A stretch of 64,000 nucleotides of DNA from Candidatus Desulfopertinax cowenii (GTDB lineage: Bacteria; Bacillota; Desulfotomaculia; Desulfotomaculales; Desulforudaceae): NCBI GenBank assembly GCA_001899445.1, contig MPOA01000006.1, positions 372,001-436,000 of the forward strand, given 5' to 3'. Positions 1 through 64,000 of the stretch are shown in pieces (within the stretch, counting starts at the first letter, position 1; each line of letters starts with the position of its first letter). A program made the position numbers and the translations under genes. The notes below the pieces were generated by a model, which saw only the letters and a program-made list of their open reading frames with translations, had not been told where the DNA came from and did not search any database.

Positions 1-621
1 CACTCCCTGGGCGGTCGGGGCACCGTTCTGATCGAAGCGCCCGACGCGTCCATCGGCCCGGATAGTTACAACCCGATAGAACTGGACCGGGGAATATCCC
101 AGGTCCACGACACCGCTTTTCTGGCCCAGATTGCTTCCGTACAGCAGCAGGTGCAGGAGTTGATGGACGAAGCCGGCCTGACCGCGCAAATCGAAATGTT
201 CACCGAGGAAAGAGGACTGGTCATCAGTGTTCAGGACACGGTTTTATTCAGCAGCGGCTCGGCCAAACTCACGCCCCAGGCCAGGGAAGTCATGGACAAA
301 CTGGGCTTGATTTTGCTGCAAACTCCGAACTACATCCGGATTGAGGGCCATACGGACAATGTACCGATTAATACGCCGCGCTTTTCCTCCAACTGGGAGC
401 TTTCGGTGGCCCGGGCCACCAGCGTGGTGCAATACCTGATCGCCCGGCACAACTTCCCGCCCGAGCGTCTCTCGGCCACCGGCTATGGCGAGTACCGCCC
501 CAAGGCCACCAACGCCACCGCCGAGGGCCGTCAGAAAAACCGCCGGGTGGATTTCGTGATTCTCAGCAGCCTGTATGAAAAATCCGAGCCCCAGGGCCAG
601 CAGGACAAGCCGAACCCATAA
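1..621 (+). CDS. motB: Flagellar motor protein MotB, C-terminal part (5' truncated by window)
   Basis: The frame is open from the first base, so the gene starts outside the window. The visible 206 residues end in an OmpA/MotB peptidoglycan-binding domain: a beta strand with LFSSGSAKLT, then EGHTDNVP and the closing NRRVDFVI segment. In the MotB family this domain anchors the stator ring to the cell wall beside the flagellar rotor. The N-terminal membrane helix with the proton-binding aspartate lies upstream and cannot be checked, so a plain OmpA-family protein is possible. The HTDN-NRRVDF pattern and the flagellar-type genes at 5.1-6.4 kb favour MotB. The C-terminal tail is short and polar. 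Confidence 0.85.
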   Translation, partial: HSLGGRGTVLIEAPDASIGPDSYNPIELDRGISQVHDTAFLAQIASVQQQVQELMDEAGLTAQIEMFTEERGLVISVQDTVLFSSGSAKLTPQAREVMDKLGLILLQTPNYIRIEGHTDNVPINTPRFSSNWELSVARATSVVQYLIARHNFPPERLSATGYGEYRPKATNATAEGRQKNRRVDFVILSSLYEKSEPQGQQDKPNP

Positions 622-707
622 CGACCGGGCACCGCCGCCCGAGAGCGGGGTGGCAAAGCATTCCGTGGCACCCCGGGAGTAAAACAAGCGCTGCGCTGCG
701 CGAGGAC

Positions 708-736
708 TTGCACGATGCTGCGGTTCATGCTACAAT
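708..736 (+). promoter_or_regulatory. Sigma-A type promoter for tRNA-Val
   Basis: TTGCAC and TACAAT are separated by exactly 17 bases, and the -10 box lies about 20 bases before the mature tRNA-Val 5' end. Confidence 0.7.
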
Positions 737-757
737 TAGACTTGCTAGACTTGCGAT

Positions 758-832
758 GGGCGCGTAGCTCAGGGGGAGAGCGCTTGACTCACATTCAAGA
801 GGCCGGAGGTTCGAAACCTCCCGCGCCCACCA
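758..832 (+). tRNA. tRNA-Val (anticodon CAC)
   Basis: A full cloverleaf can be drawn: acceptor GGGCGCG/CGCGCCC, D stem GCTC/GAGC, anticodon stem CTTGA/TCAAG with loop CTCACAT, and T stem GGAGG/CCTCC around TTCGAAA. The anticodon is CAC, reading GTG (Val). The CCA end is encoded. Confidence 0.95.
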
Positions 833-884
833 GTAACCAGTAATATCAAGGGTTCCGGGGTTTTGCCGAACTCCGATGTGAGAG

Positions 885-931
885 GGACTTGCAGCCATTT
901 TGCAACCGTGGGGCGCAAGTCCTTTTGTTTT
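885..931 (+). terminator. Probable rho-independent terminator of tRNA-Val
   Basis: The arms GGACTTGC and GCAAGTCC pair across a 22-base loop and are followed by TTTTGTTTT. The long loop lowers confidence. The rest of 833-993 shows no gene. Confidence 0.5.
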
Positions 932-993
932 GCCCTTGTCACCTGGAGCGTCATACTCCATCAGCACCTTCTTCTGCATGCCGGGCAGCACTA

Positions 994-1021
994 TTGATCA
1001 GCATCGAAACTCTGATATAAT
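994..1021 (+). promoter_or_regulatory. Extended -10 promoter for the YkgJ-type gene
   Basis: TTGATC is followed after 16 bases by TATAAT, which is preceded by TG one base upstream (extended -10). It points at the CDS starting at 1131, leaving a leader of about 100 bases. Confidence 0.55.
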
Positions 1022-1130
1022 TCTTAACAAGCTGAGAGCCGCAAGCGTGGCACCGGGCACGGAACCGCTTGGACGCCAGCAGCACTGTGGGTTATCATGG
1101 GTCAGATTGTTTTTAAAAGGTGGCGGGACC

Positions 1131-1979
1131 TTGAGCTGGCGGAAAGACGTGCTGGAAAAACTGCGAAACGGGGAGTTGCGGCGGCTGGACTGGGACGACC
1201 GCTTTTGTTTCGCCTGCCAGGATGAGTGTATGGGGCGTTGTTGTCAAAAAGCCGACATTCACCTGGATCCCTGGGACCTGGAGGTCATGGCGCGTGGACT
1301 CGGCATGAACACCGCCGACTTCGTAGACGCCTACGCCGAGCTGCAGATCGACCCCGAATCTCGATGGCCGTTCGCCCGCCTGCGCCACGTCGCCCAGGGC
1401 CCCTGCGCCTTTCTCGACGGCCGAGGGCTCTGCCGGGTTTATTCCCTCCGGCCGCGCAACTGCCGGGCCTACCCGGTGGGGCGCCGGGTGACCATGGCTC
1501 GGATGGCTAACGGTGAGCCCCAACTGCAGGCGTCCTTCTTCCTGCTGCAAACCCCGCCGGCCTGTCTCGGTCTGTACGCTGCACGCGAGTGGAGCCTCCG
1601 GGAGTGGCTGGGGGCATCCGGCTGCATGGAACACTTCCGGCTGTCGGCCGAGCACCTGGCCGTCAAGGCGCTGGCCCGGGAGCTGAAGTACCACGTGTGG
1701 TGGGAGGGCCCGCCGCACCTGCTGCTGATGCTGTTCCTGTTCGAACCGGACCTGATCCGGGAAGAATTCAGGATTACCGAGACCGAAGTGAGCCACGTGG
1801 ATTTGTATCGTCGGCGCATGCAGGCCCTGCGGCTGCTGCTCACCGATCAGGCCGCCCGGCACGGCCACTTCCTGGAAACCGGAACCGGCGAGGCCTGCAC
1901 CCTGGACCTGGCGGGGACGGCCCCGGATATCCTGGACTGGATGCTGAACATCCTACGCGGTGAGCAGCCGGGGGGTTAG
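1131..1979 (+). CDS. YkgJ-family cysteine-cluster protein (paralogue 1)
   Basis: This 282-residue protein has the CxxxxCxxxCC-type cluster typical of the YkgJ / zinc- or iron-chelating domain family near residues 25-40 (CFACQDECMGRCC). Further conserved cysteines lie in CAFLDGRGLC and RPRNCRAYPVG. The family probably binds a metal or Fe-S centre; its biochemical role is not established. I chose the TTG at 1131 because AGGTGG lies just ahead of it and the paralogue aligns from about here; the open frame reaches back to 900 but that stretch looks non-coding. A clear paralogue is at 57608-58435, sharing LDPWD, RNCRAYP and EVSH motifs through to the C-terminus. Confidence 0.75.
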   Translation: MSWRKDVLEKLRNGELRRLDWDDRFCFACQDECMGRCCQKADIHLDPWDLEVMARGLGMNTADFVDAYAELQIDPESRWPFARLRHVAQGPCAFLDGRGLCRVYSLRPRNCRAYPVGRRVTMARMANGEPQLQASFFLLQTPPACLGLYAAREWSLREWLGASGCMEHFRLSAEHLAVKALARELKYHVWWEGPPHLLLMLFLFEPDLIREEFRITETEVSHVDLYRRRMQALRLLLTDQAARHGHFLETGTGEACTLDLAGTAPDILDWMLNILRGEQPGG

Positions 1980-2006
1980 TCCAGCCGGGGGAGATCCTTT
2001 CCCGGA

Positions 2007-2459
2007 TTACCGCGCCCTCTTCAAGGCAGAGAATAATAAGAGCACGGCAAACCACAACAGTAAGAAGGATAGGAAGACGGCGAGCCACTGGGCAACCACA
2101 TGCACCAATACCACCAACGGCACGGCAATAAAAGCAGCCCGTCCCAGCAGGTACGCCCACCCTGCGACCCGCCAATCCGTGAACAGAATCAAAAATTCGT
2201 GGTAGAGCGCGCCGGCCAACAGGGCCAGGCAAAACATCAACCCGACAACCGCGGGCAGAAAGCCCGCCACCCCCGTATCCCCCGCGGCGTGAATTGTGCG
2301 CCCAAACTCAAATACTCCCGTCGCCGCCCCGTCACTAATGCTGGGCAGGGAAAGCTCCTGGAAACTATGTGTGCCCAGAAGCGCCCCGCCGGAAGCCAGC
2401 AATAGCACCACGCGCCGCGCCAGGCCGTTACGGACCAGTCCTTTCCCCAGACCCCGCAT
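2007..2459 (-). CDS. Small integral membrane protein, unknown function
   Basis: The product is 150 residues with a basic N-terminus (MRGLGKGLVRNGLARR) and about four hydrophobic stretches, near residues 14-28, 57-78, 90-115 and 122-145. A GGGGAGG ribosome binding site precedes the ATG at 2459, so I prefer this start to a longer frame reaching 2762 that would cross the pyrophosphatase start. No catalytic motif is visible and I do not recognise the family. It converges on the YkgJ-type gene (28-base gap) and is divergent from the pyrophosphatase gene. Confidence 0.6.
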   Translation of the reverse strand: MRGLGKGLVRNGLARRVVLLLASGGALLGTHSFQELSLPSISDGAATGVFEFGRTIHAAGDTGVAGFLPAVVGLMFCLALLAGALYHEFLILFTDWRVAGWAYLLGRAAFIAVPLVVLVHVVAQWLAVFLSFLLLWFAVLLLFSALKRAR

Positions 2460-2688
2460 GGACCGCCTCCCCAAAACCGATCTCGCGGCAGAGTATGCCG
2501 GAGCCCGGCGGGATATGCCCGCCGCAGATCCTACTTCCGGCCGGACGCCCCGCTCCTTGAGTTTCTTCTTGTACCACAAAATTACCCGGACTTTTCCCTT
2601 GGCGTCCTTTCGGGCACCGGCCGCAGCTTCACCCCCGCGGTTGTCTCCCGGGAGGCCGGGGTAAGATAGCCATTGGAGGTGAGGAACT

Positions 2689-3237
2689 TTGCCCACCAAG
2701 CCGGATTCCCGGGAGCTGGTAGTGGAAGCCGTAATTGAAATCCCCAGGGGCAGCTCCAACAAGTATGAATATGACCGCCGACGCGGCGTCGTGCGCCTGG
2801 ACCGGGTCCTGTATTCGCCGGTGCACTACCCGACCGATTACGGTTTCATCCCGCATACCATCGCCGAGGATGGCGACGAACTGGACATCATGGTGATGAT
2901 CTCCACGTCCACCTTTCCCGGGTGCTTAGTGGAGGCCCGGGTATTGGGCGCCCTGGCAATGACCGATGAGAAGGGTCACGATATCAAGATTCTGGCCGCC
3001 GCCGCAAAGGATCCCCGGATGAACCGGATTCGGAAACTGGAAGACGTTAGTATCCACCGGCTCCGGGAAATCGAATACTTCTTCACCATTTACAAGGACC
3101 TGGAGGGAAAAAAGACCCTAGTGCGGGGCTGGCGGGACCTGGATTTTGCCCGGGACGTGGTGCGGCGGGCGCGTACTTTGCACCACCCGATGCCGGGCCC
3201 CACCAGGGATTGGGACGAAACCCGGCCCGCCCACTGA
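2689..3237 (+). CDS. ppa: Inorganic pyrophosphatase (family I)
   Basis: A 182-residue soluble pyrophosphatase that hydrolyses pyrophosphate to phosphate using Mg. The signature DGDELD is at residues 61-66, after the conserved YPTDYGFIP segment, and the C-terminal half has the expected KDLEGKKT lysine region. The TTG start at 2689 follows TTGGAGGTGAGG at good spacing. In a sulfate reducer this enzyme matters because ATP sulfurylase releases pyrophosphate when it activates sulfate, and its removal drives activation. Length is normal for bacterial family I. Confidence 0.92.
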   Translation: MPTKPDSRELVVEAVIEIPRGSSNKYEYDRRRGVVRLDRVLYSPVHYPTDYGFIPHTIAEDGDELDIMVMISTSTFPGCLVEARVLGALAMTDEKGHDIKILAAAAKDPRMNRIRKLEDVSIHRLREIEYFFTIYKDLEGKKTLVRGWRDLDFARDVVRRARTLHHPMPGPTRDWDETRPAH

Positions 3238-3266
3238 TTGCAATGTTAATTCCCCTATTTTATTTA
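3238..3266 (+). promoter_or_regulatory. Candidate promoter for fructose bisphosphatase
   Basis: TTGCAA and TATTTA are separated by 17 bases in the AT-rich gap between ppa and the next gene. The long leader to 3467 makes this tentative. Confidence 0.35.
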
Positions 3267-3466
3267 TTGAGGTGGGAGGAAAAATATGATAGGATAGCCA
3301 GGAGTGGGCGGGCCAAATTGCCAGTAGGTCCGGATCAGGCTGCAAAAGAAAATATAATTTCGGCAGAAGGCGGAATAGGCGGTAAACTTACGGACATTTT
3401 AAAGGATATTTCCACCTAACGTAGAAATAGTATGGCATAGTCCAAGCATCATGATTCTGGGGGAGG

Positions 3467-4588
3467 ATGAAGATGGAAAAGAAAATAACACTGTCCGTAA
3501 TCAAGGCAGACGTCGGCGGATTTGTGGGACACTCCGGGGTGCACCCCGAGCTGTTGGAAAAGGCCAGGGGCATTCTCTCGGGCAGCCCGCTGCTGATAGA
3601 CTTCCACGTTACTCACGTGGGGGACGACATCAACCTGATGCTCACCCACGAGTTGGGGCGCAACAACGGTGAAATTCACCAACTGGCGTGGGACACCTTT
3701 GTGGCCTGCACCGAAGTGGCTAAGAAGCTCAAGCTTTACGGAGCCGGCCAGGACCTCCTGGGGGACGCCTTTTCGGGTAACATCAAGGGTCTCGGTCCGG
3801 GAGTAGCAGAAATCGAAGTGGTCGAGCGCAAGAGCGAACCGATGATTGTGCTGATGGCCGATAAGACCGAGCCCGGCGCTTGGAACTACCCGCTGTACAA
3901 GATTTTCGCCGACCCGTTCAATACCATCGGGCTGGTGATTGATCCCAGCATGCACGGCGGGTTCAATTTCGAAGTGCGGGACCTGATCGACAACAAGAAG
4001 ATCATGTTCTCGGCACCCGAAGACATTTACGACATGCTGGTGTTCATCGGCGCCCCGGGCCGGTACGCCATCAAGCGGATTTTCCACAAGGCCTCCGGTC
4101 AAATTGCCGCCGTTTCCAGCACGCAGCGCCTGAACCTGATGGCCGGTCGCTACGTGGGCAAGGACGACCCGGTGTGCATCATCCGCTGCCAGAGCGGCTT
4201 CCCGGCGGTCGGCGAAGTCCTAGAACCGTTCGCGCACCCGCACCTGGTGGCCGGGTGGATGCGCGGCTCACACCACGGGCCGCTGATGCCCGTGCCGCTA
4301 TCCCAGTGTTGCCCGACCCGCTTCGACGGCCCGCCCCGCGTGATCGCCCTGGGCTTCCAGCTGGCCGGCGGCAAACTGATCGGACCGCAGGACATGTTCG
4401 ACGACCCGGCTTTCGACGAGGCGCGGAAACTGTGTAACCAGATTGCGGATTACATGCGTAGTCTTGGCCCCTTCGAACCGCACCGGCTGCCCCTGGACGA
4501 AATGGAGTACACCACCATGCCGCTGGTGATGAAAAAGCTCAAGGACCGTTTCATCGACCTGCGAACCACCAAGGCCAAGAAAAAATAG
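3467..4588 (+). CDS. fbp: Fructose 1,6-bisphosphatase, archaeal-type (class V, possibly bifunctional aldolase/phosphatase)
   Basis: This 373-residue enzyme belongs to the FBPA/P family known from archaea and deep-branching or thermophilic bacteria. Members make fructose 6-phosphate irreversibly in gluconeogenesis, and several both condense triose phosphates and remove the C1 phosphate. Visible family features are the N-terminal metal-binding segment (D15 with GGFVGHSGVHP), the GDD at about 52-54, the loop DKTEPGAWNYPLYKIF at 132-147 carrying the Schiff-base lysine candidate K133, and full family length. AGGATGAAG lies ahead of the ATG. It implies growth on C1 or C2 carbon with sugar synthesis, consistent with an autotrophic or heterotrophic anaerobe. 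Confidence 0.9.
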   Translation: MKMEKKITLSVIKADVGGFVGHSGVHPELLEKARGILSGSPLLIDFHVTHVGDDINLMLTHELGRNNGEIHQLAWDTFVACTEVAKKLKLYGAGQDLLGDAFSGNIKGLGPGVAEIEVVERKSEPMIVLMADKTEPGAWNYPLYKIFADPFNTIGLVIDPSMHGGFNFEVRDLIDNKKIMFSAPEDIYDMLVFIGAPGRYAIKRIFHKASGQIAAVSSTQRLNLMAGRYVGKDDPVCIIRCQSGFPAVGEVLEPFAHPHLVAGWMRGSHHGPLMPVPLSQCCPTRFDGPPRVIALGFQLAGGKLIGPQDMFDDPAFDEARKLCNQIADYMRSLGPFEPHRLPLDEMEYTTMPLVMKKLKDRFIDLRTTKAKKK

Positions 4589-4675
4589 GACCTGAGTTCG
4601 CCCAGGAGATGAAGGACGGGGCTTACCGCCTGATCCACGGAGCCTCTTACGCCGGCAACTAATCTCCCCCTTGCT

Positions 4676-5119
4676 CTAGGGCCCGCCGGAAATAGCCGCC
4701 CGGGCCAAGGCGTCGGCCCGGGCGTTGTGCTCGTTCCCGGCGTGCCCCTTTACCTTCCTGAAGGTCACCCGGTGCCGCCGGCTGAGCCGCAACAGTTCCT
4801 CCCACAGTTCGCGGTTCTGCACCGGTTCTTTCCGGGCGTTCACCCAGCCGTTCCTTTCCCAGCGCTTGTACCACCGGTCCCGGAAGCAGTTGGTTAGGTA
4901 GGCCGAATCGCTGTACAGGGTCACCCGCCGCGGCGTCTCTCCAAGCACTCGCAGCGCTTCGATCGCCGCCCGGAGCTCCATCTGCTGATTGGTCGTGTGG
5001 GCCACCGAACCGGAGATCTCCCGGCGGAAACCGTCCTCGAGAATTACGGCCGCCCAACCTCCCGGCCCCGGGTTTCCGGAACAGGCCCCGTCCGTGTAAA
5101 TCACCACTTCATTGCTCAC
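4676..5119 (-). CDS. rnhA: Ribonuclease HI
   Basis: The 147-residue product cleaves the RNA strand of RNA-DNA hybrids. The DEDD catalytic set is intact: D10 in YTDGACSGNPG, E48 in QQMELRAA, D71 in YSDSAY and D136 in ARADALA, with H126 in KGHAGN. The start is GTG at 5119, preceded by AGGAGG at normal spacing. A longer open frame to 5467 only reflects GC-rich sequence. It overlaps the 3' end of the FlhB-like gene by 11 bases, so the two are probably translated together. Confidence 0.95.
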   Translation of the reverse strand: MSNEVVIYTDGACSGNPGPGGWAAVILEDGFRREISGSVAHTTNQQMELRAAIEALRVLGETPRRVTLYSDSAYLTNCFRDRWYKRWERNGWVNARKEPVQNRELWEELLRLSRRHRVTFRKVKGHAGNEHNARADALARAAISGGP

Positions 5120-5498
5120 GCTCGGTCTTTCCTCCTCTGCCCCGGCTCCCGCCGGCGTCGGATTGCGCCGGCGGGCAGTGGTCCTCGAGGTAATACACCC
5201 AGGCGATGATCTGGGCGACCACCTGGTACAGCGCAGGCGGGATTTCGCGGTCCAAGCCCAGTCCGGCCAGGGTCCAGGCCAGCTGCGGATCCCGATACAC
5301 CGGCACGCCGGATGCCCGCGCCACTTCCTCGATGCGGGCCGCCAACGGCCCCCGGCCCGCGGCCACCACCCGGGGCACCGCGTCCTCGCCGGCGTCATAC
5401 TTGAGCGCCGCGGCCACCCGGGGCCGGGCGTTCTCCGCGGCGGCTTGGCCCTCCGGCCGGTTTTCATCGTCCTGCACGCTTGCTCCCCTTCCCGTCAA
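5109..5498 (-). CDS. FlhB C-terminal-domain-like protein (FhlB/FlhX type)
   Basis: A 129-residue cytoplasmic protein that matches the detached C-terminal domain of the flagellar export switch protein FlhB: AAALKYDAGEDAVPRVVAAGRG, then PVYRDPQLAWTLAGLGLDREIPPALYQVVAQIIAWVY. It lacks the NPTH autocleavage motif and the membrane part of true FlhB. Small paralogues of this kind can partly substitute for the FlhB C-terminus in export specificity switching. It lies between a FliK-like gene and rnhA with overlapping ends, an arrangement that supports a flagellar role. The tail from about residue 110 is polar and low-complexity. Confidence 0.8.
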   Translation of the reverse strand: MTGRGASVQDDENRPEGQAAAENARPRVAAALKYDAGEDAVPRVVAAGRGPLAARIEEVARASGVPVYRDPQLAWTLAGLGLDREIPPALYQVVAQIIAWVYYLEDHCPPAQSDAGGSRGRGGKTEREQ

Positions 5499-6448
5499 AC
5501 CCGAATGTCCAGGGGCACGTAGCCCGTCACCCGGCTCCCGGCCAGCAGGTCCGCCACCGAGTCCACCCGCCGGGTCTCCACCATGAGGGGCCGCACCCGG
5601 TAACCCAGGTCGGCTAAACGCCCTTCAAGCGACGCAACCGCCCCACGCAAAAAGGAAGCCAGGCTTTCTTCCGGCGCGGCCACCCGTCCCCCCAGAACGT
5701 TTTCTTCGAAATCCAGACACACCCAGAACTCGCCCAAAGCCCGGGACCGGAGCTGAAGCACCAGCCGCACCCCTGCGCCGGGCACTTCTCCGGCGGGGGG
5801 ACTGAGAATGTACAACCGGCCCTGCAGACGCTCCCCGCCGTTCAGTACCAACGCCTGGACAGCATCCCGCCCGGGCCGGGGCCGGGACTGGTTCAGCAGC
5901 TCCTGCCCCTCGAGGTCGGTCTCGGACCAGCCCAGCAAGTAGGCCAGGATTTTCCCTAGCGTTCCCACCCGCGGCGACAGCTCCAGCGTTTGCAGCCAGA
6001 CCAGGGCCGGCCAGAAGCCTTCGCACCCGGGCTGCGGCAGTTCCCGGCCCGCGGCCAAGACGCGCAGCACCGACTCCCGTTCCACCGGCAGCTTCCAGCG
6101 CAGGAACTCCCGAATCACCCGTTCGGTATCCTCGCCAGCCGGCAGTCCCAGCACCCGGGCCAGGTCGCCCGCGGCCACCCCGCTCTGCCCGGGCTGTGCC
6201 GGTGAGATGTGTCGGACGGTGATCTGGTCGGACCGCACCCTTTCCACCAACGCCCAGAAGCGTTCTCCGGGGCGCGCGGGAAGCACACCGGTCGCCCGGT
6301 AAAGGCGACCGCCCAGGCTGACGATACCCCCGTTGCTGCCCGGTTCCACCAACTGCAGGCGTACCACCTGGCCGGGAGCCAGGTCCCTGAACAGGTACAG
6401 TCCACCGCCACCCGCCACCGGCTGCACAGGCTTGACCACCCAGATCAC
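5495..6448 (-). CDS. FliK-like (hook-length control family) protein
   Basis: The product has 317 residues with no signal peptide or membrane segment. The last third (GEFWVCLDFEENVLGGRVAA, then SFLRGAVASLEGRLADLGYRV) resembles the C-terminal domain of FliK-type hook-length proteins: a beta-rich core followed by an amphipathic helix. In FliK that domain contacts the FlhB C-terminal domain to switch export from hook to filament. Here the next gene (4-base overlap) is an FlhB-tail protein, so the pair recreates the partners. The N-terminal part is not recognisable. Confidence is moderate because FliK sequences diverge greatly. Confidence 0.6.
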   Translation of the reverse strand: MIWVVKPVQPVAGGGGLYLFRDLAPGQVVRLQLVEPGSNGGIVSLGGRLYRATGVLPARPGERFWALVERVRSDQITVRHISPAQPGQSGVAAGDLARVLGLPAGEDTERVIREFLRWKLPVERESVLRVLAAGRELPQPGCEGFWPALVWLQTLELSPRVGTLGKILAYLLGWSETDLEGQELLNQSRPRPGRDAVQALVLNGGERLQGRLYILSPPAGEVPGAGVRLVLQLRSRALGEFWVCLDFEENVLGGRVAAPEESLASFLRGAVASLEGRLADLGYRVRPLMVETRRVDSVADLLAGSRVTGYVPLDIRV

Positions 6449-6481
6449 CTCGCCGCGCCTCCTGCTTCTATTCTCGCTAAA

Positions 6482-6609
6482 CGCTGGTATTTCCTTTAGC
6501 TGGGTGATTTAAAAAGCCGTTCGCCAGGCTCGATCTACCCGTAATGTCCGCGACTATGCTGCTTAGCTTGATGTTGGCCTCGCTGGCAGCGGCCACATCT
6601 TTCGCTAAA
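6482..6609 (-). pseudogene. Possible relic of an IS110-family transposase C-terminus
   Basis: A short frame on the minus strand between the FliK-like gene and tRNA-Thr translates to a segment with ANIKLSSIVADITGRSSLANG. This recalls the IS110 transposase motif ANIKL-(A/S)SV-x-DxxGVSGRAM. There is no start, no second conserved block and no visible inverted repeat. Only about 40 residues survive, so the call rests on one motif. Confidence 0.35.
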
Positions 6610-6655
6610 CCGCAAGCCCAGAACCCACTCCGAGCCCGGCCGTAAATTGGCACTG

Positions 6656-6683
6656 AAAAACCTCCGGGATCAAAATCCGGAGG
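6656..6683 (-). terminator. Terminator of tRNA-Thr
   Basis: On the minus strand CCTCCGGA pairs with the CCCGGAGG arm and is followed by TTTTT, immediately 3' of tRNA-Thr. Confidence 0.8.
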
Positions 6684-6699
6684 TCTCTTAACTCTCTTC

Positions 6700-6774
6700 T
6701 GGAGCTGGTGGTCGGATTTGAACCGACGACCTGCTGATTACGAATCAGCTGCTCTGCCGCTGAGCTACACCAGC
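6700..6774 (-). tRNA. tRNA-Thr (anticodon CGT)
   Basis: Cloverleaf: acceptor GCTGGTG/CACCAGC, D stem GCTC/GAGC, anticodon stem GCTGA/TCAGC with loop TTCGTAA, T stem GTCGG/CCGAC. The anticodon CGT reads ACG (Thr). CCA is encoded. Confidence 0.95.
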
Positions 6775-6799
6775 ACGCTACAAGCGGGATGCCGCTATT

Positions 6800-6827
6800 A
6801 TTGTAGCAGAATCTCCGTCGTTGTCAA
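6800..6827 (-). promoter_or_regulatory. Promoter of tRNA-Thr
   Basis: On the minus strand TTGACA and TACAAT are separated by 16 bases, about 25 bases upstream of the tRNA. Confidence 0.7.
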
Positions 6828-6958
6828 GATGAGCCAAACATCCATTTACGCTGTAAACGATTCTCCCGGGCCTATTCATCTTTGTTTTCGGTCAGCAACA
6901 AATGACTCAAACATACTGCGCCTGGTCTGGGACACAATAAGTGGTAAACGAGGTGAAA

Positions 6959-8494
6959 ATGGTGGACCTCCCGTTGTCGCCCAAGCTAGAGGACAACCTG
7001 CAGGCATTCCAGGAGATTATAGGGCAGGCGCCGGACCTGGTGGTCCGCCGCCTGCAGCTTAAAATCGGTTCCCGGGAACGAGCGGCCGCCCTTGTTTACC
7101 TGGACCGGCTGGCAGACCCCGCAATGCTGGGGGATAATGTCGTCCAGCCCCTGCTCCGCCGCGCGGGTCAAATGGGAGCTAAGGTAACGGACGGAGACCT
7201 GCTTGAATTCATTGAACGGAACATCGTTACTGTACCGGGAGCCAGGCGGGAAACTAACCTGGGCCGGGCGGTGTCCATCGTGCTGCGGGGGGATAGCGTC
7301 CTGTTCGTGGACGGCTGCCGCGGCAGCCTGATCCTGGCGGCCCGCGAATTTGAAACCCGCCGGGTCGAGGAACCCACCCTGGAAACGGTAATCCGAGGCC
7401 CCAAGGAAGGTTTTACCGAAAACCTGAACACCAACGTTTCCCTCCTGCGCCGCCGGCTGCCGGACCCCCGGCTGCGCTTGCAGGAAATGAAAATCGGTCG
7501 TTATTCCCAAACCCGGGTGGTAGTCGCCCATATCGCTGGGCTGGCCACCCCGGAAATGGTTCGGGAGGTGGAAACACGCCTTTCCCGGATCGATATTGAC
7601 GGCGTGCTGGACTCCGGCTACCTGGAACAGTTAATCGAGGACGCCCCGTATTCCCTATTCCCAACCATCGGCAACACCGAGAAACCGGACGTGGTGGCCG
7701 GACGGCTGCTGGAGGGGCGGGTGGCAATCCTGGTGGACGGCTCCCCGGTTGCCCTCACGGTTCCGCGTCTCCTCTACGAGACCATCCAAGCCCCGGAGGA
7801 CTACTACTCCCGTCCTTACAACTCGAGCGTGATCCGGATCATCCGGGTCCTTCTTCTATTGGGTTCGATCTTCCTACCCGCCTTTTACATCGCCATAGTG
7901 AACTTTCACCCGGAGATGATCCCGCGCACCCTGACCATCACTCTGGCCGCCGACCGGGAAGGATTGCCCTTCCCCCTGGCGCTGGAAGTACTATTCTTCG
8001 GCCTGATCTTCGAGGGCCTGCGGGAGGCCGGGGTACGCCTGCCGCGCCCGGTGGGCCAGGCGGTGACCATCGTCGGGGCCCTGATCCTCGGTACCGCCGC
8101 GGTGGACGCCGGCCTGGTCAGCGCGGCCACCGTGATCGTAACCGCCTTCGTGGGTATCGCCGGGTTCGTCACTCCCGGCCTAACCGACGTGTACATCCTG
8201 AGCCGGCTGTTTCTGGCGATACTGGCCGGGGTGCTTGGTCTCTTCGGCCTGGTCATAGGTCTGGTGGTCATCGTCACCCACACCTGCTCCCTGCGCTCCT
8301 TCGGCGTACCTTACACCGCCCCCGTGGCGCCGCTCGATTTCCCGGAACTGAAAGACATTTTCATCCGGGCCCCACTCTGGACCCTGACCACCCGCCCGGC
8401 TTCCGTCACCGGGGAGAACCGCTACCGTATGCGCCGGGTCTTGCGTCCCGCGCCGCCGAAAACCGCGGGCGAAGGGAAACGGCGCAAATCCTGA
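6959..8494 (+). CDS. gerA: Spore germination protein GerA-type (A subunit of germinant receptor)
   Basis: A subunit of about 512 residues of a GerA-family germinant receptor in the spore inner membrane. The large soluble N-terminal domain (about 1-280) contains family motifs such as GDSVLFVDG, FTENLNTNVSLLRRR and the EDAPYSLFPTIGNTEKPD stretch. Four or five membrane helices follow, near residues 290-440. The start is ATG at 6959 or GTG at 6962 after CGAGGTG; an upstream GTG at 6941 lacks a binding site. It is first in a three-gene operon in the canonical A-B-C order, 16 bases before gerB. Such operons are usually transcribed in the forespore by sigma-G, but I found no convincing sigma-G boxes. 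Confidence 0.93.
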   Translation: MVDLPLSPKLEDNLQAFQEIIGQAPDLVVRRLQLKIGSRERAAALVYLDRLADPAMLGDNVVQPLLRRAGQMGAKVTDGDLLEFIERNIVTVPGARRETNLGRAVSIVLRGDSVLFVDGCRGSLILAAREFETRRVEEPTLETVIRGPKEGFTENLNTNVSLLRRRLPDPRLRLQEMKIGRYSQTRVVVAHIAGLATPEMVREVETRLSRIDIDGVLDSGYLEQLIEDAPYSLFPTIGNTEKPDVVAGRLLEGRVAILVDGSPVALTVPRLLYETIQAPEDYYSRPYNSSVIRIIRVLLLLGSIFLPAFYIAIVNFHPEMIPRTLTITLAADREGLPFPLALEVLFFGLIFEGLREAGVRLPRPVGQAVTIVGALILGTAAVDAGLVSAATVIVTAFVGIAGFVTPGLTDVYILSRLFLAILAGVLGLFGLVIGLVVIVTHTCSLRSFGVPYTAPVAPLDFPELKDIFIRAPLWTLTTRPASVTGENRYRMRRVLRPAPPKTAGEGKRRKS

Positions 8495-8510
8495 ACAAGG
8501 GGGTGAAACG

Positions 8511-9614
8511 ATGCTGGAAGGTGGAAAAATATCCGGGCGCCAGGCCGTTTACCTGCTAGTGGCCACCATTCTTCCGTCCTCCATCCTGTTCCTGCCGCAC
8601 CTGATGTACATCGAGGCCCGCCAGGACGCCTGGCTCTCGGTCATGCTGGTTACCCTTTTCGGCCTGGCGGCAGGAGATATAATCGCCCGGCTCGGCCGCC
8701 GGTTTCCGGGTCAGACGGTCATTGAGTACAGCCAGGTTCTGCTGGGGCGCATCCCGGGTAGATTAGTCGGCCTGACCCTCGTCGGGCTCTTCATTTGCCT
8801 CAACGCCTTCATCATCCGGGAGTTCGGGGAACTGCTGGTGATCCACTTCATGCCCGAGACCCCGCTGGTGGTGTTCGTCGCCAGCACCATTCTCGTAGCG
8901 GTCTACGTTGTTCGCCACGGCCTGGAAGTCCTGGCCCGGGTGAACGACATCTTCCTGCCGGTGGTAATCATAATGCTGCTGTTCCTGGTCCTGCTAGTCA
9001 TCCCCGAACTGCACCCCGCGGCCAATCTGCTGCCCGTCCTGGAGAACGGCTTCAACCCGGTTGCCCGGGGAGCGGTTCCGGCCGGGGTGTTTTTCGCGGC
9101 AACCTTCGTCATGCTCATGCTCATCCCCTACATGAGCCAACCCCGACAAGCCCGCCGAGTAATCGCCCGGGCGGTGCTGACCGTCGGCGCCTTCCAGCTG
9201 CTGATCGTCCTGGTGGTGATCAGCACTCTGGGTCCGCTAACGGCCAACAAACTGTTTCCGGCCCTTATTCTGGCCCGCGAGATCGATATCGCCGCCTTCA
9301 TCACCAACCTGGATCCGCTGATCCTACTGTCCTGGATCGCGGGCGGACTGATAAAAGTCGCCGTTTTCCATTACTGCGCCACCCTGGCCACCGCTCAGGT
9401 GTTCGGAGTCCGGAACTACGGCCCGGTGACCGTGGTTAATGGGGCGGTCCTGGGGCTGCTAACAGTGATACTCTGGGAGGACGCCGTGGAACTGACCTAC
9501 CAAGCGGTAGCGGTGCTGCCCTATTTCCTAACGCTGATAGTCGGGATTCCAGCCGGATTACTGCTGGTGGCGGTGATCAGAAAAAAGGGGGTGTTACCCC
9601 GTGCCCGGCGCTAA
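8511..9614 (+). CDS. gerB: Spore germination permease GerB-type (B subunit)
   Basis: A 367-residue integral membrane protein of the endospore germination permease family, related to amino-acid/polyamine transporters. About ten hydrophobic segments can be counted. The start region GKISGRQAVYLLVATILPSSILFLP is typical, as is the central PYMSQPRQARR loop. In this family the B subunit contributes to germinant recognition. GGGGGTGA precedes the ATG. The 3' end overlaps the start of gerC by 14 bases, so translation is probably coupled. Confidence 0.92.
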   Translation: MLEGGKISGRQAVYLLVATILPSSILFLPHLMYIEARQDAWLSVMLVTLFGLAAGDIIARLGRRFPGQTVIEYSQVLLGRIPGRLVGLTLVGLFICLNAFIIREFGELLVIHFMPETPLVVFVASTILVAVYVVRHGLEVLARVNDIFLPVVIIMLLFLVLLVIPELHPAANLLPVLENGFNPVARGAVPAGVFFAATFVMLMLIPYMSQPRQARRVIARAVLTVGAFQLLIVLVVISTLGPLTANKLFPALILAREIDIAAFITNLDPLILLSWIAGGLIKVAVFHYCATLATAQVFGVRNYGPVTVVNGAVLGLLTVILWEDAVELTYQAVAVLPYFLTLIVGIPAGLLLVAVIRKKGVLPRARR

Positions 9615-10995
9615 ACGGGCGCGTACCACCGCGGCTGTGGTGGTCCTGTTCCTGGTTCTCACTCTGCTGACCAGCTGCTGGAGCAGCTTTGAGCTGGAAC
9701 AGCGGGCGGTGGTGGCCGCCCTGGGCGTGGACCGGGGGCGCGACGGAAGGCTCCTGGTCACCGCCCAGATCTTGCGCCCGGATCGGGCCGCCCGGCGCCC
9801 CGGTGCGGCGCAGGGCGGCGGGAGCGAGGGGCCGCCCGTACTGGTGATGTCGGCCGAGGCGCGCACGGTGGCCGAAGCCATCCGCATCATCAGTAAGGAC
9901 ATCGGGCGCGACTTGTTTTTCTCGGAGATGGAGTTCATCGCGGTTGGGGAGGAACTGGCCCGGAAAGGAGTGGAACCGGTGACCGACTGGGTCACCCGCA
10001 ACCGGCAGTTGCGTCTCGCCACCTGGTTCGTGGTCACGCCCGGCACCGCCCGGGAGGTGGTGGGTAACACCACTGAAATGCTTGAGCGGGTGCCGTCGTT
10101 TAACATCGGGCGAATCATCAGATCCACCGCCCAACAAAAAGGCTTCCGGGTACCCCCGGTCCGCCTGTTGGACTTCCTGCAGGCCCTGGCCCGGCCCGGG
10201 ATGGAACCGCTGGCCATCCGGCTGTCCGTCGAGGAGGCCCGGGGGCAAAGACAGGTTCAAGCGACCGGCAGCGCCGCCTTCCAGGGCTACCGCCTAGTCG
10301 GCTGGCTCACCGAAACCGAGTCCCGGGGTTACCTCTGGTTCCGAGGGGAAGTCCGGCGGGGCTCCCTTTCGGCTCCGCTTCCGGGGGGAGACTTTGTCGC
10401 CTTTGAAATCCGGGGTTCCCGGACCACGCTAACCTCGGAAATCCGGGACGGTCAACCTGAAATAAAACTCAAGATCAACGTCAAGGGGGCGGTGGAAGAA
10501 GTGCACAACCCGGCGCTGTTCCTGGACCGGCCGGAGACCATCGACGACTTGGAACCCTTAATGGAAAACCAGATCCGGCTCGAAGCCCAGGCCGCCCTGG
10601 ATCGGGCCCGGGAGCTGGGCGCCGACATTTTCGGCTTCGGGGAGGTCATCCGGCGCCAACACCGGGAGGTGTGGGCCGAACTGCGGGAGGACTGGAAAAG
10701 CCACTTCCCACATGTTCCCGTGGAAATCGAGGTAAAGGCCACCCTGCGGCGTACCCAGCAGATCGAGCAGCCGATCTCTCCGGGTCAAGCCCTAGGCGGT
10801 TGCCCCTATTCCTATTCGAGGGCCTGGAGTACGGCCCGGCCCTGGTCGGTTAATTCCCAAACTACCCCGTCACTGACCACCAGACCCATCCGCGAAAGGG
10901 TTTCCAGTTCCCGCCTGGCGACGAATTCACCGGGCATGTCCCGGAAACGGTGCGGTATCCAGGCCAGTTCCTCCGGTTTCAACCGTAGGCCGTAG
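9601..10995 (+). CDS. gerC: Spore germination lipoprotein GerC-type (Ger(x)C), with unusual C-terminal extension
   Basis: A lipoprotein subunit of the germinant receptor. It has a signal peptide with lipobox LTSC at about residues 23-26, then WSSFELEQRAVVAALGVDRG, which matches the Ger(x)C start (x-ELE-x-R-x-V-x-x-x-GVD). The C-terminal domain has RLEAQAALDRARELGADIFGFGEVIRR, also typical. Family proteins end soon after an RRTG-like segment; here RRTQQIEQPISP at about residue 385 is followed by some 65 extra residues. Those are encoded opposite the convergent gene at 10812-11090 and are rich in Ser, Arg and Pro. They probably reflect loss of the original stop codon rather than a domain. Lipid attachment would use the lgt product at 35 kb. 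Confidence 0.88.
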   Translation: MPGAKRARTTAAVVVLFLVLTLLTSCWSSFELEQRAVVAALGVDRGRDGRLLVTAQILRPDRAARRPGAAQGGGSEGPPVLVMSAEARTVAEAIRIISKDIGRDLFFSEMEFIAVGEELARKGVEPVTDWVTRNRQLRLATWFVVTPGTAREVVGNTTEMLERVPSFNIGRIIRSTAQQKGFRVPPVRLLDFLQALARPGMEPLAIRLSVEEARGQRQVQATGSAAFQGYRLVGWLTETESRGYLWFRGEVRRGSLSAPLPGGDFVAFEIRGSRTTLTSEIRDGQPEIKLKINVKGAVEEVHNPALFLDRPETIDDLEPLMENQIRLEAQAALDRARELGADIFGFGEVIRRQHREVWAELREDWKSHFPHVPVEIEVKATLRRTQQIEQPISPGQALGGCPYSYSRAWSTARPWSVNSQTTPSLTTRPIRERVSSSRLATNSPGMSRKRCGIQASSSGFNRRP

Positions 10996-11090
10996 GCCAC
11001 GTCCCCTTCGTCGGCCGGGCCAACCAGCTCGAGAAACAGCAGGATGTCCACCTGCCGGGGATTCGGTTGCGGAAGATTCACAGCAGCCAC
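10812..11090 (-). CDS. Small protein downstream of leuS, unknown function
   Basis: The product has 92 residues. It begins 9 bases after the leuS stop on the same strand, so it is probably in the leuS operon. The sequence suggests a small winged-helix-like fold: NPRQVDILLFLELVG, then RRELETLSRMGLVVSDGVVWELTDQGRAVLQALE, in which the GLV-W-LT-QGR pattern resembles the wing and last helix of MarR/PadR-type domains. No DNA target is implied by the sequence. Its entire 3' two thirds lie antisense to the tail of gerC. Confidence 0.6.
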   Translation of the reverse strand: MAAVNLPQPNPRQVDILLFLELVGPADEGDVAYGLRLKPEELAWIPHRFRDMPGEFVARRELETLSRMGLVVSDGVVWELTDQGRAVLQALE

Positions 11091-11099
11091 CCCCAGCGG

Positions 11100-13580
<2,481 letters not shown>

Positions 13581-13669
13581 AGCGGGAACCTCCAAAGGCA
13601 AGAATTCAAAATTTCAAACTAAGAAAGCCCCCACCCACCAGGATGAGAGGCTTCGTCCGCCAACAATAA

Positions 13670-13744
13670 TGGTGGAGCTGGCGGGGATTGAACCCGCGGC
13701 CTCTACCATGCCAAGGTAGCGCGCTCCCACTGCGCCACAGCCCC
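13670..13744 (-). tRNA. tRNA-Ala (anticodon GGC)
   Basis: Acceptor GGGGCTG pairs with CAGCTCC (one G-U), D stem GCGC/GCGC, anticodon stem CTACC/GGTAG with loop TTGGCAT, T stem GCGGG/CCCGC. Anticodon GGC reads GCC (Ala). CCA is encoded. It lies directly upstream of leuS on the same strand and may be co-transcribed with it. Confidence 0.95.
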
Positions 13745-13756
13745 ATCACAAGCTAC

Positions 13757-13785
13757 AGTATAAAATAGCACAATATAAATGTCAA
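13757..13785 (-). promoter_or_regulatory. Strong sigma-A promoter for tRNA-Ala (and possibly leuS)
   Basis: On the minus strand TTGACA and TATACT are separated by 17 bases, just upstream of tRNA-Ala. I saw no clear terminator between the tRNA and leuS. Confidence 0.8.
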
Positions 13786-13789
13786 GCAA

Positions 13790-14146
13790 TTAGATGGTGA
13801 CCGGCAACCTGACTACTGGGGCGTCTCCCCAGAGACGTTCCAGATTGTAAAAAGCGCGTTCGCTCTCCAGAAAGACGTGAATCACCACGTCCCCGTAGTC
13901 CAAAAGCACCCATTGGCCCTGCCGGAAACCTTCAATCCGCAGCGCTTTCACGCCCAATTCGTCAAGCTTTCCCTGGATGTGTTCCGCGCAGGCCTGCACA
14001 TGGGTGGTGGAGCGGCCGCTGACCAACAAGAAGAAGTCGCTGACCACCGTGAGTTCATGGATGTCCAGCACCAGGATGTCGAAACCCTTTTTCTCCTCCG
14101 CCGCCCGTACCGCAGCCTCCACCATAGCCCGGGGACTCAAGGCCAT
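13790..14146 (-). CDS. rsfS: Ribosome silencing factor RsfS
   Basis: A 118-residue protein of the RsfS/Iojap family, which binds ribosomal protein L14 and blocks subunit joining when nutrients are short. Typical segments are KGFDILVLDIHELTVVSDFF, the SGRSTTHVQA helix, EGFRQGQWVLLDYGDVVIHVF and ERAFYNLERLWGDA. The ATG at 14146 has GAGGAG at ideal spacing; a TTG at 14167 is less likely. It sits two genes downstream of nadD, a conserved pairing in Firmicutes, but here an RRM gene is inserted between them. Confidence 0.93.
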   Translation of the reverse strand: MALSPRAMVEAAVRAAEEKKGFDILVLDIHELTVVSDFFLLVSGRSTTHVQACAEHIQGKLDELGVKALRIEGFRQGQWVLLDYGDVVIHVFLESERAFYNLERLWGDAPVVRLPVTI

Positions 14147-14196
14147 GCCACCACTCCTCGGTTCCAAGGTCTTTCCTGCCGCAGCGGAATTACGCC

Positions 14197-14463
14197 CTAA
14201 TAGCGCCTTTCGTTTTCATCTCTGGCCCGGGCTTCGTTTACGGTGATCACCCGACCGCCTAACTCGGTACCGTTCATGGCGTTAATCATGGCCTCGGCGT
14301 CCTCGTCTTTCACCTCGACGAAGCCGAAACCGCGGGAACGCCCGGTCTGACGGTCCGTGATGATCCGACTGGACAGCACCTCGCCGTAGGCCCTGAAGGC
14401 TTCTTCCAGGTCCTCGGCCCTGGTGGCCCAGGGCAGATTGCCCACATACAGAGTGCGTACCAA
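14197..14463 (-). CDS. Single-RRM RNA-binding protein
   Basis: An 88-residue protein consisting of one RNA recognition motif. RNP2 is LYVGNLPWA at residues 4-12 and RNP1 is RGFGFVEV at about 44-51, with the intact aromatic positions needed to stack on RNA bases. A short charged tail (ARDENERRY) follows. Small bacterial RRM proteins of this type are known in cyanobacteria, where many are cold-induced, and occur in scattered other bacteria; their targets in Firmicutes are not known to me. It is placed between nadD and rsfS on the same strand. AGGTGAAAAGG precedes the GTG start. Confidence 0.9.
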   Translation of the reverse strand: MVRTLYVGNLPWATRAEDLEEAFRAYGEVLSSRIITDRQTGRSRGFGFVEVKDEDAEAMINAMNGTELGGRVITVNEARARDENERRY

Positions 14464-14522
14464 ACCTTTTCACCTCGCTTTGTGCGCTATTATTTGCAAA
14501 AGGATTGCTCCTAATGCAATTC

Positions 14523-15122
14523 TCATTTGTAAAGACCAGCATCGGCGATATACGCCTCCTCGCTCTCCGGCAACAGGTACTTGATCGGTCTGCCCTCCCG
14601 GACCCGCCGCCGGATGTCGGAGGACGAAATCGCCAGGGCCGGCACTTCCACCGGCACAATGTGGTCAATCAGTTGCGCGGGTAACGCCCGCAGTTTTCCG
14701 GTGAGGTTGTCCAGATTGTGCCCGGGCCGGGTTGCAGCGATAAACCGGCATATTTTCAACAATTCCTCGACCCGATGCCAAGACAGGATCTCCAGGACCG
14801 CGTCGGCACCAGTAATAAAGTATATTTCCTCCGGGTGATAGATCCGGTGCATTTCCCGGATGGTGTCGTAAGTATACGACGGACCCGGTCGTTTAATCTC
14901 AAGATCCGAAACCTCAAAAAAGGAGTTTGAAGCCACGGCGAGGCGCGTCAGAGCCAAGCGGTGCTCAGGATCAGAGATCGGGTAGTTGAGTTTATGTGGC
15001 GGCCGGCCCGCCGGAACGAAAACCACTTTGTCGAGCCGGTACTCGTAACGAACTCCCTCGGCCACCACTAAGTGACCGTAATGAACGGGATCAAAGGTCC
15101 CGCCCATTACTCCGAGTTTCAT
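14523..15122 (-). CDS. nadD: Nicotinate-nucleotide adenylyltransferase
   Basis: A 199-residue enzyme that makes deamido-NAD from nicotinate mononucleotide and ATP. The nucleotidyltransferase signature [12 protein letters not shown] is at residues 8-19 and the ATP-binding [13 protein letters not shown] motif lies near residue 165. [15 protein letters not shown] is the usual substrate-binding region. Length and start match the family. It is the first gene downstream of a well-formed promoter and probably leads an operon with the RRM gene and rsfS. Confidence 0.95.
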
Positions 15123-15152
15123 AGTACATACCTGCCTACATCGGTTGGGACA

Positions 15153-15181
15153 ATTATAATGGCTAATCCCGGAAAATGCAA
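15153..15181 (-). promoter_or_regulatory. Promoter of nadD
   Basis: On the minus strand TTGCAT and TATAAT are separated by 17 bases. The -10 lies about 30 bases upstream of the nadD ATG. Confidence 0.75.
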
Positions 15182-15201
15182 GTCGCTTCGCGCCTGAGGC
15201 A

Positions 15202-15852
15202 TCACAGGGCGTTCTCCGCTTCGTTTCGGATATTCTTCAGGGCCCGCCGCAGGCGGTCCACCTCGGCCTGCAATTGCGCAATCAGCGCGTCCTTTTCCGC
15301 GTCGGCGTCCTTCACCGGCAACCGCAGCGCTTCGCCCACCCCGCGCGCCACCGCCCGAGCGTACCCGCTGATAAAGGCCGGATCGCGTAACCGGGCCGCA
15401 TCCTGGGGGTGATCGAGAAACAGGCTTTCCAGCACGACCGCCGGCATGGCCGTCGCCCGCAGAACGTAAAAATCGGCCGTCTTCATGCCACGGTCCGTTA
15501 TCCCCAGCGGCCGGAGAAACGATACGACCTCCGCGTGAATCACCCGCCTGATATTGACGGTCGGCTCAAATGCCCGGGGGTAGATGTAGCTTTCGAAACC
15601 GGTACCGCCCCCCGCGTTCACGTGCAGCGACAAAAACAGGTGGCAACGGGCGTCGTTAGCCCGCCGTACACGTTTATAAAGGGACACGGAGGTGTCCGCC
15701 GTGCGCGTGAGCACGGTCTCCACCACGTAACCGCGCCGGAGCGCCGTATCAACCTCCCGGGCGATCTGCAGGGTCAAGTGTTTTTCCACGAGGTCCCCGG
15801 AAACCGCCCCCAGGTCGTCGCCTCCGTGTCCCGGATCAATGAAAACCAGCAA
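15202..15852 (-). CDS. N-acetylmuramoyl-L-alanine amidase (Amidase_3 type)
   Basis: A zinc amidase that would cut the bond between muramic acid and the peptide stem. The catalytic domain begins at once with [13 protein letters not shown] (Zn-binding His and the motif around it). It continues with [18 protein letters not shown] (second Zn His region) and [17 protein letters not shown], in which the conserved catalytic Glu is present. About 25 C-terminal residues ([24 protein letters not shown]) form a short coiled coil. The TTG start at 15852 follows GGGGGGA; a longer frame to 15954 would add an improbable N-terminus. No signal peptide is visible, unlike CwlD-type sporulation amidases, so export or cell lysis use is uncertain. 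Confidence 0.8.
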
Positions 15853-15931
15853 TTCAGATCCCCCCAGCCTCACCCCCGCATAATCCCGTATAATCAGGAT
15901 ATGTACGGTGCGCCAGGGGTGTTCCCGTTGG

Positions 15932-17191
15932 TTAACGCACGTGGCCGTCCCCAAAGATGACGTACTTGGTGGACGTCAGGTCCTTCAGGCCCATCGGCCC
16001 GCGGGCGTGCAGCTTCTGAGTGGAAATCCCCAGTTCGGCGCCGAAACCGAACACGCCTCCGTCGGTGAACCGGGTCGAAGCGTTGACGTACACCGCGGCC
16101 GCGTCCACCTCCCGCAGGAAGCGGCGCGCCCGGGTGTAGTTCTCGGTGACGATGGCCTCCGAGTGCTTCGTGCCCCAGCGATAGATGTGGTCCACCGCCT
16201 GGTCGAACCCGTCCACCACCCGGACCGCGAGGATCATGTCCAGGTACTCGGTGTCCCAGTCATCTTCGGTGGCTGGAACCACCCAGTCGGCCAACTCCCT
16301 GGTCCGCGGGCAGCCACGGATCTCCACGCCCTGTTCCCTGAGCTCGGCCAAAAGTCCCGGCAGTAGTTTTTCGGCGATCGGGGCGTCCACCAATAGCGTT
16401 TCGGCCGCGTTGCACACGCCAGGCCGCTGGCACTTGGCATTTACCACGATGCGCGTGGCCATCTCCAGGTCGGCCTCCCGGTCAATGAACACATGGCAGT
16501 TGCCCATGCCGGTTTCGATCACCGGCACGGTGGCGTTCTGGATCACGGCCTGTTTCAGAGCCTTGCCGCCGCGGGGAATCACCACGTCCAGGTAATCGTT
16601 CAATTTCAGCATGGTGTTCACCGCCGCCCGGTCGGTGATATCGATAAATTCCACAGCGCCGGCCGGGATGCCGGTCTCGGTGGCCGCTTCCGCGACCAAC
16701 CGGGCGATGGTCATGTTGGAATGAATCGCCTCGGTCCCGCCACGGAGCAGCACGGCATTCCCGGCCTTGAGGCACAGTCCAGCGGCGTCGACGGTGACGT
16801 TGGGCCGGGCCTCGTAGATCATCCCGACCACCCCCAGTGGAACCCGCATTTTACCGACCTGCAGGCCGTTGGGCCGGGTGACCATGTCGAAGATCTCGCC
16901 CACCGGGTCGGGCAGGTTGATGATTACGCTCAGTCCGTCGGCCATGTCCCGGATCCGGGCTTCATTCAGCAGCAGCCGGTCCAGCAGAGCGCGCGACAGG
17001 CCCCGGGCCTCGCCGGCAGCAATATCCCGAGCATTCGCCTCCAGGATGGCCGACGTGTTGTCCAACAGGGCCGCCGCCATGGCCTCTAGCGCCCGATTCT
17101 TGATGTCGGTGGACATGTAGGCCAGCGTCCGGGACGCCTCCCGGGCCCGAGCCGCCTTCTCGACCACCGCTTGCGTGATTTGGTCACTCAT
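15932..17191 (-). CDS. proA: Gamma-glutamyl phosphate reductase
   Basis: A 419-residue NADPH-dependent enzyme, second step of proline synthesis, converting glutamyl phosphate to the semialdehyde. Family features include PLGVVGMIYEARPNVTVDAAGLC, LRGGTEAIHSN, the catalytic cysteine segment NAKCQRPGVCNAAETLLV, and the C-terminal YVNASTRFTDGGVFGFGAELGISTQKLHARGPMG. Two ATGs at 17194 and 17191 follow AGGAGGAGAGA. It belongs to a leftward group proB - HIT protein - proA, so a HIT hydrolase gene separates the two proline enzymes. Confidence 0.95.
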   Translation of the reverse strand: MSDQITQAVVEKAARAREASRTLAYMSTDIKNRALEAMAAALLDNTSAILEANARDIAAGEARGLSRALLDRLLLNEARIRDMADGLSVIINLPDPVGEIFDMVTRPNGLQVGKMRVPLGVVGMIYEARPNVTVDAAGLCLKAGNAVLLRGGTEAIHSNMTIARLVAEAATETGIPAGAVEFIDITDRAAVNTMLKLNDYLDVVIPRGGKALKQAVIQNATVPVIETGMGNCHVFIDREADLEMATRIVVNAKCQRPGVCNAAETLLVDAPIAEKLLPGLLAELREQGVEIRGCPRTRELADWVVPATEDDWDTEYLDMILAVRVVDGFDQAVDHIYRWGTKHSEAIVTENYTRARRFLREVDAAAVYVNASTRFTDGGVFGFGAELGISTQKLHARGPMGLKDLTSTKYVIFGDGHVR

Positions 17192-17204
17192 CATTCTCTC
17201 CTCC

Positions 17205-17720
17205 TTATTTCGACTTTTCACTTTCCACTTCCGCAATGGCCGCCCGGAGCTTGTGGTAGGTGTCGTCCAGGCCCTCGGAAATCACCTTCACGTCCCCGAG
17301 CACGGGCATGAAGTTGGTGTCCCCGTTCCAGCGCGGCACGATGTGGATGTGGAAGTGGCCCGGGATGCCGGCGCCGGCCACCCGGCCTACGTTGATTCCG
17401 ATGTTGAAGCCGTCCGGATTGAAGGCCCGGCGCAGCACCTGCACCATCCAGCGCGTCACCTCGAAGAGTTCCAGCATCTCGTCGGCGGCCAGTTCCTCGA
17501 TATCCCCGGCGTGGCGGTTTGGAGCAATGAGCAAATGGCCGTTGTTGTACGGGAAAAGGTTCAGAATCACGAAGCAACGCTCAGTCCGAACCAGAAGATG
17601 GTTTTCCACATCCCGGCTTTCGTCGTCGTGCAGTTTCTGGCAGAAAATGCATTCCGGGTTCGGGTCTTTCGCCGCGCCGGTAACGTAACGGCTCCGCCAG
17701 GGCGCCCACAGTTTGTCCAA
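17205..17720 (-). CDS. HIT-family nucleotide hydrolase/phosphorylase
   Basis: A 171-residue histidine-triad protein. The active site HFHIHIVPRW fits H-x-H-x-H-x-x and lies near residue 120. N-terminal features are MDKLWAPWRSRYV and a CIFC pair, followed by NLFPYNNGHLLIAPNRH. The APWR start and CxxC suggest the branch related to diadenosine tetraphosphate phosphorylases and adenylyltransferases rather than the Hint branch. Cellular substrate is unknown. It lies between proB and proA with gaps of about 15 bases, so it is probably co-transcribed with the proline genes. Confidence 0.88.
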   Translation of the reverse strand: MDKLWAPWRSRYVTGAAKDPNPECIFCQKLHDDESRDVENHLLVRTERCFVILNLFPYNNGHLLIAPNRHAGDIEELAADEMLELFEVTRWMVQVLRRAFNPDGFNIGINVGRVAGAGIPGHFHIHIVPRWNGDTNFMPVLGDVKVISEGLDDTYHKLRAAIAEVESEKSK

Positions 17721-17735
17721 GAACTCTTCCCCCTT

Positions 17736-18860
17736 TTAAGGCTCAATAACCATGTTGTTGCGGTGTACCACTTCCTCGTAGTGCCGGTAACCCAGGATTT
17801 CGGGAACCGCCGCGGTCTGGCGGCCCTTGATCCGCTCAATCTCCGCGGCCGAGTAGTTGGCCAGGCCCCGGCCGATTTCCCGGCCTTCCGGGTCAACGAT
17901 ACTGACCGTCTGGCCCATTTCAAAACCGCCCTCTACGGCCATTACGCCCGAGGGCAATAGGCTTTTACCTTTCTCGCGCAGCGCCCGGGCCGCACCCGCG
18001 TCCACGACGATCCGGCCGGCCACGGCAGCACCATAAGCGATCCACTGCTTGCGCATTTCCATCCGCCGGGGCAGGGCCCGGAAAACGGTCCCCAGTTCCT
18101 CCCCGGCCAGGATCCGGCGCAGGATGTTGTCCACCGACGCCCGCGCGATCACGGTGGTGACCCCGGCATGGGTAGCGATCCGGACGGCGTGGAGCTTAGT
18201 AACCATGCCACCGGTTCCCAGGCGGCTGCCGGCAGCACCGGCCAGCCGCTCGATTTCGGGCGTTATTTCCTCAATCCAGGAAATCAAGCGGGCATCGGGG
18301 TTTTCACGTGGGTCCGCGGTATACAGGCCGTCGGTGTCGGTGAGCATGCACAGCAGGTCCGCGCCCATCAGCCCGGCCACCAGCGCGGAGAGGTGGTCGT
18401 TGTCACCGAGCCTGATCTCGTCCACGGCCACGGTGTCGTTTTCGTTAATGATGGGGACCACCCCGAAGTCCAGGAGCGCACGAAGGGTGTTTTGGGCGTT
18501 GAGAAACCGCCGGCGGATCGCGAAGTCCTCCCTGGTGAGCAGCACCTGACCGGCAGTGATGCCGTATTCGGCAAAAAGCTTTTCGTACATGTGCAGGAGT
18601 ATTCCCTGCCCCACGGCGGCACACGCCTGCTTCTCGGGAATGGTCCGGGGGAACCGCCGAAGCGCCAGCTTACCCGCACCGGCCCCGATGGCCCCCGAGG
18701 TGACCAGGAGCACTTCCCTTCCCTGGTTGTGCAGGTCCGCCAGCTGGCGCACCAGGTTTTCCATAATGGCCAGGTTCAGCTTGCCGGTTTCGTGGGCTAG
18801 CGAACTGGTGCCAATTTTCACTACGAGCCGCCGGCAACCCTTAAAATTCGCCCTTTGCAT
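17736..18860 (-). CDS. proB: Glutamate 5-kinase
   Basis: A 374-residue enzyme, first step of proline synthesis. The amino-acid kinase domain has VVKIGTSSL, VTSGAIGAGAGKL, NENDTVAVDEIRLGDND and SRLGTGGMVTKLHA. A C-terminal PUA domain follows from about residue 275 (GRIVVDAGAARAL, then SLLPSGVMAVEGGFEMG). I chose the ATG at 18860 with AAGGGG ahead of it; a longer frame begins at 18926 without a binding site. Feedback by proline is expected for the family, but no regulatory site is visible in front of the gene. Confidence 0.94.
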   Translation of the reverse strand: MQRANFKGCRRLVVKIGTSSLAHETGKLNLAIMENLVRQLADLHNQGREVLLVTSGAIGAGAGKLALRRFPRTIPEKQACAAVGQGILLHMYEKLFAEYGITAGQVLLTREDFAIRRRFLNAQNTLRALLDFGVVPIINENDTVAVDEIRLGDNDHLSALVAGLMGADLLCMLTDTDGLYTADPRENPDARLISWIEEITPEIERLAGAAGSRLGTGGMVTKLHAVRIATHAGVTTVIARASVDNILRRILAGEELGTVFRALPRRMEMRKQWIAYGAAVAGRIVVDAGAARALREKGKSLLPSGVMAVEGGFEMGQTVSIVDPEGREIGRGLANYSAAEIERIKGRQTAAVPEILGYRHYEEVVHRNNMVIEP

Positions 18861-18922
18861 ACCCCTTGATTTCACCCATCTTGTGCTCCGAAAACTTTTT
18901 TTAAGGATAGCATATTTAGCCA

Positions 18923-20197
18923 TCAACTTGTAGGGTCTTCGGCGTACTCAAACTCGAAGGCCCCGATCCGCACGGTGTCGCCCGGCTTGATGCCGTACGC
19001 CCGCAAGGCGCCCTCGATACCGATCCGGTTCAGCCAGCCCTGCAGATAACATACAGCCTCTGGGTTGTCCAAGTCGGTCATGGCCACCCGGCGCTCCACT
19101 TCCCTGCCCGACACAAGGTAAGTTTCCCCGTCCTTGGCTATCGTGAAGGTTGCCTCGCCGGTGGTCTCGTCCTTGGAAATCGGCAGGTGTAGAGGTGTGG
19201 CCGGGATTTCTTCCAGCAGCTGGTGCACGCGGAAAACGAGGCGGTCGAGTCCTTCACCCGTTAAGGCGGAAACGGCGAAAACCTCGTACCGCTCCCCGAG
19301 GGCCGCCGCCAGGCGTTCCACGTTCTCGCGCGCCCCCGGCAGGTCGATCTTGTTCGCCGCAACGAGCATCGGCCGGGAGATCAGTTGGGGGTCGTAGGCC
19401 GCCAATTCGCGGTTAATGACGTGGAAGTCGTCAACCGGGTCCCGGCCCTCCCGGCCCGAGGCATCCACCACATGCACCAGCAGCCGCGTCCGCTCCACAT
19501 GCCGCAGAAAGCGGTGCCCCAGCCCGGCGCCCTGGTGGGCGCCCTCGATCAGGCCCGGAATATCGGCGAGGACGAAACTGGAACCCTCGTCCACGCGCAC
19601 CACGCCCAGGTGTGGCTCCAGCGTGGTGAACTGGTAGTCCGCGATCCGGGGCCGGGCCGCTGATACCCGGGAAATGATAGTAGACTTGCCGGCGTTGGGG
19701 AAGCCGACCAGCCCGGCATCGGCCAAGAGTTTCAGCTCCAGTTCCAGCCAGAGTTCCTCCCCGGGCTCGCCTTTTTCCGCGAAATTCGGCGCCCGCTTTT
19801 GCGGCGTGGCAAAGCGGGCGTTCCCCCGCCCGCCCCGGCCACCCCGGGCCACCCGGCATTCCTGGCCGTCCGCGGTCAGATCCGCCAGTAACTCCCCGTC
19901 CCCGGCCCTCCGGATCACCGTGCCGACCGGTACCCGGACCACCAGGTCCTCCCCCTTCCGGCCGTGCATGTTCTTGCCCTGGCCGTGCGCGCCCCGGCCG
20001 GCCTTGTAGTGGCGGCGGTAACGGAAGTCCACCAGGGTGCGTAAGCCCCCGTCGGCACGCAGGATGACGTGTCCGCCCCGACCGCCGTCCCCGCCGGATG
20101 GGCCGCCGTGGGGCACGTATTTTTCGCGTCGGAAGGCCACACAACCGTTACCGCCGTCACCGGCCTTAACGTGGATTTTCGCGTAATCCTTGAACAA
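18923..20197 (-). CDS. obg: GTPase Obg/CgtA
   Basis: A 424-residue GTPase associated with the 50S subunit, needed for ribosome maturation and, in Bacillus, for sporulation signalling. The glycine-rich Obg fold covers about residues 1-158 (KAGDGGNGCVAFRREKYVP). The G domain contains GFPNAGKSTI (G1), DIPGLIEGAHQGAGLGHRFL (G3 and switch II) and NKIDLP (G4). A C-terminal OCT domain is present from about residue 345. It starts 4 bases after the stop of the upstream Spo0B-like gene, the same pairing as spo0B-obg in Bacillus. Confidence 0.95.
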   Translation of the reverse strand: MFKDYAKIHVKAGDGGNGCVAFRREKYVPHGGPSGGDGGRGGHVILRADGGLRTLVDFRYRRHYKAGRGAHGQGKNMHGRKGEDLVVRVPVGTVIRRAGDGELLADLTADGQECRVARGGRGGRGNARFATPQKRAPNFAEKGEPGEELWLELELKLLADAGLVGFPNAGKSTIISRVSAARPRIADYQFTTLEPHLGVVRVDEGSSFVLADIPGLIEGAHQGAGLGHRFLRHVERTRLLVHVVDASGREGRDPVDDFHVINRELAAYDPQLISRPMLVAANKIDLPGARENVERLAAALGERYEVFAVSALTGEGLDRLVFRVHQLLEEIPATPLHLPISKDETTGEATFTIAKDGETYLVSGREVERRVAMTDLDNPEAVCYLQGWLNRIGIEGALRAYGIKPGDTVRIGAFEFEYAEDPTS

Positions 20198-20201
20198 AAG
20201 G

Positions 20202-20765
20202 TCACCCCTCCTGTCGGGGGAAGACCAGAAAAATCCTGGTGTTTCCTTTTTCCACCAGGATGCTGGCCCGGCCCGCGAGGGGTTCCAGGCTCGCGTTCAC
20301 CTGGGCCAGGCTGTCCTCCAGGTCTTTGACGGACACGTCGCCGGCGGTCGGCAGTTCGATCCGGAAAATGTACTTGTTCTCGGCACCGACGATGGTTACG
20401 GTTACCAGTTCAGCGGTCCCTTCTAGGAAGGCCAGCCGGGCGCCGATGTCTTCAAAGGCCTGCACCAGGAGGCTTCTGATTTCATCCCCGGCCGCCGGCC
20501 AATCGTCCAGTTTGGTTTTCACGTCAAAAAACAGGGGAATCCCGTACCGCGCCGCCTGTTGATGAAAGGCGAGCAGCGCAACGGCCACTTCCGGGGCGGG
20601 AATCCGAGCAATTTTGCCGATTTCCCTGATTTGTCCGGATACCTGTCCGATATATTCCCGGATACGCTCCGTTCTATTCAGCTGCGCCAGCCCCGAAATG
20701 ACCTGTAGGTGATTTTGAAAATCGTGGCTGTAGTTCCGGATAAACTGCAGTAACTCCGCTGACAC
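20202..20765 (-). CDS. Spo0B-like phosphotransferase / SPOB-type histidine protein
   Basis: The product has 187 residues. The N-terminal helix has NYSHDFQNHLQVISGLAQL, the SPOB alpha-helical signature with the phosphorylatable His, and is followed by a degenerate ATPase-like fold. In Bacillus, Spo0B moves phosphate from Spo0F to Spo0A. Clostridial and Peptococcaceae genomes often lack a clear phosphorelay, so the role here could be a remnant or an Obg-linked signalling role. The GTG start at 20765 has TAGGAG just upstream; an ATG at 20807 lacks a binding site. The next gene, 4 bases on, is obg, but rplU and rpmA, which usually lie upstream, are absent. Confidence 0.75.
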   Translation of the reverse strand: MSAELLQFIRNYSHDFQNHLQVISGLAQLNRTERIREYIGQVSGQIREIGKIARIPAPEVAVALLAFHQQAARYGIPLFFDVKTKLDDWPAAGDEIRSLLVQAFEDIGARLAFLEGTAELVTVTIVGAENKYIFRIELPTAGDVSVKDLEDSLAQVNASLEPLAGRASILVEKGNTRIFLVFPRQEG

Positions 20766-20920
20766 CTGGCTCCTACCTCCTCCCAAGTATTCGCCGGAAG
20801 CGGTCATCAGCCGTCGGTCCGGCCCGGGTTATCGGTTCTCTCCACGCCGCTCCCGGTAATTAAGGCACTTCCCCTTCATAGTGTTTAAAAAGCAGAAGAT
20901 GAAACCGGGGGGAATGGAAA

Positions 20921-21865
20921 CTGGCGGGCATACCGGTATTTCTCGCCGGGCTGGGCTTACTCCTCTGGGGACTGCAGCTGCTGCAGGGCGGCCTGGAGAA
21001 CCTGGCCCGGGAAAAAATACGGTGGGCCTTGTTGCGGCTGGCTGGAACCCCGTTAACCGCCACGCTGACCGGGTTGGTGTTGACCGCGCTTGTCCAGAGC
21101 AGCACGGCCGTTTCCGTGTTTACCATCGGTTTCGTGCATAGCCGGCTTATGACCCTGCCCCAGGCCATTGGTATTATTCTAGGCGCCAACGTGGGCACCT
21201 GCCTTACGGTACAGCTGATGTCCCTAGATTTCGGCCGCGCCGCCCTGCCCGCCGCCACGGTCGGCGGGCTGCTCTGGATCGCCGGACGTCGGGGCCCTGT
21301 TTCCCGGCTGGGCCAAGCCCTGGCTGGCTTCGGCCTGGTCCTTCTGGGTCTGGACGCGCTGGCAACGGCCTTTGCCCCGTGGGCGCACGAACCGTGGTTC
21401 AGTAACCTGCTTTCCGGCCTCCATGACAACCGCCTGGGCGCCGCCGCGGCCGGCGCGCTGTTCACCGGCATTCTGCACTCCTCGGCCACCAGCACCGGCC
21501 TGGCGATCGCCCTGGCCCGCGAGGGACTGATCGACCTGCCCACCGCGGTGGCCTTTATCCTGGGAAACAATGTCGGCACCTGCTTCACCGCGATTCTGGC
21601 CAGCCTGGGCAGTTCGGCCGCCGGAAAACGGGTGGCCGTGGCCCATCTACTGATCAACCTTGCCGGGGCGGCGGCGGTCCTGCCGCTGGCGTTTCAGTTC
21701 GCCGCCCTGGTCCGGTTGGTCAGTCCGGACCTTCCTGGCCAGGTGGCCTTGGCGCATACCTTGTTCAATGTAATTTCGTCCCTGGCCTTTCTGCCCTTTG
21801 TTCACCCGTTCGCCGGGTTTTTAACCCGGCTCGTGCCGGGGAACGGTTACCGGCGCGGGCGGTAA
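20921..21865 (+). CDS. Na/Pi cotransporter-family membrane protein, non-standard start
   Basis: A member of the NptA/PF02690-type phosphate cotransporter family with two inverted halves. Each half has the QSS(T/A) motif: ALVQSSTAVSVFTIGF and GILHSSATSTGLAIAL, followed by GANVGTCLT and GNNVGTCFT repeats. The frame is open from a stop at 20900, but between there and 21029 it holds no ATG, GTG or TTG. The first membrane helix (IPVFLAGLGLLLWGLQLL) lies in that part, so a start at TTG 21029 would delete it. CTG at 20921, six bases after a strong GGGGGG site, is the best candidate. A frameshift against the ATG at 20914 is the alternative. The C-terminal PhoU domain of longer relatives is missing. 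Confidence 0.75.
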   Translation: MAGIPVFLAGLGLLLWGLQLLQGGLENLAREKIRWALLRLAGTPLTATLTGLVLTALVQSSTAVSVFTIGFVHSRLMTLPQAIGIILGANVGTCLTVQLMSLDFGRAALPAATVGGLLWIAGRRGPVSRLGQALAGFGLVLLGLDALATAFAPWAHEPWFSNLLSGLHDNRLGAAAAGALFTGILHSSATSTGLAIALAREGLIDLPTAVAFILGNNVGTCFTAILASLGSSAAGKRVAVAHLLINLAGAAAVLPLAFQFAALVRLVSPDLPGQVALAHTLFNVISSLAFLPFVHPFAGFLTRLVPGNGYRRGR

Positions 21866-21878
21866 TAGCGCAGGCACC

Positions 21879-21905
21879 ACCGCCAAACGGCAACGCGGTT
21901 TTTTT
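21879..21905 (+). terminator. Possible terminator after the Na/Pi cotransporter
   Basis: ACCGC and GCGGT pair across an 11-base loop and run into seven T residues. The stem is short. Confidence 0.4.
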
Positions 21906-22042
21906 CATTATAGCGGAGTTCGTCAACCTTGTGAACACGCAAAACCCGCCAGCCGCCGGGGAAACACTGCCTAACTGGTTACACCTTCCAACGGAAAGGG
22001 ATTTGGCGAAACCGGTTGAAATAAAAGATATGGGGAAACGCT

Positions 22043-24380
<2,338 letters not shown>

Positions 24381-24391
<11 letters not shown>

Positions 24392-24599
24392 CCTTGAAAC
24401 CAGCCCTGACTACGGCCTGGACCAGCTCTTCCCTCCCGGTGCGCGCGGGGTCGTAATCCACCCGGGCCTGTCCGGCCTGCAGGTTCACCACGGCAGCGGC
24501 CACCCCATTCACCCCCAGCAGCGCACGTTCTACCGCGGCCACGCAGCCACCACAGCTCATACCCTGCACTTTAAGCGTCTCGGTCTTCAAATCTGCCAT
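24381..24599 (-). CDS. copZ: Copper chaperone CopZ-type (heavy-metal-associated domain)
   Basis: A 72-residue protein that is a single HMA domain. GMSCGGCV at about residues 13-20 supplies the metal-binding CxxC, and the rest has the beta-alpha-beta-beta-alpha-beta pattern ending RAGFKVTP. Such proteins hand Cu(I) to CopA. It is encoded on the opposite strand to copA with overlapping 3' ends, so the two are not in one operon and must be expressed separately. AGGTGATACC precedes the start. No CsoR or CueR gene is seen nearby. Confidence 0.9.
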
Positions 24600-24622
24600 C
24601 TGAAGGTATCACCTCGTCTCCG

Positions 24623-25774
24623 TTACCGGGCTGGTTTAGTACCCAGCTTGACCTGGAGGTCACGGGTACGGCCTTCGCGGAACACCGTTACCTCCATGGT
24701 TTCGCCCGCCTTGCGGGTGCGGATCGCCCGAATCACCTTTTCCGGATTCTCCACCCGGACCCCGTCCAACTCGATGATCACATCACCCGGCTTGATGCCC
24801 GCCCGGGCGGCCGGGCTATCGGACACGACCACGCGCACGAACGCTCCCGCCGCGTTTTTCATCCCCAGGTAATGGGCCAACTCGGGAGAAACTGACTCCA
24901 GTTGCACTCCCAACCAAGCGTGGCTGATCCTCCCCGTCTTGATCAGTTCGTCCAACACCGGACGGATCGTGCTGGTGGGAATAGCGAAGCCAATACCCTG
25001 CGCCTGGGCGTTCACCGCCGTGTTAATGGCCACCACTTCGCCCTGCAGGTTTAAGAGCGGTCCGCCACTGTTTCCGGGGTTGATGGACGCGTCCGTTTGC
25101 AACAGGTTATCGTAATAACGGTCCTCAATGGTTACCGGACGGCCCTTGGCGCTGACCACCCCGACGGTTACGGTATGGTCCAGTCCGTATGGGTTGCCGA
25201 TCGCGATCACCCATTCGCCAACCTGTACCTTGTCGGAATCCCCGAGCCGGAGATAGGGCAGCTTCTTCGGCGCCTCCACCTTGAGCACCGCCAGGTCCAG
25301 GTCGTAATCCGAACCGATCACCTTGGCCGGCAGCGGGGCCTCAAAGCCGGTCAAAGTGACCATGATCTCCTCGGCGCCGCGGATAACGTGTTCGTTGGTC
25401 AAGATATAGCCGTCGTCCGAAAACAGGAACCCGGACCCCATACCCCGGCGGCTGGGCGCCGATCCCGGTGGGGCCATGTCTGGCCAGCCGAAGAAGTCCC
25501 GGAAAAACGGATCGTTAAAAAACGGGCCCCATCCTCTCCCGGCGGTGGGTACCACGGTATCAATCTTAACCACGGCCGGACTGGCCCGATCCACGATGTC
25601 CACGATGGTGCCGGGGTTTATCCCGGACAGTTCGGGAGAGCCTTCAGCAGACTGGTTGATTGCCAACGGTTCCCGGTAGAACAGGTCGGGCACCGACCCG
25701 TTACAGCCGGCAAACATGATTCCGGCTACGAACGCGGCCAGGGCGACCAATACTAACATTCGCCTCCCCTGCAC
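24623..25774 (-). CDS. HtrA/DegP-type serine protease, membrane- or lipid-anchored
   Basis: A trypsin-like protease with one PDZ domain acting outside the membrane on misfolded proteins. Numbered from the GTG at 25774 (383 residues), the catalytic triad is H129 (TNEHVI), D160 (DLDLAVLK) and S236 (NPGNSGGPL). The PDZ domain is about 280-375 (PAARAGIKPGDVIIELDG). The N-terminus has a hydrophobic segment ending FAGC at Cys24, a possible lipobox although Phe at -3 is not ideal. An ATG 15 bases further on also has a good binding site. It has its own promoter and follows copZ convergently to none, forming a separate unit. Confidence 0.93.
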   Translation of the reverse strand: MQGRRMLVLVALAAFVAGIMFAGCNGSVPDLFYREPLAINQSAEGSPELSGINPGTIVDIVDRASPAVVKIDTVVPTAGRGWGPFFNDPFFRDFFGWPDMAPPGSAPSRRGMGSGFLFSDDGYILTNEHVIRGAEEIMVTLTGFEAPLPAKVIGSDYDLDLAVLKVEAPKKLPYLRLGDSDKVQVGEWVIAIGNPYGLDHTVTVGVVSAKGRPVTIEDRYYDNLLQTDASINPGNSGGPLLNLQGEVVAINTAVNAQAQGIGFAIPTSTIRPVLDELIKTGRISHAWLGVQLESVSPELAHYLGMKNAAGAFVRVVVSDSPAARAGIKPGDVIIELDGVRVENPEKVIRAIRTRKAGETMEVTVFREGRTRDLQVKLGTKPAR

Positions 25775-25804
25775 ACGCCAACCCCCCTTGGAATGGTCAC
25801 TTTT

Positions 25805-25833
25805 ATTATACCAGCATAGGCTGAAAGTGAAAA
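25805..25833 (-). promoter_or_regulatory. Promoter of the HtrA-type gene
   Basis: On the minus strand TTTTCA and TATAAT are separated by 17 bases; TGG before the -10 gives an extended -10 box. Confidence 0.65.
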
Positions 25834-25905
25834 AGGCCATCCGGTCCAGCCCGTTACAAAGACCCCGCCTGGAATTCCGTCCCCCGTCCACGGCGAAATT
25901 GAGTA

Positions 25906-25925
25906 GGGCGCCGTTGCCGGCGCCC
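25906..25925 (-). terminator. Terminator at the end of the apr-qmo-hdr operon
   Basis: An 8-bp stem (GGGCGCCG/CGGCGCCC) with a 4-base loop starts right after the hdrB stop. The T tract is imperfect (TACTCAATTT), so it may act partly as a 3' stabiliser. Confidence 0.6.
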
Positions 25926-25927
25926 TC

Positions 25928-26815
25928 TTATTTCTTCACCCCATACTTGGCCAGTTTCTTATACGGCGACACAATGTTGTACTGTAAAGCCAGGTCCTTG
26001 GGCTTCAGGTCGAACGCCACCCCCATCAACTGCGTGACGAACAACACCGGCATATCGTATTTCTTCTTATTCAGCTTAGCGATTTTCTCCTGGAAGGCGT
26101 CCGTGTTCAGGGCGCACATCGGGCAGGGAGTCACGATCACATCCGCACCGTTTTCGGCCGCGCAATCCAGCACCTTGCCGGTCAGGTCGTAAATCAGTTC
26201 GGGGTTAGTGAACTGCTGCGACCCGCCACAGCACCGGGCAGCCAGCGGAAACGGCACCGGCGTTGCCCCCAGGGCCTCCACGAGCCGGTCCAGCATCACC
26301 GGGTACTCGACATCGTCGAAGTCGGGGCGCCGGATGGCCCGCACGGTCTGGCAACCAGAGTAACAGGCCACTTTGAGGCCTTCCAACGGCTTGATGGTCC
26401 GCTCGCGGATCTTGTCCAGGCCCACCTCGTTGATCAAAACGTCGATCAGGTGGCGCACCTGCAGGCTGGCACCGTAAGACAGACCGCCCGCCGCCAGGGC
26501 TTCGTTGATCTGGCTATTAAACTTGGAATCGATTTTCATTTTCTCGTTGGTCCACGCCAAGTTCAGGTAGCAGGAACTGCAAGCGACGACGATATCTTTT
26601 CCAGCCTTTTCGGCCAAAGCCAGGTTGCGAGCCGCGATCGCCTGCTGGGCGAAGTCCCCAATGGCGTTGGCCACTAAGGTCGCACCGCAACAGTTCCAGT
26701 CCGGAATCTCGCCGTGTACGTCCATGCCCAACGCCTTCACCACGGCCTCAAAGGAGATAAAGCTGGCTTTACCGGTGGCCTCCGATGCGCAGCCCGGGTA
26801 GAAAATGTACGCCAT
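25928..26815 (-). CDS. hdrB: Heterodisulfide reductase subunit B-like protein (Qmo-associated HdrB)
   Basis: A 295-residue protein with two complete CCG domains. The first comprises C9 (YPGC), CC at 42-43 and CSSC near 79-82; the second comprises CYSGC, CCGG and CPMC. In methanogen HdrB these cysteines hold non-cubane [4Fe-4S] clusters that act on disulfides. In Gram-positive sulfate reducers HdrB and HdrC replace the membrane subunit QmoC next to qmoAB, so the likely job is electron transfer to AprBA without a quinone-binding membrane part. The start codon directly follows the hdrC stop. The physiological donor cannot be read from the sequence. Confidence 0.9.
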   Translation of the reverse strand: MAYIFYPGCASEATGKASFISFEAVVKALGMDVHGEIPDWNCCGATLVANAIGDFAQQAIAARNLALAEKAGKDIVVACSSCYLNLAWTNEKMKIDSKFNSQINEALAAGGLSYGASLQVRHLIDVLINEVGLDKIRERTIKPLEGLKVACYSGCQTVRAIRRPDFDDVEYPVMLDRLVEALGATPVPFPLAARCCGGSQQFTNPELIYDLTGKVLDCAAENGADVIVTPCPMCALNTDAFQEKIAKLNKKKYDMPVLFVTQLMGVAFDLKPKDLALQYNIVSPYKKLAKYGVKK

Positions 26816-27406
26816 CTAGTGTCCCTCCCTTGCCAGCGCCGCGGCCTTTTCGTAGATTTTCTTCAGTTGGCCCTTATTTTTAATGGTCTTGGCTGGCGCA
26901 AGCGGCAAACGCTTCTTCAAAACCATCGGCCGGGCGACATCCATCATTTTGAAGGCTTCCTTCATGGCGGCCGGTCCGGCCTTCAGGAAGTACATCTGGG
27001 TCAGCCAGGCTTCCCACTGTCGTCCACGCTTTAACATAACGTCAAAGAACGTCTTGCTGAACAATGCTCCCGGAGCACTCTTGACGCCCTGCTTTTGCGC
27101 CAGGTACAGCTTCATTCCGTGCATGACGTCGATAATCGGGATGCCGCGTGGACAACGCACGGTACAAAGGTTGCACGAAGTGCACAGCCACGGCGTGTTC
27201 GCCTTCAGCACCTGCTCCTGGTCCCCGGCCTGGATCGCTTTAAAGTACCTGCGTGGCGGAAGGTCCATCAGGTGCCGGGCCGGACAGGTCACAACACATA
27301 ACCCGCACTGCATGCACTGCTTGATGTAGTGACCGTTTTCTATAGTATAGAGTTCGTTGGCAAAAGCGGGGTCGTACCTGGATGCCTGCTTATTCGCAGC
27401 GGTCAT
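26816..27406 (-). CDS. hdrC: Heterodisulfide reductase subunit C-like iron-sulfur protein
   Basis: A 196-residue protein with two [4Fe-4S] ferredoxin motifs, CMQCGLCVVTCP at about residues 31-42 and CTSCNLCTVRCPRG near 74-87. These are followed by a helical C-terminal half rich in Lys and Met. There are no membrane helices, unlike QmoC. HdrC normally relays electrons between HdrA-type flavoproteins and HdrB; here the HdrA-like partners are QmoA and QmoB upstream. GGAGGGGGTAGAGCAA precedes the ATG. It is separated from qmoB by a 302-base non-coding gap, the only large interruption among the qmo/hdr genes. Confidence 0.9.
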   Translation of the reverse strand: MTAANKQASRYDPAFANELYTIENGHYIKQCMQCGLCVVTCPARHLMDLPPRRYFKAIQAGDQEQVLKANTPWLCTSCNLCTVRCPRGIPIIDVMHGMKLYLAQKQGVKSAPGALFSKTFFDVMLKRGRQWEAWLTQMYFLKAGPAAMKEAFKMMDVARPMVLKKRLPLAPAKTIKNKGQLKKIYEKAAALAREGH

Positions 27407-27466
27407 TTGCTCTACCCCCTCCAGACTGATCCAAGATTTATCCCATTAATCAGCATGAAAAACTTC

Positions 27467-27710
27467 TCAGGCCTGAAGGCGCAGCGCTGATTGATGCGCC
27501 GGGTACAGACATCCAGCCGATCATCTCCCGGCACGGCACCCTCGTCACAGCCTACCCAGGGTTCACCCGGTGACCGCCTCCAATACGAGGGACTGCGCAC
27601 TCGCAGCGCCTCCTTCGCAGTCTCTCGACATCCCCGCTGGTATCAACGGCGATGGACGGAGCCCCGGGCCGCGGGCAAGCCCGCGACCCGGGTCTTCTCG
27701 GTTCAGGCCT
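27467..27710 (-). other. Structured, repeat-flanked non-coding element between qmoB and hdrC
   Basis: The gap has no convincing ORF. It starts at the qmoB stop codon and is bounded by two direct copies of AGGCCTGA (minus strand), each followed within a few bases by GAGAAG. Inside are a very strong GC hairpin near 27664-27694 (CCCGGGTCGCGGGC against GCCCGCGGCCCGGG, imperfect) without a T tract and an 11-bp stem (GAGAGACTGCG with CGCAGTCCCTC) around 27588-27626. AGGCCTGAA at one end can also pair with TTCAGGCCT at the other, closing the whole element. I read this either as a small inserted mobile or MITE-like element with target duplication or as a structured RNA in the operon transcript. Confidence 0.45.
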
Positions 27711-29919
27711 AAAAGCCCTTCATGGGGTTCGGACCAAGTTCATCCAATTTCTCTACGAACTCTTCAATGAGCTTCGGAATCCGGTAGTAATCCATAATGC
27801 TGATCTGGTGCATCCGGCAGCGCTCAGATTCCAGGCCCAGCCGGTCCAGGGTCTCTGAAACCTTGGACAGGCGGACCTCGGCCAGCTCGCTGCCCTTAAT
27901 GAAGTGGCACTGGTAATCGTCACCGTGCCGGCAACCCAGGAGCAACAAGCCGTCAAAGCCCGAGGACATGGCGTCGGAGACCCAGACCAGGTTCAGCGAA
28001 CCCAGGCACCGCAGCGGGATGACCCGCACCCAGGCGCTGTACTTCAGACGATTGATACCGGCCATGTCCAGCGCGGGAATGGCGTCGTTCTCGCAGGCGA
28101 AGATGAGAATTCTCGGTTTTTCCTCATCCTCTTCGGGCACCTCGATGGTCTTGGCCATGCCGCCAATCATCGGTACCGAGTAGTCCTTGAAGGAAATGAT
28201 CCGCTCGGGACAGGCGCCCATACAGGTGCCGCACCGGCGGCAGCGGGTCCGCTCCGGCAACGGGTTGGCCTTCTCGTCCTCGTTGATCGCCCCGAACGGG
28301 CACTCTTCGGTGCACCGTTTGCACTGCGTGCAACGGTTCATGTTGAACTCCGGATAGGAGGTGTCCCCAGCTCTCGGGTGTACGGCCTCGCCGCGGGCCA
28401 CGCACTCCACACACTGGATGGCCTTCAAGGCCGCACCGGCGGCGTCCTCGATGGCGGTCGGCACGTGCATGGTTGCTCGGACGGCGCCGGCGGCGTAGAT
28501 TCCGGTCCGGCGGGTCTCGTACGGAAAGCAGATGAAGTGCGAATCCGGGAAGCCGTACTTCAGGGCCGGCATCTCCGGACCCTGGCGGTACACCAGGTTC
28601 AGCATGTTGGACTTGATGATCTGGTCCGGCTTGGCGGCCAGTTCGTCTTCCTTGGCTGCGGCCGCTTCTTCCTCGGCCTCCTCGGCGATTTCCTCGCCGA
28701 AGGCGGCATTGGTTTGCATCCCGTTGGCCAGCACCACCAGGTCAAGATCGCCGATGGTGATATCCTCGCCCAGGATGATGTCCTTAGCCTCGACGGCCAG
28801 CTTGCCGCCGTCCTCGTTCACCTGCACGCCCGGGATCTCGGTCTTGATGAACACGGCGCCGGTCTGCTGGACGGCCTTATAGAAATGCTCGTACTTGCCC
28901 GTCGCCCGGATGTCCTTGTAGAAGATGTAGGCCTGAACGTTCGGGTTGAACTCCTTCAGGTAAACCGCCTGTTTCAGGGTTTCGATGCAGCAGGCGGCCG
29001 AGCAGTACGGCAGGCGCTCTGCATCGCGGGAGCCCGCACACTGGATAAACGCCACCCGTTTGACGTTTTTCAGCTTGCCGCTCTTGGCCATTTCTTCGAC
29101 GTCGGCGTGGGTGACCACGTTGGGCTTGCCGTAACCCAGGTATTCCAACTTCTTGGGATCGTACGGCAGCGCCCCGGTCGCCAAGACGATGGCGCCCACT
29201 CTTTCTTGGACGGTGCTGCCGTTTTGTTTGATCTTGGCGTCAAACACACCCGGGCCGCCGGCGATGCTCTCCATGGTGGCCCCGGTATAAACCTTGATTT
29301 TCGGATTATCCTCGATGGCCTTGGCCAAGGCGGGAATGTTATTCTCCGCCGGCTCGGTGTAAGGTTCGGCCAACGGGGGCAGCTTGTAAACCTTTCCGGC
29401 CCAGCCCCCGAGCGTCGCCTCTTTTTCCACCAGGACCACCTCGTAACCGGCCCCGGCCGCTTCCAGCGCCGCGGTCATGCCCGTCAGACCGCCGCCCACC
29501 ACCAGGATGGTCTTGGACGGGTTTTCAACCAGGAACGGTTCCGGCAACTCGGTGGCCTTCGCTCTGGACAGGCCCATCCGCACGTAGTCCTCGGCCATCA
29601 TGTTGGTATCCTCGTCACCGGGCTCCTGCACCCAGGCAACCCGTTCTCGAAGCGGAACCCGTTCCACGATCACCGACGGACCAAAGTTGAAAACATCATA
29701 GCATACCCGTTCCGAACAGGCCGCGATGGTGACGGTGTTGGCCCCCGCTTCGATGTCCTTCTTGATCAGGTCGACTCCCTCGGGGCCGCACAGGAAGGAA
29801 TGCTCCTTTACGTCCTGGATTCTGAACTCGCCCTTGGCCACCTTCACCAAGGCCTGGACGTCCAGCGCCTCCCCGATGCCGCAGCCCGTGCAAAAGTATA
29901 CCGCTTGCTTCTTAGTCAT
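27709..29919 (-). CDS. qmoB: QmoB, HdrA/MvhD-like flavoprotein of the Qmo complex
   Basis: A 736-residue protein. The N-terminal part has a CTGCGIGE segment and an FAD site VVGGGLTGMTAALEAAGAGYEVVLVEKE near residue 140. Two [4Fe-4S] motifs follow (CTQCKRCTEECPFGAI and CRRCGTCMGACPERII, about 535-580). The C-terminal domain is MvhD-like (ILIFACENDAIPA, then LGCRHGDDYQCHF). This matches QmoB of sulfate reducers. It pairs with QmoA to move electrons to AprBA. The MvhD part is the region through which HdrA-type proteins receive electrons from partner enzymes. The stop lies within the repeat that bounds the next intergenic element. Confidence 0.93.
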   Translation of the reverse strand: MTKKQAVYFCTGCGIGEALDVQALVKVAKGEFRIQDVKEHSFLCGPEGVDLIKKDIEAGANTVTIAACSERVCYDVFNFGPSVIVERVPLRERVAWVQEPGDEDTNMMAEDYVRMGLSRAKATELPEPFLVENPSKTILVVGGGLTGMTAALEAAGAGYEVVLVEKEATLGGWAGKVYKLPPLAEPYTEPAENNIPALAKAIEDNPKIKVYTGATMESIAGGPGVFDAKIKQNGSTVQERVGAIVLATGALPYDPKKLEYLGYGKPNVVTHADVEEMAKSGKLKNVKRVAFIQCAGSRDAERLPYCSAACCIETLKQAVYLKEFNPNVQAYIFYKDIRATGKYEHFYKAVQQTGAVFIKTEIPGVQVNEDGGKLAVEAKDIILGEDITIGDLDLVVLANGMQTNAAFGEEIAEEAEEEAAAAKEDELAAKPDQIIKSNMLNLVYRQGPEMPALKYGFPDSHFICFPYETRRTGIYAAGAVRATMHVPTAIEDAAGAALKAIQCVECVARGEAVHPRAGDTSYPEFNMNRCTQCKRCTEECPFGAINEDEKANPLPERTRCRRCGTCMGACPERIISFKDYSVPMIGGMAKTIEVPEEDEEKPRILIFACENDAIPALDMAGINRLKYSAWVRVIPLRCLGSLNLVWVSDAMSSGFDGLLLLGCRHGDDYQCHFIKGSELAEVRLSKVSETLDRLGLESERCRMHQISIMDYYRIPKLIEEFVEKLDELGPNPMKGF

Positions 29920-31179
29920 CTACTTGCCACCCCCCACCGCAGCCTGAATAGCCTTGAGCGCGGCCGCCGTAGCGTCACGCACGGACGCCGAGACCTCCAT
30001 CGGCTTGCGGGCACACCCGGCACCGCCGATACCGGTCTGGGCGATGTCGGAAACCACGAAACCATCTGAGTCGCTCGCGGCCAGTTCCGAAGGAACACCG
30101 GTGTCCAGCACGGACGGCGCCATCCCGGTCGCCAGGACCACCATGTTCACCGTCTGCTTCACGGTCTGGCCGGCACCCTGGTCCTCCGTTTCCAGGGTCA
30201 GGTCTCCGGTCGCCGGGTCCTCAGTGATCTCGCCAACCTTGCCCTTGATAAACACCACGTTCTCGTCCTGGGCGACCTTGGTGTAGAAGTCCTCGTACTT
30301 GCCCAGGGCCCGGATGTCGATGTAAAAGACGTAAATCTTGGCGTTGGGATTGTTCTCCCGGATGTAGGTGATGTGTTTCAGAGTAGCCAGGCAGCAAATC
30401 TGCGAACAGTAAGGCTGATGGTTTTCGTCACGCGAGCCGGCGCACTGCACGAAGGCGATGGTTTCCGGCTCCTTGCCGTCCGAGGGGCGCACAATCCGGC
30501 CCTCGGTGGGGCCGTTCGGCACCGCCAGCCGCTCCAACATTACGTTGGTAAGCACGTTCTGGTGTCGGCCAAAGCCGTAGTAGCTGATCTTGGCGGCGTC
30601 GTAAGGTTTCCAGCCGGTGGCGTAAACGATCGCACCCACTTTCAGGTTCACCGTTTCCGCGGCCATGTTCAGGCCAATGGCGTTGTACTTGCAGGCTTCC
30701 ACGCACTTGCTGCAACCGTCCGGACAGGCCGCCCGGTCAATGATGTACTTCATGGGAAAGGCAAACGGGTGAGGCAGGTAGATCGCCTTGGTCTTGTCCA
30801 GACCGTAGTTGAATTCGTTCGGTCTCTCCACGGGACAGGCTGCTACGCAGTCGCCGCACGCCGTGCACTCCGGCTTGACGTAACGCGGGTTCACTTTGAC
30901 GGTGACGTCAAAGTCACCCTTCCGGCCCGAGATCTTTTGAACCTCGGCACAGGTGAAAAACTTGATCCGCGGATTCCTACGGAGCCGCTTGAAGTTAATT
31001 TCCAGTCCGCAGTTCGGCGGGCAGAGCTTGGGAAAGTAGTGGTGCATCTGGGCCACCCGGCCGCCTAGGTAGGAGTTTTTTTCGACCAAATAGACATCGT
31101 ATCCCACCTCGGCTGCTTCGAGCGCAGTGGTCAGCCCACTTATCCCTCCCCCAACTACCAAAATGCTCTTGTTTGGCAT
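29920..31179 (-). CDS. qmoA: QmoA, HdrA-like flavoprotein of the Qmo complex
   Basis: A 419-residue protein with an FAD-binding Rossmann motif at the start (VVGGGISGLTTALEAAEVGYDVYLVEK), CPPNCGLE, and two iron-sulfur motifs (CTACGDCVAACP and CPDGCSKCVEAC). It ends with a conserved GGAGCARKPMEVSASVRDATAAAL segment shared with QmoB, where the paired Cys/Gly loop covers the flavin. Its stop lies directly against the qmoB start. It belongs to the aprBA-qmoAB-hdrCB order seen in Gram-positive sulfate reducers. A structured gap of 200 bases separates it from aprA. Confidence 0.94.
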   Translation of the reverse strand: MPNKSILVVGGGISGLTTALEAAEVGYDVYLVEKNSYLGGRVAQMHHYFPKLCPPNCGLEINFKRLRRNPRIKFFTCAEVQKISGRKGDFDVTVKVNPRYVKPECTACGDCVAACPVERPNEFNYGLDKTKAIYLPHPFAFPMKYIIDRAACPDGCSKCVEACKYNAIGLNMAAETVNLKVGAIVYATGWKPYDAAKISYYGFGRHQNVLTNVMLERLAVPNGPTEGRIVRPSDGKEPETIAFVQCAGSRDENHQPYCSQICCLATLKHITYIRENNPNAKIYVFYIDIRALGKYEDFYTKVAQDENVVFIKGKVGEITEDPATGDLTLETEDQGAGQTVKQTVNMVVLATGMAPSVLDTGVPSELAASDSDGFVVSDIAQTGIGGAGCARKPMEVSASVRDATAAALKAIQAAVGGGK

Positions 31180-31218
31180 ATTATCACCCTAAATAAATAT
31201 TGGACTAAACACATAGTG

Positions 31219-31237
31219 GGGAGGCATGAAGCCTCCC
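31219..31237 (-). other. Hairpin just upstream of qmoA
   Basis: GGGAGGC and GCCTCCC pair around a 5-base loop 40 bases upstream of the qmoA start. It could affect qmoA translation or stabilise the downstream transcript. Confidence 0.45.
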
Positions 31238-31238
31238 G

Positions 31239-31313
31239 TCTCCGGCTGCAGTCGGCATCCGCCACGCATTTCCGGGGTCATTGCTATTTCCTGTCTGCAG
31301 GCCGGAGCTATTC
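31239..31313 (-). other. Long-range stem in the aprA-qmoA gap
   Basis: CTCCGGCTGCAG and CTGCAGGCCGGAG face each other across about 50 bases and can form an imperfect stem. Together with the hairpins on each side it makes most of the 200-base gap structured. Confidence 0.35.
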
Positions 31314-31336
31314 CGGCTTGGGAAAAGAAGAAGTTG

Positions 31337-31363
31337 GCGGGCGAAATCGGCGATTTCGCCCGC
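31337..31363 (-). terminator. Strong hairpin directly after aprA (attenuator or 3' stabiliser)
   Basis: A perfect 12-bp stem (GCGGGCGAAATC/GATTTCGCCCGC) with a 3-base loop begins 16 bases after the aprA stop. On the minus strand it is not followed by a clean T run, so partial termination or RNA processing fits better than full termination. It would let aprBA be expressed above qmoAB-hdrCB. Confidence 0.6.
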
Positions 31364-31379
31364 TTTCCCTCTCTGGAAG

Positions 31380-33278
31380 TTACAGTCTAATAATGTCTTT
31401 CTTAAAGACTTCCCACTCGCCGGTCTTCGGGTCGTACTTGGTGTTAACAAAGACTTCCCAGTTCTCTTCGTCGATGCTCGGGAAATCCGCCCGGAAGTAG
31501 TAGCCCGGCCAGCGAGTCTCCTCGCGGAACAGGATGGTCCGCATGTGAGCCTCGGCGACCCAAGTCCGGTGGATGTTCTCCCAGCAGCGCATGAGCTCGT
31601 TCAGGTCACGCGCCGCAAGCTTCTCGGAGTCTTCCTTCAGCATCTGCAGGTACTCCATGCCTTTCTCGAGGAGATGCTTGCTGGTCGTGAAGTTGGAGCC
31701 CCAGCCGCCGGCGTACTCGTCCATCAGCTTCTGGATGCGGAACTTGTACTGTTTCGGGAAGATGTAGTACGGGTTGACCTCTTCCGCGGTGCTGAAGTCC
31801 TTGTGCTCTTCGTAGACCTTAAACGGCCGCAGGATCCTCTCCTTCAGAGCCTCGATTTCCGCCGGGTCAACATTCGGCAGGTCGGGGTTCTTATCGACCA
31901 GGTACTTGCAGGCCGCCTTGCCGGCGATGCGGCCCTCGGCGTGGGAGCCGGAGGAGAACTTGTGGCTGGACGCGCCGGAAGCGTCACCGGCCGCGAACAG
32001 GCCGTCCACAGTGGTCAGGTTGGCGTAGCCCCAGAAGTATTCCGGCGGCGCCACGTCTTCCGGACCGCTGACCCAGGCGCCGGAAGCACCGGAGTGCGAG
32101 CCGATGAAGTACGGCTCCGCCGCGGCGATTTCAGATTCCTTCTTCTCGGGCTCAATGTTGCAGGCCGCCCACAGGAGCGCCTGGGAAATGGTCATGTCGA
32201 GGAAGTCTTCCCAAGCTTCGGCCTCGAGGTGCTTCATCTTCTTCTTGAAGGCCTTCTCGTCGCCTTCGTACTTGGCGGCGAGCCGCTGGATGGCCTCGGC
32301 GGTCTGCATGTAGATCGGGCCCTTGCCGGCCGAGACATCGATCATGCCGAGCCAGTTACGCAGGTTGGCCGGCATCGGCTTAACCTTCGCGTACTTGCCC
32401 CACTTATCCAGTTCGGCAGCGTTGGTCTGCATGTAGACTTCGCCGAAGGCGTTGGTTGCCGTAGACTTGAAGAGCAGGAACCAGGCACCGACCGGACCGT
32501 AGGCATCCTTGAACCGGACCGGAATAAACCGGACTTCCTGGCAGGTCATCTCGGCACCGGCCTTGATGGTGAAGTAAGCGCTGGAACCAGTGGAGAACGG
32601 CGGGTACCAGGACCGGCCGAGACCCTCACCGGAAGACCGCGGACGGAATACGCCCACGCAGCCGCCCATCGCGCACAGGACGGCCTTGGCCCGGAAGACG
32701 TAGAACTTTTCTTCGCGGACACTGAAGCCGACCGCGCCGGCGATCCGGTTGCCGTCAAGGAGCGGCTCCACGATAAACACCCGCTCGTAAATCTCCGCGC
32801 CACAATCATTCAGCGCATTCTTGGCGGCTTCCGCCACGATGATCTTGTAGGACTCACCGTTGATCATTACCTGCCACCGGCCGCCCCGCTGGTACGGACC
32901 AACGCGGAAAGGATCATCCTCGCTCTTCGGCCAGATCGGAAGGCCCCACTTCTCAAACAGGTGCACGGTGGAGTCAACGTGCCGGGCGATGTTGTAGACC
33001 AGGTCATCGCGGGCTACGCCCATCAGGTCGTTCTTCACGTACTCGACGTAGTCCATCACGGTGTTCTCATTGTCACGCAGGCCGAGGTACAGGTTGATGG
33101 CCGAAAGGCCCTGGGCCACCGCGCCGCTCCGATCCATGGCCGCCTTGTCCACCAAGACTACCTTGAGGCCGTGCTTCTTAGCCCAGTGCGACACTTCCAC
33201 CGCCGCGCCACACGCCGCCATGCCGCCACCGATGATTAGCAAATCGGTGGTGACTTCAACTGTTTCAAAATTCGGCAT
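31380..33278 (-). CDS. aprA: Adenylylsulfate (APS) reductase alpha subunit
   Basis: The 632-residue flavoprotein reduces APS to sulfite and AMP in the cytoplasm, the second step of dissimilatory sulfate reduction. The N-terminal FAD site is LLIIGGGMAACGAAVEVSHW, followed by VDKAAMDRSGAVAQGLSAIN. The C-terminal part has RWPGYYFRADFPSIDEENWEVFVN, typical for AprA, and family residues such as the RPRSSGEGLGRSWYPPFSTG loop are present. Length is slightly shorter than in Desulfovibrio, as expected for Gram-positives. The start at 33278 follows GGAGG. It lies 45 bases after aprB. Confidence 0.97.
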   Translation of the reverse strand: MPNFETVEVTTDLLIIGGGMAACGAAVEVSHWAKKHGLKVVLVDKAAMDRSGAVAQGLSAINLYLGLRDNENTVMDYVEYVKNDLMGVARDDLVYNIARHVDSTVHLFEKWGLPIWPKSEDDPFRVGPYQRGGRWQVMINGESYKIIVAEAAKNALNDCGAEIYERVFIVEPLLDGNRIAGAVGFSVREEKFYVFRAKAVLCAMGGCVGVFRPRSSGEGLGRSWYPPFSTGSSAYFTIKAGAEMTCQEVRFIPVRFKDAYGPVGAWFLLFKSTATNAFGEVYMQTNAAELDKWGKYAKVKPMPANLRNWLGMIDVSAGKGPIYMQTAEAIQRLAAKYEGDEKAFKKKMKHLEAEAWEDFLDMTISQALLWAACNIEPEKKESEIAAAEPYFIGSHSGASGAWVSGPEDVAPPEYFWGYANLTTVDGLFAAGDASGASSHKFSSGSHAEGRIAGKAACKYLVDKNPDLPNVDPAEIEALKERILRPFKVYEEHKDFSTAEEVNPYYIFPKQYKFRIQKLMDEYAGGWGSNFTTSKHLLEKGMEYLQMLKEDSEKLAARDLNELMRCWENIHRTWVAEAHMRTILFREETRWPGYYFRADFPSIDEENWEVFVNTKYDPKTGEWEVFKKDIIRL

Positions 33279-33323
33279 TCTATGTAACCTCCTCCAAATT
33301 ACAATAGTATTGCATTAATTCCG

Positions 33324-33764
33324 TTACTTCTTCGGACTAGGAACGTCCGCGCCCAACGAAGCCGGCTCGGTGAACAGTTCAATGGCGTTGATGTCGTCCG
33401 CGCCCACGCCGTAGCCGCCATCGGGCACCGCACTACCCTCTTCCGTGGTCCGGATGGGGAACTTGAACCGCTTGACGGTACCGTTCCGGAACTTAACGGT
33501 CCACATGATGTCCTGCGAACCTCTCAGCGGCACGCAGCTGGCACCCATCGGGACGAAGTCCTGGTAACCCCGGAAGTCCATCGCCTGCTGCGGGCAAATC
33601 TTGACACAGCAGAGGCACTCCCAGCACTCATCGGGAGCCCGGTTGTACGCCTTCATTCTTTCCTTGTCCAGGACCATCAGGTCGTTGGGGCAGATGTACA
33701 TGCAAGCGGTTTTGTCTTGCCCCTTGCAGCCGTCGCACTTTTCGGCCATTACAAATGTTGGCAT
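33324..33764 (-). CDS. aprB: Adenylylsulfate (APS) reductase beta subunit
   Basis: A 146-residue iron-sulfur subunit that passes electrons to the AprA flavin. Two [4Fe-4S] sets are visible: CDGC plus CMYICP (with the insertion KGQDKTA) and CWECLCCVKICP. A tail follows that in known structures wraps around AprA. AGGAGG precedes the ATG at 33764. It is the first gene of the leftward operon; ATP sulfurylase (sat), often next to aprBA, is not in the window. Confidence 0.97.
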   Translation of the reverse strand: MPTFVMAEKCDGCKGQDKTACMYICPNDLMVLDKERMKAYNRAPDECWECLCCVKICPQQAMDFRGYQDFVPMGASCVPLRGSQDIMWTVKFRNGTVKRFKFPIRTTEEGSAVPDGGYGVGADDINAIELFTEPASLGADVPSPKK

Positions 33765-34421
33765 TGACTCAAACCTCCTAATTTAAACATTGTAACATTG
33801 GAACCAATCGAATCACTACAGACCCTACCCGAGACTTTCGGTGCAGCACCACTCCTTTCTCCGCAGTAAAGCTGAAGATTGTGATTGTACGGCTTCCTCA
33901 CCCTCAACCCCTTCCCAGAAGCACCCCAAAATCGCCTCCAGAGCGGGGCAAGGAGTGAAACACAAATTAAGCTGTTCTCCTTTAAGATGACAATTCTACT
34001 TAACCAATCAATTTCCTTCCGATGATAAACAAGTATTTTCTGTTAAGCTTGATAAAATATTAAGGATTATAAAGAACTAACCGATTTTAGCTAACTGATT
34101 TGTGGGTTATATTGTGAAGATCGGTACATACAATTGGCCAGCCAAACCTTCGCCAGGTTCGAACCCCGGATTACGCTCGTTGACCTTGTTTACTATAACA
34201 TGACTTGTTGGGGAAGGCAAGTCCCAAATGCACAGAAGGAACCGGCAGGTTCTACTGTTTTCGCCCGCTTTCCCCTTCCTAGACCGCAATCGGGTCGATA
34301 AGGCTTCCTCTCAGCCCGAGGCTTGCGCTTACGGCGCAAAGCCTGTCGAACATCCGCTTTCCGGCCCAGCTGCGGGTCCGCGTCTGTATTTGCTTGAACA
34401 ATCACATTCCATTCCGGCAAA
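33765..34421. other. Long intergenic region upstream of aprB
   Basis: About 660 bases without a convincing gene. On the minus side is a candidate promoter at 34066-34094, implying a leader of about 300 bases ahead of aprB. The stretch 33960-34130 is strikingly AT-rich against the 60% GC background. Around 34145-34180 is a T-arm-like sequence (CCAGG-TTCGAAC-CCCGG) with no other tRNA arms, perhaps a tRNA relic. From 34190 to 34420 I see GC-rich sequence with a small hairpin (GGCTTGCGC/GCGCAAAGCC) and nothing else. Confidence 0.5.
34066..34094 (-). promoter_or_regulatory. Candidate promoter of the aprBA-qmoAB-hdrCB operon
   Basis: On the minus strand TTAGCT and TATAAT are separated by 17 bases within AT-rich sequence. 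A second, weaker TACAAT lies nearer the gene at about 33793. Confidence 0.45.
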
Positions 34422-34450
34422 TTGTCATTTTTCAAAGCCCGTGGTACAAT
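34422..34450 (+). promoter_or_regulatory. Sigma-A promoter of the YlbF/YheA-type gene
   Basis: TTGTCA and TACAAT are separated by exactly 17 bases. The leader to the GTG at 34573 is about 115 bases. Confidence 0.7.
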
Positions 34451-34572
34451 ATGTGGGTACAACTATAAGAATACGAGTGCCAGGTAGTCGTCCGGATGGA
34501 ACGAGTTAATTAAGCCTTTCACACGCCTGGCCGATATTCTTTGGTCAGATTCTTGCACAGGAGGTCTTATCA

Positions 34573-34962
34573 GTGTCGGACGCAGTTTTAAGCAAGGCTC
34601 GGGAATTGGGCGAGGTATTGACCCGGTCCCCGGAATACCTGGACGTGAAGGCGAAGCAAAAGGCAATGTTTAACGACAATTCGGCCCTGGAGATGCTGAA
34701 AACATTTCACTTAATGCAGGATGCCGCGCAAAAGAAGAAGGCGCAGGGCCTGGAGCTTTCCCAGCAGGAAATCAAGTCCCTGGAGAAATTGGAATTGAAA
34801 ATGGCGTCGCACCCTACCATCAGCGCTTTTCATGAATCCCAGAGACGTTACCAGGACTTGATTAACAAGGTCCTGGAAACAGTGATCAAGGTGCAAAGGG
34901 AGGAACAGGAAGAAGACCTGATCAGGGAACAGATTCCGGACTATAAACCGGAAAAGAAGTAA
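34573..34962 (+). CDS. YlbF/YmcA/YheA-family protein
   Basis: The 129-residue product is almost entirely alpha-helical and highly charged. It shows the family pattern: KARELGEVLTRSPEYLDVKAKQKAMFNDNSALEML, then FHLMQDAAQKKKAQGLELSQQEIKSLEKLE. In Bacillus, YlbF, YmcA and YaaT form a complex that affects RNase Y activity, competence and sporulation; YheA is a less studied relative. Which branch this belongs to is not clear from sequence. The GTG start follows AGGAGG. It is a single-gene unit between its own promoter and a terminator. Confidence 0.8.
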   Translation: MSDAVLSKARELGEVLTRSPEYLDVKAKQKAMFNDNSALEMLKTFHLMQDAAQKKKAQGLELSQQEIKSLEKLELKMASHPTISAFHESQRRYQDLINKVLETVIKVQREEQEEDLIREQIPDYKPEKK

Positions 34963-35006
34963 CCGCCTCTGAAAACCATGAAGACTTGCAAGCACACGTA
35001 AACGCC

Positions 35007-35045
35007 GGGCGCGGGGAATTCCCCGCGCCCTTTCCCCTTTTTTGA
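35007..35045 (+). terminator. Terminator between the YlbF-type gene and lgt
   Basis: GGGCGCGGGG pairs with CCCCGCGCCC across AATT and is followed by TTTCCCCTTTTTT. It lies between convergent genes and may serve both. Confidence 0.8.
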
Positions 35046-35804
35046 TCACCACTCCGCGGAGGATTGGGCTCGGCGCCAGGTGAAGTACAGGGCCAAGCCG
35101 CTGACCGTCACCACCGCCAGGCTGACCAGTTGCCCCACAGTCAGCGCATCGATTCCGGCCGGTGGAGAAACCCGCCAGAAGTCAATCACGAAACGGTACA
35201 CACCGTAAAGAATCAGAAAAACCCACATCAGAAAACCGTCGAAAGACTTTTTCCGGCTCAGTATCCACAGGAGTAGGAAAATGAGTACTCCGGCCCCCGC
35301 CGAATAAAGCTGCGTCGGGTGCCGCACTACCTCGTCGAACGGAAAAGTCACCCCGAAGACGTGGTCCGTGGGCAGCCCGTAACAGCACCCGTTCAGGAAG
35401 CAACCGATGCGCCCGAAGGGATAACCGACCGCCACGCCCAGCGCCAGAAGGTCGCCCACCCGGGTCAGGCGCAGGTCCCGGCGCCGCGTGAACCAGATCA
35501 CCACCACCAGGCACAGGGCCAGGGCCCCGAAGAAAGAAAGCCCCCCGTCCCAGACCCGCAGCATCGCCCACGGTTCGGTCCCGTATTTCTCCCATTCCAA
35601 GAACACATAGGCGGCACGGCTGCCGATCACCCCAGCCACGATCATATACAGCGCCAAGTCGAGCAGAGTATCGGTGTCCATGCCCCGGTGTTTCCCGGCC
35701 CGCAAGACAACGACCAACCCGGCGGCGATTCCGAGGGCCACCATGAACCCGTAGCTGGTTACGGTGAACGGACCGAACTGGAGCAAAACAGGGTACAAGC
35801 GCAA
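35046..35804 (-). CDS. lgt: Prolipoprotein diacylglyceryl transferase
   Basis: A 252-residue membrane enzyme that attaches diacylglycerol to the lipobox cysteine of lipoproteins. About seven helices are visible. The Lgt signature is GYPFGRIGCFLNGCCYG with the conserved Arg, and RHPTQLYSA and GGLSFFGAL are also typical. It would serve GerC, the BMP-type binding protein and possibly the HtrA protein in this window. No operon partner is evident. Confidence 0.95.
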   Translation of the reverse strand: MRLYPVLLQFGPFTVTSYGFMVALGIAAGLVVVLRAGKHRGMDTDTLLDLALYMIVAGVIGSRAAYVFLEWEKYGTEPWAMLRVWDGGLSFFGALALCLVVVIWFTRRRDLRLTRVGDLLALGVAVGYPFGRIGCFLNGCCYGLPTDHVFGVTFPFDEVVRHPTQLYSAGAGVLIFLLLWILSRKKSFDGFLMWVFLILYGVYRFVIDFWRVSPPAGIDALTVGQLVSLAVVTVSGLALYFTWRRAQSSAEW

Positions 35805-35847
35805 ACCACCTCAATTGATTCCGAATGACGCCCCGGCCAGCCGTAAA

Positions 35848-36339
35848 CTAATGCTCGCGGGCACATTCACGGGCCCGCCCGGCCAGAACCTCCAGCCCGT
35901 GCGGCAGCGCAGGCATGATCGCTTCCAGGCACTCCCGTACTGCCTTCGGGCTGCCCGGAAGGTTTACGATCAAGGTCCGCTTCCGGATTCCGGCCACCGC
36001 CCGGCTGAGCATCGCCCGGGGGGTTTTCTTGCTGGTCTCGGCCCGCATCGCCTCGGCCAACCCGGGGACCTGGCGTTCCACTACGACCAGGGTGGCTTCG
36101 GGAGTGTTATCCCGCAAGGCGAACCCGGTCCCCCCGGTGGTAAGCACCAGATCTATTTTCTGGTCGCACAATTCGACCAGGGTCTCAATGATCACCTCGA
36201 TGTTGTCGGGCACGATTCTGGTGTCCTTGACCTCCCAGCCCTGGTGGGACACCACCTCCGCGATCGCCCGGCCGCTCTCATCCACCCGCTCGCCCCGGGC
36301 GCCCTTGTCGCTCACCGTGACGACGGCCACTTTAAACAT
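35848..36339 (-). CDS. Molybdopterin adenylyltransferase-type protein (MogA/MoaB)
   Basis: A 163-residue protein of the MogA/MoaB family, which activates molybdopterin with ATP before metal insertion. The MPT-binding signature is DLVLTTGGTGFALRDNTPEAT, and NLPGSPKAVRECLEAIMPALPH is near the C-terminus. The start ATG at 36339 follows GAGGTG. It overlaps the MOSC gene upstream by 8 bases, and moaC lies before that, so the three are an operon. MogA and MoaB cannot be told apart by eye. Confidence 0.9.
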   Translation of the reverse strand: MFKVAVVTVSDKGARGERVDESGRAIAEVVSHQGWEVKDTRIVPDNIEVIIETLVELCDQKIDLVLTTGGTGFALRDNTPEATLVVVERQVPGLAEAMRAETSKKTPRAMLSRAVAGIRKRTLIVNLPGSPKAVRECLEAIMPALPHGLEVLAGRARECAREH

Positions 36340-36775
36340 CGGGCAACACCTCGATAGTATCCCCAACCTGAACGTAACCGCTCTTTAGCACCTTGACGAA
36401 AACACCCTCCCGGGGCATAATGCAGTCCCCCACCTGTTGGAATACGGCGCAGCCGGTGCGACATTTTTTTCCAATTTGCGTAACCTCGCCCAGCACCTGC
36501 GGTCCGATTTTAAGCCGGGCACCCACCGACAGACTGTGCAATTCGAGGCCTTCGGTGGTTAGATTCTCAGCGAAATCGCCGGGGCCCACATCGAGCCCCT
36601 TCTGTCGCATCCGTTCGATGCTCTCGACGGCCAGAAGGCTGACCTGGCGGTGCCACGGACCGGCGTGGGCGTCGCCCACCAGGCCCGTTCCCTCCTGCAA
36701 ATAGGCCTTGCCCACGTTATTCTTTCGCACGCCCTTAGTTTCGCTGGTGCACACCGCTATAACCCTTCCGGCCAA
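36332..36775 (-). CDS. MOSC-domain protein
   Basis: A 147-residue stand-alone MOSC domain, a fold found in molybdenum cofactor sulfurases and in YiiM/YuaD. The conserved cysteine lies in KKCRTGCAVFQQVGDCIMPREGVFV, and the N-terminal half has GLVGDAHAGPWHRQVSLLA, the usual substrate loop. The start is TTG at 36775 after GGGAGGGGGAG; it overlaps the moaC 3' end by 19 bases. Placement between moaC and mogA suggests action on the cofactor, perhaps sulfuration or transfer, but its reaction is not proven. Confidence 0.85.
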   Translation of the reverse strand: MAGRVIAVCTSETKGVRKNNVGKAYLQEGTGLVGDAHAGPWHRQVSLLAVESIERMRQKGLDVGPGDFAENLTTEGLELHSLSVGARLKIGPQVLGEVTQIGKKCRTGCAVFQQVGDCIMPREGVFVKVLKSGYVQVGDTIEVLPDV

Positions 36776-37260
36776 GGTGTCTCCCCCTCCCTTTCGAACC
36801 GGCCGCTCTGCCCCCCGGACTTGGCGACCAGCCTGATATCCCCGATCACCATTTCCCGGTCCACGGCCTTGCACATATCGTAAACCGTCAGGGCTGCCAC
36901 CCCGACGGCCGTCATCGCTTCCATCTCCACTCCGGTCTGCCCGGCCGTTTTCACCCGGGCCTCGATTTCGAGCCGGGGCGTTTCCTCGTTCGCCCAGAAG
37001 CGCACCTCCACCACGGCCAGGAGCAGCGGGTGACACAAAGGAATCAAACGGGCGGTCTCCTTGGCGGCCATAATGCCGGCCGTGCGGGCCACCGCCAGGA
37101 CCTCGCCCTTGGCGATCCGGTCGTTCAGAATCAGCCGCAGGGTCTCCGGGCGCATGGTCACCGCGCCCCGGGCCACCGCCTCGCGCACGGTGGTGGCCTT
37201 GGCGGTCACCTCCACCATTTTCACCTTGCCGTGCTCGTCAACGTGGGTGAATCCGGGCAT
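36757..37260 (-). CDS. moaC: Cyclic pyranopterin monophosphate synthase
   Basis: A 167-residue enzyme that, with MoaA, turns GTP into cyclic pyranopterin monophosphate, the first step of molybdenum/tungsten cofactor synthesis. Family motifs are IPLCHPLLL, KTAGQTGVEMEAMTAVGVAALTVYDMCKAVDREM, which contains the catalytic Lys/Met region, and KSGGQSGRF. The ATG at 37260 has GGAGGTGA in front. MoaA is not in the window. Confidence 0.95.
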   Translation of the reverse strand: MPGFTHVDEHGKVKMVEVTAKATTVREAVARGAVTMRPETLRLILNDRIAKGEVLAVARTAGIMAAKETARLIPLCHPLLLAVVEVRFWANEETPRLEIEARVKTAGQTGVEMEAMTAVGVAALTVYDMCKAVDREMVIGDIRLVAKSGGQSGRFEREGETPWPEGL

Positions 37261-37349
37261 CCCTGGCTCACCTCCGGGTCCCGCCGGTGCCACACCTTAC
37301 GGCAGCCACAAACTTACTTACCTTGACTTTGATTTCGACACCGGCCAAC

Positions 37350-39275
37350 TTATTCCTGCTCCCACATTATCTTACCGCAATCCCGGAGGTCGTACCCGCC
37401 CAAGGCCCGCACGTCCGCCTGAAACTGCGGGTCGCAAATCACGTCTAAAAGCCGCTGCACCACCGGTTGCTCCCAGTAATCTTTCAGAATGCAAAGGTCG
37501 TAGCGTTCCTCGGCCACCGGCACGAAATCCAAACCCAGGGCGCCGGCCGCCGCCCGGATGCCCAGGCCACAATCGGCGGTGCCCCCGGCCACGGCTGTGG
37601 CCACGGCCATGTGGGTATACTCCTCGCGGTCGTAACCCTCCACCTGCCCGGGCGCGATTCCCCGAAGACGGAGATGGTAGTCCAGCAGCACCCGGGTGCC
37701 GGCGCCCCGCTGCCGGTTCACAAAGCGGACACCGTCCCGGGCCAAGTCTTTAAAACCCTTGATCCCTAGGGGATTCCCGGGAGCCACGATGAATCCCTGC
37801 TCCCGGTAGGCCAGGTTCAAAAGAACCACGCCCCGGCCGGGCAGGTACTTTTGAATGTAGGAAACGTTGTACTCCCCGGTGGCCTCGTCCAGCAGGTGGG
37901 TACCCGCCAGGTGCGCCTCGCCGCGCCGCAGGGCCAAAAGTCCCCCAAGGCTTCCCACGTGCGCCGAGGAAAGCGCGGCCTCGGGGTATTTCACCTTCAG
38001 GCGGTTGGCCAGTACGTCCAGCGCGAGATCATGACTGCCGATAATCACCGTAGTCTCCTCGATCTCAGCAAGCGGCCGCAGCAACTCAACCTTCACCGTC
38101 TGGCCAACCTCGAAACCCTCATGCAGACGAGGCACCACCAACAGCCCGTCCGCCCGGATCAGGGTCAGGATCAGACCGGCCCCCCGGCCCAGGGGCGTGC
38201 AGATGATCTTGTCGCCCACTTTGCCCAGCTTCACCCGGACGAACTCGTCCACCCCCATCGGAGAAACCACCCGGCGGGAGAGCACCGCGGGCACCCGGGG
38301 CCGGGGCGGAATCGCCCGCCCGAGCTTCGCGTAGATCACCGGTCGAACAAACAGCTCGCAGTTCAGCACGGCCGACACCGGGTATCCCGGGATGCCGAAG
38401 ACCGGCTTCCCGCGGATCTCTCCCAGGATCACCGGCTTGCCCGGCTTGATGCCCACCCCGTGGGTGAGCACCCGGCCCAGATCCGCGATCAGGTGAGCGC
38501 TGAAGTCCTCCCGCCCGGCCGAGGCCCCGGCGTTGATGATCACCAGGTCCGCGACTTCGACCGCCGCGTCCAGCGCGGCCCGCAGCCGATCGTAGTCGTC
38601 CGGGACGATCTCGTACCGCGTGAAGTCTGCGCCCCACTCTCGAACCAGCGCCCCCAGCACCCGGCTGTTGTACTCGACGATATCGCCGGGGCGCAGTTCC
38701 CCGCCCGGTTCCACCACCTCGGTCCCGGTGGGGATGAAGACCACCCGCGGCCGGGGGTGCACCTTGATCCGGGTGACCCCGCCGGCGAGAAGTCCGCCGA
38801 CGTCTACCGGCCGGACGACATGGCTAGCGGGCACGATCATCTCGGTGGCCACCAGGTCCTCGCCGATCACCCGCACGTGCTGCCACGGAAAGGCGGCGGC
38901 GGTGATCTCAAAGGTGTCCTCGCCGGTCCAGTGCACCTCCTCGATCATAATCACGGCGTCACAGCCTTCGGGCAGCGGGTCGCCGGTGTCCACCACGTGC
39001 GCCTGTTCCCCAACCCGCAGGGTCAGGGGCGTGGTCTCAGTGGCCCCGAAAGTGTCTCGGGCCCGAACGGCCAGCCCGTCCATGGCCGCAGCGTGAAAAT
39101 GGGGTGACGACACCACGGCAAACGCCGGTTCGGCAGTCACCCGGCCCACCGCCTCCGCGGCGGGGATTTCCTCCGGCGGCCCGGGAGAAAGCGCCCCGAT
39201 TTGACTCAGGTATTCCAGGTATTCTTGCCGCGCTTCCTCCAAGGGCTGTTCGGAAAGATAGACTCTTCTTTTCAT
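37350..39275 (-). CDS. MoeA fused to a C-terminal substrate-binding (PBP/LysR-type) domain
   Basis: A 641-residue fusion. Residues 1 to about 405 are a MoeA-type molybdopterin molybdotransferase: AAAMDGLAVRARDTFGA, GDPLPEGCDAVIMIEEV, GASAGREDFSAHL and GIPGYPVSAVLNCELF. The C-terminal 235 residues resemble a periplasmic-binding/LysR-substrate fold: IIGSHDLALDVLANRL, SSAHVGSLGGLLALRRGEAHLAGTHLLD, then FVNRQRGAGTRVLLDYHL. The attached domain may sense or deliver molybdate or tungstate. It precedes moaC (89-base gap) and follows a second moeA, which suggests separate handling of two metals or an insertion step plus a sensor. Confidence 0.92.
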   Translation of the reverse strand: MKRRVYLSEQPLEEARQEYLEYLSQIGALSPGPPEEIPAAEAVGRVTAEPAFAVVSSPHFHAAAMDGLAVRARDTFGATETTPLTLRVGEQAHVVDTGDPLPEGCDAVIMIEEVHWTGEDTFEITAAAFPWQHVRVIGEDLVATEMIVPASHVVRPVDVGGLLAGGVTRIKVHPRPRVVFIPTGTEVVEPGGELRPGDIVEYNSRVLGALVREWGADFTRYEIVPDDYDRLRAALDAAVEVADLVIINAGASAGREDFSAHLIADLGRVLTHGVGIKPGKPVILGEIRGKPVFGIPGYPVSAVLNCELFVRPVIYAKLGRAIPPRPRVPAVLSRRVVSPMGVDEFVRVKLGKVGDKIICTPLGRGAGLILTLIRADGLLVVPRLHEGFEVGQTVKVELLRPLAEIEETTVIIGSHDLALDVLANRLKVKYPEAALSSAHVGSLGGLLALRRGEAHLAGTHLLDEATGEYNVSYIQKYLPGRGVVLLNLAYREQGFIVAPGNPLGIKGFKDLARDGVRFVNRQRGAGTRVLLDYHLRLRGIAPGQVEGYDREEYTHMAVATAVAGGTADCGLGIRAAAGALGLDFVPVAEERYDLCILKDYWEQPVVQRLLDVICDPQFQADVRALGGYDLRDCGKIMWEQE

Positions 39276-39348
39276 GTTGGCCTCCGCTATTAATTTAGTT
39301 CGGATAAAATCAGAACAAAGCGGATTTTTAACTCCTGAATTCTGTATT

Positions 39349-40563
39349 CTAAAAAGGAATCACTTCCACTTCGTCGCTGGCGGCAACGCCCTGGCTTTCG
39401 AGGGGAATCCGTGCCAGGCCGTCGGCCCGAACCATGGTGGCGATCAAGCCGGACTTGCCCGGGATGGGCTCGGCAACAAGCTCCCCCCCGTCGCCCCGGC
39501 TCAACCGAACTCGGATATAGTCCTCCTTGCCCGCCTGGGAACTCACCGAACGCGTAAGGCGCGCCCGAACCGGAAACCGGCGGAAACCCGGGTCTAGCAG
39601 GGGGCGCCCCAGGAGCTGGAAGACCACCATGGCCGACACCGGGTGCCCGGGGAGCCCCAGGACCAGCTTGTGGCCGATGACCGCGCCGATCGTCGGCTTC
39701 CCGGGGCGCACCGCCAGGCCGTGGAACAGCACCCCCGGTTTTCCGAGGCTGGTCACTACGTCCACGGTCACGTCCCGGCGACCGACCGAACTGCCACCCG
39801 AAATCAGGACGGCCTCGGTCTCCCTCAGGGCACGGCGCACCGTCGCGGCCAGGGTCTCGAAATCATCGCCGATGATCCCGTACACCACCGGCTCGGCCCC
39901 GCACTCCCGTACCTGGCCGCCCAGGGTGTACGAGTTCACGTCTCGTACCTGGCCGAGCCGGGGATGCCTGTCCACCGGAACCACCTCGTCCCCGGTGGTA
40001 ATGATACCGACCCGGAGCGGCCGACGGATCCGAACCGCACTCACCCCGGCCGCGGCCAAAAGCCCCACGTCCTGGGGCCGCAGGCGATGGCCACGTGGAA
40101 GGAGCAGAACACCCTGTTTTAAATCGTCACCGCGCCGGACGGTGTTCTCTCCCGGCGCCACCGGCCGGGTCACCCCGATGGTTTTCTCGTCCAGTTCCTC
40201 GGTATACTCGACCATCACTACGGCGTCGGCGCCCTCCGGCAGCATGCCCCCGGTGGCGATCCGGAAAGCCTGGCCGGTCTCCAGGTGCCCCTGGGGAGCC
40301 TGGCCCATCAGCACTTCCCCGACGACGTCCAAGTAAGCCGGCAACCCCTCCGAGGCGCCGAAAGTATCCGCCGCCCTTACCGCGTACCCGTCCATCGTGG
40401 ACCGGTCAAACGCCGGCACGTCCTCCGGGGCGAAAACGTCTTCGGCCAAGGTCCGGTGCAGCACATCCCGCAGCCCCAGCCGCTCCACCGGAGTGTCAAG
40501 CCGCACGTGCTCGCGTAGAATTGAAAGTGCATCGGCAATCACGTAAGCCCGAAAAAGATCCAA
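39349..40563 (-). CDS. moeA: MoeA-type molybdopterin molybdotransferase
   Basis: The 404-residue product inserts molybdate (or tungstate) into adenylylated molybdopterin. Motifs: FDRSTMDGYAVRAADTFGASEG, TGGMLPEGADAVVMVEYTE, ISGGSSVGRRDVTVDVV and GLPGHPVSAMVVFQLL. All four MoeA domains appear present, with normal length. It is the first gene of the leftward cofactor block and is followed by a MoeA fusion of about 30% similar layout, so the two are paralogues. The start has no strong binding site; TTG at 40563 is the predicted start. Confidence 0.93.
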   Translation of the reverse strand: MDLFRAYVIADALSILREHVRLDTPVERLGLRDVLHRTLAEDVFAPEDVPAFDRSTMDGYAVRAADTFGASEGLPAYLDVVGEVLMGQAPQGHLETGQAFRIATGGMLPEGADAVVMVEYTEELDEKTIGVTRPVAPGENTVRRGDDLKQGVLLLPRGHRLRPQDVGLLAAAGVSAVRIRRPLRVGIITTGDEVVPVDRHPRLGQVRDVNSYTLGGQVRECGAEPVVYGIIGDDFETLAATVRRALRETEAVLISGGSSVGRRDVTVDVVTSLGKPGVLFHGLAVRPGKPTIGAVIGHKLVLGLPGHPVSAMVVFQLLGRPLLDPGFRRFPVRARLTRSVSSQAGKEDYIRVRLSRGDGGELVAEPIPGKSGLIATMVRADGLARIPLESQGVAASDEVEVIPF

Positions 40564-40648
40564 ATTAAACTTGCCTCCAGTCCCAGAATCTACCTCATCT
40601 TACCATATTCTCTCCCCTACTTTAAAGAGCTACGACACCAAGCGTAAA

Positions 40649-40675
40649 GGGGTCGGGCACGTTGCCCCCGGCCCC
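40649..40675. repeat. GGGGTCGGGCA-type palindrome (REP-like)
   Basis: GGGGTCGGGCA faces TGCCC-CCGGCCCC across a 3-base loop, with two bulges, between the divergent moeA and Spy-like genes. Palindromes of the form GGGGTC-GGCAC are common as REP sequences of RAYT transposases. No RAYT gene is in the window. Confidence 0.45.
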
Positions 40676-40798
40676 GGAAATAAATACGTCCAGCTACTCG
40701 AAACCAATCGTTTGCACTTTTGTTGACGCCTGTTCACAAATCAGCCACATTTGCCGGCTATACTGATACTCAAGCAAAGAGCAAAGGAGGTGATCCCC

Positions 40799-41284
40799 TT
40801 GCGACGCACCCTCATTCCTCTCGTGCTCACCCTGGTCCTGGTCTTCGCGGTGGCGCAGGTGGCCGCGGCGGCCTGGGGGCAGGGCTTCGGCGGGCGGGGA
40901 ATCGGTGCCGTCGGCTGGACCAATCTCGCCCAGGAACTCGAGATAACCGCCGAACAATTCACCCAGATCCAGGAACTGCAGCGCCAGCACTTCACCAGAA
41001 CGAACGAAATCCAAAACCAGCTGCGGCAAACCCGCCAGGAATTGCGGATGCAGCGTTGGAATCCCGACGCCGACCCGGCTCGCGTTCAAGCGCAGATCGG
41101 GAAGATCGCGGAACTCCGTGACCAACTGCGGCAGGAAGTTGCCCGGTACCGGGCCGAATTACGCGTTATCCTGACCGAAGAACAACTGGCTAAATGGGCT
41201 GAACTGCGCCGCGGCGGTCCTTGCCCCAAGCCCGGCGGACCGCTGACCGGCACCCCGCGCGGGCAGGGCGGCCCCTGGCAGTAA
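40799..41284 (+). CDS. Spy/CpxP-like exported helical protein (LTxxQ family)
   Basis: A 161-residue protein with a signal peptide (LRRTLIPLVLTLVLVFAVAQVAAAA) and a long-helix body with repeated NQLRQTRQELR and LRDQLRQEVARYR heptads, ending in the LTEEQLAKW motif of the Spy/CpxP family. In Gram-negatives such proteins are periplasmic chaperones or metal/stress sensors tied to two-component systems. Here it lies just ahead of a response regulator and kinase, but in a cell with no outer membrane. The TTG start is preceded by AAGGAGGTGATCC, a complete match to the 16S rRNA 3' end. The proline- and glycine-rich C-terminus (CPKPGGPLTGTPRG) carries the only cysteine. Confidence 0.8.
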   Translation: MRRTLIPLVLTLVLVFAVAQVAAAAWGQGFGGRGIGAVGWTNLAQELEITAEQFTQIQELQRQHFTRTNEIQNQLRQTRQELRMQRWNPDADPARVQAQIGKIAELRDQLRQEVARYRAELRVILTEEQLAKWAELRRGGPCPKPGGPLTGTPRGQGGPWQ

Positions 41285-41303
41285 GCGGCATTAGAGGAGC
41301 ATA

Positions 41304-41339
41304 CCGGGGGGATGGGTAGTCATTTACCTGTCCCCCCGG
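41304..41339 (+). terminator. Hairpin after the Spy-like gene
   Basis: CCGGGGGGA pairs with TCCCCCCGG around an 18-base loop, 20 bases after the stop. The T tract is weak (GCGTTTG). The loop contains CCTG next to TCCCC, as in the repeats just downstream. Confidence 0.5.
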
Positions 41340-41440
41340 GCGTTTGTACTGACCGGAAAGTTGGTGTACACTGAAACCGTCGGAAACAAGAAAGGTAAGG
41401 GAAGGCAATAAGAGAGTAGGCGCCTTTTTAGCTTTAGCAC

Positions 41441-41529
41441 TCTAAGGGGGAGTCTGCTAAAAAACATGCCTGTCCCCTTTTCTGGCAGTCTAAGGGGGAG
41501 TCTGCTAAAAAAGTAGCCTGTCCCCTTTT
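41441..41529 (+). repeat. Two tandem 41-bp repeats, each an imperfect hairpin, ahead of the response regulator
   Basis: Two copies (41441-41481 and 41489-41529, period 48) share TCTAAGGGGGAGTCTGCTAA, then AAAA, and the ending GCCTGTCCCCTTTT. Within each copy AAGGGG(GA) can pair with (T)CCCCTT, followed by TTTT, so each looks like a terminator-type hairpin. The second copy ends only 17 bases before the GTG start of the next gene. The GGGGACAGGC core (reverse strand) resembles REP sequences of RAYT elements. Confidence 0.8.
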
Positions 41530-41546
41530 ACGGGAGGAGGTTTACC

Positions 41547-42230
41547 GTGCACGCCGGCGTGATTCTGCTGGTGGAAGACGAACAGGCAGTCCAGGAGGTG
41601 GCCCGGCTGTACCTGGAAAAAGATGGTTTTCGGGTGGTGTCGGCCGTTGACGGTGAGGAAGCACTGGAACAGGTCCGCTCGGCCAACCCCGACCTGGTGA
41701 TCCTCGACATCATGCTGCCCAAGAAAGACGGGTGGACCGTCTGCCGCGAAATCCGCCGGCATTTGTCCGTTCCCATCATTATGCTCTCGGCCAAAGGCGA
41801 AGAATACGACCGGGTGCTCGGCCTGGAACTGGGGGCCGACGACTACGTTACGAAACCCTTCAGCCCCCGGGAACTGGTAGCCCGGGTGAAAGCCGTGCTG
41901 CGCCGGAGCAGCGCGGCCGGAACAAACTCAACCGAACCAGCACTCCGTTATCCGGGGCTGACTGTCGACACCGTGGCCCACCTGGTAGAGGTCGAGGGCC
42001 GGGCCGTGTCACTGACTCCAAAGGAGTTCGAACTGCTGGCCTTCTTGGCGGCCCGGCCCCGGCGCGTTTTCAGCCGAGAACAACTCTTGGCCGCCGTCTG
42101 GGGTTACGAATATCCGGGTGACACCCGCACTGTGGACACCCACATCAAGCGGCTGCGCGAAAAGCTGCGGGGCACCGGCCGCAGTTACCTGAAAACGGTC
42201 TGGGGCCTCGGCTACAAGTTCGAGGTGTAG
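41547..42230 (+). CDS. OmpR/PhoB-family response regulator
   Basis: The 227-residue product has a receiver domain with DE at 11-12, phospho-acceptor D54 in LVILDIMLP, and K in YVTKPFSP. It is followed by a winged-helix DNA-binding domain (SLTPKEFELLAFLAARP, REQLLAAVWGYEYPGDTRTVDTHIKRLREKL). GGAGGAGG precedes the GTG start. The kinase gene begins 4 bases after the stop, so they form one operon. Targets may include the Spy-like gene just upstream, by analogy with CpxR, but no operator was identified. Confidence 0.95.
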   Translation: MHAGVILLVEDEQAVQEVARLYLEKDGFRVVSAVDGEEALEQVRSANPDLVILDIMLPKKDGWTVCREIRRHLSVPIIMLSAKGEEYDRVLGLELGADDYVTKPFSPRELVARVKAVLRRSSAAGTNSTEPALRYPGLTVDTVAHLVEVEGRAVSLTPKEFELLAFLAARPRRVFSREQLLAAVWGYEYPGDTRTVDTHIKRLREKLRGTGRSYLKTVWGLGYKFEV

Positions 42231-42234
42231 GTCG

Positions 42235-43998
42235 GTGTCCAGCATCCTGGGCCGCCTGTTCGGCTCCTACCTGGCAGTAATCTTCATCACCCTAGCCGCG
42301 GTGCACCTGGCCACGTCCTACCTCTTTGCCGACTATTACTTCGCCGCCAAGGAAAGGGAAATGCTCCGGGACGCCGAAAATCTGGCCGCCGCCCTTTCCG
42401 GAGAACCACACCCTTACGGCTCCCCTGGCCCGGGAAGGAACCCATTGTTCTGGCTGGAAGAACGGGTGGTGGTACTGGACCGCCGGCAACTCGAAGCCGG
42501 AATGCACGGTCGCAGTCCCGGTCGGCGGACGTGGCTGGGAACCGAAGAAACAACCCTGCTCCTGGCCGGTGAACCGGCGGCCACCCGGCGGTTGTTGCCC
42601 CTTTTGGAGAAAGAAGTCCTCGCGGTGGCGGCACCAATCATGGATCAAAACGCTGAGGTCACCGGTGCGGTACTGATGTTCGCGCCCGTAGCGGACCTGG
42701 ACGCTACGGTAGCGGCCGTGCGCCGCATCACCCTGTCGGCGGCCGGTCTGACCGTGCTGTTGGCTGCCGCCCTCAGTTTCTGGCTTTCTCGTTCCCTAAC
42801 CCGACCGCTGCGCGAGATGAGCCGGGTTTCAGTGGAAATGGCCCGGGGTAACTTCGACCGGCGGGTGCCGATCAACCGCCGCGACGAGATCGGACAACTG
42901 GCCGAAAACCTGAACCTCCTCGCCAGCTCGCTGGACCGGTCCATCGGCGAACTCGCCCGGGAAAAGGGCAAGCTGGAAAGCATCGTCGCCAACATGGCCG
43001 AGGGTGTGCTCGCCGTGGATACCGCCCGCCGGGTGATCCTGGCCAATGACCCGGCCCGGAACACGCTGCGGCTCGGCACCGGAGACGGTTCCGTCCCGGC
43101 GGACCAAACAATCGCCGTCCCGGAACTGGCGGTGCTCTTCGACACAGTGACCGCCGCAGGCGACCGCCGGTCCACCGAACTGGAACTGAACGGCACCCAT
43201 CTCCTGGTCCAGTGTTCCCCCCTGCGCCACCGGGACGGCCGAATTTTCGGCGCGGTGGCCGTGCTCCAGGACATCACCACCCTTCGCAAGCTGGAGCAGA
43301 TGCGGCGGGACTTCGTGGCCAACGTCTCCCACGAGTTGCGGACCCCGCTCACCGCGGTGCAGGGCATTATCGAGGGGCTCATTGACGGCGTGATTTCCGA
43401 AGCCGACGCCCGGGAGCACTACCTGCAGGTGGCCCACCGTGAAACCCTGCGCATGAACCGGCTGGTCCAGGATCTGCTGGACCTGGCCGCGCTCGAGGCC
43501 GGCCGTACCGACTGGGAACTCCACGCCGTGGAAATCGGGGAGGTCCTGGCCCGGGTCAAAACCCGGCTCCAAGCGCCCCTCACCAAAAAGGGGCTTTCTA
43601 TCCACGCGGTGCTGCCCCCGGACCTGCCGCCGCTCCTGGCCAACGAAAGCAAGCTGGAACAGGTGCTCACCAACCTGGTGGAAAACGCGGTCCGCTTTTC
43701 CCCGTCCGGTGGCAAAATCACCGTAACCGCCACGGAACAGCCGGGCGACAAAATAACGGTCGCCGTCCAGGACCGGGGGCCGGGCATTCCGCCGGCCGAC
43801 CTGCCCCACATCTGGGACCGCTTCTACCGGGTTGAAAAGTCGCGTACCCGGAAGGCCGGCGGCACCGGGCTCGGGCTGGCCATCGTCAAGCAGATTGTGG
43901 AGGCCCAGGGCGGCGAAGTCGGGGTCGAGAGCACCCCGGGAGAAGGCACCGTTTTCCGGTTCACCCTCCCGGCGGCCTACCCGGAAGAAGACCATTGA
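42235..43998 (+). CDS. Membrane sensor histidine kinase (PhoR/ResE/WalK type)
   Basis: A 587-residue kinase. Helix 1 is about residues 9-31, an external sensor of about 130 residues follows, and helix 2 is about 165-186. Then come HAMP (186-240), a PAS domain (about 245-350), HisKA with H366 in FVANVSHELRTPL, and HATPase with NLVENAVRFSP (N box), DRGPGIPPADLPHIWDRFYRVEKS (G1/F) and GTGLGLAIVKQIV (G2). The domain order matches PhoR-like kinases of Firmicutes. The external part lacks a motif I can name. The GTG start is 4 bases after the regulator stop. Confidence 0.95.
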   Translation: MSSILGRLFGSYLAVIFITLAAVHLATSYLFADYYFAAKEREMLRDAENLAAALSGEPHPYGSPGPGRNPLFWLEERVVVLDRRQLEAGMHGRSPGRRTWLGTEETTLLLAGEPAATRRLLPLLEKEVLAVAAPIMDQNAEVTGAVLMFAPVADLDATVAAVRRITLSAAGLTVLLAAALSFWLSRSLTRPLREMSRVSVEMARGNFDRRVPINRRDEIGQLAENLNLLASSLDRSIGELAREKGKLESIVANMAEGVLAVDTARRVILANDPARNTLRLGTGDGSVPADQTIAVPELAVLFDTVTAAGDRRSTELELNGTHLLVQCSPLRHRDGRIFGAVAVLQDITTLRKLEQMRRDFVANVSHELRTPLTAVQGIIEGLIDGVISEADAREHYLQVAHRETLRMNRLVQDLLDLAALEAGRTDWELHAVEIGEVLARVKTRLQAPLTKKGLSIHAVLPPDLPPLLANESKLEQVLTNLVENAVRFSPSGGKITVTATEQPGDKITVAVQDRGPGIPPADLPHIWDRFYRVEKSRTRKAGGTGLGLAIVKQIVEAQGGEVGVESTPGEGTVFRFTLPAAYPEEDH

Positions 43999-44049
43999 AC
44001 ATTCGCGGCCTTGTCGCGCCGGTCTGCGGAATATGACGCCCAGATGTGG

Positions 44050-45114
44050 TTACCTAAGACTCCCAAACAGCATGCCCGTAGCGGTAGCCGCCAACACCAC
44101 GAGCCCGATGTACACCAGCGCCTTCTGGGTGCCAATGATCTTCCGGATTACCAGCATGTTCGGCAGACTGAGCGCCGGTCCGGCCAGCAACAGCGCCAGC
44201 GCCGGCCCTTTGCCCATGCCCATCTCCGTGAGCGCCTTGATGATAGGCACCTCGGTCAGCGTGGAAAAGTACATGAGCGCCCCGATCATCGCGGCGATCA
44301 GATTGGCCGAGAGACTGTTACCGCCGACGTACCCGGCCACCCAAGCGTGCGGCACAGCGTATTTCAGGGCGCCGGCCAGGAAAACTCCCACCAGCAATAT
44401 CGGCACGATCAGCCGGCCCAGGGTGTAGGTTTCCCGCAGCCACTCCCGCACCTCGTCACCGGTGAACCAAAGCTTCAGAACGATCACCAGAATGGCGAGC
44501 AAAACGGCGAGCACCGCCAAGTAGGTGAAAAGGGACAAGTGGAGGCTCCCGGCCAGCAAAACGGCGACCAGGGGGCCGAGAAACACCAGCGTGGATGTCA
44601 ACGACTTCCCAGCCGCGGTACCCGCCGCGGGGTTGAACCCTTCGCCGGCCGCGACCGCTTCGGCGCGGGCCGCTTCCTCGCGCCGGTAAAGAACCGCCAT
44701 TACCAGCCCGATGACAATCGAAAACAACACGGCCCCGACCGCGCGGGCGACGCCCAACTCGAAGCCCAGCAGGCGGGCCGTGAATACGATGGCCAACAGG
44801 TTGATGGCCGGACCGGCGTACAGAAAGGTGATGGCCGGACCGATTCCGGAGCCCTTGCGGTAGATGCCAGCAAAGAGCGGCAGTATTGTGCAGGAACAAA
44901 CGGCCAGCACCGTTCCCGATACCGAGGCCACACCGTAGGATACGCATTTTTTTGTCGCCGGGCCGAAATACTTCAGCACGGCCGCGCTGGACACGGCCAC
45001 CGCGATGCCGCCCGCGATGAAGAAGGCCGGAACCAAGCAGGTCAACAGATGCAGATCAAGGTATTCCAGCAGCTCGTGGTAGCCGCTGAGGAAAGCATTG
45101 AAAAAATGCTCCAA
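44050..45114 (-). CDS. Permease of the PF03773/ArsP_1 type
   Basis: The 354-residue membrane protein has two groups of four helices separated by a cytoplasmic stretch with RREEAARAEAVAAGEG. The family motif CSCTILPLFAGIYRKGSGIGPAITFLYAGPAINLL is near residue 95, and a mirrored PIIKALTEMGMGKGPALALLLAGPALSLPN is near 290. Relatives include an organoarsenical exporter (ArsP) and many permeases of unknown substrate. The CxC pair and Cys57 could bind a soft metal. It converges on the kinase gene (51-base gap). No regulator lies beside it. Confidence 0.85.
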   Translation of the reverse strand: MEHFFNAFLSGYHELLEYLDLHLLTCLVPAFFIAGGIAVAVSSAAVLKYFGPATKKCVSYGVASVSGTVLAVCSCTILPLFAGIYRKGSGIGPAITFLYAGPAINLLAIVFTARLLGFELGVARAVGAVLFSIVIGLVMAVLYRREEAARAEAVAAGEGFNPAAGTAAGKSLTSTLVFLGPLVAVLLAGSLHLSLFTYLAVLAVLLAILVIVLKLWFTGDEVREWLRETYTLGRLIVPILLVGVFLAGALKYAVPHAWVAGYVGGNSLSANLIAAMIGALMYFSTLTEVPIIKALTEMGMGKGPALALLLAGPALSLPNMLVIRKIIGTQKALVYIGLVVLAATATGMLFGSLR

Positions 45115-45193
45115 GGAATTTGAGCCCCCGTTCCGTTCAATTAGTCAGTAAGAAAGAGGATGCAACCGGTACGGTTGAAGACGGCGGACGGTG

Positions 45194-45745
45194 CTAGCGG
45201 CCCGGCACCACGCTGCCCCGGCCCGGAATAATTCCCCCGTGAATGATGCGGGCGTCGGAAACGCTGAAGAAGATTCTGGGGTCGTAATTGTTTAAGACCT
45301 TCAGGGCCCGGGGCAGGTTCTTCCGCTTCAGGAACAGGAACAAGATTTTCCGGTAGCCGTCCCGCCCCTCGCCGGTCACCAGCGTGACGCCGAATCCCTC
45401 TTTGCGGAACAGGGCGGTCAACTCGTCCACCTTCGTTACCGGAGGAAATACTTGCAGGGACACAAACCCCATGGCCAGCCTCTCCTCCATGATGCTTCCC
45501 GCCAGGTTCCCGGTGGCGAACCCGGCGGCATAGGCGATGATCTTGCCCGGATCGGTCAGGCCGTCCTGCAAGACGTAATTCAGGATCATGATAAAGATGC
45601 TGACCTCCAGAAAGCCGACCAGGCTGGCCTGCCACTTCCGGCCGCGGGTCAGCAAAAGCATCCGGAGCACGTCCAGGGACATGTCGGCGACTCGAGCGCA
45701 GAAAATCAGGATATAGCCGAACACCATTCCAATCCAGGGTTCCAT
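45194..45745 (-). CDS. UPF0316/DUF2179-type membrane protein
   Basis: A 183-residue protein with three N-terminal helices (about 5-25, 38-58 and 62-80) and the conserved CARVADMSLDVLRMLLLTRGRKW loop. The soluble C-terminal domain resembles the DUF2179 fold (GFGVTLVTGEGRDGYRKILFLFLKRKNL, then IIHGG). Related C-terminal domains occur in YitT-family membrane proteins; function is unknown. The ATG at 45745 follows GAGGAG. It is 79 bases upstream of the permease gene on the same strand. Confidence 0.8.
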   Translation of the reverse strand: MEPWIGMVFGYILIFCARVADMSLDVLRMLLLTRGRKWQASLVGFLEVSIFIMILNYVLQDGLTDPGKIIAYAAGFATGNLAGSIMEERLAMGFVSLQVFPPVTKVDELTALFRKEGFGVTLVTGEGRDGYRKILFLFLKRKNLPRALKVLNNYDPRIFFSVSDARIIHGGIIPGRGSVVPGR

Positions 45746-45846
45746 TTCCTGCTCCTCTCCCCACCAGACAGATAGCAAGGAAAAAGCAGCTTACCAAGTT
45801 GCCTCCCCTTTCCGATTCTCAAGAGTATACAGCCTCGCTACCGCTG

Positions 45847-47229
45847 TCAAGGCGGGAAATCCATCGCCGCCGCCAGCGGAATGTCCCGCAGGGGGTACTC
45901 CCACCAGACCGGGCTGTCGAAGTGCCACCATTCCTTGGCCAGCGGAATGAAACCCTCGGCGGTCATGGCCGCTTCCAGGATCGCCCGGTGGCGCCGGGCG
46001 GCCTCCGAGGCTCCCTGGTAGTCGCGGTGCGCCCGGCGGGTAAAATCATCGAACCCGGTAGGCATCTCCACCTCCCGGCCGTCCAGGGTCACCAAGGTAC
46101 AGTCCACGGCCGCCCCGCGGCTGTGTCGGGAACCGCGGTCCGGGTGCGCCCAGAACCGCTTGTCGGGAGCCAGTTCCCAAAGGCGAACATGGTCGGAAAA
46201 CGGACGGTAAGCATCGTACACCTTTAAAAGGAAACCCTGCTCCCGGAGTCGGGCGTTCACCCGCGCCAGCCGCTCGGCCTCTGGCAGCACCAGGTAGGCT
46301 CGAGCGGCGGGGTAGATCGCCCGGCCCGCAAAGTTGTCGGTGCCGGCATAGCGGACGTCCAGCACAATCGTTGGGTCCACGACGTCGATCTCCACCAGCG
46401 GCGGCTCGATGAACTCGGTGGCGGGCGTGATCCCGGCCAGGTGGTAAACCGCCAGGGCCAGCTCCACCGCCGCGCTGTCCGTGGACACCGGGGTCGGCGT
46501 CCGGGGTTCGGCTTCCAGGACCCGCGCCAGGATTTCGCCAGGCGTGCCGGCGGGACCGGATTCGGGAACCTGCGCGGTCAGCAGACCGTGTACCTGCCAG
46601 CGGTCACCCGCACCCGGTTCCGCTTCGGGGCCGGCCGTGCGGAAAGCCAGGAAAACCAGCCCGGTCCGCACGGGCGCTTCAAACCGGGACTTCCACCAGG
46701 CTGAGAAACGGCTCTGAGAGGGAGTTCCCCCGGGTTTGGCGTGCACGGTCGCAAAGCTGCCGGCGCCCAGAACCGCTACCGGGCCTTCCAGATCATCCCC
46801 GATTTCAGCCAGCACGATGTCCAGGGTCACCGGGCTTCCCGCGGGCAAGTGCAGCATAGCAGTCGCCCGGGAGTCCCGCCCGATCCCCAGGGCGTATTCG
46901 GTGTTGATCAGTACGTCCGCGGTGCGAACCTCACCGTCGGCATCGAGCACGTAGGCCCGCCCCCCGAGGATGAACATTTCGCCGGGTGGTTCCAGGTAAT
47001 GAACGGCACCCCGCCCAAAAGCCCACCCTATCTCCCGGAGATCCTGCTGTTTCAAGTCTTTTCCGCCCGGTTCCACCACAAACCCGTTCGTGCGGCCTCC
47101 AAATTCGACCACCGGTTCCGGACCCCGTCGTTCCACCGCCACCGGCTGCGCCCCCCATAACACGAGACCACCCCCGGCCGCGGCCAGCCCCAGAGCCACA
47201 AACAGAATAAGGATACTACACCGAGGCAC
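45847..47229 (-). CDS. VanX-like D-alanyl-D-alanine dipeptidase with a novel N-terminal region
   Basis: The 460-residue product is anchored or exported by an N-terminal hydrophobic segment (residues 4-27). The C-terminal 190 residues are an M15D peptidase: SRHSRGAAVDCTLV supplies the first Zn ligands (H, D) and EWWHFD the catalytic Glu and third His. YDAYRPFSDHVRLWE is also typical. About 230 residues between the anchor and the peptidase have no family I recognise; parts look like a beta-sandwich with AVLGAGSFATVHAK. The GTG start at 47229 has GGAGGG at six bases. Without vanH/vanA neighbours, cell-wall recycling or spore wall remodelling is likelier than vancomycin resistance. Confidence 0.82.
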   Translation of the reverse strand: MPRCSILILFVALGLAAAGGGLVLWGAQPVAVERRGPEPVVEFGGRTNGFVVEPGGKDLKQQDLREIGWAFGRGAVHYLEPPGEMFILGGRAYVLDADGEVRTADVLINTEYALGIGRDSRATAMLHLPAGSPVTLDIVLAEIGDDLEGPVAVLGAGSFATVHAKPGGTPSQSRFSAWWKSRFEAPVRTGLVFLAFRTAGPEAEPGAGDRWQVHGLLTAQVPESGPAGTPGEILARVLEAEPRTPTPVSTDSAAVELALAVYHLAGITPATEFIEPPLVEIDVVDPTIVLDVRYAGTDNFAGRAIYPAARAYLVLPEAERLARVNARLREQGFLLKVYDAYRPFSDHVRLWELAPDKRFWAHPDRGSRHSRGAAVDCTLVTLDGREVEMPTGFDDFTRRAHRDYQGASEAARRHRAILEAAMTAEGFIPLAKEWWHFDSPVWWEYPLRDIPLAAAMDFPP

Positions 47230-47432
47230 GTAAAAACCCTCCAAAGTTTCATTCCACCATCAGGTTAACACTTTACCGCGGGGAAGAAAAGCTGCAGCTG
47301 AAGGGTGCGGGGTGAGCGGTTTCGATTGCTTGACCGTATATGTGCAAAGCCCGGGAGAAAAGCTAAACTAGTATTCCTTGAAAAACAATCGCGGAGTCGC
47401 AGAGGAACGGGGAATCAAGGAGGTAGATTGTC

Positions 47433-48047
47433 ATGTCCGAAATCAATAATAATGGGGATCGAACCGGAAAACAACGCAGGGTACGGGAAGGCCTAGACAC
47501 CCGGTGGTGGATCGTGCTGCTGGTCAGTAGTATCGCCATCGCCTTTCTGATCGGGGTCTGGAGCGGGCCGCGCTTCGGGTCCTCGCCCCAGGCCCGTCCC
47601 GCTCCCGGGGAAGACCGGGCGCTGAACCAGGCCGAGGTGGCGGCATACCTGACCGACCCGGCGAACCGAGACCGGGTGGCCGACATCCTAAGTTCGCCGC
47701 GAATGCGGGAGCCGTTCATCGAGATCATGAGCACCGCCCGGATGCAGGGGGCGTTCGCCGCCATGCTCAACGACCCACGGATGCAGGATAACGTGATCGA
47801 ACTCCTCACCAATTCGGACACGGTCAAAGCCACCGACCGGATGTTCACCCTGCCGCACATGCAAACCGCCACCGCGAACATCCTCGGCCGGCGTGAAGTC
47901 CGGACCGGGGTGCTGGAAATGATGTCCCAACGGCAGATGCAGGACCTGCTCCGCGACATGGCCGCGGACCCGCGCCTGAGGCCGATCCTCACCCCTGCAG
48001 CCCGGCCGCCGGCCGCACCGCCCGGCCCCGGGGACATTGAAGGCTAG
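47433..48047 (+). CDS. GerD-like membrane-anchored helical repeat protein
   Basis: A 204-residue protein with one N-terminal membrane segment (WWIVLLVSSIAIAFLIGVWSG, about 25-45). Then come four or five imperfect repeats of about 19 residues built on (L)xDPRMQxxxIExL: SSPRMREPFIEIM, NDPRMQDNVIELL, TLPHMQTATANIL and SQRQMQDLLRDMAADPRLR. This pattern resembles the GerD germination protein family, which forms a rope-like trimer that clusters germinant receptors, and gerABC is present in this genome. GerD is a lipoprotein, whereas this one has no lipobox. AAGGAGG precedes the ATG. Confidence 0.55.
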   Translation: MSEINNNGDRTGKQRRVREGLDTRWWIVLLVSSIAIAFLIGVWSGPRFGSSPQARPAPGEDRALNQAEVAAYLTDPANRDRVADILSSPRMREPFIEIMSTARMQGAFAAMLNDPRMQDNVIELLTNSDTVKATDRMFTLPHMQTATANILGRREVRTGVLEMMSQRQMQDLLRDMAADPRLRPILTPAARPPAAPPGPGDIEG

Positions 48048-48062
48048 ACTGATCAACCCCCA

Positions 48063-49196
48063 TTATAAGCTGTTCTGGGAGTCGGGAGAAGCCTGTAATT
48101 CCACGTAATAGGGCAGCAGCAACCTGTACACTCCGGCCACGACTTCCGGATCGACTCCTTTTTTCGCCGCCAGGACCCGCAGGCGATTGACCACCTGCCG
48201 TTCCCGCGCCGGGTCCCGGATCAGTTTACCGTCCTTAAGTTTTCCGATCCTGCGTACCAGGGACGCGCGCTGGGCCAACAGATCGACGATCCAGCCGTCC
48301 AGGATGTCAATCTCGGCCCGGATCTGGGCGAGATTGGGCCCGGCGGTATCGGGTGCGGGAGTGGAGGCACCAACCGCGGGATAGGAGCCCAGGAGCTTGC
48401 AAAAGCTGCTCCTCTGCCGCGCACCGGCTAGGGCGGCGGCCACTTCCGGCCTGTCCGGGTGTCCCTCGAAGTCGATGAAGAACACGTATTCCCCCAACCG
48501 GGTCTTAGCCGGGCGGGATTCGATCCTGGTGAGATTGACGCCGTGCCGCGCGAACTCGCCCAGCAGGCAGTACAGAGCTCCGGGCCGGTTGTCGACCCCG
48601 ACCAGAATGGTCGTCTTGTCGGCCGGCCCGGCGTAGCAACCCCGGCGCCCGATCACGATAAACCGGGTGGCGTTTTCCCGGAGATCGGCGATATCCTCGG
48701 CCAATATGGTCAGGTCGTGCAGGCGGGCGGCCTTGACCGTGCCGATCGCCGCCCAGGGTTCCGGACTAATCGCTACCGTCCGGGCGGCCTCGGCCGTGCT
48801 CTCGGCCTCCACAAGTTCGATGTCCGGATGATTTCTTTCCAGGTAACCGCGGCACTGGGCCAGGGCCTGAAAATGGGAAATGATCCGGGTCACCCGGCCC
48901 TGGGTTATCCCCGGCCGGGCCAGCAGGTGGTGCCGGATCCGCAGCACGACCTCCCCGCAAATCTGGAGGTGGTCGGCGCGATCGATTAGCAGATCGAGGG
49001 TCAGCGCCAGGGATCCCTCGCAGGAGTTTTCCGCCGGCAGGAGCCCCCAGTCCACACTTCCCTCGTCCACCGCCCGGGCCACCTTCACCAACGAACCCAG
49101 CGCCCGCAAGGTCACCGGACGGCCAGCCGCCCAAATGGACGCCGCCTCTTCCGAATAGGTGCCTTCCGGTCCGAGATAAGCAATGGTTTCCACCAT
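48063..49196 (-). CDS. pheA: Prephenate dehydratase with C-terminal chorismate mutase (domain order reversed)
   Basis: A 377-residue bifunctional enzyme of phenylalanine synthesis. Residues 1-180 are prephenate dehydratase (YLGPEGTYSEEAA, PAENSCEGS, ENATRFIVIG with the catalytic Thr-Arg-Phe). About 185-270 is an ACT domain with GALYCLL and TRIESRP, the phenylalanine-binding motifs. About 285-370 is an AroQ chorismate mutase (IRAEIDILDGWIVDLLAQRASLVRRIGKLK, then RDPARERQVVNRL). In the common P-protein the mutase is N-terminal; here it is last. It lies 16 bases after DAHP synthase and shares its T-box leader. Confidence 0.93.
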   Translation of the reverse strand: MVETIAYLGPEGTYSEEAASIWAAGRPVTLRALGSLVKVARAVDEGSVDWGLLPAENSCEGSLALTLDLLIDRADHLQICGEVVLRIRHHLLARPGITQGRVTRIISHFQALAQCRGYLERNHPDIELVEAESTAEAARTVAISPEPWAAIGTVKAARLHDLTILAEDIADLRENATRFIVIGRRGCYAGPADKTTILVGVDNRPGALYCLLGEFARHGVNLTRIESRPAKTRLGEYVFFIDFEGHPDRPEVAAALAGARQRSSFCKLLGSYPAVGASTPAPDTAGPNLAQIRAEIDILDGWIVDLLAQRASLVRRIGKLKDGKLIRDPARERQVVNRLRVLAAKKGVDPEVVAGVYRLLLPYYVELQASPDSQNSL

Positions 49197-49212
49197 AGTC
49201 TCCCTCCCCACG

Positions 49213-50226
49213 TTATGCTTCCCGGCCCAGCGCCCGGGAAACGGTGCCGACCTCCAGCATCATTTGGGTGAAGGTGGCCGGGTCCAGAGACTGTTTGCCG
49301 TCACACAGTGCCCTTTCCGGTTTCGGGTGCACCTCGACAATGATCCCGTCGGCGCCCGCCGCCACCGCCGCCCGGGACATGGGCGCGATCAGTTCCGGCC
49401 GCCCCGTGGCGTGACTGGGGTCCACGATCACCGGCAGGTGGCTCAGGGTCTTCACCAGGGAAACGGCACTCAGATCAAGAGTATTGCGAGTGTAAGTTTC
49501 AAAGGTCCGGATACCACGTTCGCAGAGCACCACCTGCCCGTTGCCCTCGGCCAAGATGTACTCTGCCGCCATCAGCCACTCCTCAATGGTGGCCGACATC
49601 CCACGTTTTAAAAGCACCGGTTTGCCCACCCGGCCCACCGCCTGCAGGAGGTGGAAGTTTTGCATGTTGCGGGAGCCGACCTGGAGCATATCCACGTATT
49701 CCACCGCCGCTTCCAGGCTGCGCTCGTCGATAACTTCGGTCACCGTGGCCAGCCCGGTGACGGCCGCGACTTCCGCCAGAAGTTCCAGGCCCCGTCGCTC
49801 CAGCCCCTGGAAGCTGTAGGGCGACGTCCGGGGCTTATAAGTACCCCCCCGCAGAATCTTCGCCCCGGACGCCGCCACCACCCGGGCCGCATCGAGCAGT
49901 TGTTCCCGACTTTCCACGGCACACGGACCGGCAATCACCGTCACCTCGCCGGACCCGATCGCCGCCCGGCCAACCCGGACCACGGTTGCCTCCGCTCCGG
50001 ATTCCCTCCCGGCTAAAACATAAGGCCGCCCCACCTGTCGAACCCGGCGCACGCCGGGTATGGCGCCCAGGACTTCCATGACCGGCGCCTGTAAATCCTC
50101 GCCGGTAACGCACACGATCTGCCGTCCACTCCCGACCGGCCGCACTTCCAGGCCTAAACCGTTTAAGACCCGGCCGACCTCGGCCATCTGTGACTCGGAA
50201 GCATCCGTTTCCACGAGAATCATCAC
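49213..50226 (-). CDS. aroF: DAHP synthase (3-deoxy-7-phosphoheptulonate synthase), AroF/AroH type with N-terminal regulatory domain
   Basis: A 337-residue enzyme that condenses phosphoenolpyruvate and erythrose 4-phosphate, the entry to the shikimate pathway. The N-terminal 70 residues form a ferredoxin-like regulatory domain (MILVETDASESQMAEV). The barrel has VIAGPCAVESREQLL, GGTYKPRTSPYSFQGL, LLKRGMS and DPSHATGRPELI. This class resembles the Thermotoga type, in which the front domain binds Tyr or Phe. The start follows GGGGGATTTAA. It is the first gene of the T-box controlled pair with pheA, so its level follows charging of the sensed tRNA. Confidence 0.94.
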   Translation of the reverse strand: MMILVETDASESQMAEVGRVLNGLGLEVRPVGSGRQIVCVTGEDLQAPVMEVLGAIPGVRRVRQVGRPYVLAGRESGAEATVVRVGRAAIGSGEVTVIAGPCAVESREQLLDAARVVAASGAKILRGGTYKPRTSPYSFQGLERRGLELLAEVAAVTGLATVTEVIDERSLEAAVEYVDMLQVGSRNMQNFHLLQAVGRVGKPVLLKRGMSATIEEWLMAAEYILAEGNGQVVLCERGIRTFETYTRNTLDLSAVSLVKTLSHLPVIVDPSHATGRPELIAPMSRAAVAAGADGIIVEVHPKPERALCDGKQSLDPATFTQMMLEVGTVSRALGREA

Positions 50227-50249
50227 TTAAATCCCCCTTTTGATTTGGT

Positions 50250-50670
50250 CTTAAAGTAGAAAAGCCCGACTTCCGTCTCGGGACGAAATCCGGGCTTCCG
50301 CGGTACCACCCCAATTAGCCCCCAAAGGGGCCCACTCCTGAAGGGTACGGGAACGTTTCCGTATCCGGCGCAAACAAAAAGCTTTCATCCGTAGGGACGA
50401 AAGCCTGTTGTCTTCCGCGGTACCACCCTGATTGGTCGAAGGACCCGCTCATACGCCGGGTACGGGACTGACGTCCGATACCCCCTCCCTTTTAACGGTG
50501 GGAGACTCCGGCACGGCCTACTTTACCGAGGCACGGTTTTCAGCCGGGCAACTCGGGGGAGAACTTCGGCAAGCCATACCCTAGAAGCGCTTCCAGTCGC
50601 CGACGCTTCCTTCCTGGAGGGCTGGGACCGACCTACTTTTCCCCTTCACAGTCGTTACGGAGATTCATTT
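50250..50670 (-). ncRNA. T-box leader with one Stem I and two antiterminator/terminator modules, upstream of DAHP synthase
   Basis: Read leftward, Stem I lies at about 50660-50540, with AAAAGTAGG on the 5' side and CCGAAGTTCTCCCC on the 3' side. The codon in the specifier position is probably TTC (Phe) at 50561-50563. The first T-box sequence (GGGTGGTACCGCGG, 50415-50429) is followed by a terminator (50374-50405, AGGCTTTCGTCC against GGATGAAAGCT, then TTTTT). A second copy of the T-box sequence lies at 50298-50311, with its own terminator (50259-50296, GCCCGGATTTCGTCC to GACGGAAGTCGGGCTTTT). Between the modules there is no second Stem I. Uncharged tRNA pairing with either UGGN would favour read-through into aroF-pheA. 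Confidence 0.88.
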
Positions 50671-50762
50671 TTTAAGTAATCGTATCAGAACCCGGCCCCG
50701 CTGTCAAGAATCACGGCCCAGGGAAACCACAAGAATTGCTTGGTCGTGGCGTCTCCCCAACA

Positions 50763-50957
50763 CTACCGGGTACGCCGGTAAAGCAGGTCCCCGTCCGGAC
50801 CGCTCTGCACCGTGATCTCCCAGCCCTGTCGGCTGCGCAACACACAGGTGTCGACCGTGGCGGTGACCACCACACTTCCCTCCAGCAGCTGCGTCAGCGC
50901 ACAGTCCGCCAGGGCAGATTTCAACAGAATCCTTTCCGGGCTGATTTCTTCAGGCAC
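50763..50957 (-). CDS. Small protein of unknown function
   Basis: A 64-residue frame starting with GTG at 50957. The only GGGAGG is about 15 bases upstream, too far for ideal spacing. The sequence (SALADCALTQLLEGSVVVTATVDTCVLRSRQGWEITVQ) looks like a small beta-rich domain with two cysteines. I do not recognise it. It sits upstream of the T-box leader on the same strand without an obvious partner. Confidence 0.4.
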   Translation of the reverse strand: MPEEISPERILLKSALADCALTQLLEGSVVVTATVDTCVLRSRQGWEITVQSGPDGDLLYRRTR

Positions 50958-51159
50958 TTTTATCGCTAAGACCTCCCGTTAGCTATCTTGGTTCATATTA
51001 ATTGTTTTCTAATCACCGCCCATCTTATGCCAACCCCCGGCATTTCGGAACCGTTGTCCACTCGCCAAAAACTTTGGATTAGCGTATAATCAAACTGAAA
51101 CCGGAATGGTTGATTCCAAGATTACGATCGGTGAGTATAACACAAAGGGGTTGTTTACC

Positions 51160-51426
51160 TTGCATGGACAGTGCCCGAAGTGCCGATCCTCACAACTGGT
51201 GCAGGTCGGCCAGTATTCAAAACTTGTGAAATGGGGTTTTACCGGAGCTGGCGTCTTGATTCTTTTCGCCGTGGTCTTACCGGTTTTCTGGCTGGTGCTT
51301 CCGTTGTGGATGCTGGGTTCCATCTGGCTTTACCTGACGCGGCCCCTCCTGGCCTGTAAGGAATGCAACCACATGTGGAATCCCCGCCAACCGGGCGCGG
51401 CAATCCAGACTCAAAAGCCCTGCTAG
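51160..51426 (+). CDS. Zinc-ribbon / two-helix membrane protein (paralogue 1)
   Basis: An 88-residue protein with CPKC near the start (GQCPKCRSSQ), two hydrophobic segments (about 29-44 and 48-62) and a second cysteine pair near the end (ACKECNHMWNP). The two CxxC pairs could form one zinc site with the hairpin between them. A paralogue with the same layout is at 57240-57536. The TTG start follows AAGGGG. TATAAT at 51085-51090 could be its -10. Function is unknown; similar proteins are often annotated as zinc-ribbon hypothetical proteins. Confidence 0.6.
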   Translation: MHGQCPKCRSSQLVQVGQYSKLVKWGFTGAGVLILFAVVLPVFWLVLPLWMLGSIWLYLTRPLLACKECNHMWNPRQPGAAIQTQKPC

Positions 51427-51537
51427 CCGTGGGCCTAGAAAACCAAAAGGCTTGCGGCCCGCTCCCGGCCCTTCGAAGTCTACCCGGACATGGAGCTGCG
51501 GGTTCCGCCTTGATTCAAACGGGTAACAGGGATCCCG

Positions 51538-52470
51538 TCACCGTTCCTCGCGGTCGTAGGGCTGACCCAGGGCGCCGGGCGCGCCGATGCGGTTCAACAT
51601 GTTCTTTCGGGTAACCAGGATCAGCACGCCGATGGTGAAGAGGTACGGCAGCATCTTCAGAAAATACGGGGAAACCGCCACGTCCAGAGTCTGCAGCCGG
51701 AAGCCCAGGGCGTCGATGCCGCCGAAGATGTAGGCGCCGACCACGGCGTTCAGCGGGTTCCAGGTGGCGAAGATTACCAGGGCCACGGCGATCCAGCCCC
51801 GGCCGGCCACCATATTCTCCATCCAGGCTGGCACGTAGGCCAGGGACAGGTAAGCCCCACCGATGCCGGCCAACATGCCGCCCAGGATCACGTAACCGTA
51901 ACGGCTCAGGAACACGTTCACGCCCAGGGAATCGGCGGCCGCCGGGTTCTCCCCCACCGCACGCAGATTTAACCCGGCCCGGGTCCGGTAAACCCAAAAC
52001 CACAGCGCTGGGGCCAGCAGGAAACTCAAGAGCACCAGGGCGTCGTGCTGGAAGAATATCGGCCCCAGCACCGGGAGGTCCGACAACACCGGTAGGTGCA
52101 CCTCGCGCAGGGGTTTCGCCAGGGGTGTACCGATGTAGGACTTACCCAGGAAGGCGCTCAGGCCCGCCCCGAAAAGGGTGAGGGCCAGGCCGCTGACCAC
52201 CTGGTTGGCTTTCAGAGTGACGGTCAGGAAGGCGTGAATGCAGGCCATAGCCCCACCCGCAACCATCGCGGTCACCACCCCCAGCCAGGGGTCGTTGGTG
52301 GCCACGGCGACGATGAACCCGCTGATGGCGCCGACCAGCATCATTCCCTCCACGCCCAGGTTCAATATTCCCGACCGCTCAGCCATGATCTCCCCGAGCG
52401 CGGCGTACAGGAGCGGGGTACCGGCCACGATGGCGGTGGCCAGAACTGCAATCACAAAATCACCGGTCAC
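51538..52470 (-). CDS. Nucleoside-type ABC transporter permease (second)
   Basis: A 310-residue inner-membrane permease of the BMP/nucleoside importer family (NupQ/YufQ-like). Family motifs include TPLLYAALGEIMAERSGILNLGVEGMMLVGA and YRTRAGLNLRAVGENPAAADSLGVNV, the coupling-helix EAA-like loop. About eight helices are present. The gene overlaps the upstream permease by 11 bases. It completes a four-gene import system with the binding protein, ATPase and first permease; purine nucleosides are the usual substrate of the family. Confidence 0.9.
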   Translation of the reverse strand: MTGDFVIAVLATAIVAGTPLLYAALGEIMAERSGILNLGVEGMMLVGAISGFIVAVATNDPWLGVVTAMVAGGAMACIHAFLTVTLKANQVVSGLALTLFGAGLSAFLGKSYIGTPLAKPLREVHLPVLSDLPVLGPIFFQHDALVLLSFLLAPALWFWVYRTRAGLNLRAVGENPAAADSLGVNVFLSRYGYVILGGMLAGIGGAYLSLAYVPAWMENMVAGRGWIAVALVIFATWNPLNAVVGAYIFGGIDALGFRLQTLDVAVSPYFLKMLPYLFTIGVLILVTRKNMLNRIGAPGALGQPYDREER

Positions 52471-53569
52471 GTTTTTTCACCTCCGCCCTGGGGTCCCGAA
52501 CCCGGCGGAACCGGTATTTCAACAGTACCTCACCGGCCAAGACAAAGAAGAGGACGAGTCCCTGGAGCATGGCTACCATGGTCGCAGGTACGCCGTTGGT
52601 TTGAACAATGTAGCCACCCACCTGCAAGCCCCCGAACAGGAAGGCCACCAGGATAACCGTCAGGGGATTGAGCCGGGCCAGCCAGGCGATAATGATGGCG
52701 GTGTAACCGTAACCGGGACTAAACCCCGGCTGCAGCCGGTGCGCCAGGCCGGACACCTCCACCATACCGGCCAGGCCACAGATCACACCGCTTGCCAACA
52801 TGACCAGGAGGATGTTCCGCCCGATGTTTATCCCGGCATAACGCGCCGCGCCCGGGCTGTCCCCCACGACCCGGATTTCGTAACCCCACCGGGTACGGTA
52901 CAATACCACGTACAAGATCAGGGCCAGGGTGAGGCCCACCAGCAGGCCAGCGTGAATCCGCGAGTCGCCCAGGGTGGGCAGGATCGCTTCTGGCGAAAAC
53001 CGGGCGGTCAGCGGAAAGTTGAAGCCCGCCGGGTCCCGCCACGGCCCGTACACCAGGTAGTCCACCCACAGGATGGCCACGTAATTCAGCATCAGGGTGG
53101 TGATGATTTCGTTCACTCCGAGATAGGCCCGGGGAATAGCCGGCAACAGGCCCCACACACCGCCCCCGACCGCGGCGGCCGCGAACATGCCCGGCAGCAG
53201 GAACCACGCCGGCTGGTCTGGAAAGGTGAGGGCCACCCAAGTGGCCGCACAGGCGCCCATATACAGCTGCCCCTCGCCGCCAATGTTCCACAGCCGCATC
53301 CGGAAGGCCAGCCCGACTCCCAACCCGGCGATCATCAGGGGGATGGCCTTGACCACCGTTTCGAACAATCCGTACCGGGTGCCGAACACTCCGGAGAACA
53401 TTTCCCCGTAGAGAAACCATGGGTCCCGCCCCGTGAAGGCTAGAAAGACGGCACCGGCTAACAGCGCCAGCACCACCGAGCACACCGGCACCAGGACGGA
53501 CATCGCCGGGGAGGGAACCAGACTTCGTTCCAACCGCCACGGGAAAGCCACCGGCCGCAGCCCGCTCAT
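52460..53569 (-). CDS. Nucleoside-type ABC transporter permease (first)
   Basis: A 369-residue permease related to NupP/YufP: TRYGLFETVVKAIPLMIAGLGVGLAFRMRLWNIGGEGQLYMGA near residue 90, then YRTRWGYEIRVVGDSPGAARYAGINI near residue 230. Nine or ten helices are visible, with a basic tail. Start ATG at 53569 overlaps the ATPase stop by 4 bases, so all three are translationally coupled. Confidence 0.9.
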   Translation of the reverse strand: MSGLRPVAFPWRLERSLVPSPAMSVLVPVCSVVLALLAGAVFLAFTGRDPWFLYGEMFSGVFGTRYGLFETVVKAIPLMIAGLGVGLAFRMRLWNIGGEGQLYMGACAATWVALTFPDQPAWFLLPGMFAAAAVGGGVWGLLPAIPRAYLGVNEIITTLMLNYVAILWVDYLVYGPWRDPAGFNFPLTARFSPEAILPTLGDSRIHAGLLVGLTLALILYVVLYRTRWGYEIRVVGDSPGAARYAGINIGRNILLVMLASGVICGLAGMVEVSGLAHRLQPGFSPGYGYTAIIIAWLARLNPLTVILVAFLFGGLQVGGYIVQTNGVPATMVAMLQGLVLFFVLAGEVLLKYRFRRVRDPRAEVKKRDR

Positions 53570-55104
53570 GGCACCGCCTCCTCCGCCGGGCGCTCACCCA
53601 TCATCAAGAGCCCGATTTTCTCGGGGTCCGTCCAATCCACGGAAAGCAAGCCGGTGACCGCGCCCTCGAAAAGCACGGCGATCCGGTCGGAAAGTTTAAA
53701 GATTTCGTCCAGGTCCTCTGAAATCAACAGAATAGCCGTCCCCGCGCTCCGCTGTTCCAGCAGCATCCGGTGCACGTCCTCGGTCGCCCCCACGTCCAGG
53801 CCCCGCACCGGGTACACCGCCACAATCAGACTGGGGTTGGCGGAGATCTCCCGGGCCAGCAGCAGGCGCTGCAGGTTGCCGCCCGAAAGCAGCTTCACCG
53901 GCGCCTCCAGGTCACTGAGGCGCACGTCGAAACGTTTTACCCGCTCAAGCGCCCGCTCCCGGGAACGCCGGCGGTCGAGGAACGGGCCGCGCCGGAACTC
54001 CGGCCGGCGGTAGTCCTTGAGGATCAAGTTGTCCACCGTTCCCAGGCCGGGCACCAGTCCGGCACCTAGGCGGTCCTCGGGGATGTACCCCACCCCGTAG
54101 TCGATCACCCGCCGCACCCCAACGTTGGTGATGTTACAGCCCGCCAGGTGAATGGAGCCCGCCCGGACCGGCCGAAGTCCAGTGACCACCTCGGCCAGTT
54201 CCCGCTGCCCGTTCCCAGCTACCCCGGCCACTCCCAGAATCTCACCGGCATGGACCGTAAGCGAAACACCCCGCAGCCCGGGCCGCCCAAAATCACTGAG
54301 GGCGTGCACATCCCGCAGCTCCAGTACGATCTCACCCCGCTCGGACGGGGGTTTTTTGACCTGGAACACTACGTCCCGGCCCACCATCAACCAGGCCAGG
54401 TCCCGCGCGGTGAAATCGCCGCGCTCCAGCATGGCGACCGCCCGGCCGCGCCGCAGGACGGTCACCCGGTCGGCGATTTCCATGACCTCCTGCAGCTTGT
54501 GGGTGATTACAACCACCGCCTGACCGCGGTCCGCCATCTCCCGCAGGTTCCGAAACAATTCCCGCGCCTCTCCGGGGGTGAGTACAGCCGTGGGTTCGTC
54601 CAGGATCAGCACCCGGCAGCCCCGGTAAAGCATCTTCAGGATTTCGACCCGCTGCCGCTCCCCCACCGAGAGTTGCCAGACCCGGACCTGAGGGTCAACT
54701 CGCAGGCCGTACCGCTCCGATAGGCCAGCGATGTGCCGCTCGATCCGGCGCCGGTTGGGAAAAAACGGGATGTTGCGGTCCCCCAGGATCACGTTTTCGG
54801 CCACCGTGAAGATGTCCACCAGCTTGAAGTGCTGGTGAACCATGCCGATCCCGGCCTCGATGGCATCCCGGGGGGAGCGTAAGGATACCTGCCGCCCCCC
54901 AACGTAGATCTCACCTTCATCCGGACGGTATAATCCGGCCAGGATATTCATTAGGGTACTCTTACCCGAGCCGTTTTCCCCTAACAGGACGTGAATCTCC
55001 CCGGGCCGCAGGGCCAGATCGACCCGATCGTTGGCCAGCACTCCAGGGAACCGCTTGGAAACCTGCCGCATCTCCACCAGAAACTCTGTCTCCACCACTA
55101 CCAT
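53566..55104 (-). CDS. Nucleoside-type ABC transporter ATPase with two ATPase domains
   Basis: A 512-residue protein with tandem ATPase domains as in sugar and nucleoside importers (NupO/YufO, RbsA-like). Domain 1 is complete: Walker A GENGSGKST, LSVGERQ signature, Walker B RVLILDEPTAVLT. Domain 2 (from about 255) has GVAGNGQREL for Walker A and LSGGNLQRL, but its Walker B region reads LIVAVYPVRGLDVG, without the usual DEPT, which is typical for this family's degenerate half. Start is ATG at 55104. A strong hairpin separates it from the binding-protein gene. Confidence 0.93.
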   Translation of the reverse strand: MVVVETEFLVEMRQVSKRFPGVLANDRVDLALRPGEIHVLLGENGSGKSTLMNILAGLYRPDEGEIYVGGRQVSLRSPRDAIEAGIGMVHQHFKLVDIFTVAENVILGDRNIPFFPNRRRIERHIAGLSERYGLRVDPQVRVWQLSVGERQRVEILKMLYRGCRVLILDEPTAVLTPGEARELFRNLREMADRGQAVVVITHKLQEVMEIADRVTVLRRGRAVAMLERGDFTARDLAWLMVGRDVVFQVKKPPSERGEIVLELRDVHALSDFGRPGLRGVSLTVHAGEILGVAGVAGNGQRELAEVVTGLRPVRAGSIHLAGCNITNVGVRRVIDYGVGYIPEDRLGAGLVPGLGTVDNLILKDYRRPEFRRGPFLDRRRSRERALERVKRFDVRLSDLEAPVKLLSGGNLQRLLLAREISANPSLIVAVYPVRGLDVGATEDVHRMLLEQRSAGTAILLISEDLDEIFKLSDRIAVLFEGAVTGLLSVDWTDPEKIGLLMMGERPAEEAVP

Positions 55105-55119
55105 CCTCTTGCATAACCC

Positions 55120-55152
55120 GGGGCGCTGGCAGGGAATCCCCGCCAGCGCCCC
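55120..55152 (-). terminator. Intercistronic hairpin between binding-protein and ATPase genes
   Basis: An 11-bp perfect stem (GGGGCGCTGGC/GCCAGCGCCCC) with an 11-base loop and no T run. It is a likely 3' stabiliser or partial terminator that lets the binding protein be made in excess over the membrane parts. Confidence 0.65.
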
Positions 55153-55168
55153 GTCAGCCGTTGACCAA

Positions 55169-56275
55169 CTAGTTTGGAATGGTGCCTTCGACACCCTGCA
55201 CGAACCACGACATTTCTAGCATTTCCGCATCGGTGAGCGCCTCGCCCTCGGCGACCTTCAGCTCGCCGTTCTGGTCGTAAATCGGGCCGTAAAACACGTC
55301 CCACTCACCGGACAGCAGCCGCTCCTTTTCTCGGGCAACCTTTTCCTTGATTTCGTCGGAAACCATCGGCCCGAACGGTGCCAGATCCACGATGCCGTCC
55401 GCCATGGAACCCCAGTACGGAGCGTTGTCCCAGGTGCCGTTCCGGACGGCCTCGACCGTACGGACGTAGTACGGGCCCCAGTTCCAGACCACCGAAGTCA
55501 GCACGGCTTGCGGCGCCATGGTGCTCATGTCGCTGTTATAGCCGATGCTGTACACACCCTTCTCCTGGGCCGCCTGCTGTGGTCCCGGCGTGTCCTGGTG
55601 CTGGGCGATCACGTCGGCGCCGGCGTCCAGGAGCGCCTCGGCAGCATCCTTCTCCTTCGCCGGGTCGTACCAGGTATGGGTCCAGACTACGCGCACCTTG
55701 GCCTCGGGGTTAACCGACCGCACGCCTAGGGTGAACGCGTTGATCCCACGGATGACCTCCGGAATGGGGTAGGCCGCCACGTAGCCGATCAGGTTGGACT
55801 CGGTGGTCATGCCGGCCACGATGCCGCTCAGGTACCGCGGCTGGTAAATCCGGCCAAAGTAGTTGGTGGCGTTGTCCGCGGTCCGGTAACCTGAGCAGTG
55901 CATGAAGATTACGTTAGGGTACTTTTCAGCCACGTTGATCACCGGATCCATAAAACCAAAGCTGGTGGCAAAAATCACATGGTTGCCGCGCTCCGCCAGC
56001 TGGGTAAGTACCCACTCGGCATCAGCGTCACTCACATTTTCGACCGTCTCGGTCACCACGTAGGGTAGGTTTGCCTCCAGGTACAGGCGCCCCTGGTCGT
56101 GGGCATAGGTCCAGCCCGCATCACCCGGGGAACCGATGTATACGAAACCCACCTTCACGTTTTCTTCGCTTTTGTGCTCGGTGACCGCGTCCCCACCCCC
56201 GCAACCCACGATGATGAAGGTGGCGGCCAGCAGCAGGGTGATCAGGAACACCGCGCGTTTACTCAGCCTGCACAA
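55169..56275 (-). CDS. BMP/PnrA-family nucleoside-binding lipoprotein
   Basis: A 368-residue lipoprotein with signal peptide and lipobox (IIVGC, Cys25). The mature part starts VKVGFVYIGSPGDAGWTYAHDQGR, which is characteristic of the BMP (PF02608) family, followed by HVIFATSFGFMDP, VIAQHQDTPGPQQAAQ and GYNSDMSTMAPQAVL. Members bind purine nucleosides (PnrA, NupN). The start is TTG at 56275, about 10 bases after AGGAGG; an ATT one codon upstream has closer spacing. It is first in the importer operon, with a promoter just upstream. Confidence 0.93.
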   Translation of the reverse strand: MCRLSKRAVFLITLLLAATFIIVGCGGGDAVTEHKSEENVKVGFVYIGSPGDAGWTYAHDQGRLYLEANLPYVVTETVENVSDADAEWVLTQLAERGNHVIFATSFGFMDPVINVAEKYPNVIFMHCSGYRTADNATNYFGRIYQPRYLSGIVAGMTTESNLIGYVAAYPIPEVIRGINAFTLGVRSVNPEAKVRVVWTHTWYDPAKEKDAAEALLDAGADVIAQHQDTPGPQQAAQEKGVYSIGYNSDMSTMAPQAVLTSVVWNWGPYYVRTVEAVRNGTWDNAPYWGSMADGIVDLAPFGPMVSDEIKEKVAREKERLLSGEWDVFYGPIYDQNGELKVAEGEALTDAEMLEMSWFVQGVEGTIPN

Positions 56276-56306
56276 AATGACGCATCCTCCTCAGCGCAAC
56301 AGAATG

Positions 56307-56334
56307 ATAATATACATGAAATAAACTTGTTAAA
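56307..56334 (-). promoter_or_regulatory. Promoter of the nucleoside importer operon
   Basis: On the minus strand TTTAAC and TATTAT are separated by 16 bases, about 30 bases upstream of the lipoprotein start. I saw no purine riboswitch. Confidence 0.5.
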
Positions 56335-56480
56335 CTTGCAGCTGCTGCCATTTACCCCCTCCCCTATGTAGTTCACCCTTCGTAGATTCCCTGTTCCTCG
56401 CCAAAATCCTGCCCAAATCCGACAAAAACAGAGCCAAGCGCCTAAAGCCGGTTTACTGCGCTCCCCAGAGCGCCGTGCCC

Positions 56481-56511
56481 CCTGCGCGATTGGTGCTCCG
56501 CAGGATTTTCT
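56481..56511 (+). terminator. Weak hairpin in the divergent intergenic region
   Basis: CCTGCG and CGCAGG pair around a 12-base loop and are followed by ATTTTCTT. No gene reads into it from the left, so its role is unclear. The rest of 56335-56556 shows nothing I can name. Confidence 0.3.
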
Positions 56512-56556
56512 TAGAAGTCTGCAAATATCGTTCGGGTTGCCACTTTTTCCCCGGGC

Positions 56557-56585
56557 TTCGTCTGGTATACTGGGGGTGATACGAA
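56557..56585 (+). promoter_or_regulatory. Extended -10 promoter and possible operator of the LexA-like gene
   Basis: TATACT at 56566-56571 is preceded by TGG (extended -10). TTCGT at 56557 and ACGAA at 56581 form an inverted repeat spanning the -10 box, suitable for autoregulation by the HTH protein encoded next. Confidence 0.45.
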
Positions 56586-56609
56586 ATTTACGGAGGGGTA
56601 GCGATTCAG

Positions 56610-57200
56610 ATGCGCGGAGTGGGAGAAACCATCAGGCGCCTGCGGGAGGAAATGGGCCTGAGCCAGCGCGCCTTGGCCCGCAAGGCTGGAATATCGTCCC
56701 AGTACCTCAGCGACATCGAGGTGGGGCGCACCTCGCCCAGCCTAAAAAGCCTGGAGAAAATCGCGACCGCCCTGCAGTCGCCCCCGGGTCGGCTGCTCCA
56801 GACCCCGGACCTGTTCAGCAGCGGGATCGTGGAGGTCCCGGTTCTGGGGCGGGTTCCGGCCGGAGGCCCCGTCCTTGCCGAGGATGTCATCCTGGGCTAC
56901 CTGCCCCTGCCGCGCCGGCTGGCCTCGGAGGATACCTTTTGCCTTGAAGTCCGGGGAGACAGCATGCAGGAGCTGGGCATCGACGACGGGGACTTCATCC
57001 TGGTGCGCGTACAGCCCACGGCGGAAAACGGCCAGGTGGTAATCGCCCGGGTCGACGGCGAGGTCACCTGCAAACGGTACTACCGCCTGAACCGGATGGT
57101 TTCCTTGGAACCGGCCAACCGGCGGTTCCGGCCGTTAAAATTTGAGGCCGACGAGGTGGAAATTGTGGGTATTGTCACAAACGTAATCAAGAAGGTATAG
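56610..57200 (+). CDS. LexA/CI-like regulator: XRE helix-turn-helix plus S24 self-cleaving peptidase
   Basis: A 196-residue protein. Residues 5-60 are an XRE-type helix-turn-helix (LREEMGLSQRALARKAGISSQYLSDIEVGR). Residues about 75-195 are an S24 domain with the catalytic pair S118 (VRGDSMQ) and K155 (CKRYYRL) and a candidate cleavage bond A84-G85 (RVPAGGPV). LexA has a winged-helix domain instead, so this is closer to phage CI or ImmR-like repressors. The two genes after it, a zinc-ribbon membrane protein and a YkgJ protein, follow on the same strand with gaps of 39 and 71 bases and may be its regulon. Confidence 0.9.
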   Translation: MRGVGETIRRLREEMGLSQRALARKAGISSQYLSDIEVGRTSPSLKSLEKIATALQSPPGRLLQTPDLFSSGIVEVPVLGRVPAGGPVLAEDVILGYLPLPRRLASEDTFCLEVRGDSMQELGIDDGDFILVRVQPTAENGQVVIARVDGEVTCKRYYRLNRMVSLEPANRRFRPLKFEADEVEIVGIVTNVIKKV

Positions 57201-57239
57201 TATTGTTTGGCGGAAACACTGCCGGAAGGAGTGCCGAAC

Positions 57240-57536
57240 ATGCCTAAAAAGGGCCTCCAATGCCCCAACTGCCATTCCAACAACGTGATCGTTCGGGGCA
57301 AGCGCATCATGATCAAGGGGCTGATTATGGTGACCGGGATCTTGACCGCCCTGTTTTTCCTATTGGGCTTCTCCGTGTTCCCCGTCCTGACCACTGCGGC
57401 CCTGTACGTCTGGCTGGGCGGACTCTTGCTGATTGGAGCGGTGCTCGTCCTGCCAAACGAACGGATCGAAATGTTTTACTGTCGGAGCTGCGAGTTCCGC
57501 TGGCTCCGGGGGCAGTTCGACGAACCCCGGCGTTAG
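57240..57536 (+). CDS. Zinc-ribbon / two-helix membrane protein (paralogue 2)
   Basis: A 98-residue protein beginning MPKKGLQCPNCHSNNVIVRGK. Two hydrophobic helices follow (about 23-42 and 47-67), then a second cysteine pair (FYCRSCEFRWLRG). Layout matches the protein at 51160. The ATG at 57240 has GGAAGGAG ahead. The four cysteines probably bind one zinc on the cytoplasmic side. No function is known to me. It is sandwiched between the LexA-like regulator and the YkgJ-type gene. Confidence 0.75.
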   Translation: MPKKGLQCPNCHSNNVIVRGKRIMIKGLIMVTGILTALFFLLGFSVFPVLTTAALYVWLGGLLLIGAVLVLPNERIEMFYCRSCEFRWLRGQFDEPRR

Positions 57537-57607
57537 CAGCCGGCCCACATCCAGTCCGCACCCGGTCATACTTTATACAGTCATAATTGGGGAGGAAACA
57601 GGTCAGC

Positions 57608-58435
57608 ATGTCCTTAAGCGATATCCACCGTGAATACCAGAAAATGCTCGCCAACGACACCCTGCAGAATCTGCCCAAGGATCACGTCTTTCGCTTCGCG
57701 TGCCCGTCCACCTGCATGGGGCTCTGCTGCAAGCGGATTGAGATTTTCCTTGATCCCTGGGACGTGGAAACGCTGGCCAGGCACCTCGGGATCACGGGGC
57801 GCGAATTCATCGCCGAATACTGCACCTACGGCCTGGGTGCCGAGTGGCGCTGGCCGTTCGTGCAACTTCGACACGCCGCCGACGGGCCCTGCGCCTTCCT
57901 GTTGGAAGACGGCCGGTGCCAGGTGTACCCCGCTCGGCCGCGGAACTGCCGGGCTTACCCCCTGGGACGGGCGGTGCGGTTCCGGGAAGATGACCCCGCA
58001 CAACCCGAAGAACGGCTTTTCATGCTGCCCCGGATGGACGGCTGTCTCGGCCACCGGTCCGCCCGGCGGTGGACGGTGGGGGAGTGGCTCACGGACTCGG
58101 ATTTACACCGCTACCACACGCTGTCCGACCTGCATCTCGCCCTGGTCAACTACGCGGCTAACGAATTACGCTCCCGGGAATGGATGCACATCAGCACCGC
58201 GCAGATGATGCTCCCCTTCCTGTACGCGCCGGAGATATTGCGCGCCCGGTTGGGAATTCCGGAGACAGAGGTCAGCCACGAGGAGTTCTACCGGCGCCGG
58301 ATGCGGGCCCTGCGGACGCTTCTCACCGAAGTGGCCGCGGGGCTGGGCTACGGGCCACAGGCCGGCACTGAATACGCCGCCACCGCCGGCAGCCTCATGG
58401 ACCGGGTCCGCCCGATTCTCGCCGGAGTAGAATAA
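57608..58435 (+). CDS. YkgJ-family cysteine-cluster protein (paralogue 2)
   Basis: A 275-residue protein with FACPSTCMGLCCKRIEIFLDPWDVETLARHLGI near residue 30 (the CxxxCxxxCC cluster), then CAFLLEDGRCQVYPARPRNCRAYPLG. It ends with PETEVSHEEFYRRRMRALRTLL, the same pattern as paralogue 1 at 1131-1979. The ATG at 57608 is chosen because it lines up with the family start; TTG at 57587 is possible. The cysteines likely hold a metal or Fe-S centre. Neighbours suggest regulation by the LexA-like protein two genes upstream. Confidence 0.8.
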   Translation: MSLSDIHREYQKMLANDTLQNLPKDHVFRFACPSTCMGLCCKRIEIFLDPWDVETLARHLGITGREFIAEYCTYGLGAEWRWPFVQLRHAADGPCAFLLEDGRCQVYPARPRNCRAYPLGRAVRFREDDPAQPEERLFMLPRMDGCLGHRSARRWTVGEWLTDSDLHRYHTLSDLHLALVNYAANELRSREWMHISTAQMMLPFLYAPEILRARLGIPETEVSHEEFYRRRMRALRTLLTEVAAGLGYGPQAGTEYAATAGSLMDRVRPILAGVE

Positions 58436-58478
58436 TCGTTTTTTTCAAAATACAGGAGGCGGTGGACGCGGGCGGCGC

Positions 58479-58769
58479 TCAGCCCCGCCGCCCGTCCCCC
58501 ATTAGGTCGGCCACCAACGCCGCGGCCCGTTTGTCCACCAAGCAGTAGCAGACTTCGGTGCCCCGGCGCTCTCCCGCCACTATCCCGGCCGCCCGCAGTA
58601 CGGCCAGCTGCTGGGAAACGGTCGATTGGGGCAGGTTCAGGCACTCCTTGATGTGATTGACATTGCACGTTCCTTCCCGCAGCAGGCCATGGACAATGCA
58701 GAGCCGGACCGGGTGGGCCAGCGCTTTCAGAAGCTGGGCCGGAGCACGATACCTGTTCAAGTCTTCCAA
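58479..58769 (-). CDS. ArsR-family transcriptional regulator
   Basis: A 96-residue winged-helix repressor: LLKALAHPVRLCIVHGLL, recognition helix LPQSTVSQQLAVLRAAGIV, wing RRGTEVCYCLVD. Cysteines are at 24, 35, 43, 74 and 76. C35 falls where arsenic or cadmium sensors have ELCVCD, but the second Cys of that motif is not there, so thiol, persulfide or metal sensing are all possible. It follows the DsrE-type gene (44-base gap), suggesting that this regulator and that sulfur-related protein are co-expressed and that it controls the shared promoter. The TTG start has only a weak ribosome site. Confidence 0.88.
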   Translation of the reverse strand: MEDLNRYRAPAQLLKALAHPVRLCIVHGLLREGTCNVNHIKECLNLPQSTVSQQLAVLRAAGIVAGERRGTEVCYCLVDKRAAALVADLMGDGRRG

Positions 58770-58813
58770 GAAGCAACACCGCCTTCGGCTTTTTCTCCGG
58801 TAATGCTGCGAAA

Positions 58814-59266
58814 CTAAATGAAGAGGTTCAGGTCCGATTCCAAGGCCATGTCCATGTACCTCTCGGCGTCGATGACCCGGACGCCCTCAATGAGGTCTTC
58901 CTGCTTAAGGCCCATCATCTGCATTGTCATCAGGCAGGCCCAAAGCTTAACGCCTTCATACCGGCACATTTCCAGCAGTTCCGCGGGTGGCGGAACCTGG
59001 GCGCGGTCGGCGGCCATCTTGAGCATCATTTTGGTCGCGAGTACCGGCATCCCGGGAATGGCTCCCAGCATCCCGGGCGGGAAAAACTTGGTCTTTTCGG
59101 CTCCGCCGCGCTTGAGCACCTCGATTCCGGAAAAAGTGAAGAAAATGTTCACGTCGGCGCCTTTGCGAGCACCCTGCAGGGCCAGAATCAGGGGCGGGAA
59201 TACCCCGTCGAGGGTGTTGCGGGAACAGATCAGGGTCACTTTTTTGTTGCCTTGCCTTTCGGCCAT
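58814..59266 (-). CDS. DsrE/DrsE_2-type sulfur-related protein
   Basis: A 150-residue cytoplasmic protein of the DsrE/F-like peroxiredoxin-fold family (DsrE2 branch): KKVTLICSRNTLDGVFPPLILALQGARKGADVNIFFTFSGIEVL, GMPVLATKMMLKMAADRAQVPP, then GVKLWACLMTMQMMGLKQEDLIEGV. The cysteine in WACLMTMQMMG is the position used for sulfur transfer in the family, and a second lies in LEMCRYEG. Such proteins carry persulfides between rhodanese and TusA-type proteins. Together with the ArsR gene it may deal with sulfane sulfur stress. Confidence 0.88.
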   Translation of the reverse strand: MAERQGNKKVTLICSRNTLDGVFPPLILALQGARKGADVNIFFTFSGIEVLKRGGAEKTKFFPPGMLGAIPGMPVLATKMMLKMAADRAQVPPPAELLEMCRYEGVKLWACLMTMQMMGLKQEDLIEGVRVIDAERYMDMALESDLNLFI

Positions 59267-59305
59267 GGTTTCACCAATCCCTTCAGTTTAATCGTAACAT
59301 CCATA

Positions 59306-59334
59306 TATATAAATAACTAAACAATCGTTGTCAA
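59306..59334 (-). promoter_or_regulatory. Promoter of the DsrE-ArsR pair, with possible operator
   Basis: On the minus strand TTGACA and TATATA are separated by 17 bases. ACGATT occurs on both sides of the -10 and the core is an AT-rich near-palindrome (TATATATA), as often bound by ArsR proteins. Confidence 0.65.
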
Positions 59335-59351
59335 GTGGAAGGTTGAAAACC

Positions 59352-59381
59352 TTGACCCTGAAGGGACCGGCACTGTATAAT
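59352..59381 (+). promoter_or_regulatory. Promoter of tRNA-Leu
   Basis: TTGACC and TATAAT are separated by 18 bases. It is back to back with the DsrE promoter, 18 bases away. Confidence 0.7.
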
Positions 59382-59450
59382 TAAAGGGCGGTTTGACCCC
59401 GGTTCGGCCCGGGTGAACGTCCGGAGACCCGGGTCCAAGAAGGACCGCCG

Positions 59451-59539
59451 GCCGGAGTGGCGGAACAGGCAGACGCACGGGACTTAAAATCCCGGGGGCC
59501 GCAAGGCCCGTGGGGGTTCGACCCCCCCCTCCGGCACCA
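59451..59539 (+). tRNA. tRNA-Leu (anticodon TAA)
   Basis: Acceptor GCCGGAG/CTCCGGC, anticodon stem CGGGA/TCCCG with loop CTTAAAA, long variable arm (GGGGGCCGCAAGGCCCGT region) as in class II tRNAs, and T arm with GGTTCGACC. The anticodon TAA reads TTA (Leu). CCA is encoded. Confidence 0.94.
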
Positions 59540-59550
59540 GGAAAATCAAG

Positions 59551-59585
59551 GCCCCAAGGTTTTTGAGGACGTGCCTGGGGCTTTT
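59551..59585 (+). terminator. Terminator of tRNA-Leu
   Basis: GCCCCAAGG and CCTGGGGC pair (one bulged A) around a 14-base loop, followed by TTTT. Confidence 0.65.
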
Positions 59586-59614
59586 GGTCTGCTATGCTTG
59601 CAAACATTTGACCA

Positions 59615-61201
59615 CTATTTGCCGTTCCCCCCTTTATCGGCCGCGTTATCGGCCGCACTGCTCTCGGCCAGGGCCAACATTTCCGGAGCCTGAATGATCC
59701 GCGTGGTTTGCTCAACGGGAGTCAACGACTTTATTTCTATGCCGGCGGGGGCCGCCTCCAGCTCCTTGAACCGGCGCGCACTGACCAGCACTCGAGATTC
59801 CAACGAACCCACAGCCTTGTTATAGGCTTCCACGGCCCCACCTAGATTCTTGCCGAGTCTGGCTAGGTGTCCGCCCATGTCCGAAAGCCGCTTGTAAAGT
59901 TCGCGCCCGAGATCACTGATCTCCCTGGCGTTTTGCGCCAGGCTCTCCTGCCGCCAGCCGTAAGCCACCGCCCGCAGCAAGGCGATCAGGGTGGTCGGGG
60001 TGGCCGGAATGACCCGCTGTTCCACGCCGAACTCGATGAGCGCGGGATCCTGCTGGAGGGCGGCGCTGAAAAAAGTCTCCCCGGGCAGGAAGAGCACCAC
60101 GAATTCCGGTGCCGGCTGGAACTGGTCCCAGTAAGCTTTCCGGCCCAACGCGGTCATGTGGTTGCGAATCTGCCGGGCGTGGTCTTTGAGCTTGTCCGTC
60201 CGCGCCACGTCGTCCGTGGCTTCGATGGCCTCCAGGTAGGCGGCCAGAGGAGCCTTGGCGTCGACGACAATGTTTTTCCCGCCGGGCAGGCGGACCAGCA
60301 GGTCCGGGCGCAGTCGGCCGCCCTCGGTCTCGACACTCTGCTGCTCGTAAAAATCACAGTGCTCAACCATCCCGGCCATCTCGACCACGCGCTTGAGCTG
60401 GATCTCGCCCCAGCGCCCGCGTACCGTGGGAGTGCGCAGGGCGCGCACCAGGTTGGAGGTCTCCGCGCTTAACCGGTGCTGGATCTCCAGCAGGTTCCGG
60501 ACCTGCTCGTGCAGAGCTTGGTAGGCGCCCTCCCGGGCTTTCTCCAGTTCTTGAATTCTGGAATCGACTTTGTCCAGGGATTCCTTTACCGGTTTAACCA
60601 ACTCGACAATGGCCTGCTGCCGCTTTTCCAGGTCGCCCCGGGCACTCTCCTGAAACTTTTCCAGGCTCGCCCGGGCCAGGTCCAGAAAGGCCTGGTTGTT
60701 ACTAGCCAAGGTTTGGGCCGCCAAAGCCTTGAAGGTGTCGGTCAGCTTTTGCCGGGCCTCCTCCAGGATGGCTAGTTTCTCCGCCGCCACTTTTCTTTCT
60801 TCTTCCAGGGTGGTGGCCAGTTCCGATTGTTTTGCCTTGAGTTCGCTGATCAACTGGTTGGCCTGTTCAAGCACGGATTCCTTGGTCTTCAGGTCCTGTT
60901 CCAGCATCGGGATCCGCTTGGCCAGCTCTTCGGCCGCCGAACGCCGCGCTGCCTCCGCCGCAAGATCCTGTTGGAGTTGGGCGAGGCGACCGTCCCGTTC
61001 GGCAGTCCCGGCCGCCAGTTCAGCTACCCGCCCTTCGGCGGCCTCCAGCTTGGCGGTGAGCGCCGCCCGCTCCGCTTCGGCGGCCGACCGGGCTTGCGCG
61101 GCGGCGTAAGCCGCTTGGCTGCGAAGCACCGTCCAGGTTGCCGCGGCCCCGACGGCCAACCCAAGCAACATAAATACCAAATAAAGCCAGCTATCCGTCA
61201 T
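59615..61201 (-). CDS. rmuC: RmuC-family DNA recombination protein
   Basis: The 528-residue product has an N-terminal membrane helix (residues 5-25), a long coiled coil (about 28-230) and a C-terminal nuclease-like domain of the RmuC family: [69 protein letters not shown] and [25 protein letters not shown]. The DAK and related acidic residues fit a PD-(D/E)XK-like site. E. coli RmuC limits rearrangements between inverted repeats. The C-terminus is low in conservation. It follows a small zinc-ribbon gene on the same strand. Confidence 0.92.
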
Positions 61202-61244
61202 TCCGCGTCGTTCACCCCGCTCCTGATTTTTGGACCTGCCAAAC

Positions 61245-61583
61245 TCACAGCGCCTGCCCGCAGTCCGGGCAGTAGCGCATCCCCGGCTTGACCGGCCGCT
61301 TGCAGACCGGACAGCTGGTGACCACGCCGGCCAACTGGTCCCGGTAGCCCTGCAGTTCGCGGTCCAGTTCCCTGATTTCCGCGCAGGTTTTCTCGATGGC
61401 CTGGTCGTCCACTTTCTCCTCGTTGTAGATCCGGTAGGTGAGTTTGCCTAGTTCGGTGTACTTCTTGACCATCTCGGTTTCGATCTTGGAAATGGCCGCC
61501 CAGATCTTGGCCATCTCCAAGAGTTCTGCGGACTTTTCGGAAACCACCTGCGTGCTCTTGCGCATCCGGTTCCAGATGCTCAT
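61245..61583 (-). CDS. Small coiled-coil protein with C-terminal zinc ribbon
   Basis: A 112-residue protein. Its N-terminal 80 residues are helical ([38 protein letters not shown]). It ends in a double-CxxC zinc ribbon ([22 protein letters not shown]). Comparable proteins are found beside membrane or cell-division genes in Firmicutes but lack a proven role. The ATG at 61583 has GGGGGG about eight bases upstream. It probably shares a promoter (61683-61711) and transcript with rmuC. Confidence 0.75.
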
Positions 61584-61682
61584 TAATTTAGCCCCCCTGA
61601 AAAATAACCTGCTGCTTCCCCCCACCTGAGCGACGCTAAATCGTCGTGAGCGACTCTCTCCGGTTTTCCGTTGTTAACTAGA

Positions 61683-61711
61683 ATAATATGGTTCGGTAGC
61701 CTCCCCGTCAA
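61683..61711 (-). promoter_or_regulatory. Promoter of the zinc-ribbon/rmuC unit
   Basis: On the minus strand TTGACG and TATTAT are separated by 17 bases. The leader includes a small stem around CGACGATTTAGCGTCG. Confidence 0.6.
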
Positions 61712-61845
61712 CAACATCCGGCCCCTGTTTCCTAAAAACCCCCAGCGTTTCTGTATCCTGCGGAGCAATTATGGGGATCTGGATCTAGCCCAATGCGTAC
61801 GCTGATCAATCGCGAAGGAAACCGCCCGCTCGAGGGAAAGTCCGA

Positions 61846-63549
61846 CTAGTGCGCCACGCGGTTGCACACCCCGGCGGGGCAGCGGCGGTCGTTGATGTGG
61901 GCCAGGTACTCGTCCCGGAAGTAACGCAGGGTGGAAAGCACCGGGTTGGCCGCCGTCTGGCCCAGGCCGCAGAGGGAGGCGTCCCGGACATCGTGGGCCA
62001 GCTCCTCTAGTTCGCGAAGGTCCTCCAGTGTGCCCTCGCCCCTGGTGATCCGGTCCAGGATGTCCACCACGTGAACCGTGCCGACCCGGCACGGGGTGCA
62101 GGCCCCGCAGGACTCGTCCGCCGCGAACTGCATGTAGAACTTGGCGATGTCCACCATGCAGTCGGTGTTGTCCAGGACGATCAAACCCCCGGACCCCATA
62201 ATCGTACCCAACTCCTGGAGAGATTCGTAATCCACCGGCACGTCTAGGAGGTGGGCGGGCACCGCCCCGCCGGATGGGCCGCCGGTCTGCACCGCCTTAA
62301 CCTTGCGTCCCGGCGGGAGCCCGCCCCCGATGTCAAAGACGATCGTGGACAGACTGATCCCCATGGGCACCTCGATCAGCCCGGTATCATTGATCTGGCC
62401 GGCCAGTGAAAAGATCTTGGTACCCTTACTGCCTGCGGTGCCCAGGGACGCGAACCATTCCGGGCCGTGGCGCACGATGAGGGGCACGTTGGCCAGGGTC
62501 TCGACGTTGTTAATCACGGTCGGCTTGTCGTAGAGCCCCTTCTCCACCGGGTAAGGCGGACGCACCCGGGGTTCGCCCCGGAAGCCCATGGCGGAACGTA
62601 ACAGCGCCGTCTCCTCGCCGCAGACGAAGGCACCCGCGCCTAGAGCGAGGTCGATGTCAAAGTCGAAGCCCGAGCCCAGGATATCCTTCCCCAGCAGGCC
62701 CAGCTTTTGTGCCTGGCGGATAGCCAGTTCGAGCCGCTTCACGGCCAGGGGGTACTCGGCCCGGACATAAACGTACCCTTCCTGGGCCCCGATGGCGTAG
62801 CCGGCGATGATCATTCCCTCGAGGACCGCGTGCGGGTTGCCCTCCAGGATGCTGCGGTCCATGAACGCCCCCGGGTCGCCCTCGTCGGCGTTGCAGATGA
62901 TGTATTTCTCCGGCTCCTCCTGGGCGGCGGCGAAGGACCACTTCTTGCCGGTCGGAAACCCGGCGCCCCCGCGGCCGCGCAGCCCGGACCGGTGCACCGT
63001 GTCCACGATCGCCTCGGGCCGGCCCTCCGCCAGCACCCTGGCCAGCGCGAAATAACCGTCCCGCGCGATGTATTCGTTGATGTCCTCCGGATTGATCAGG
63101 CCGGAGTTTTCCAGGACAACCCGCTGTTGTTTTTCAAAAAAGGGGATTTCGTGGAGAAAGTTCTTTCGCCCCTCCCCGTCCATTCCCTGGTAAAGCAGGT
63201 TCTGGACCAGACGGCCGTCACGCAGGTGGGTCCGGGCAATGTTGCCCGCAGCGTCCTCGTCAACGCGGCAGTACAGGACCGCCCCCGGATGCACCACGGC
63301 TACCGGCCCGAGGCCGCAAAAGCCGTAACACCCGGTTTTCACCACCTGGACGTCAAGACCCTGTTCCCTCACCTCGCGGCGCAGGAACTTATAGGCCTGT
63401 TCCCCCCCGGTGGACAGGCAGGCGGTACTAGCGCAGACCAGCACCTGGGTGGGCCGGGTGGCCCGTCCCTCCTGGAGCCGTTCGCTAACCAGGGGGAGGT
63501 GCCGGTCTTTGATCGCCTGCAGGTCGCGGAAGCTCCTGATCAACTTCAT
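61846..63549 (-). CDS. NuoF/HndC/HydB-type NADH-binding flavoprotein subunit
   Basis: A 567-residue diaphorase subunit of an NADH-linked complex. The N-terminal thioredoxin-like [2Fe-2S] domain is about residues 35-115 (CASTACLSTGG, then CYGFCGLGP). The NADH/FMN domain has LRGRGGAGFPTGKKW, NADEGDPGAFMDRSILEGNPH and GAGAFVCGEETALL. The N3 cluster is ESCGACTPCRVG with SLCGLG. It ends at CPAGVCNRVAH: the C-terminal 2[4Fe-4S] ferredoxin domain of typical HndC/HydB proteins is missing. The start ATG at 63549 follows GAGGAGG. It overlaps the NuoE-type gene by 65 bases. A bifurcating or NAD-reducing hydrogenase or a formate dehydrogenase is the likely complex. Confidence 0.93.
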   Translation of the reverse strand: MKLIRSFRDLQAIKDRHLPLVSERLQEGRATRPTQVLVCASTACLSTGGEQAYKFLRREVREQGLDVQVVKTGCYGFCGLGPVAVVHPGAVLYCRVDEDAAGNIARTHLRDGRLVQNLLYQGMDGEGRKNFLHEIPFFEKQQRVVLENSGLINPEDINEYIARDGYFALARVLAEGRPEAIVDTVHRSGLRGRGGAGFPTGKKWSFAAAQEEPEKYIICNADEGDPGAFMDRSILEGNPHAVLEGMIIAGYAIGAQEGYVYVRAEYPLAVKRLELAIRQAQKLGLLGKDILGSGFDFDIDLALGAGAFVCGEETALLRSAMGFRGEPRVRPPYPVEKGLYDKPTVINNVETLANVPLIVRHGPEWFASLGTAGSKGTKIFSLAGQINDTGLIEVPMGISLSTIVFDIGGGLPPGRKVKAVQTGGPSGGAVPAHLLDVPVDYESLQELGTIMGSGGLIVLDNTDCMVDIAKFYMQFAADESCGACTPCRVGTVHVVDILDRITRGEGTLEDLRELEELAHDVRDASLCGLGQTAANPVLSTLRYFRDEYLAHINDRRCPAGVCNRVAH

Positions 63550-64000
63550 CCACCTCCTCGCCCGCTTTTCCGCCGTAACGGGACAAAATCCGCGGTACGT
63601 CTTCCGGCTCAAGGTGACCGTGCACGGCCTGATTCACCGTCAGGAGTGGCGCCATGCTGCAGGCCCCGACGCAGCGGGTGGTCCGCAGGGTAAACAGTCC
63701 GTCCTCGGTCGTCTCGTCCGGTTCAACCTGCAGGACTTCCCGAAATCGGTTCAAGATGTCCGGTGCGTTCTTCACGTAGCAGGCCGTGCCCATACAGACA
63801 CTGATGACGTACTTGCCCTGGGGCGCCGTCACGAACTGCGAGTAGAAAGTGGCCACCCCGTGAACGTGACCGACCGGCAGGCACATTTTCTCGGCCACGT
63901 AAGTCTGTACTTCCGGTGACAGATAGCCGAACAGCTCCTGGGCCTTCTGCAGCACCCGCATCAAGCCGCCCGGCTTTTTCCCGTAGCGCTCGATGAACTT
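63485..64000 (-). CDS. NuoE/HndA-type [2Fe-2S] subunit (5' end outside window)
   Basis: The reading frame stays open to the window edge (KFIERYGKKPGGLMRVLQ), so the start lies beyond 64000. The 24-kDa-type subunit has the [2Fe-2S] set CMGTACYVKNAP, then TTRCVGACSMAPLLTVNQ. The helical N-terminal domain is mostly visible (EVQTYVAEKMCLPVGHVHGVATFYSQF). It passes electrons between NuoF and other subunits. The C-terminus is some 25 residues longer than needed and acidic then proline-rich, because the frame runs on into the NuoF start. Confidence 0.92.
   Translation of the reverse strand, partial: KFIERYGKKPGGLMRVLQKAQELFGYLSPEVQTYVAEKMCLPVGHVHGVATFYSQFVTAPQGKYVISVCMGTACYVKNAPDILNRFREVLQVEPDETTEDGLFTLRTTRCVGACSMAPLLTVNQAVHGHLEPEDVPRILSRYGGKAGEEVDEVDQELPRPAGDQRPAPPPG

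Follow-up and report, generated by a model that had tools for sequence, protein, structure and literature searches.

The minus strand of the window (i.e. the whole stretch of 64,000 nucleotides that was analysed) carries a T-box leader 5′ of the aroF and pheA genes, in which a single Stem I is followed by two units, each with a discriminator, an antiterminator and a terminator. The interpretation that we favor, with a probability of roughly 0.6, is a transcriptional T-box responding to tRNA-Phe, in which two successive discriminator-terminator gates share the single Stem I/II sensor by means of strand exchange in a linker hairpin. Two decision points in series would be the natural reading of the sequence. 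The elements of the leader and the genes that follow are, from 5′ to 3′:

50679 to 50707, minus strand: promoter-like TTGACA-17 nt-TACGAT with an extended -10 TG (10/12 matches; 0.1 expected in shuffled sequences).
50560 to 50658, minus strand: Stem I, the sole sensor of the tRNA anticodon, with AGTA at 50637-50634 and UUC (Phe) at 50563-50561 after GAA at 50567-50565 (Rfam alignment and sequence).
50486 to 50559, minus strand: Stem II and Stem IIA/B pseudoknot (CGG/CCG, CUCCC/GGGAG and the CCGUUA box; Rfam alignment and sequence).
50467 to 50483, minus strand: segment a, the 5′ strand of the linker hairpin GGGUAUCGGA (50483-50474) plus loop, with partner b (conformer I) or d (conformer II).
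50452 to 50467, minus strand: segment b, the 3′ strand of the linker hairpin UCCCGUACCC plus the tail GGCGUA, with partner a or c.
50430 to 50450, minus strand: Stem III of unit 1, flanked by purines (GAGCG ... CAA).
50416 to 50429, minus strand: T-box of unit 1, AGGGUGGUACCGCG, its UGGU complementary to ACCA of tRNA-Phe (Rfam and sequence).
50370 to 50406, minus strand: terminator 1 (stem 50406-50379) and its U run; the antiterminator 3′ strand CGUCCC lies within the 5′ arm.
50361 to 50372, minus strand: segment c, UGCGCCGGAUAC, made only past terminator 1; predicted to form 11 pairs with b.
50343 to 50356, minus strand: segment d, ACGUUCCCGUACCC, in which the 3′ strand recurs; predicted to form 12 pairs with a.
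50313 to 50338, minus strand: Stem III of unit 2, flanked by purines (GGAGUG ... UAA).
50299 to 50312, minus strand: T-box of unit 2, GGGGUGGUACCGCG, with UGGU (Rfam and sequence).
50256 to 50295, minus strand: terminator 2 and its U run.
49213 to 50226, minus strand: aroF, DAHP synthase, the first regulated gene (PF00793, E 5e-80).
48063 to 49211, minus strand: pheA, prephenate dehydratase with ACT and chorismate mutase domains, the second gene (PF00800, PF01842, PF01817).

The original prediction, made from the sequence, held that a T-box 12-mer is repeated with a terminator after each copy, behind one Stem I. Both points are borne out. The 12-mer GGTGGTACCGCG occurs twice on the minus strand, at 50427-50416 and 50310-50299 (i.e. 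with a spacing of 117 nt), and a simple scan found one terminator per unit together with one sigma-70-like promoter (TTGACA-17-TACGAT, 50707-50679). A check with the T-box covariance model, which had been proposed, matched in full length at 50658-50390 (90 bits, E 4e-20) and again at 50337-50279, there with the antiterminator part only (model positions 159-216; 32.4 bits, E 2.9e-5). The full match lies just below the Rfam gathering score of 93, so that a default Rfam scan reports nothing at the leader. AGTA and GAA-G-UUC are each present once (50637-50634 and 50567-50561 respectively), indicating one Stem I. A second Stem I, named at the outset as the observation that would overturn the prediction, was found neither in the sequence nor with the Rfam T-box model over the leader, the second match being confined to model positions 159-216; nor is there room for one, because the T-box repeats are only 117 nt apart. 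A full tandem T-box requires a Stem I belonging to unit 2, and so the leader is not of that kind.

The leader has the sequence and structural features of the transcriptional T-box family (RF00230). Stem I contains AGTA and a specifier after GAA, and the genome has a cognate tRNA whose anticodon and discriminator base match. Both units contain the RRRxG-Stem III-AA discriminator, the T-box bulge and the A1/A2 helix, and both have an intrinsic terminator that competes with the antiterminator. The second objection foreseen, that unit 2 might be unable to pair with tRNA or to form the alternative stem, falls away, since UGGU, RRRxG-Stem III-AA and the alternative stem are all retained. The amino acid had been left open among Phe, Tyr and Trp. 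Judged by its UUC specifier the leader is Phe-specific; the tRNA-Phe of this genome has the anticodon GAA and a 3′ end ACCA, fitting both the specifier and the UGGU of the two T-boxes. The identification of the downstream gene as DAHP synthase is upheld by its match to PF00793. pheA lies directly 3′ of aroF (48063-49211 after 49213-50226), and as this second gene encodes a prephenate dehydratase-ACT-chorismate mutase the Phe pathway is confirmed. We note that upstream of the leader, also on the minus strand (51538-56275), lie genes similar to those of a nucleoside ABC transporter of the BmpA type, i.e. for a binding lipoprotein, an ATPase and two permeases.

The same arrangement was then sought in relatives, as had been suggested, using an exact-motif pattern of two T-box motifs with a spacing of 102-132 nt; being an exact-motif search, the census provides a lower bound. 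Matches were found in 75 of 113 genomes of the order (the class-level search comprises the same 113 genomes) and in 67 of 398 genomes of a phylum-wide sample. A backward control pattern gave two matches in the phylum sample and none in the 113 genomes of the order, where true matches occur in 75, and this excludes chance as the source of the matches. A few matches elsewhere were due to chance or were RNase P RNA-like (of the form GGTGGNAGCCCG), and these were discarded. After removal of the RNase P look-alikes 154 loci were retrieved from 121 genomes, 74 of these in the order and 47 elsewhere in 20 families, so that the arrangement is present in about 150 leaders; chance may account for one or two of the pairs, for example at L254, which precedes valS.

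By direct search GAAGUUC, containing the UUC specifier, is present in 140 of the 154 loci, and most of the other 14 are trp, ser or unusual leaders. The gene that follows is aroF in 87 cases, a symporter type in 18, a phenylacetate-CoA-ligase-like (paaK-like) gene in 17, and an ABC substrate-binding protein of two kinds in 14 and 4; single or few loci lie ahead of pheA, trpE, trpD and serC (the last three named from sequence only). Sporotomaculum, Desulfotruncus and Desulfotomaculum copahuensis are among those with the same layout ahead of aroF. A second double leader with UUC is found in the same genome as the window (G000:C6:94596-94967; 1501-1900 of L006), followed by a small open reading frame and by the gene for a sodium:solute symporter, a candidate transporter of Phe (or aromatic compounds). 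Both double T-boxes of this genome (50390-50658 of the window and 1501-1760 of L006) score 87-90 bits, below the Rfam value of 93. This suggests that standard Rfam thresholds under-call double leaders, and annotation would miss both in this genome.

Phe double T-boxes lie before AMP-binding phenylacetate-CoA-ligase-like genes at L134, L136, L138, L142, L155, L161, L171, L176, L180, L184, L185, L210, L213, L216, L220, L222 and L271. This location suggests that under Phe starvation these anaerobes may make Phe from phenylacetate, rather than degrade phenylacetate. One locus, L031, has three T-box-like motifs, but it does not contain a third unit. The middle motif sits in an inserted element of ~155 nt (2215-2372) with a palindrome (AACGTGGTAATAC...GTATTACCGCGTT), located between the linker strand and Stem III of unit 2.

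A linker hairpin lies between Stem IIA/B and unit 1, formed by the 5′ strand GGGUAUCGGA (with the loop, segment a) and the 3′ strand UCCCGUACC (with the tail, segment b). It is also present in single T-boxes of related genomes. At the start of unit 2 the 3′ strand recurs (segment d, the CCCGUACC strand), and the RNA preceding this (segment c) adjoins the U run of terminator 1. A partial tandem duplication ('GGATACGGA...CCCGTACCC') had been predicted; its 3′ half is conserved, but the 5′ half is not conserved between families, so that this is half a repeat.

The pairing of these segments was analysed in 101 non-redundant loci by comparing each segment with its own partner and with the partners of other loci. 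The window locus falls outside this set by a parsing rule, and was analysed in separate folds and in the MAFFT alignment. The z scores for own versus foreign partners were -17 for a:d and -9 for b:c; the classical hairpin a:b gave -9, and the local unit 2 pairing c:d gave -2.7. Related loci are not independent and these overall values overstate independence, and tests by family were therefore performed. Averaged by family a:d was favored in 22 of 24 (p 2e-6) and b:c in 21 of 24 (p 4e-6), with c:d favored in 14 of 24 (p 0.37). When partners were permuted only within families the z scores were -9.4 (a:d), -4.9 (b:c) and -3.8 (c:d). Eight control pairings using segments outside the proposed structure did not exceed |z| 1.7, and another segment, located shortly after d, gave a weaker signal with a (z -3.6).

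In a MAFFT alignment of 101 leaders including that of the window, 92% of a:d pairs are standard, with 54 two-sided changes compared with 12.7 in shuffles; the corresponding changes for a:b number 22 compared with 9.3. There are thus two mutually exclusive helices that share a common strand, both of which have been maintained in evolution. Cross pairing of a with d and of b with c, with unit 2 lacking a conserved linker hairpin of its own, is well supported by these sequence comparisons. A local unit 2 hairpin c:d as the main structure has no support across families (p 0.37). It can be drawn in the window and has some support within families (z -3.8), and may coexist in some of them. Note that strand exchange cannot be universal, since L252 has two units without a linker hairpin.

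In the window the predicted conformer II joins a to d by 12 pairs (50483-50471 with 50343-50356) and b to c by 11 (50463-50452 with 50361-50372). Thermodynamic folding without tRNA, protein or transcription kinetics places the free minimum at conformer II, with -70.1 kcal/mol compared with -66.4 kcal/mol for conformer I. Conformer II of the window is more stable than all of 200 shuffled sequences (z -5.4), and in tRNA-free folding a:d outweighs a:b at equilibrium in 87 of the 101 loci. Conformer II can form only once the polymerase is beyond terminator 1, as c and d are transcribed later.

These properties suggest how one sensor might serve two successive platforms. In conformer I segment a would be paired with its own 3′ strand b, placing gate 1 beside the sensor, and uncharged tRNA-Phe bound to Stem I would first hold gate 1 open. 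Once the polymerase has passed terminator 1, c and then d would be made and both would invade the linker hairpin, using the tail and the loop as toeholds. In the resulting conformer II a would be paired with d and the displaced b with c, forming a closed rod whose end loop contains unit 1. Gate 2 would then take the former position of gate 1 relative to Stem I/II, at about equal distance; the median distance from the 3′ strand to the T-box is 32 nt in unit 2 and 36 nt in unit 1. The 3′ end of the tRNA would move to T-box 2, where the charging state would be tested again, so that expression would require both gates. As serial gates multiply read-through, leakage would be lowered and the response of the Phe branch sharpened. 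The order of events, the hand-off of the tRNA and the AND-like response are inferred. The chances seem to us evenly balanced that toehold-nucleated exchange loops out the spent platform 1 and docks platform 2, with the same tRNA being tested twice.

The two units could instead be plain serial gates, with unit 2 a duplicate working with the tRNA already on Stem I (or with a second, weakly held one), no exchange occurring and the complementarity being a leftover of duplication. Unit 2 does have a complete discriminator and a tRNA-matched T-box, and the second CCCGUACC is recognisable as a copy of the first; copies of a hairpin are automatically complementary to one another. Furthermore, neither 3′ strand is clearly the better partner in the helix core. 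Where the two 3′ strands differ the fit is about equal (a:d 26, a:b 31), so that the core alone does not favor conformer II. However, leftover complementarity would be expected to decay, and to keep c:d in the same manner as a:d; by family c:d is not supported, and a:d and b:c have been kept with two-sided changes. In addition, the loop, which for the most part is unable to pair in the linker hairpin, is complementary to the RNA just ahead of d (z -11, and -6.3 within families). The sequences differ by family (AAUGUUUAU with AUAAACAUU, ACUGUUGU with ACAAUAGU, and AUGAGU with ACUCAU). A plain copy of the 3′ strand does not supply this complementarity, and a leftover of duplication is thus weakened as the whole explanation. 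We consider plain serial gates to be unlikely.

It is a more doubtful proposition that cross pairing represents the OFF state, or the default, i.e. that after leaky read-through in the absence of uncharged tRNA conformer II hides T-box 1 and favors terminator 2, unit 2 being mainly a fail-safe terminator and not a second test of the tRNA. This would accord with conformer II being the predicted tRNA-free equilibrium pairing in 87/101 loci, and with the greater predicted stability of the terminator 2 hairpins (median -23.8 compared with -17.7 for terminator 1). But there would then be no reason for unit 2 to retain a full discriminator, a UGGN matched to the tRNA and an antiterminator strand.

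The conservation of these elements can be compared between the units. The antiterminator 3′ strand follows T-box 1 in 153 and T-box 2 in 150 of the 154 loci, and a terminator hairpin with a U run is present in 153 (unit 1) and 146 (unit 2). The RRRxG-Stem III-AA motif together with the antiterminator forms the discriminator that senses aminoacylation (PMC7583486). RRRxG is found in 135/139 loci in unit 1 and 130/139 in unit 2, and AA in 134/139 and 133/139 respectively. The base contacting the tRNA (opposite tRNA position 73) is U in 140/140 Phe leaders in unit 1 and 138/140 in unit 2. It is C in both units of leaders lacking GAAGUUC that precede trpE (2), trpD, serC (3) and an aminotransferase gene, which suits a tRNA with G73. 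The identity of the contact base in the two units of a leader suits a single tRNA touching both. The 3′ part of the T-box bulge in unit 1 is AAC in 72/140 and ACC in 63/140, while in unit 2 it is ACC in 131/140; in L120-L273 T-box 1 is often UGGUAACGCG (AAC) and T-box 2 almost always UGGUACCGCG (ACC). This difference between T-boxes 1 and 2 may lead to gates of unequal strength. On the basis of these sequences both units look functional in about 150 leaders. It is very improbable that unit 2 is a copy in decay and plays no part in regulation. Duplications do occur, and neither the spacing nor the linker length is constant, but >30 families supply the roughly 150 leaders with both units intact, and of the two units the second is closer to the consensus (ACC in 131/140, compared with 63/140 for unit 1).

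T-boxes in which the terminator-antiterminator elements are duplicated were reportedly described as a structural class by Vitreschak, Mironov, Lyubetsky and Gelfand in 2008 (RNA 14:717). The window leader is like that class in having one specifier stem and two terminator/antiterminator units; the covariation and the survey of the present leaders are independent of that work. The basic class is known, and what appears to be new is the wiring of unit 2 to the linker hairpin of unit 1. In the literature searched, apart from the 2008 study, neither a partly duplicated T-box nor one aptamer with two platforms is described. Nor did we find there a shared, exchangeable linker hairpin, of which the 2008 study may contain a description.

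The leader has Stem I, specifier, Stem II/IIA/B, discriminator and terminator in common with the canonical transcriptional T-box (RF00230, of the B. subtilis glyQS type; PMC7583486), to which it adds a second discriminator and terminator, and a linker hairpin with two alternative partners. Full tandem T-boxes, in which two or three complete T-boxes lie ahead of trp, thrS or ilv (PMC12452182), are similar in making two serial decisions per transcript on the same kind of ligand. In these each unit has both sensor and platform, whereas the present leader has one sensor and two platforms. It lies outside the two categories of the 2025 survey of contiguous riboswitches, namely complete tandem riboswitches and adjacent aptamers with one platform (PMC12452182). 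Strand exchange is the commonest mode of switching in riboswitches (PMC10907184), and the proposal made here shares with these the toehold-nucleated invasion of an upstream helix by RNA made later. By contrast, in strand-exchange riboswitches the exchange sets the ON or OFF state, while the exchange proposed for the present leader would dock a second expression platform once transcription has gone beyond the first.

One sensor with two antiterminators presents a geometric problem, because the distance from Stem I to the discriminator that a tRNA can span is fixed. An exchangeable linker hairpin shared by both units would be a concrete answer to this. If correct, a layout with one sensor and two platforms would be a third tandem arrangement beside the two in the recent survey, and the roughly 150 leaders collected here would be natural instances in which strand exchange may proceed in several steps during transcription, and a useful model for RNA folding and for the design of switches with low leakage.
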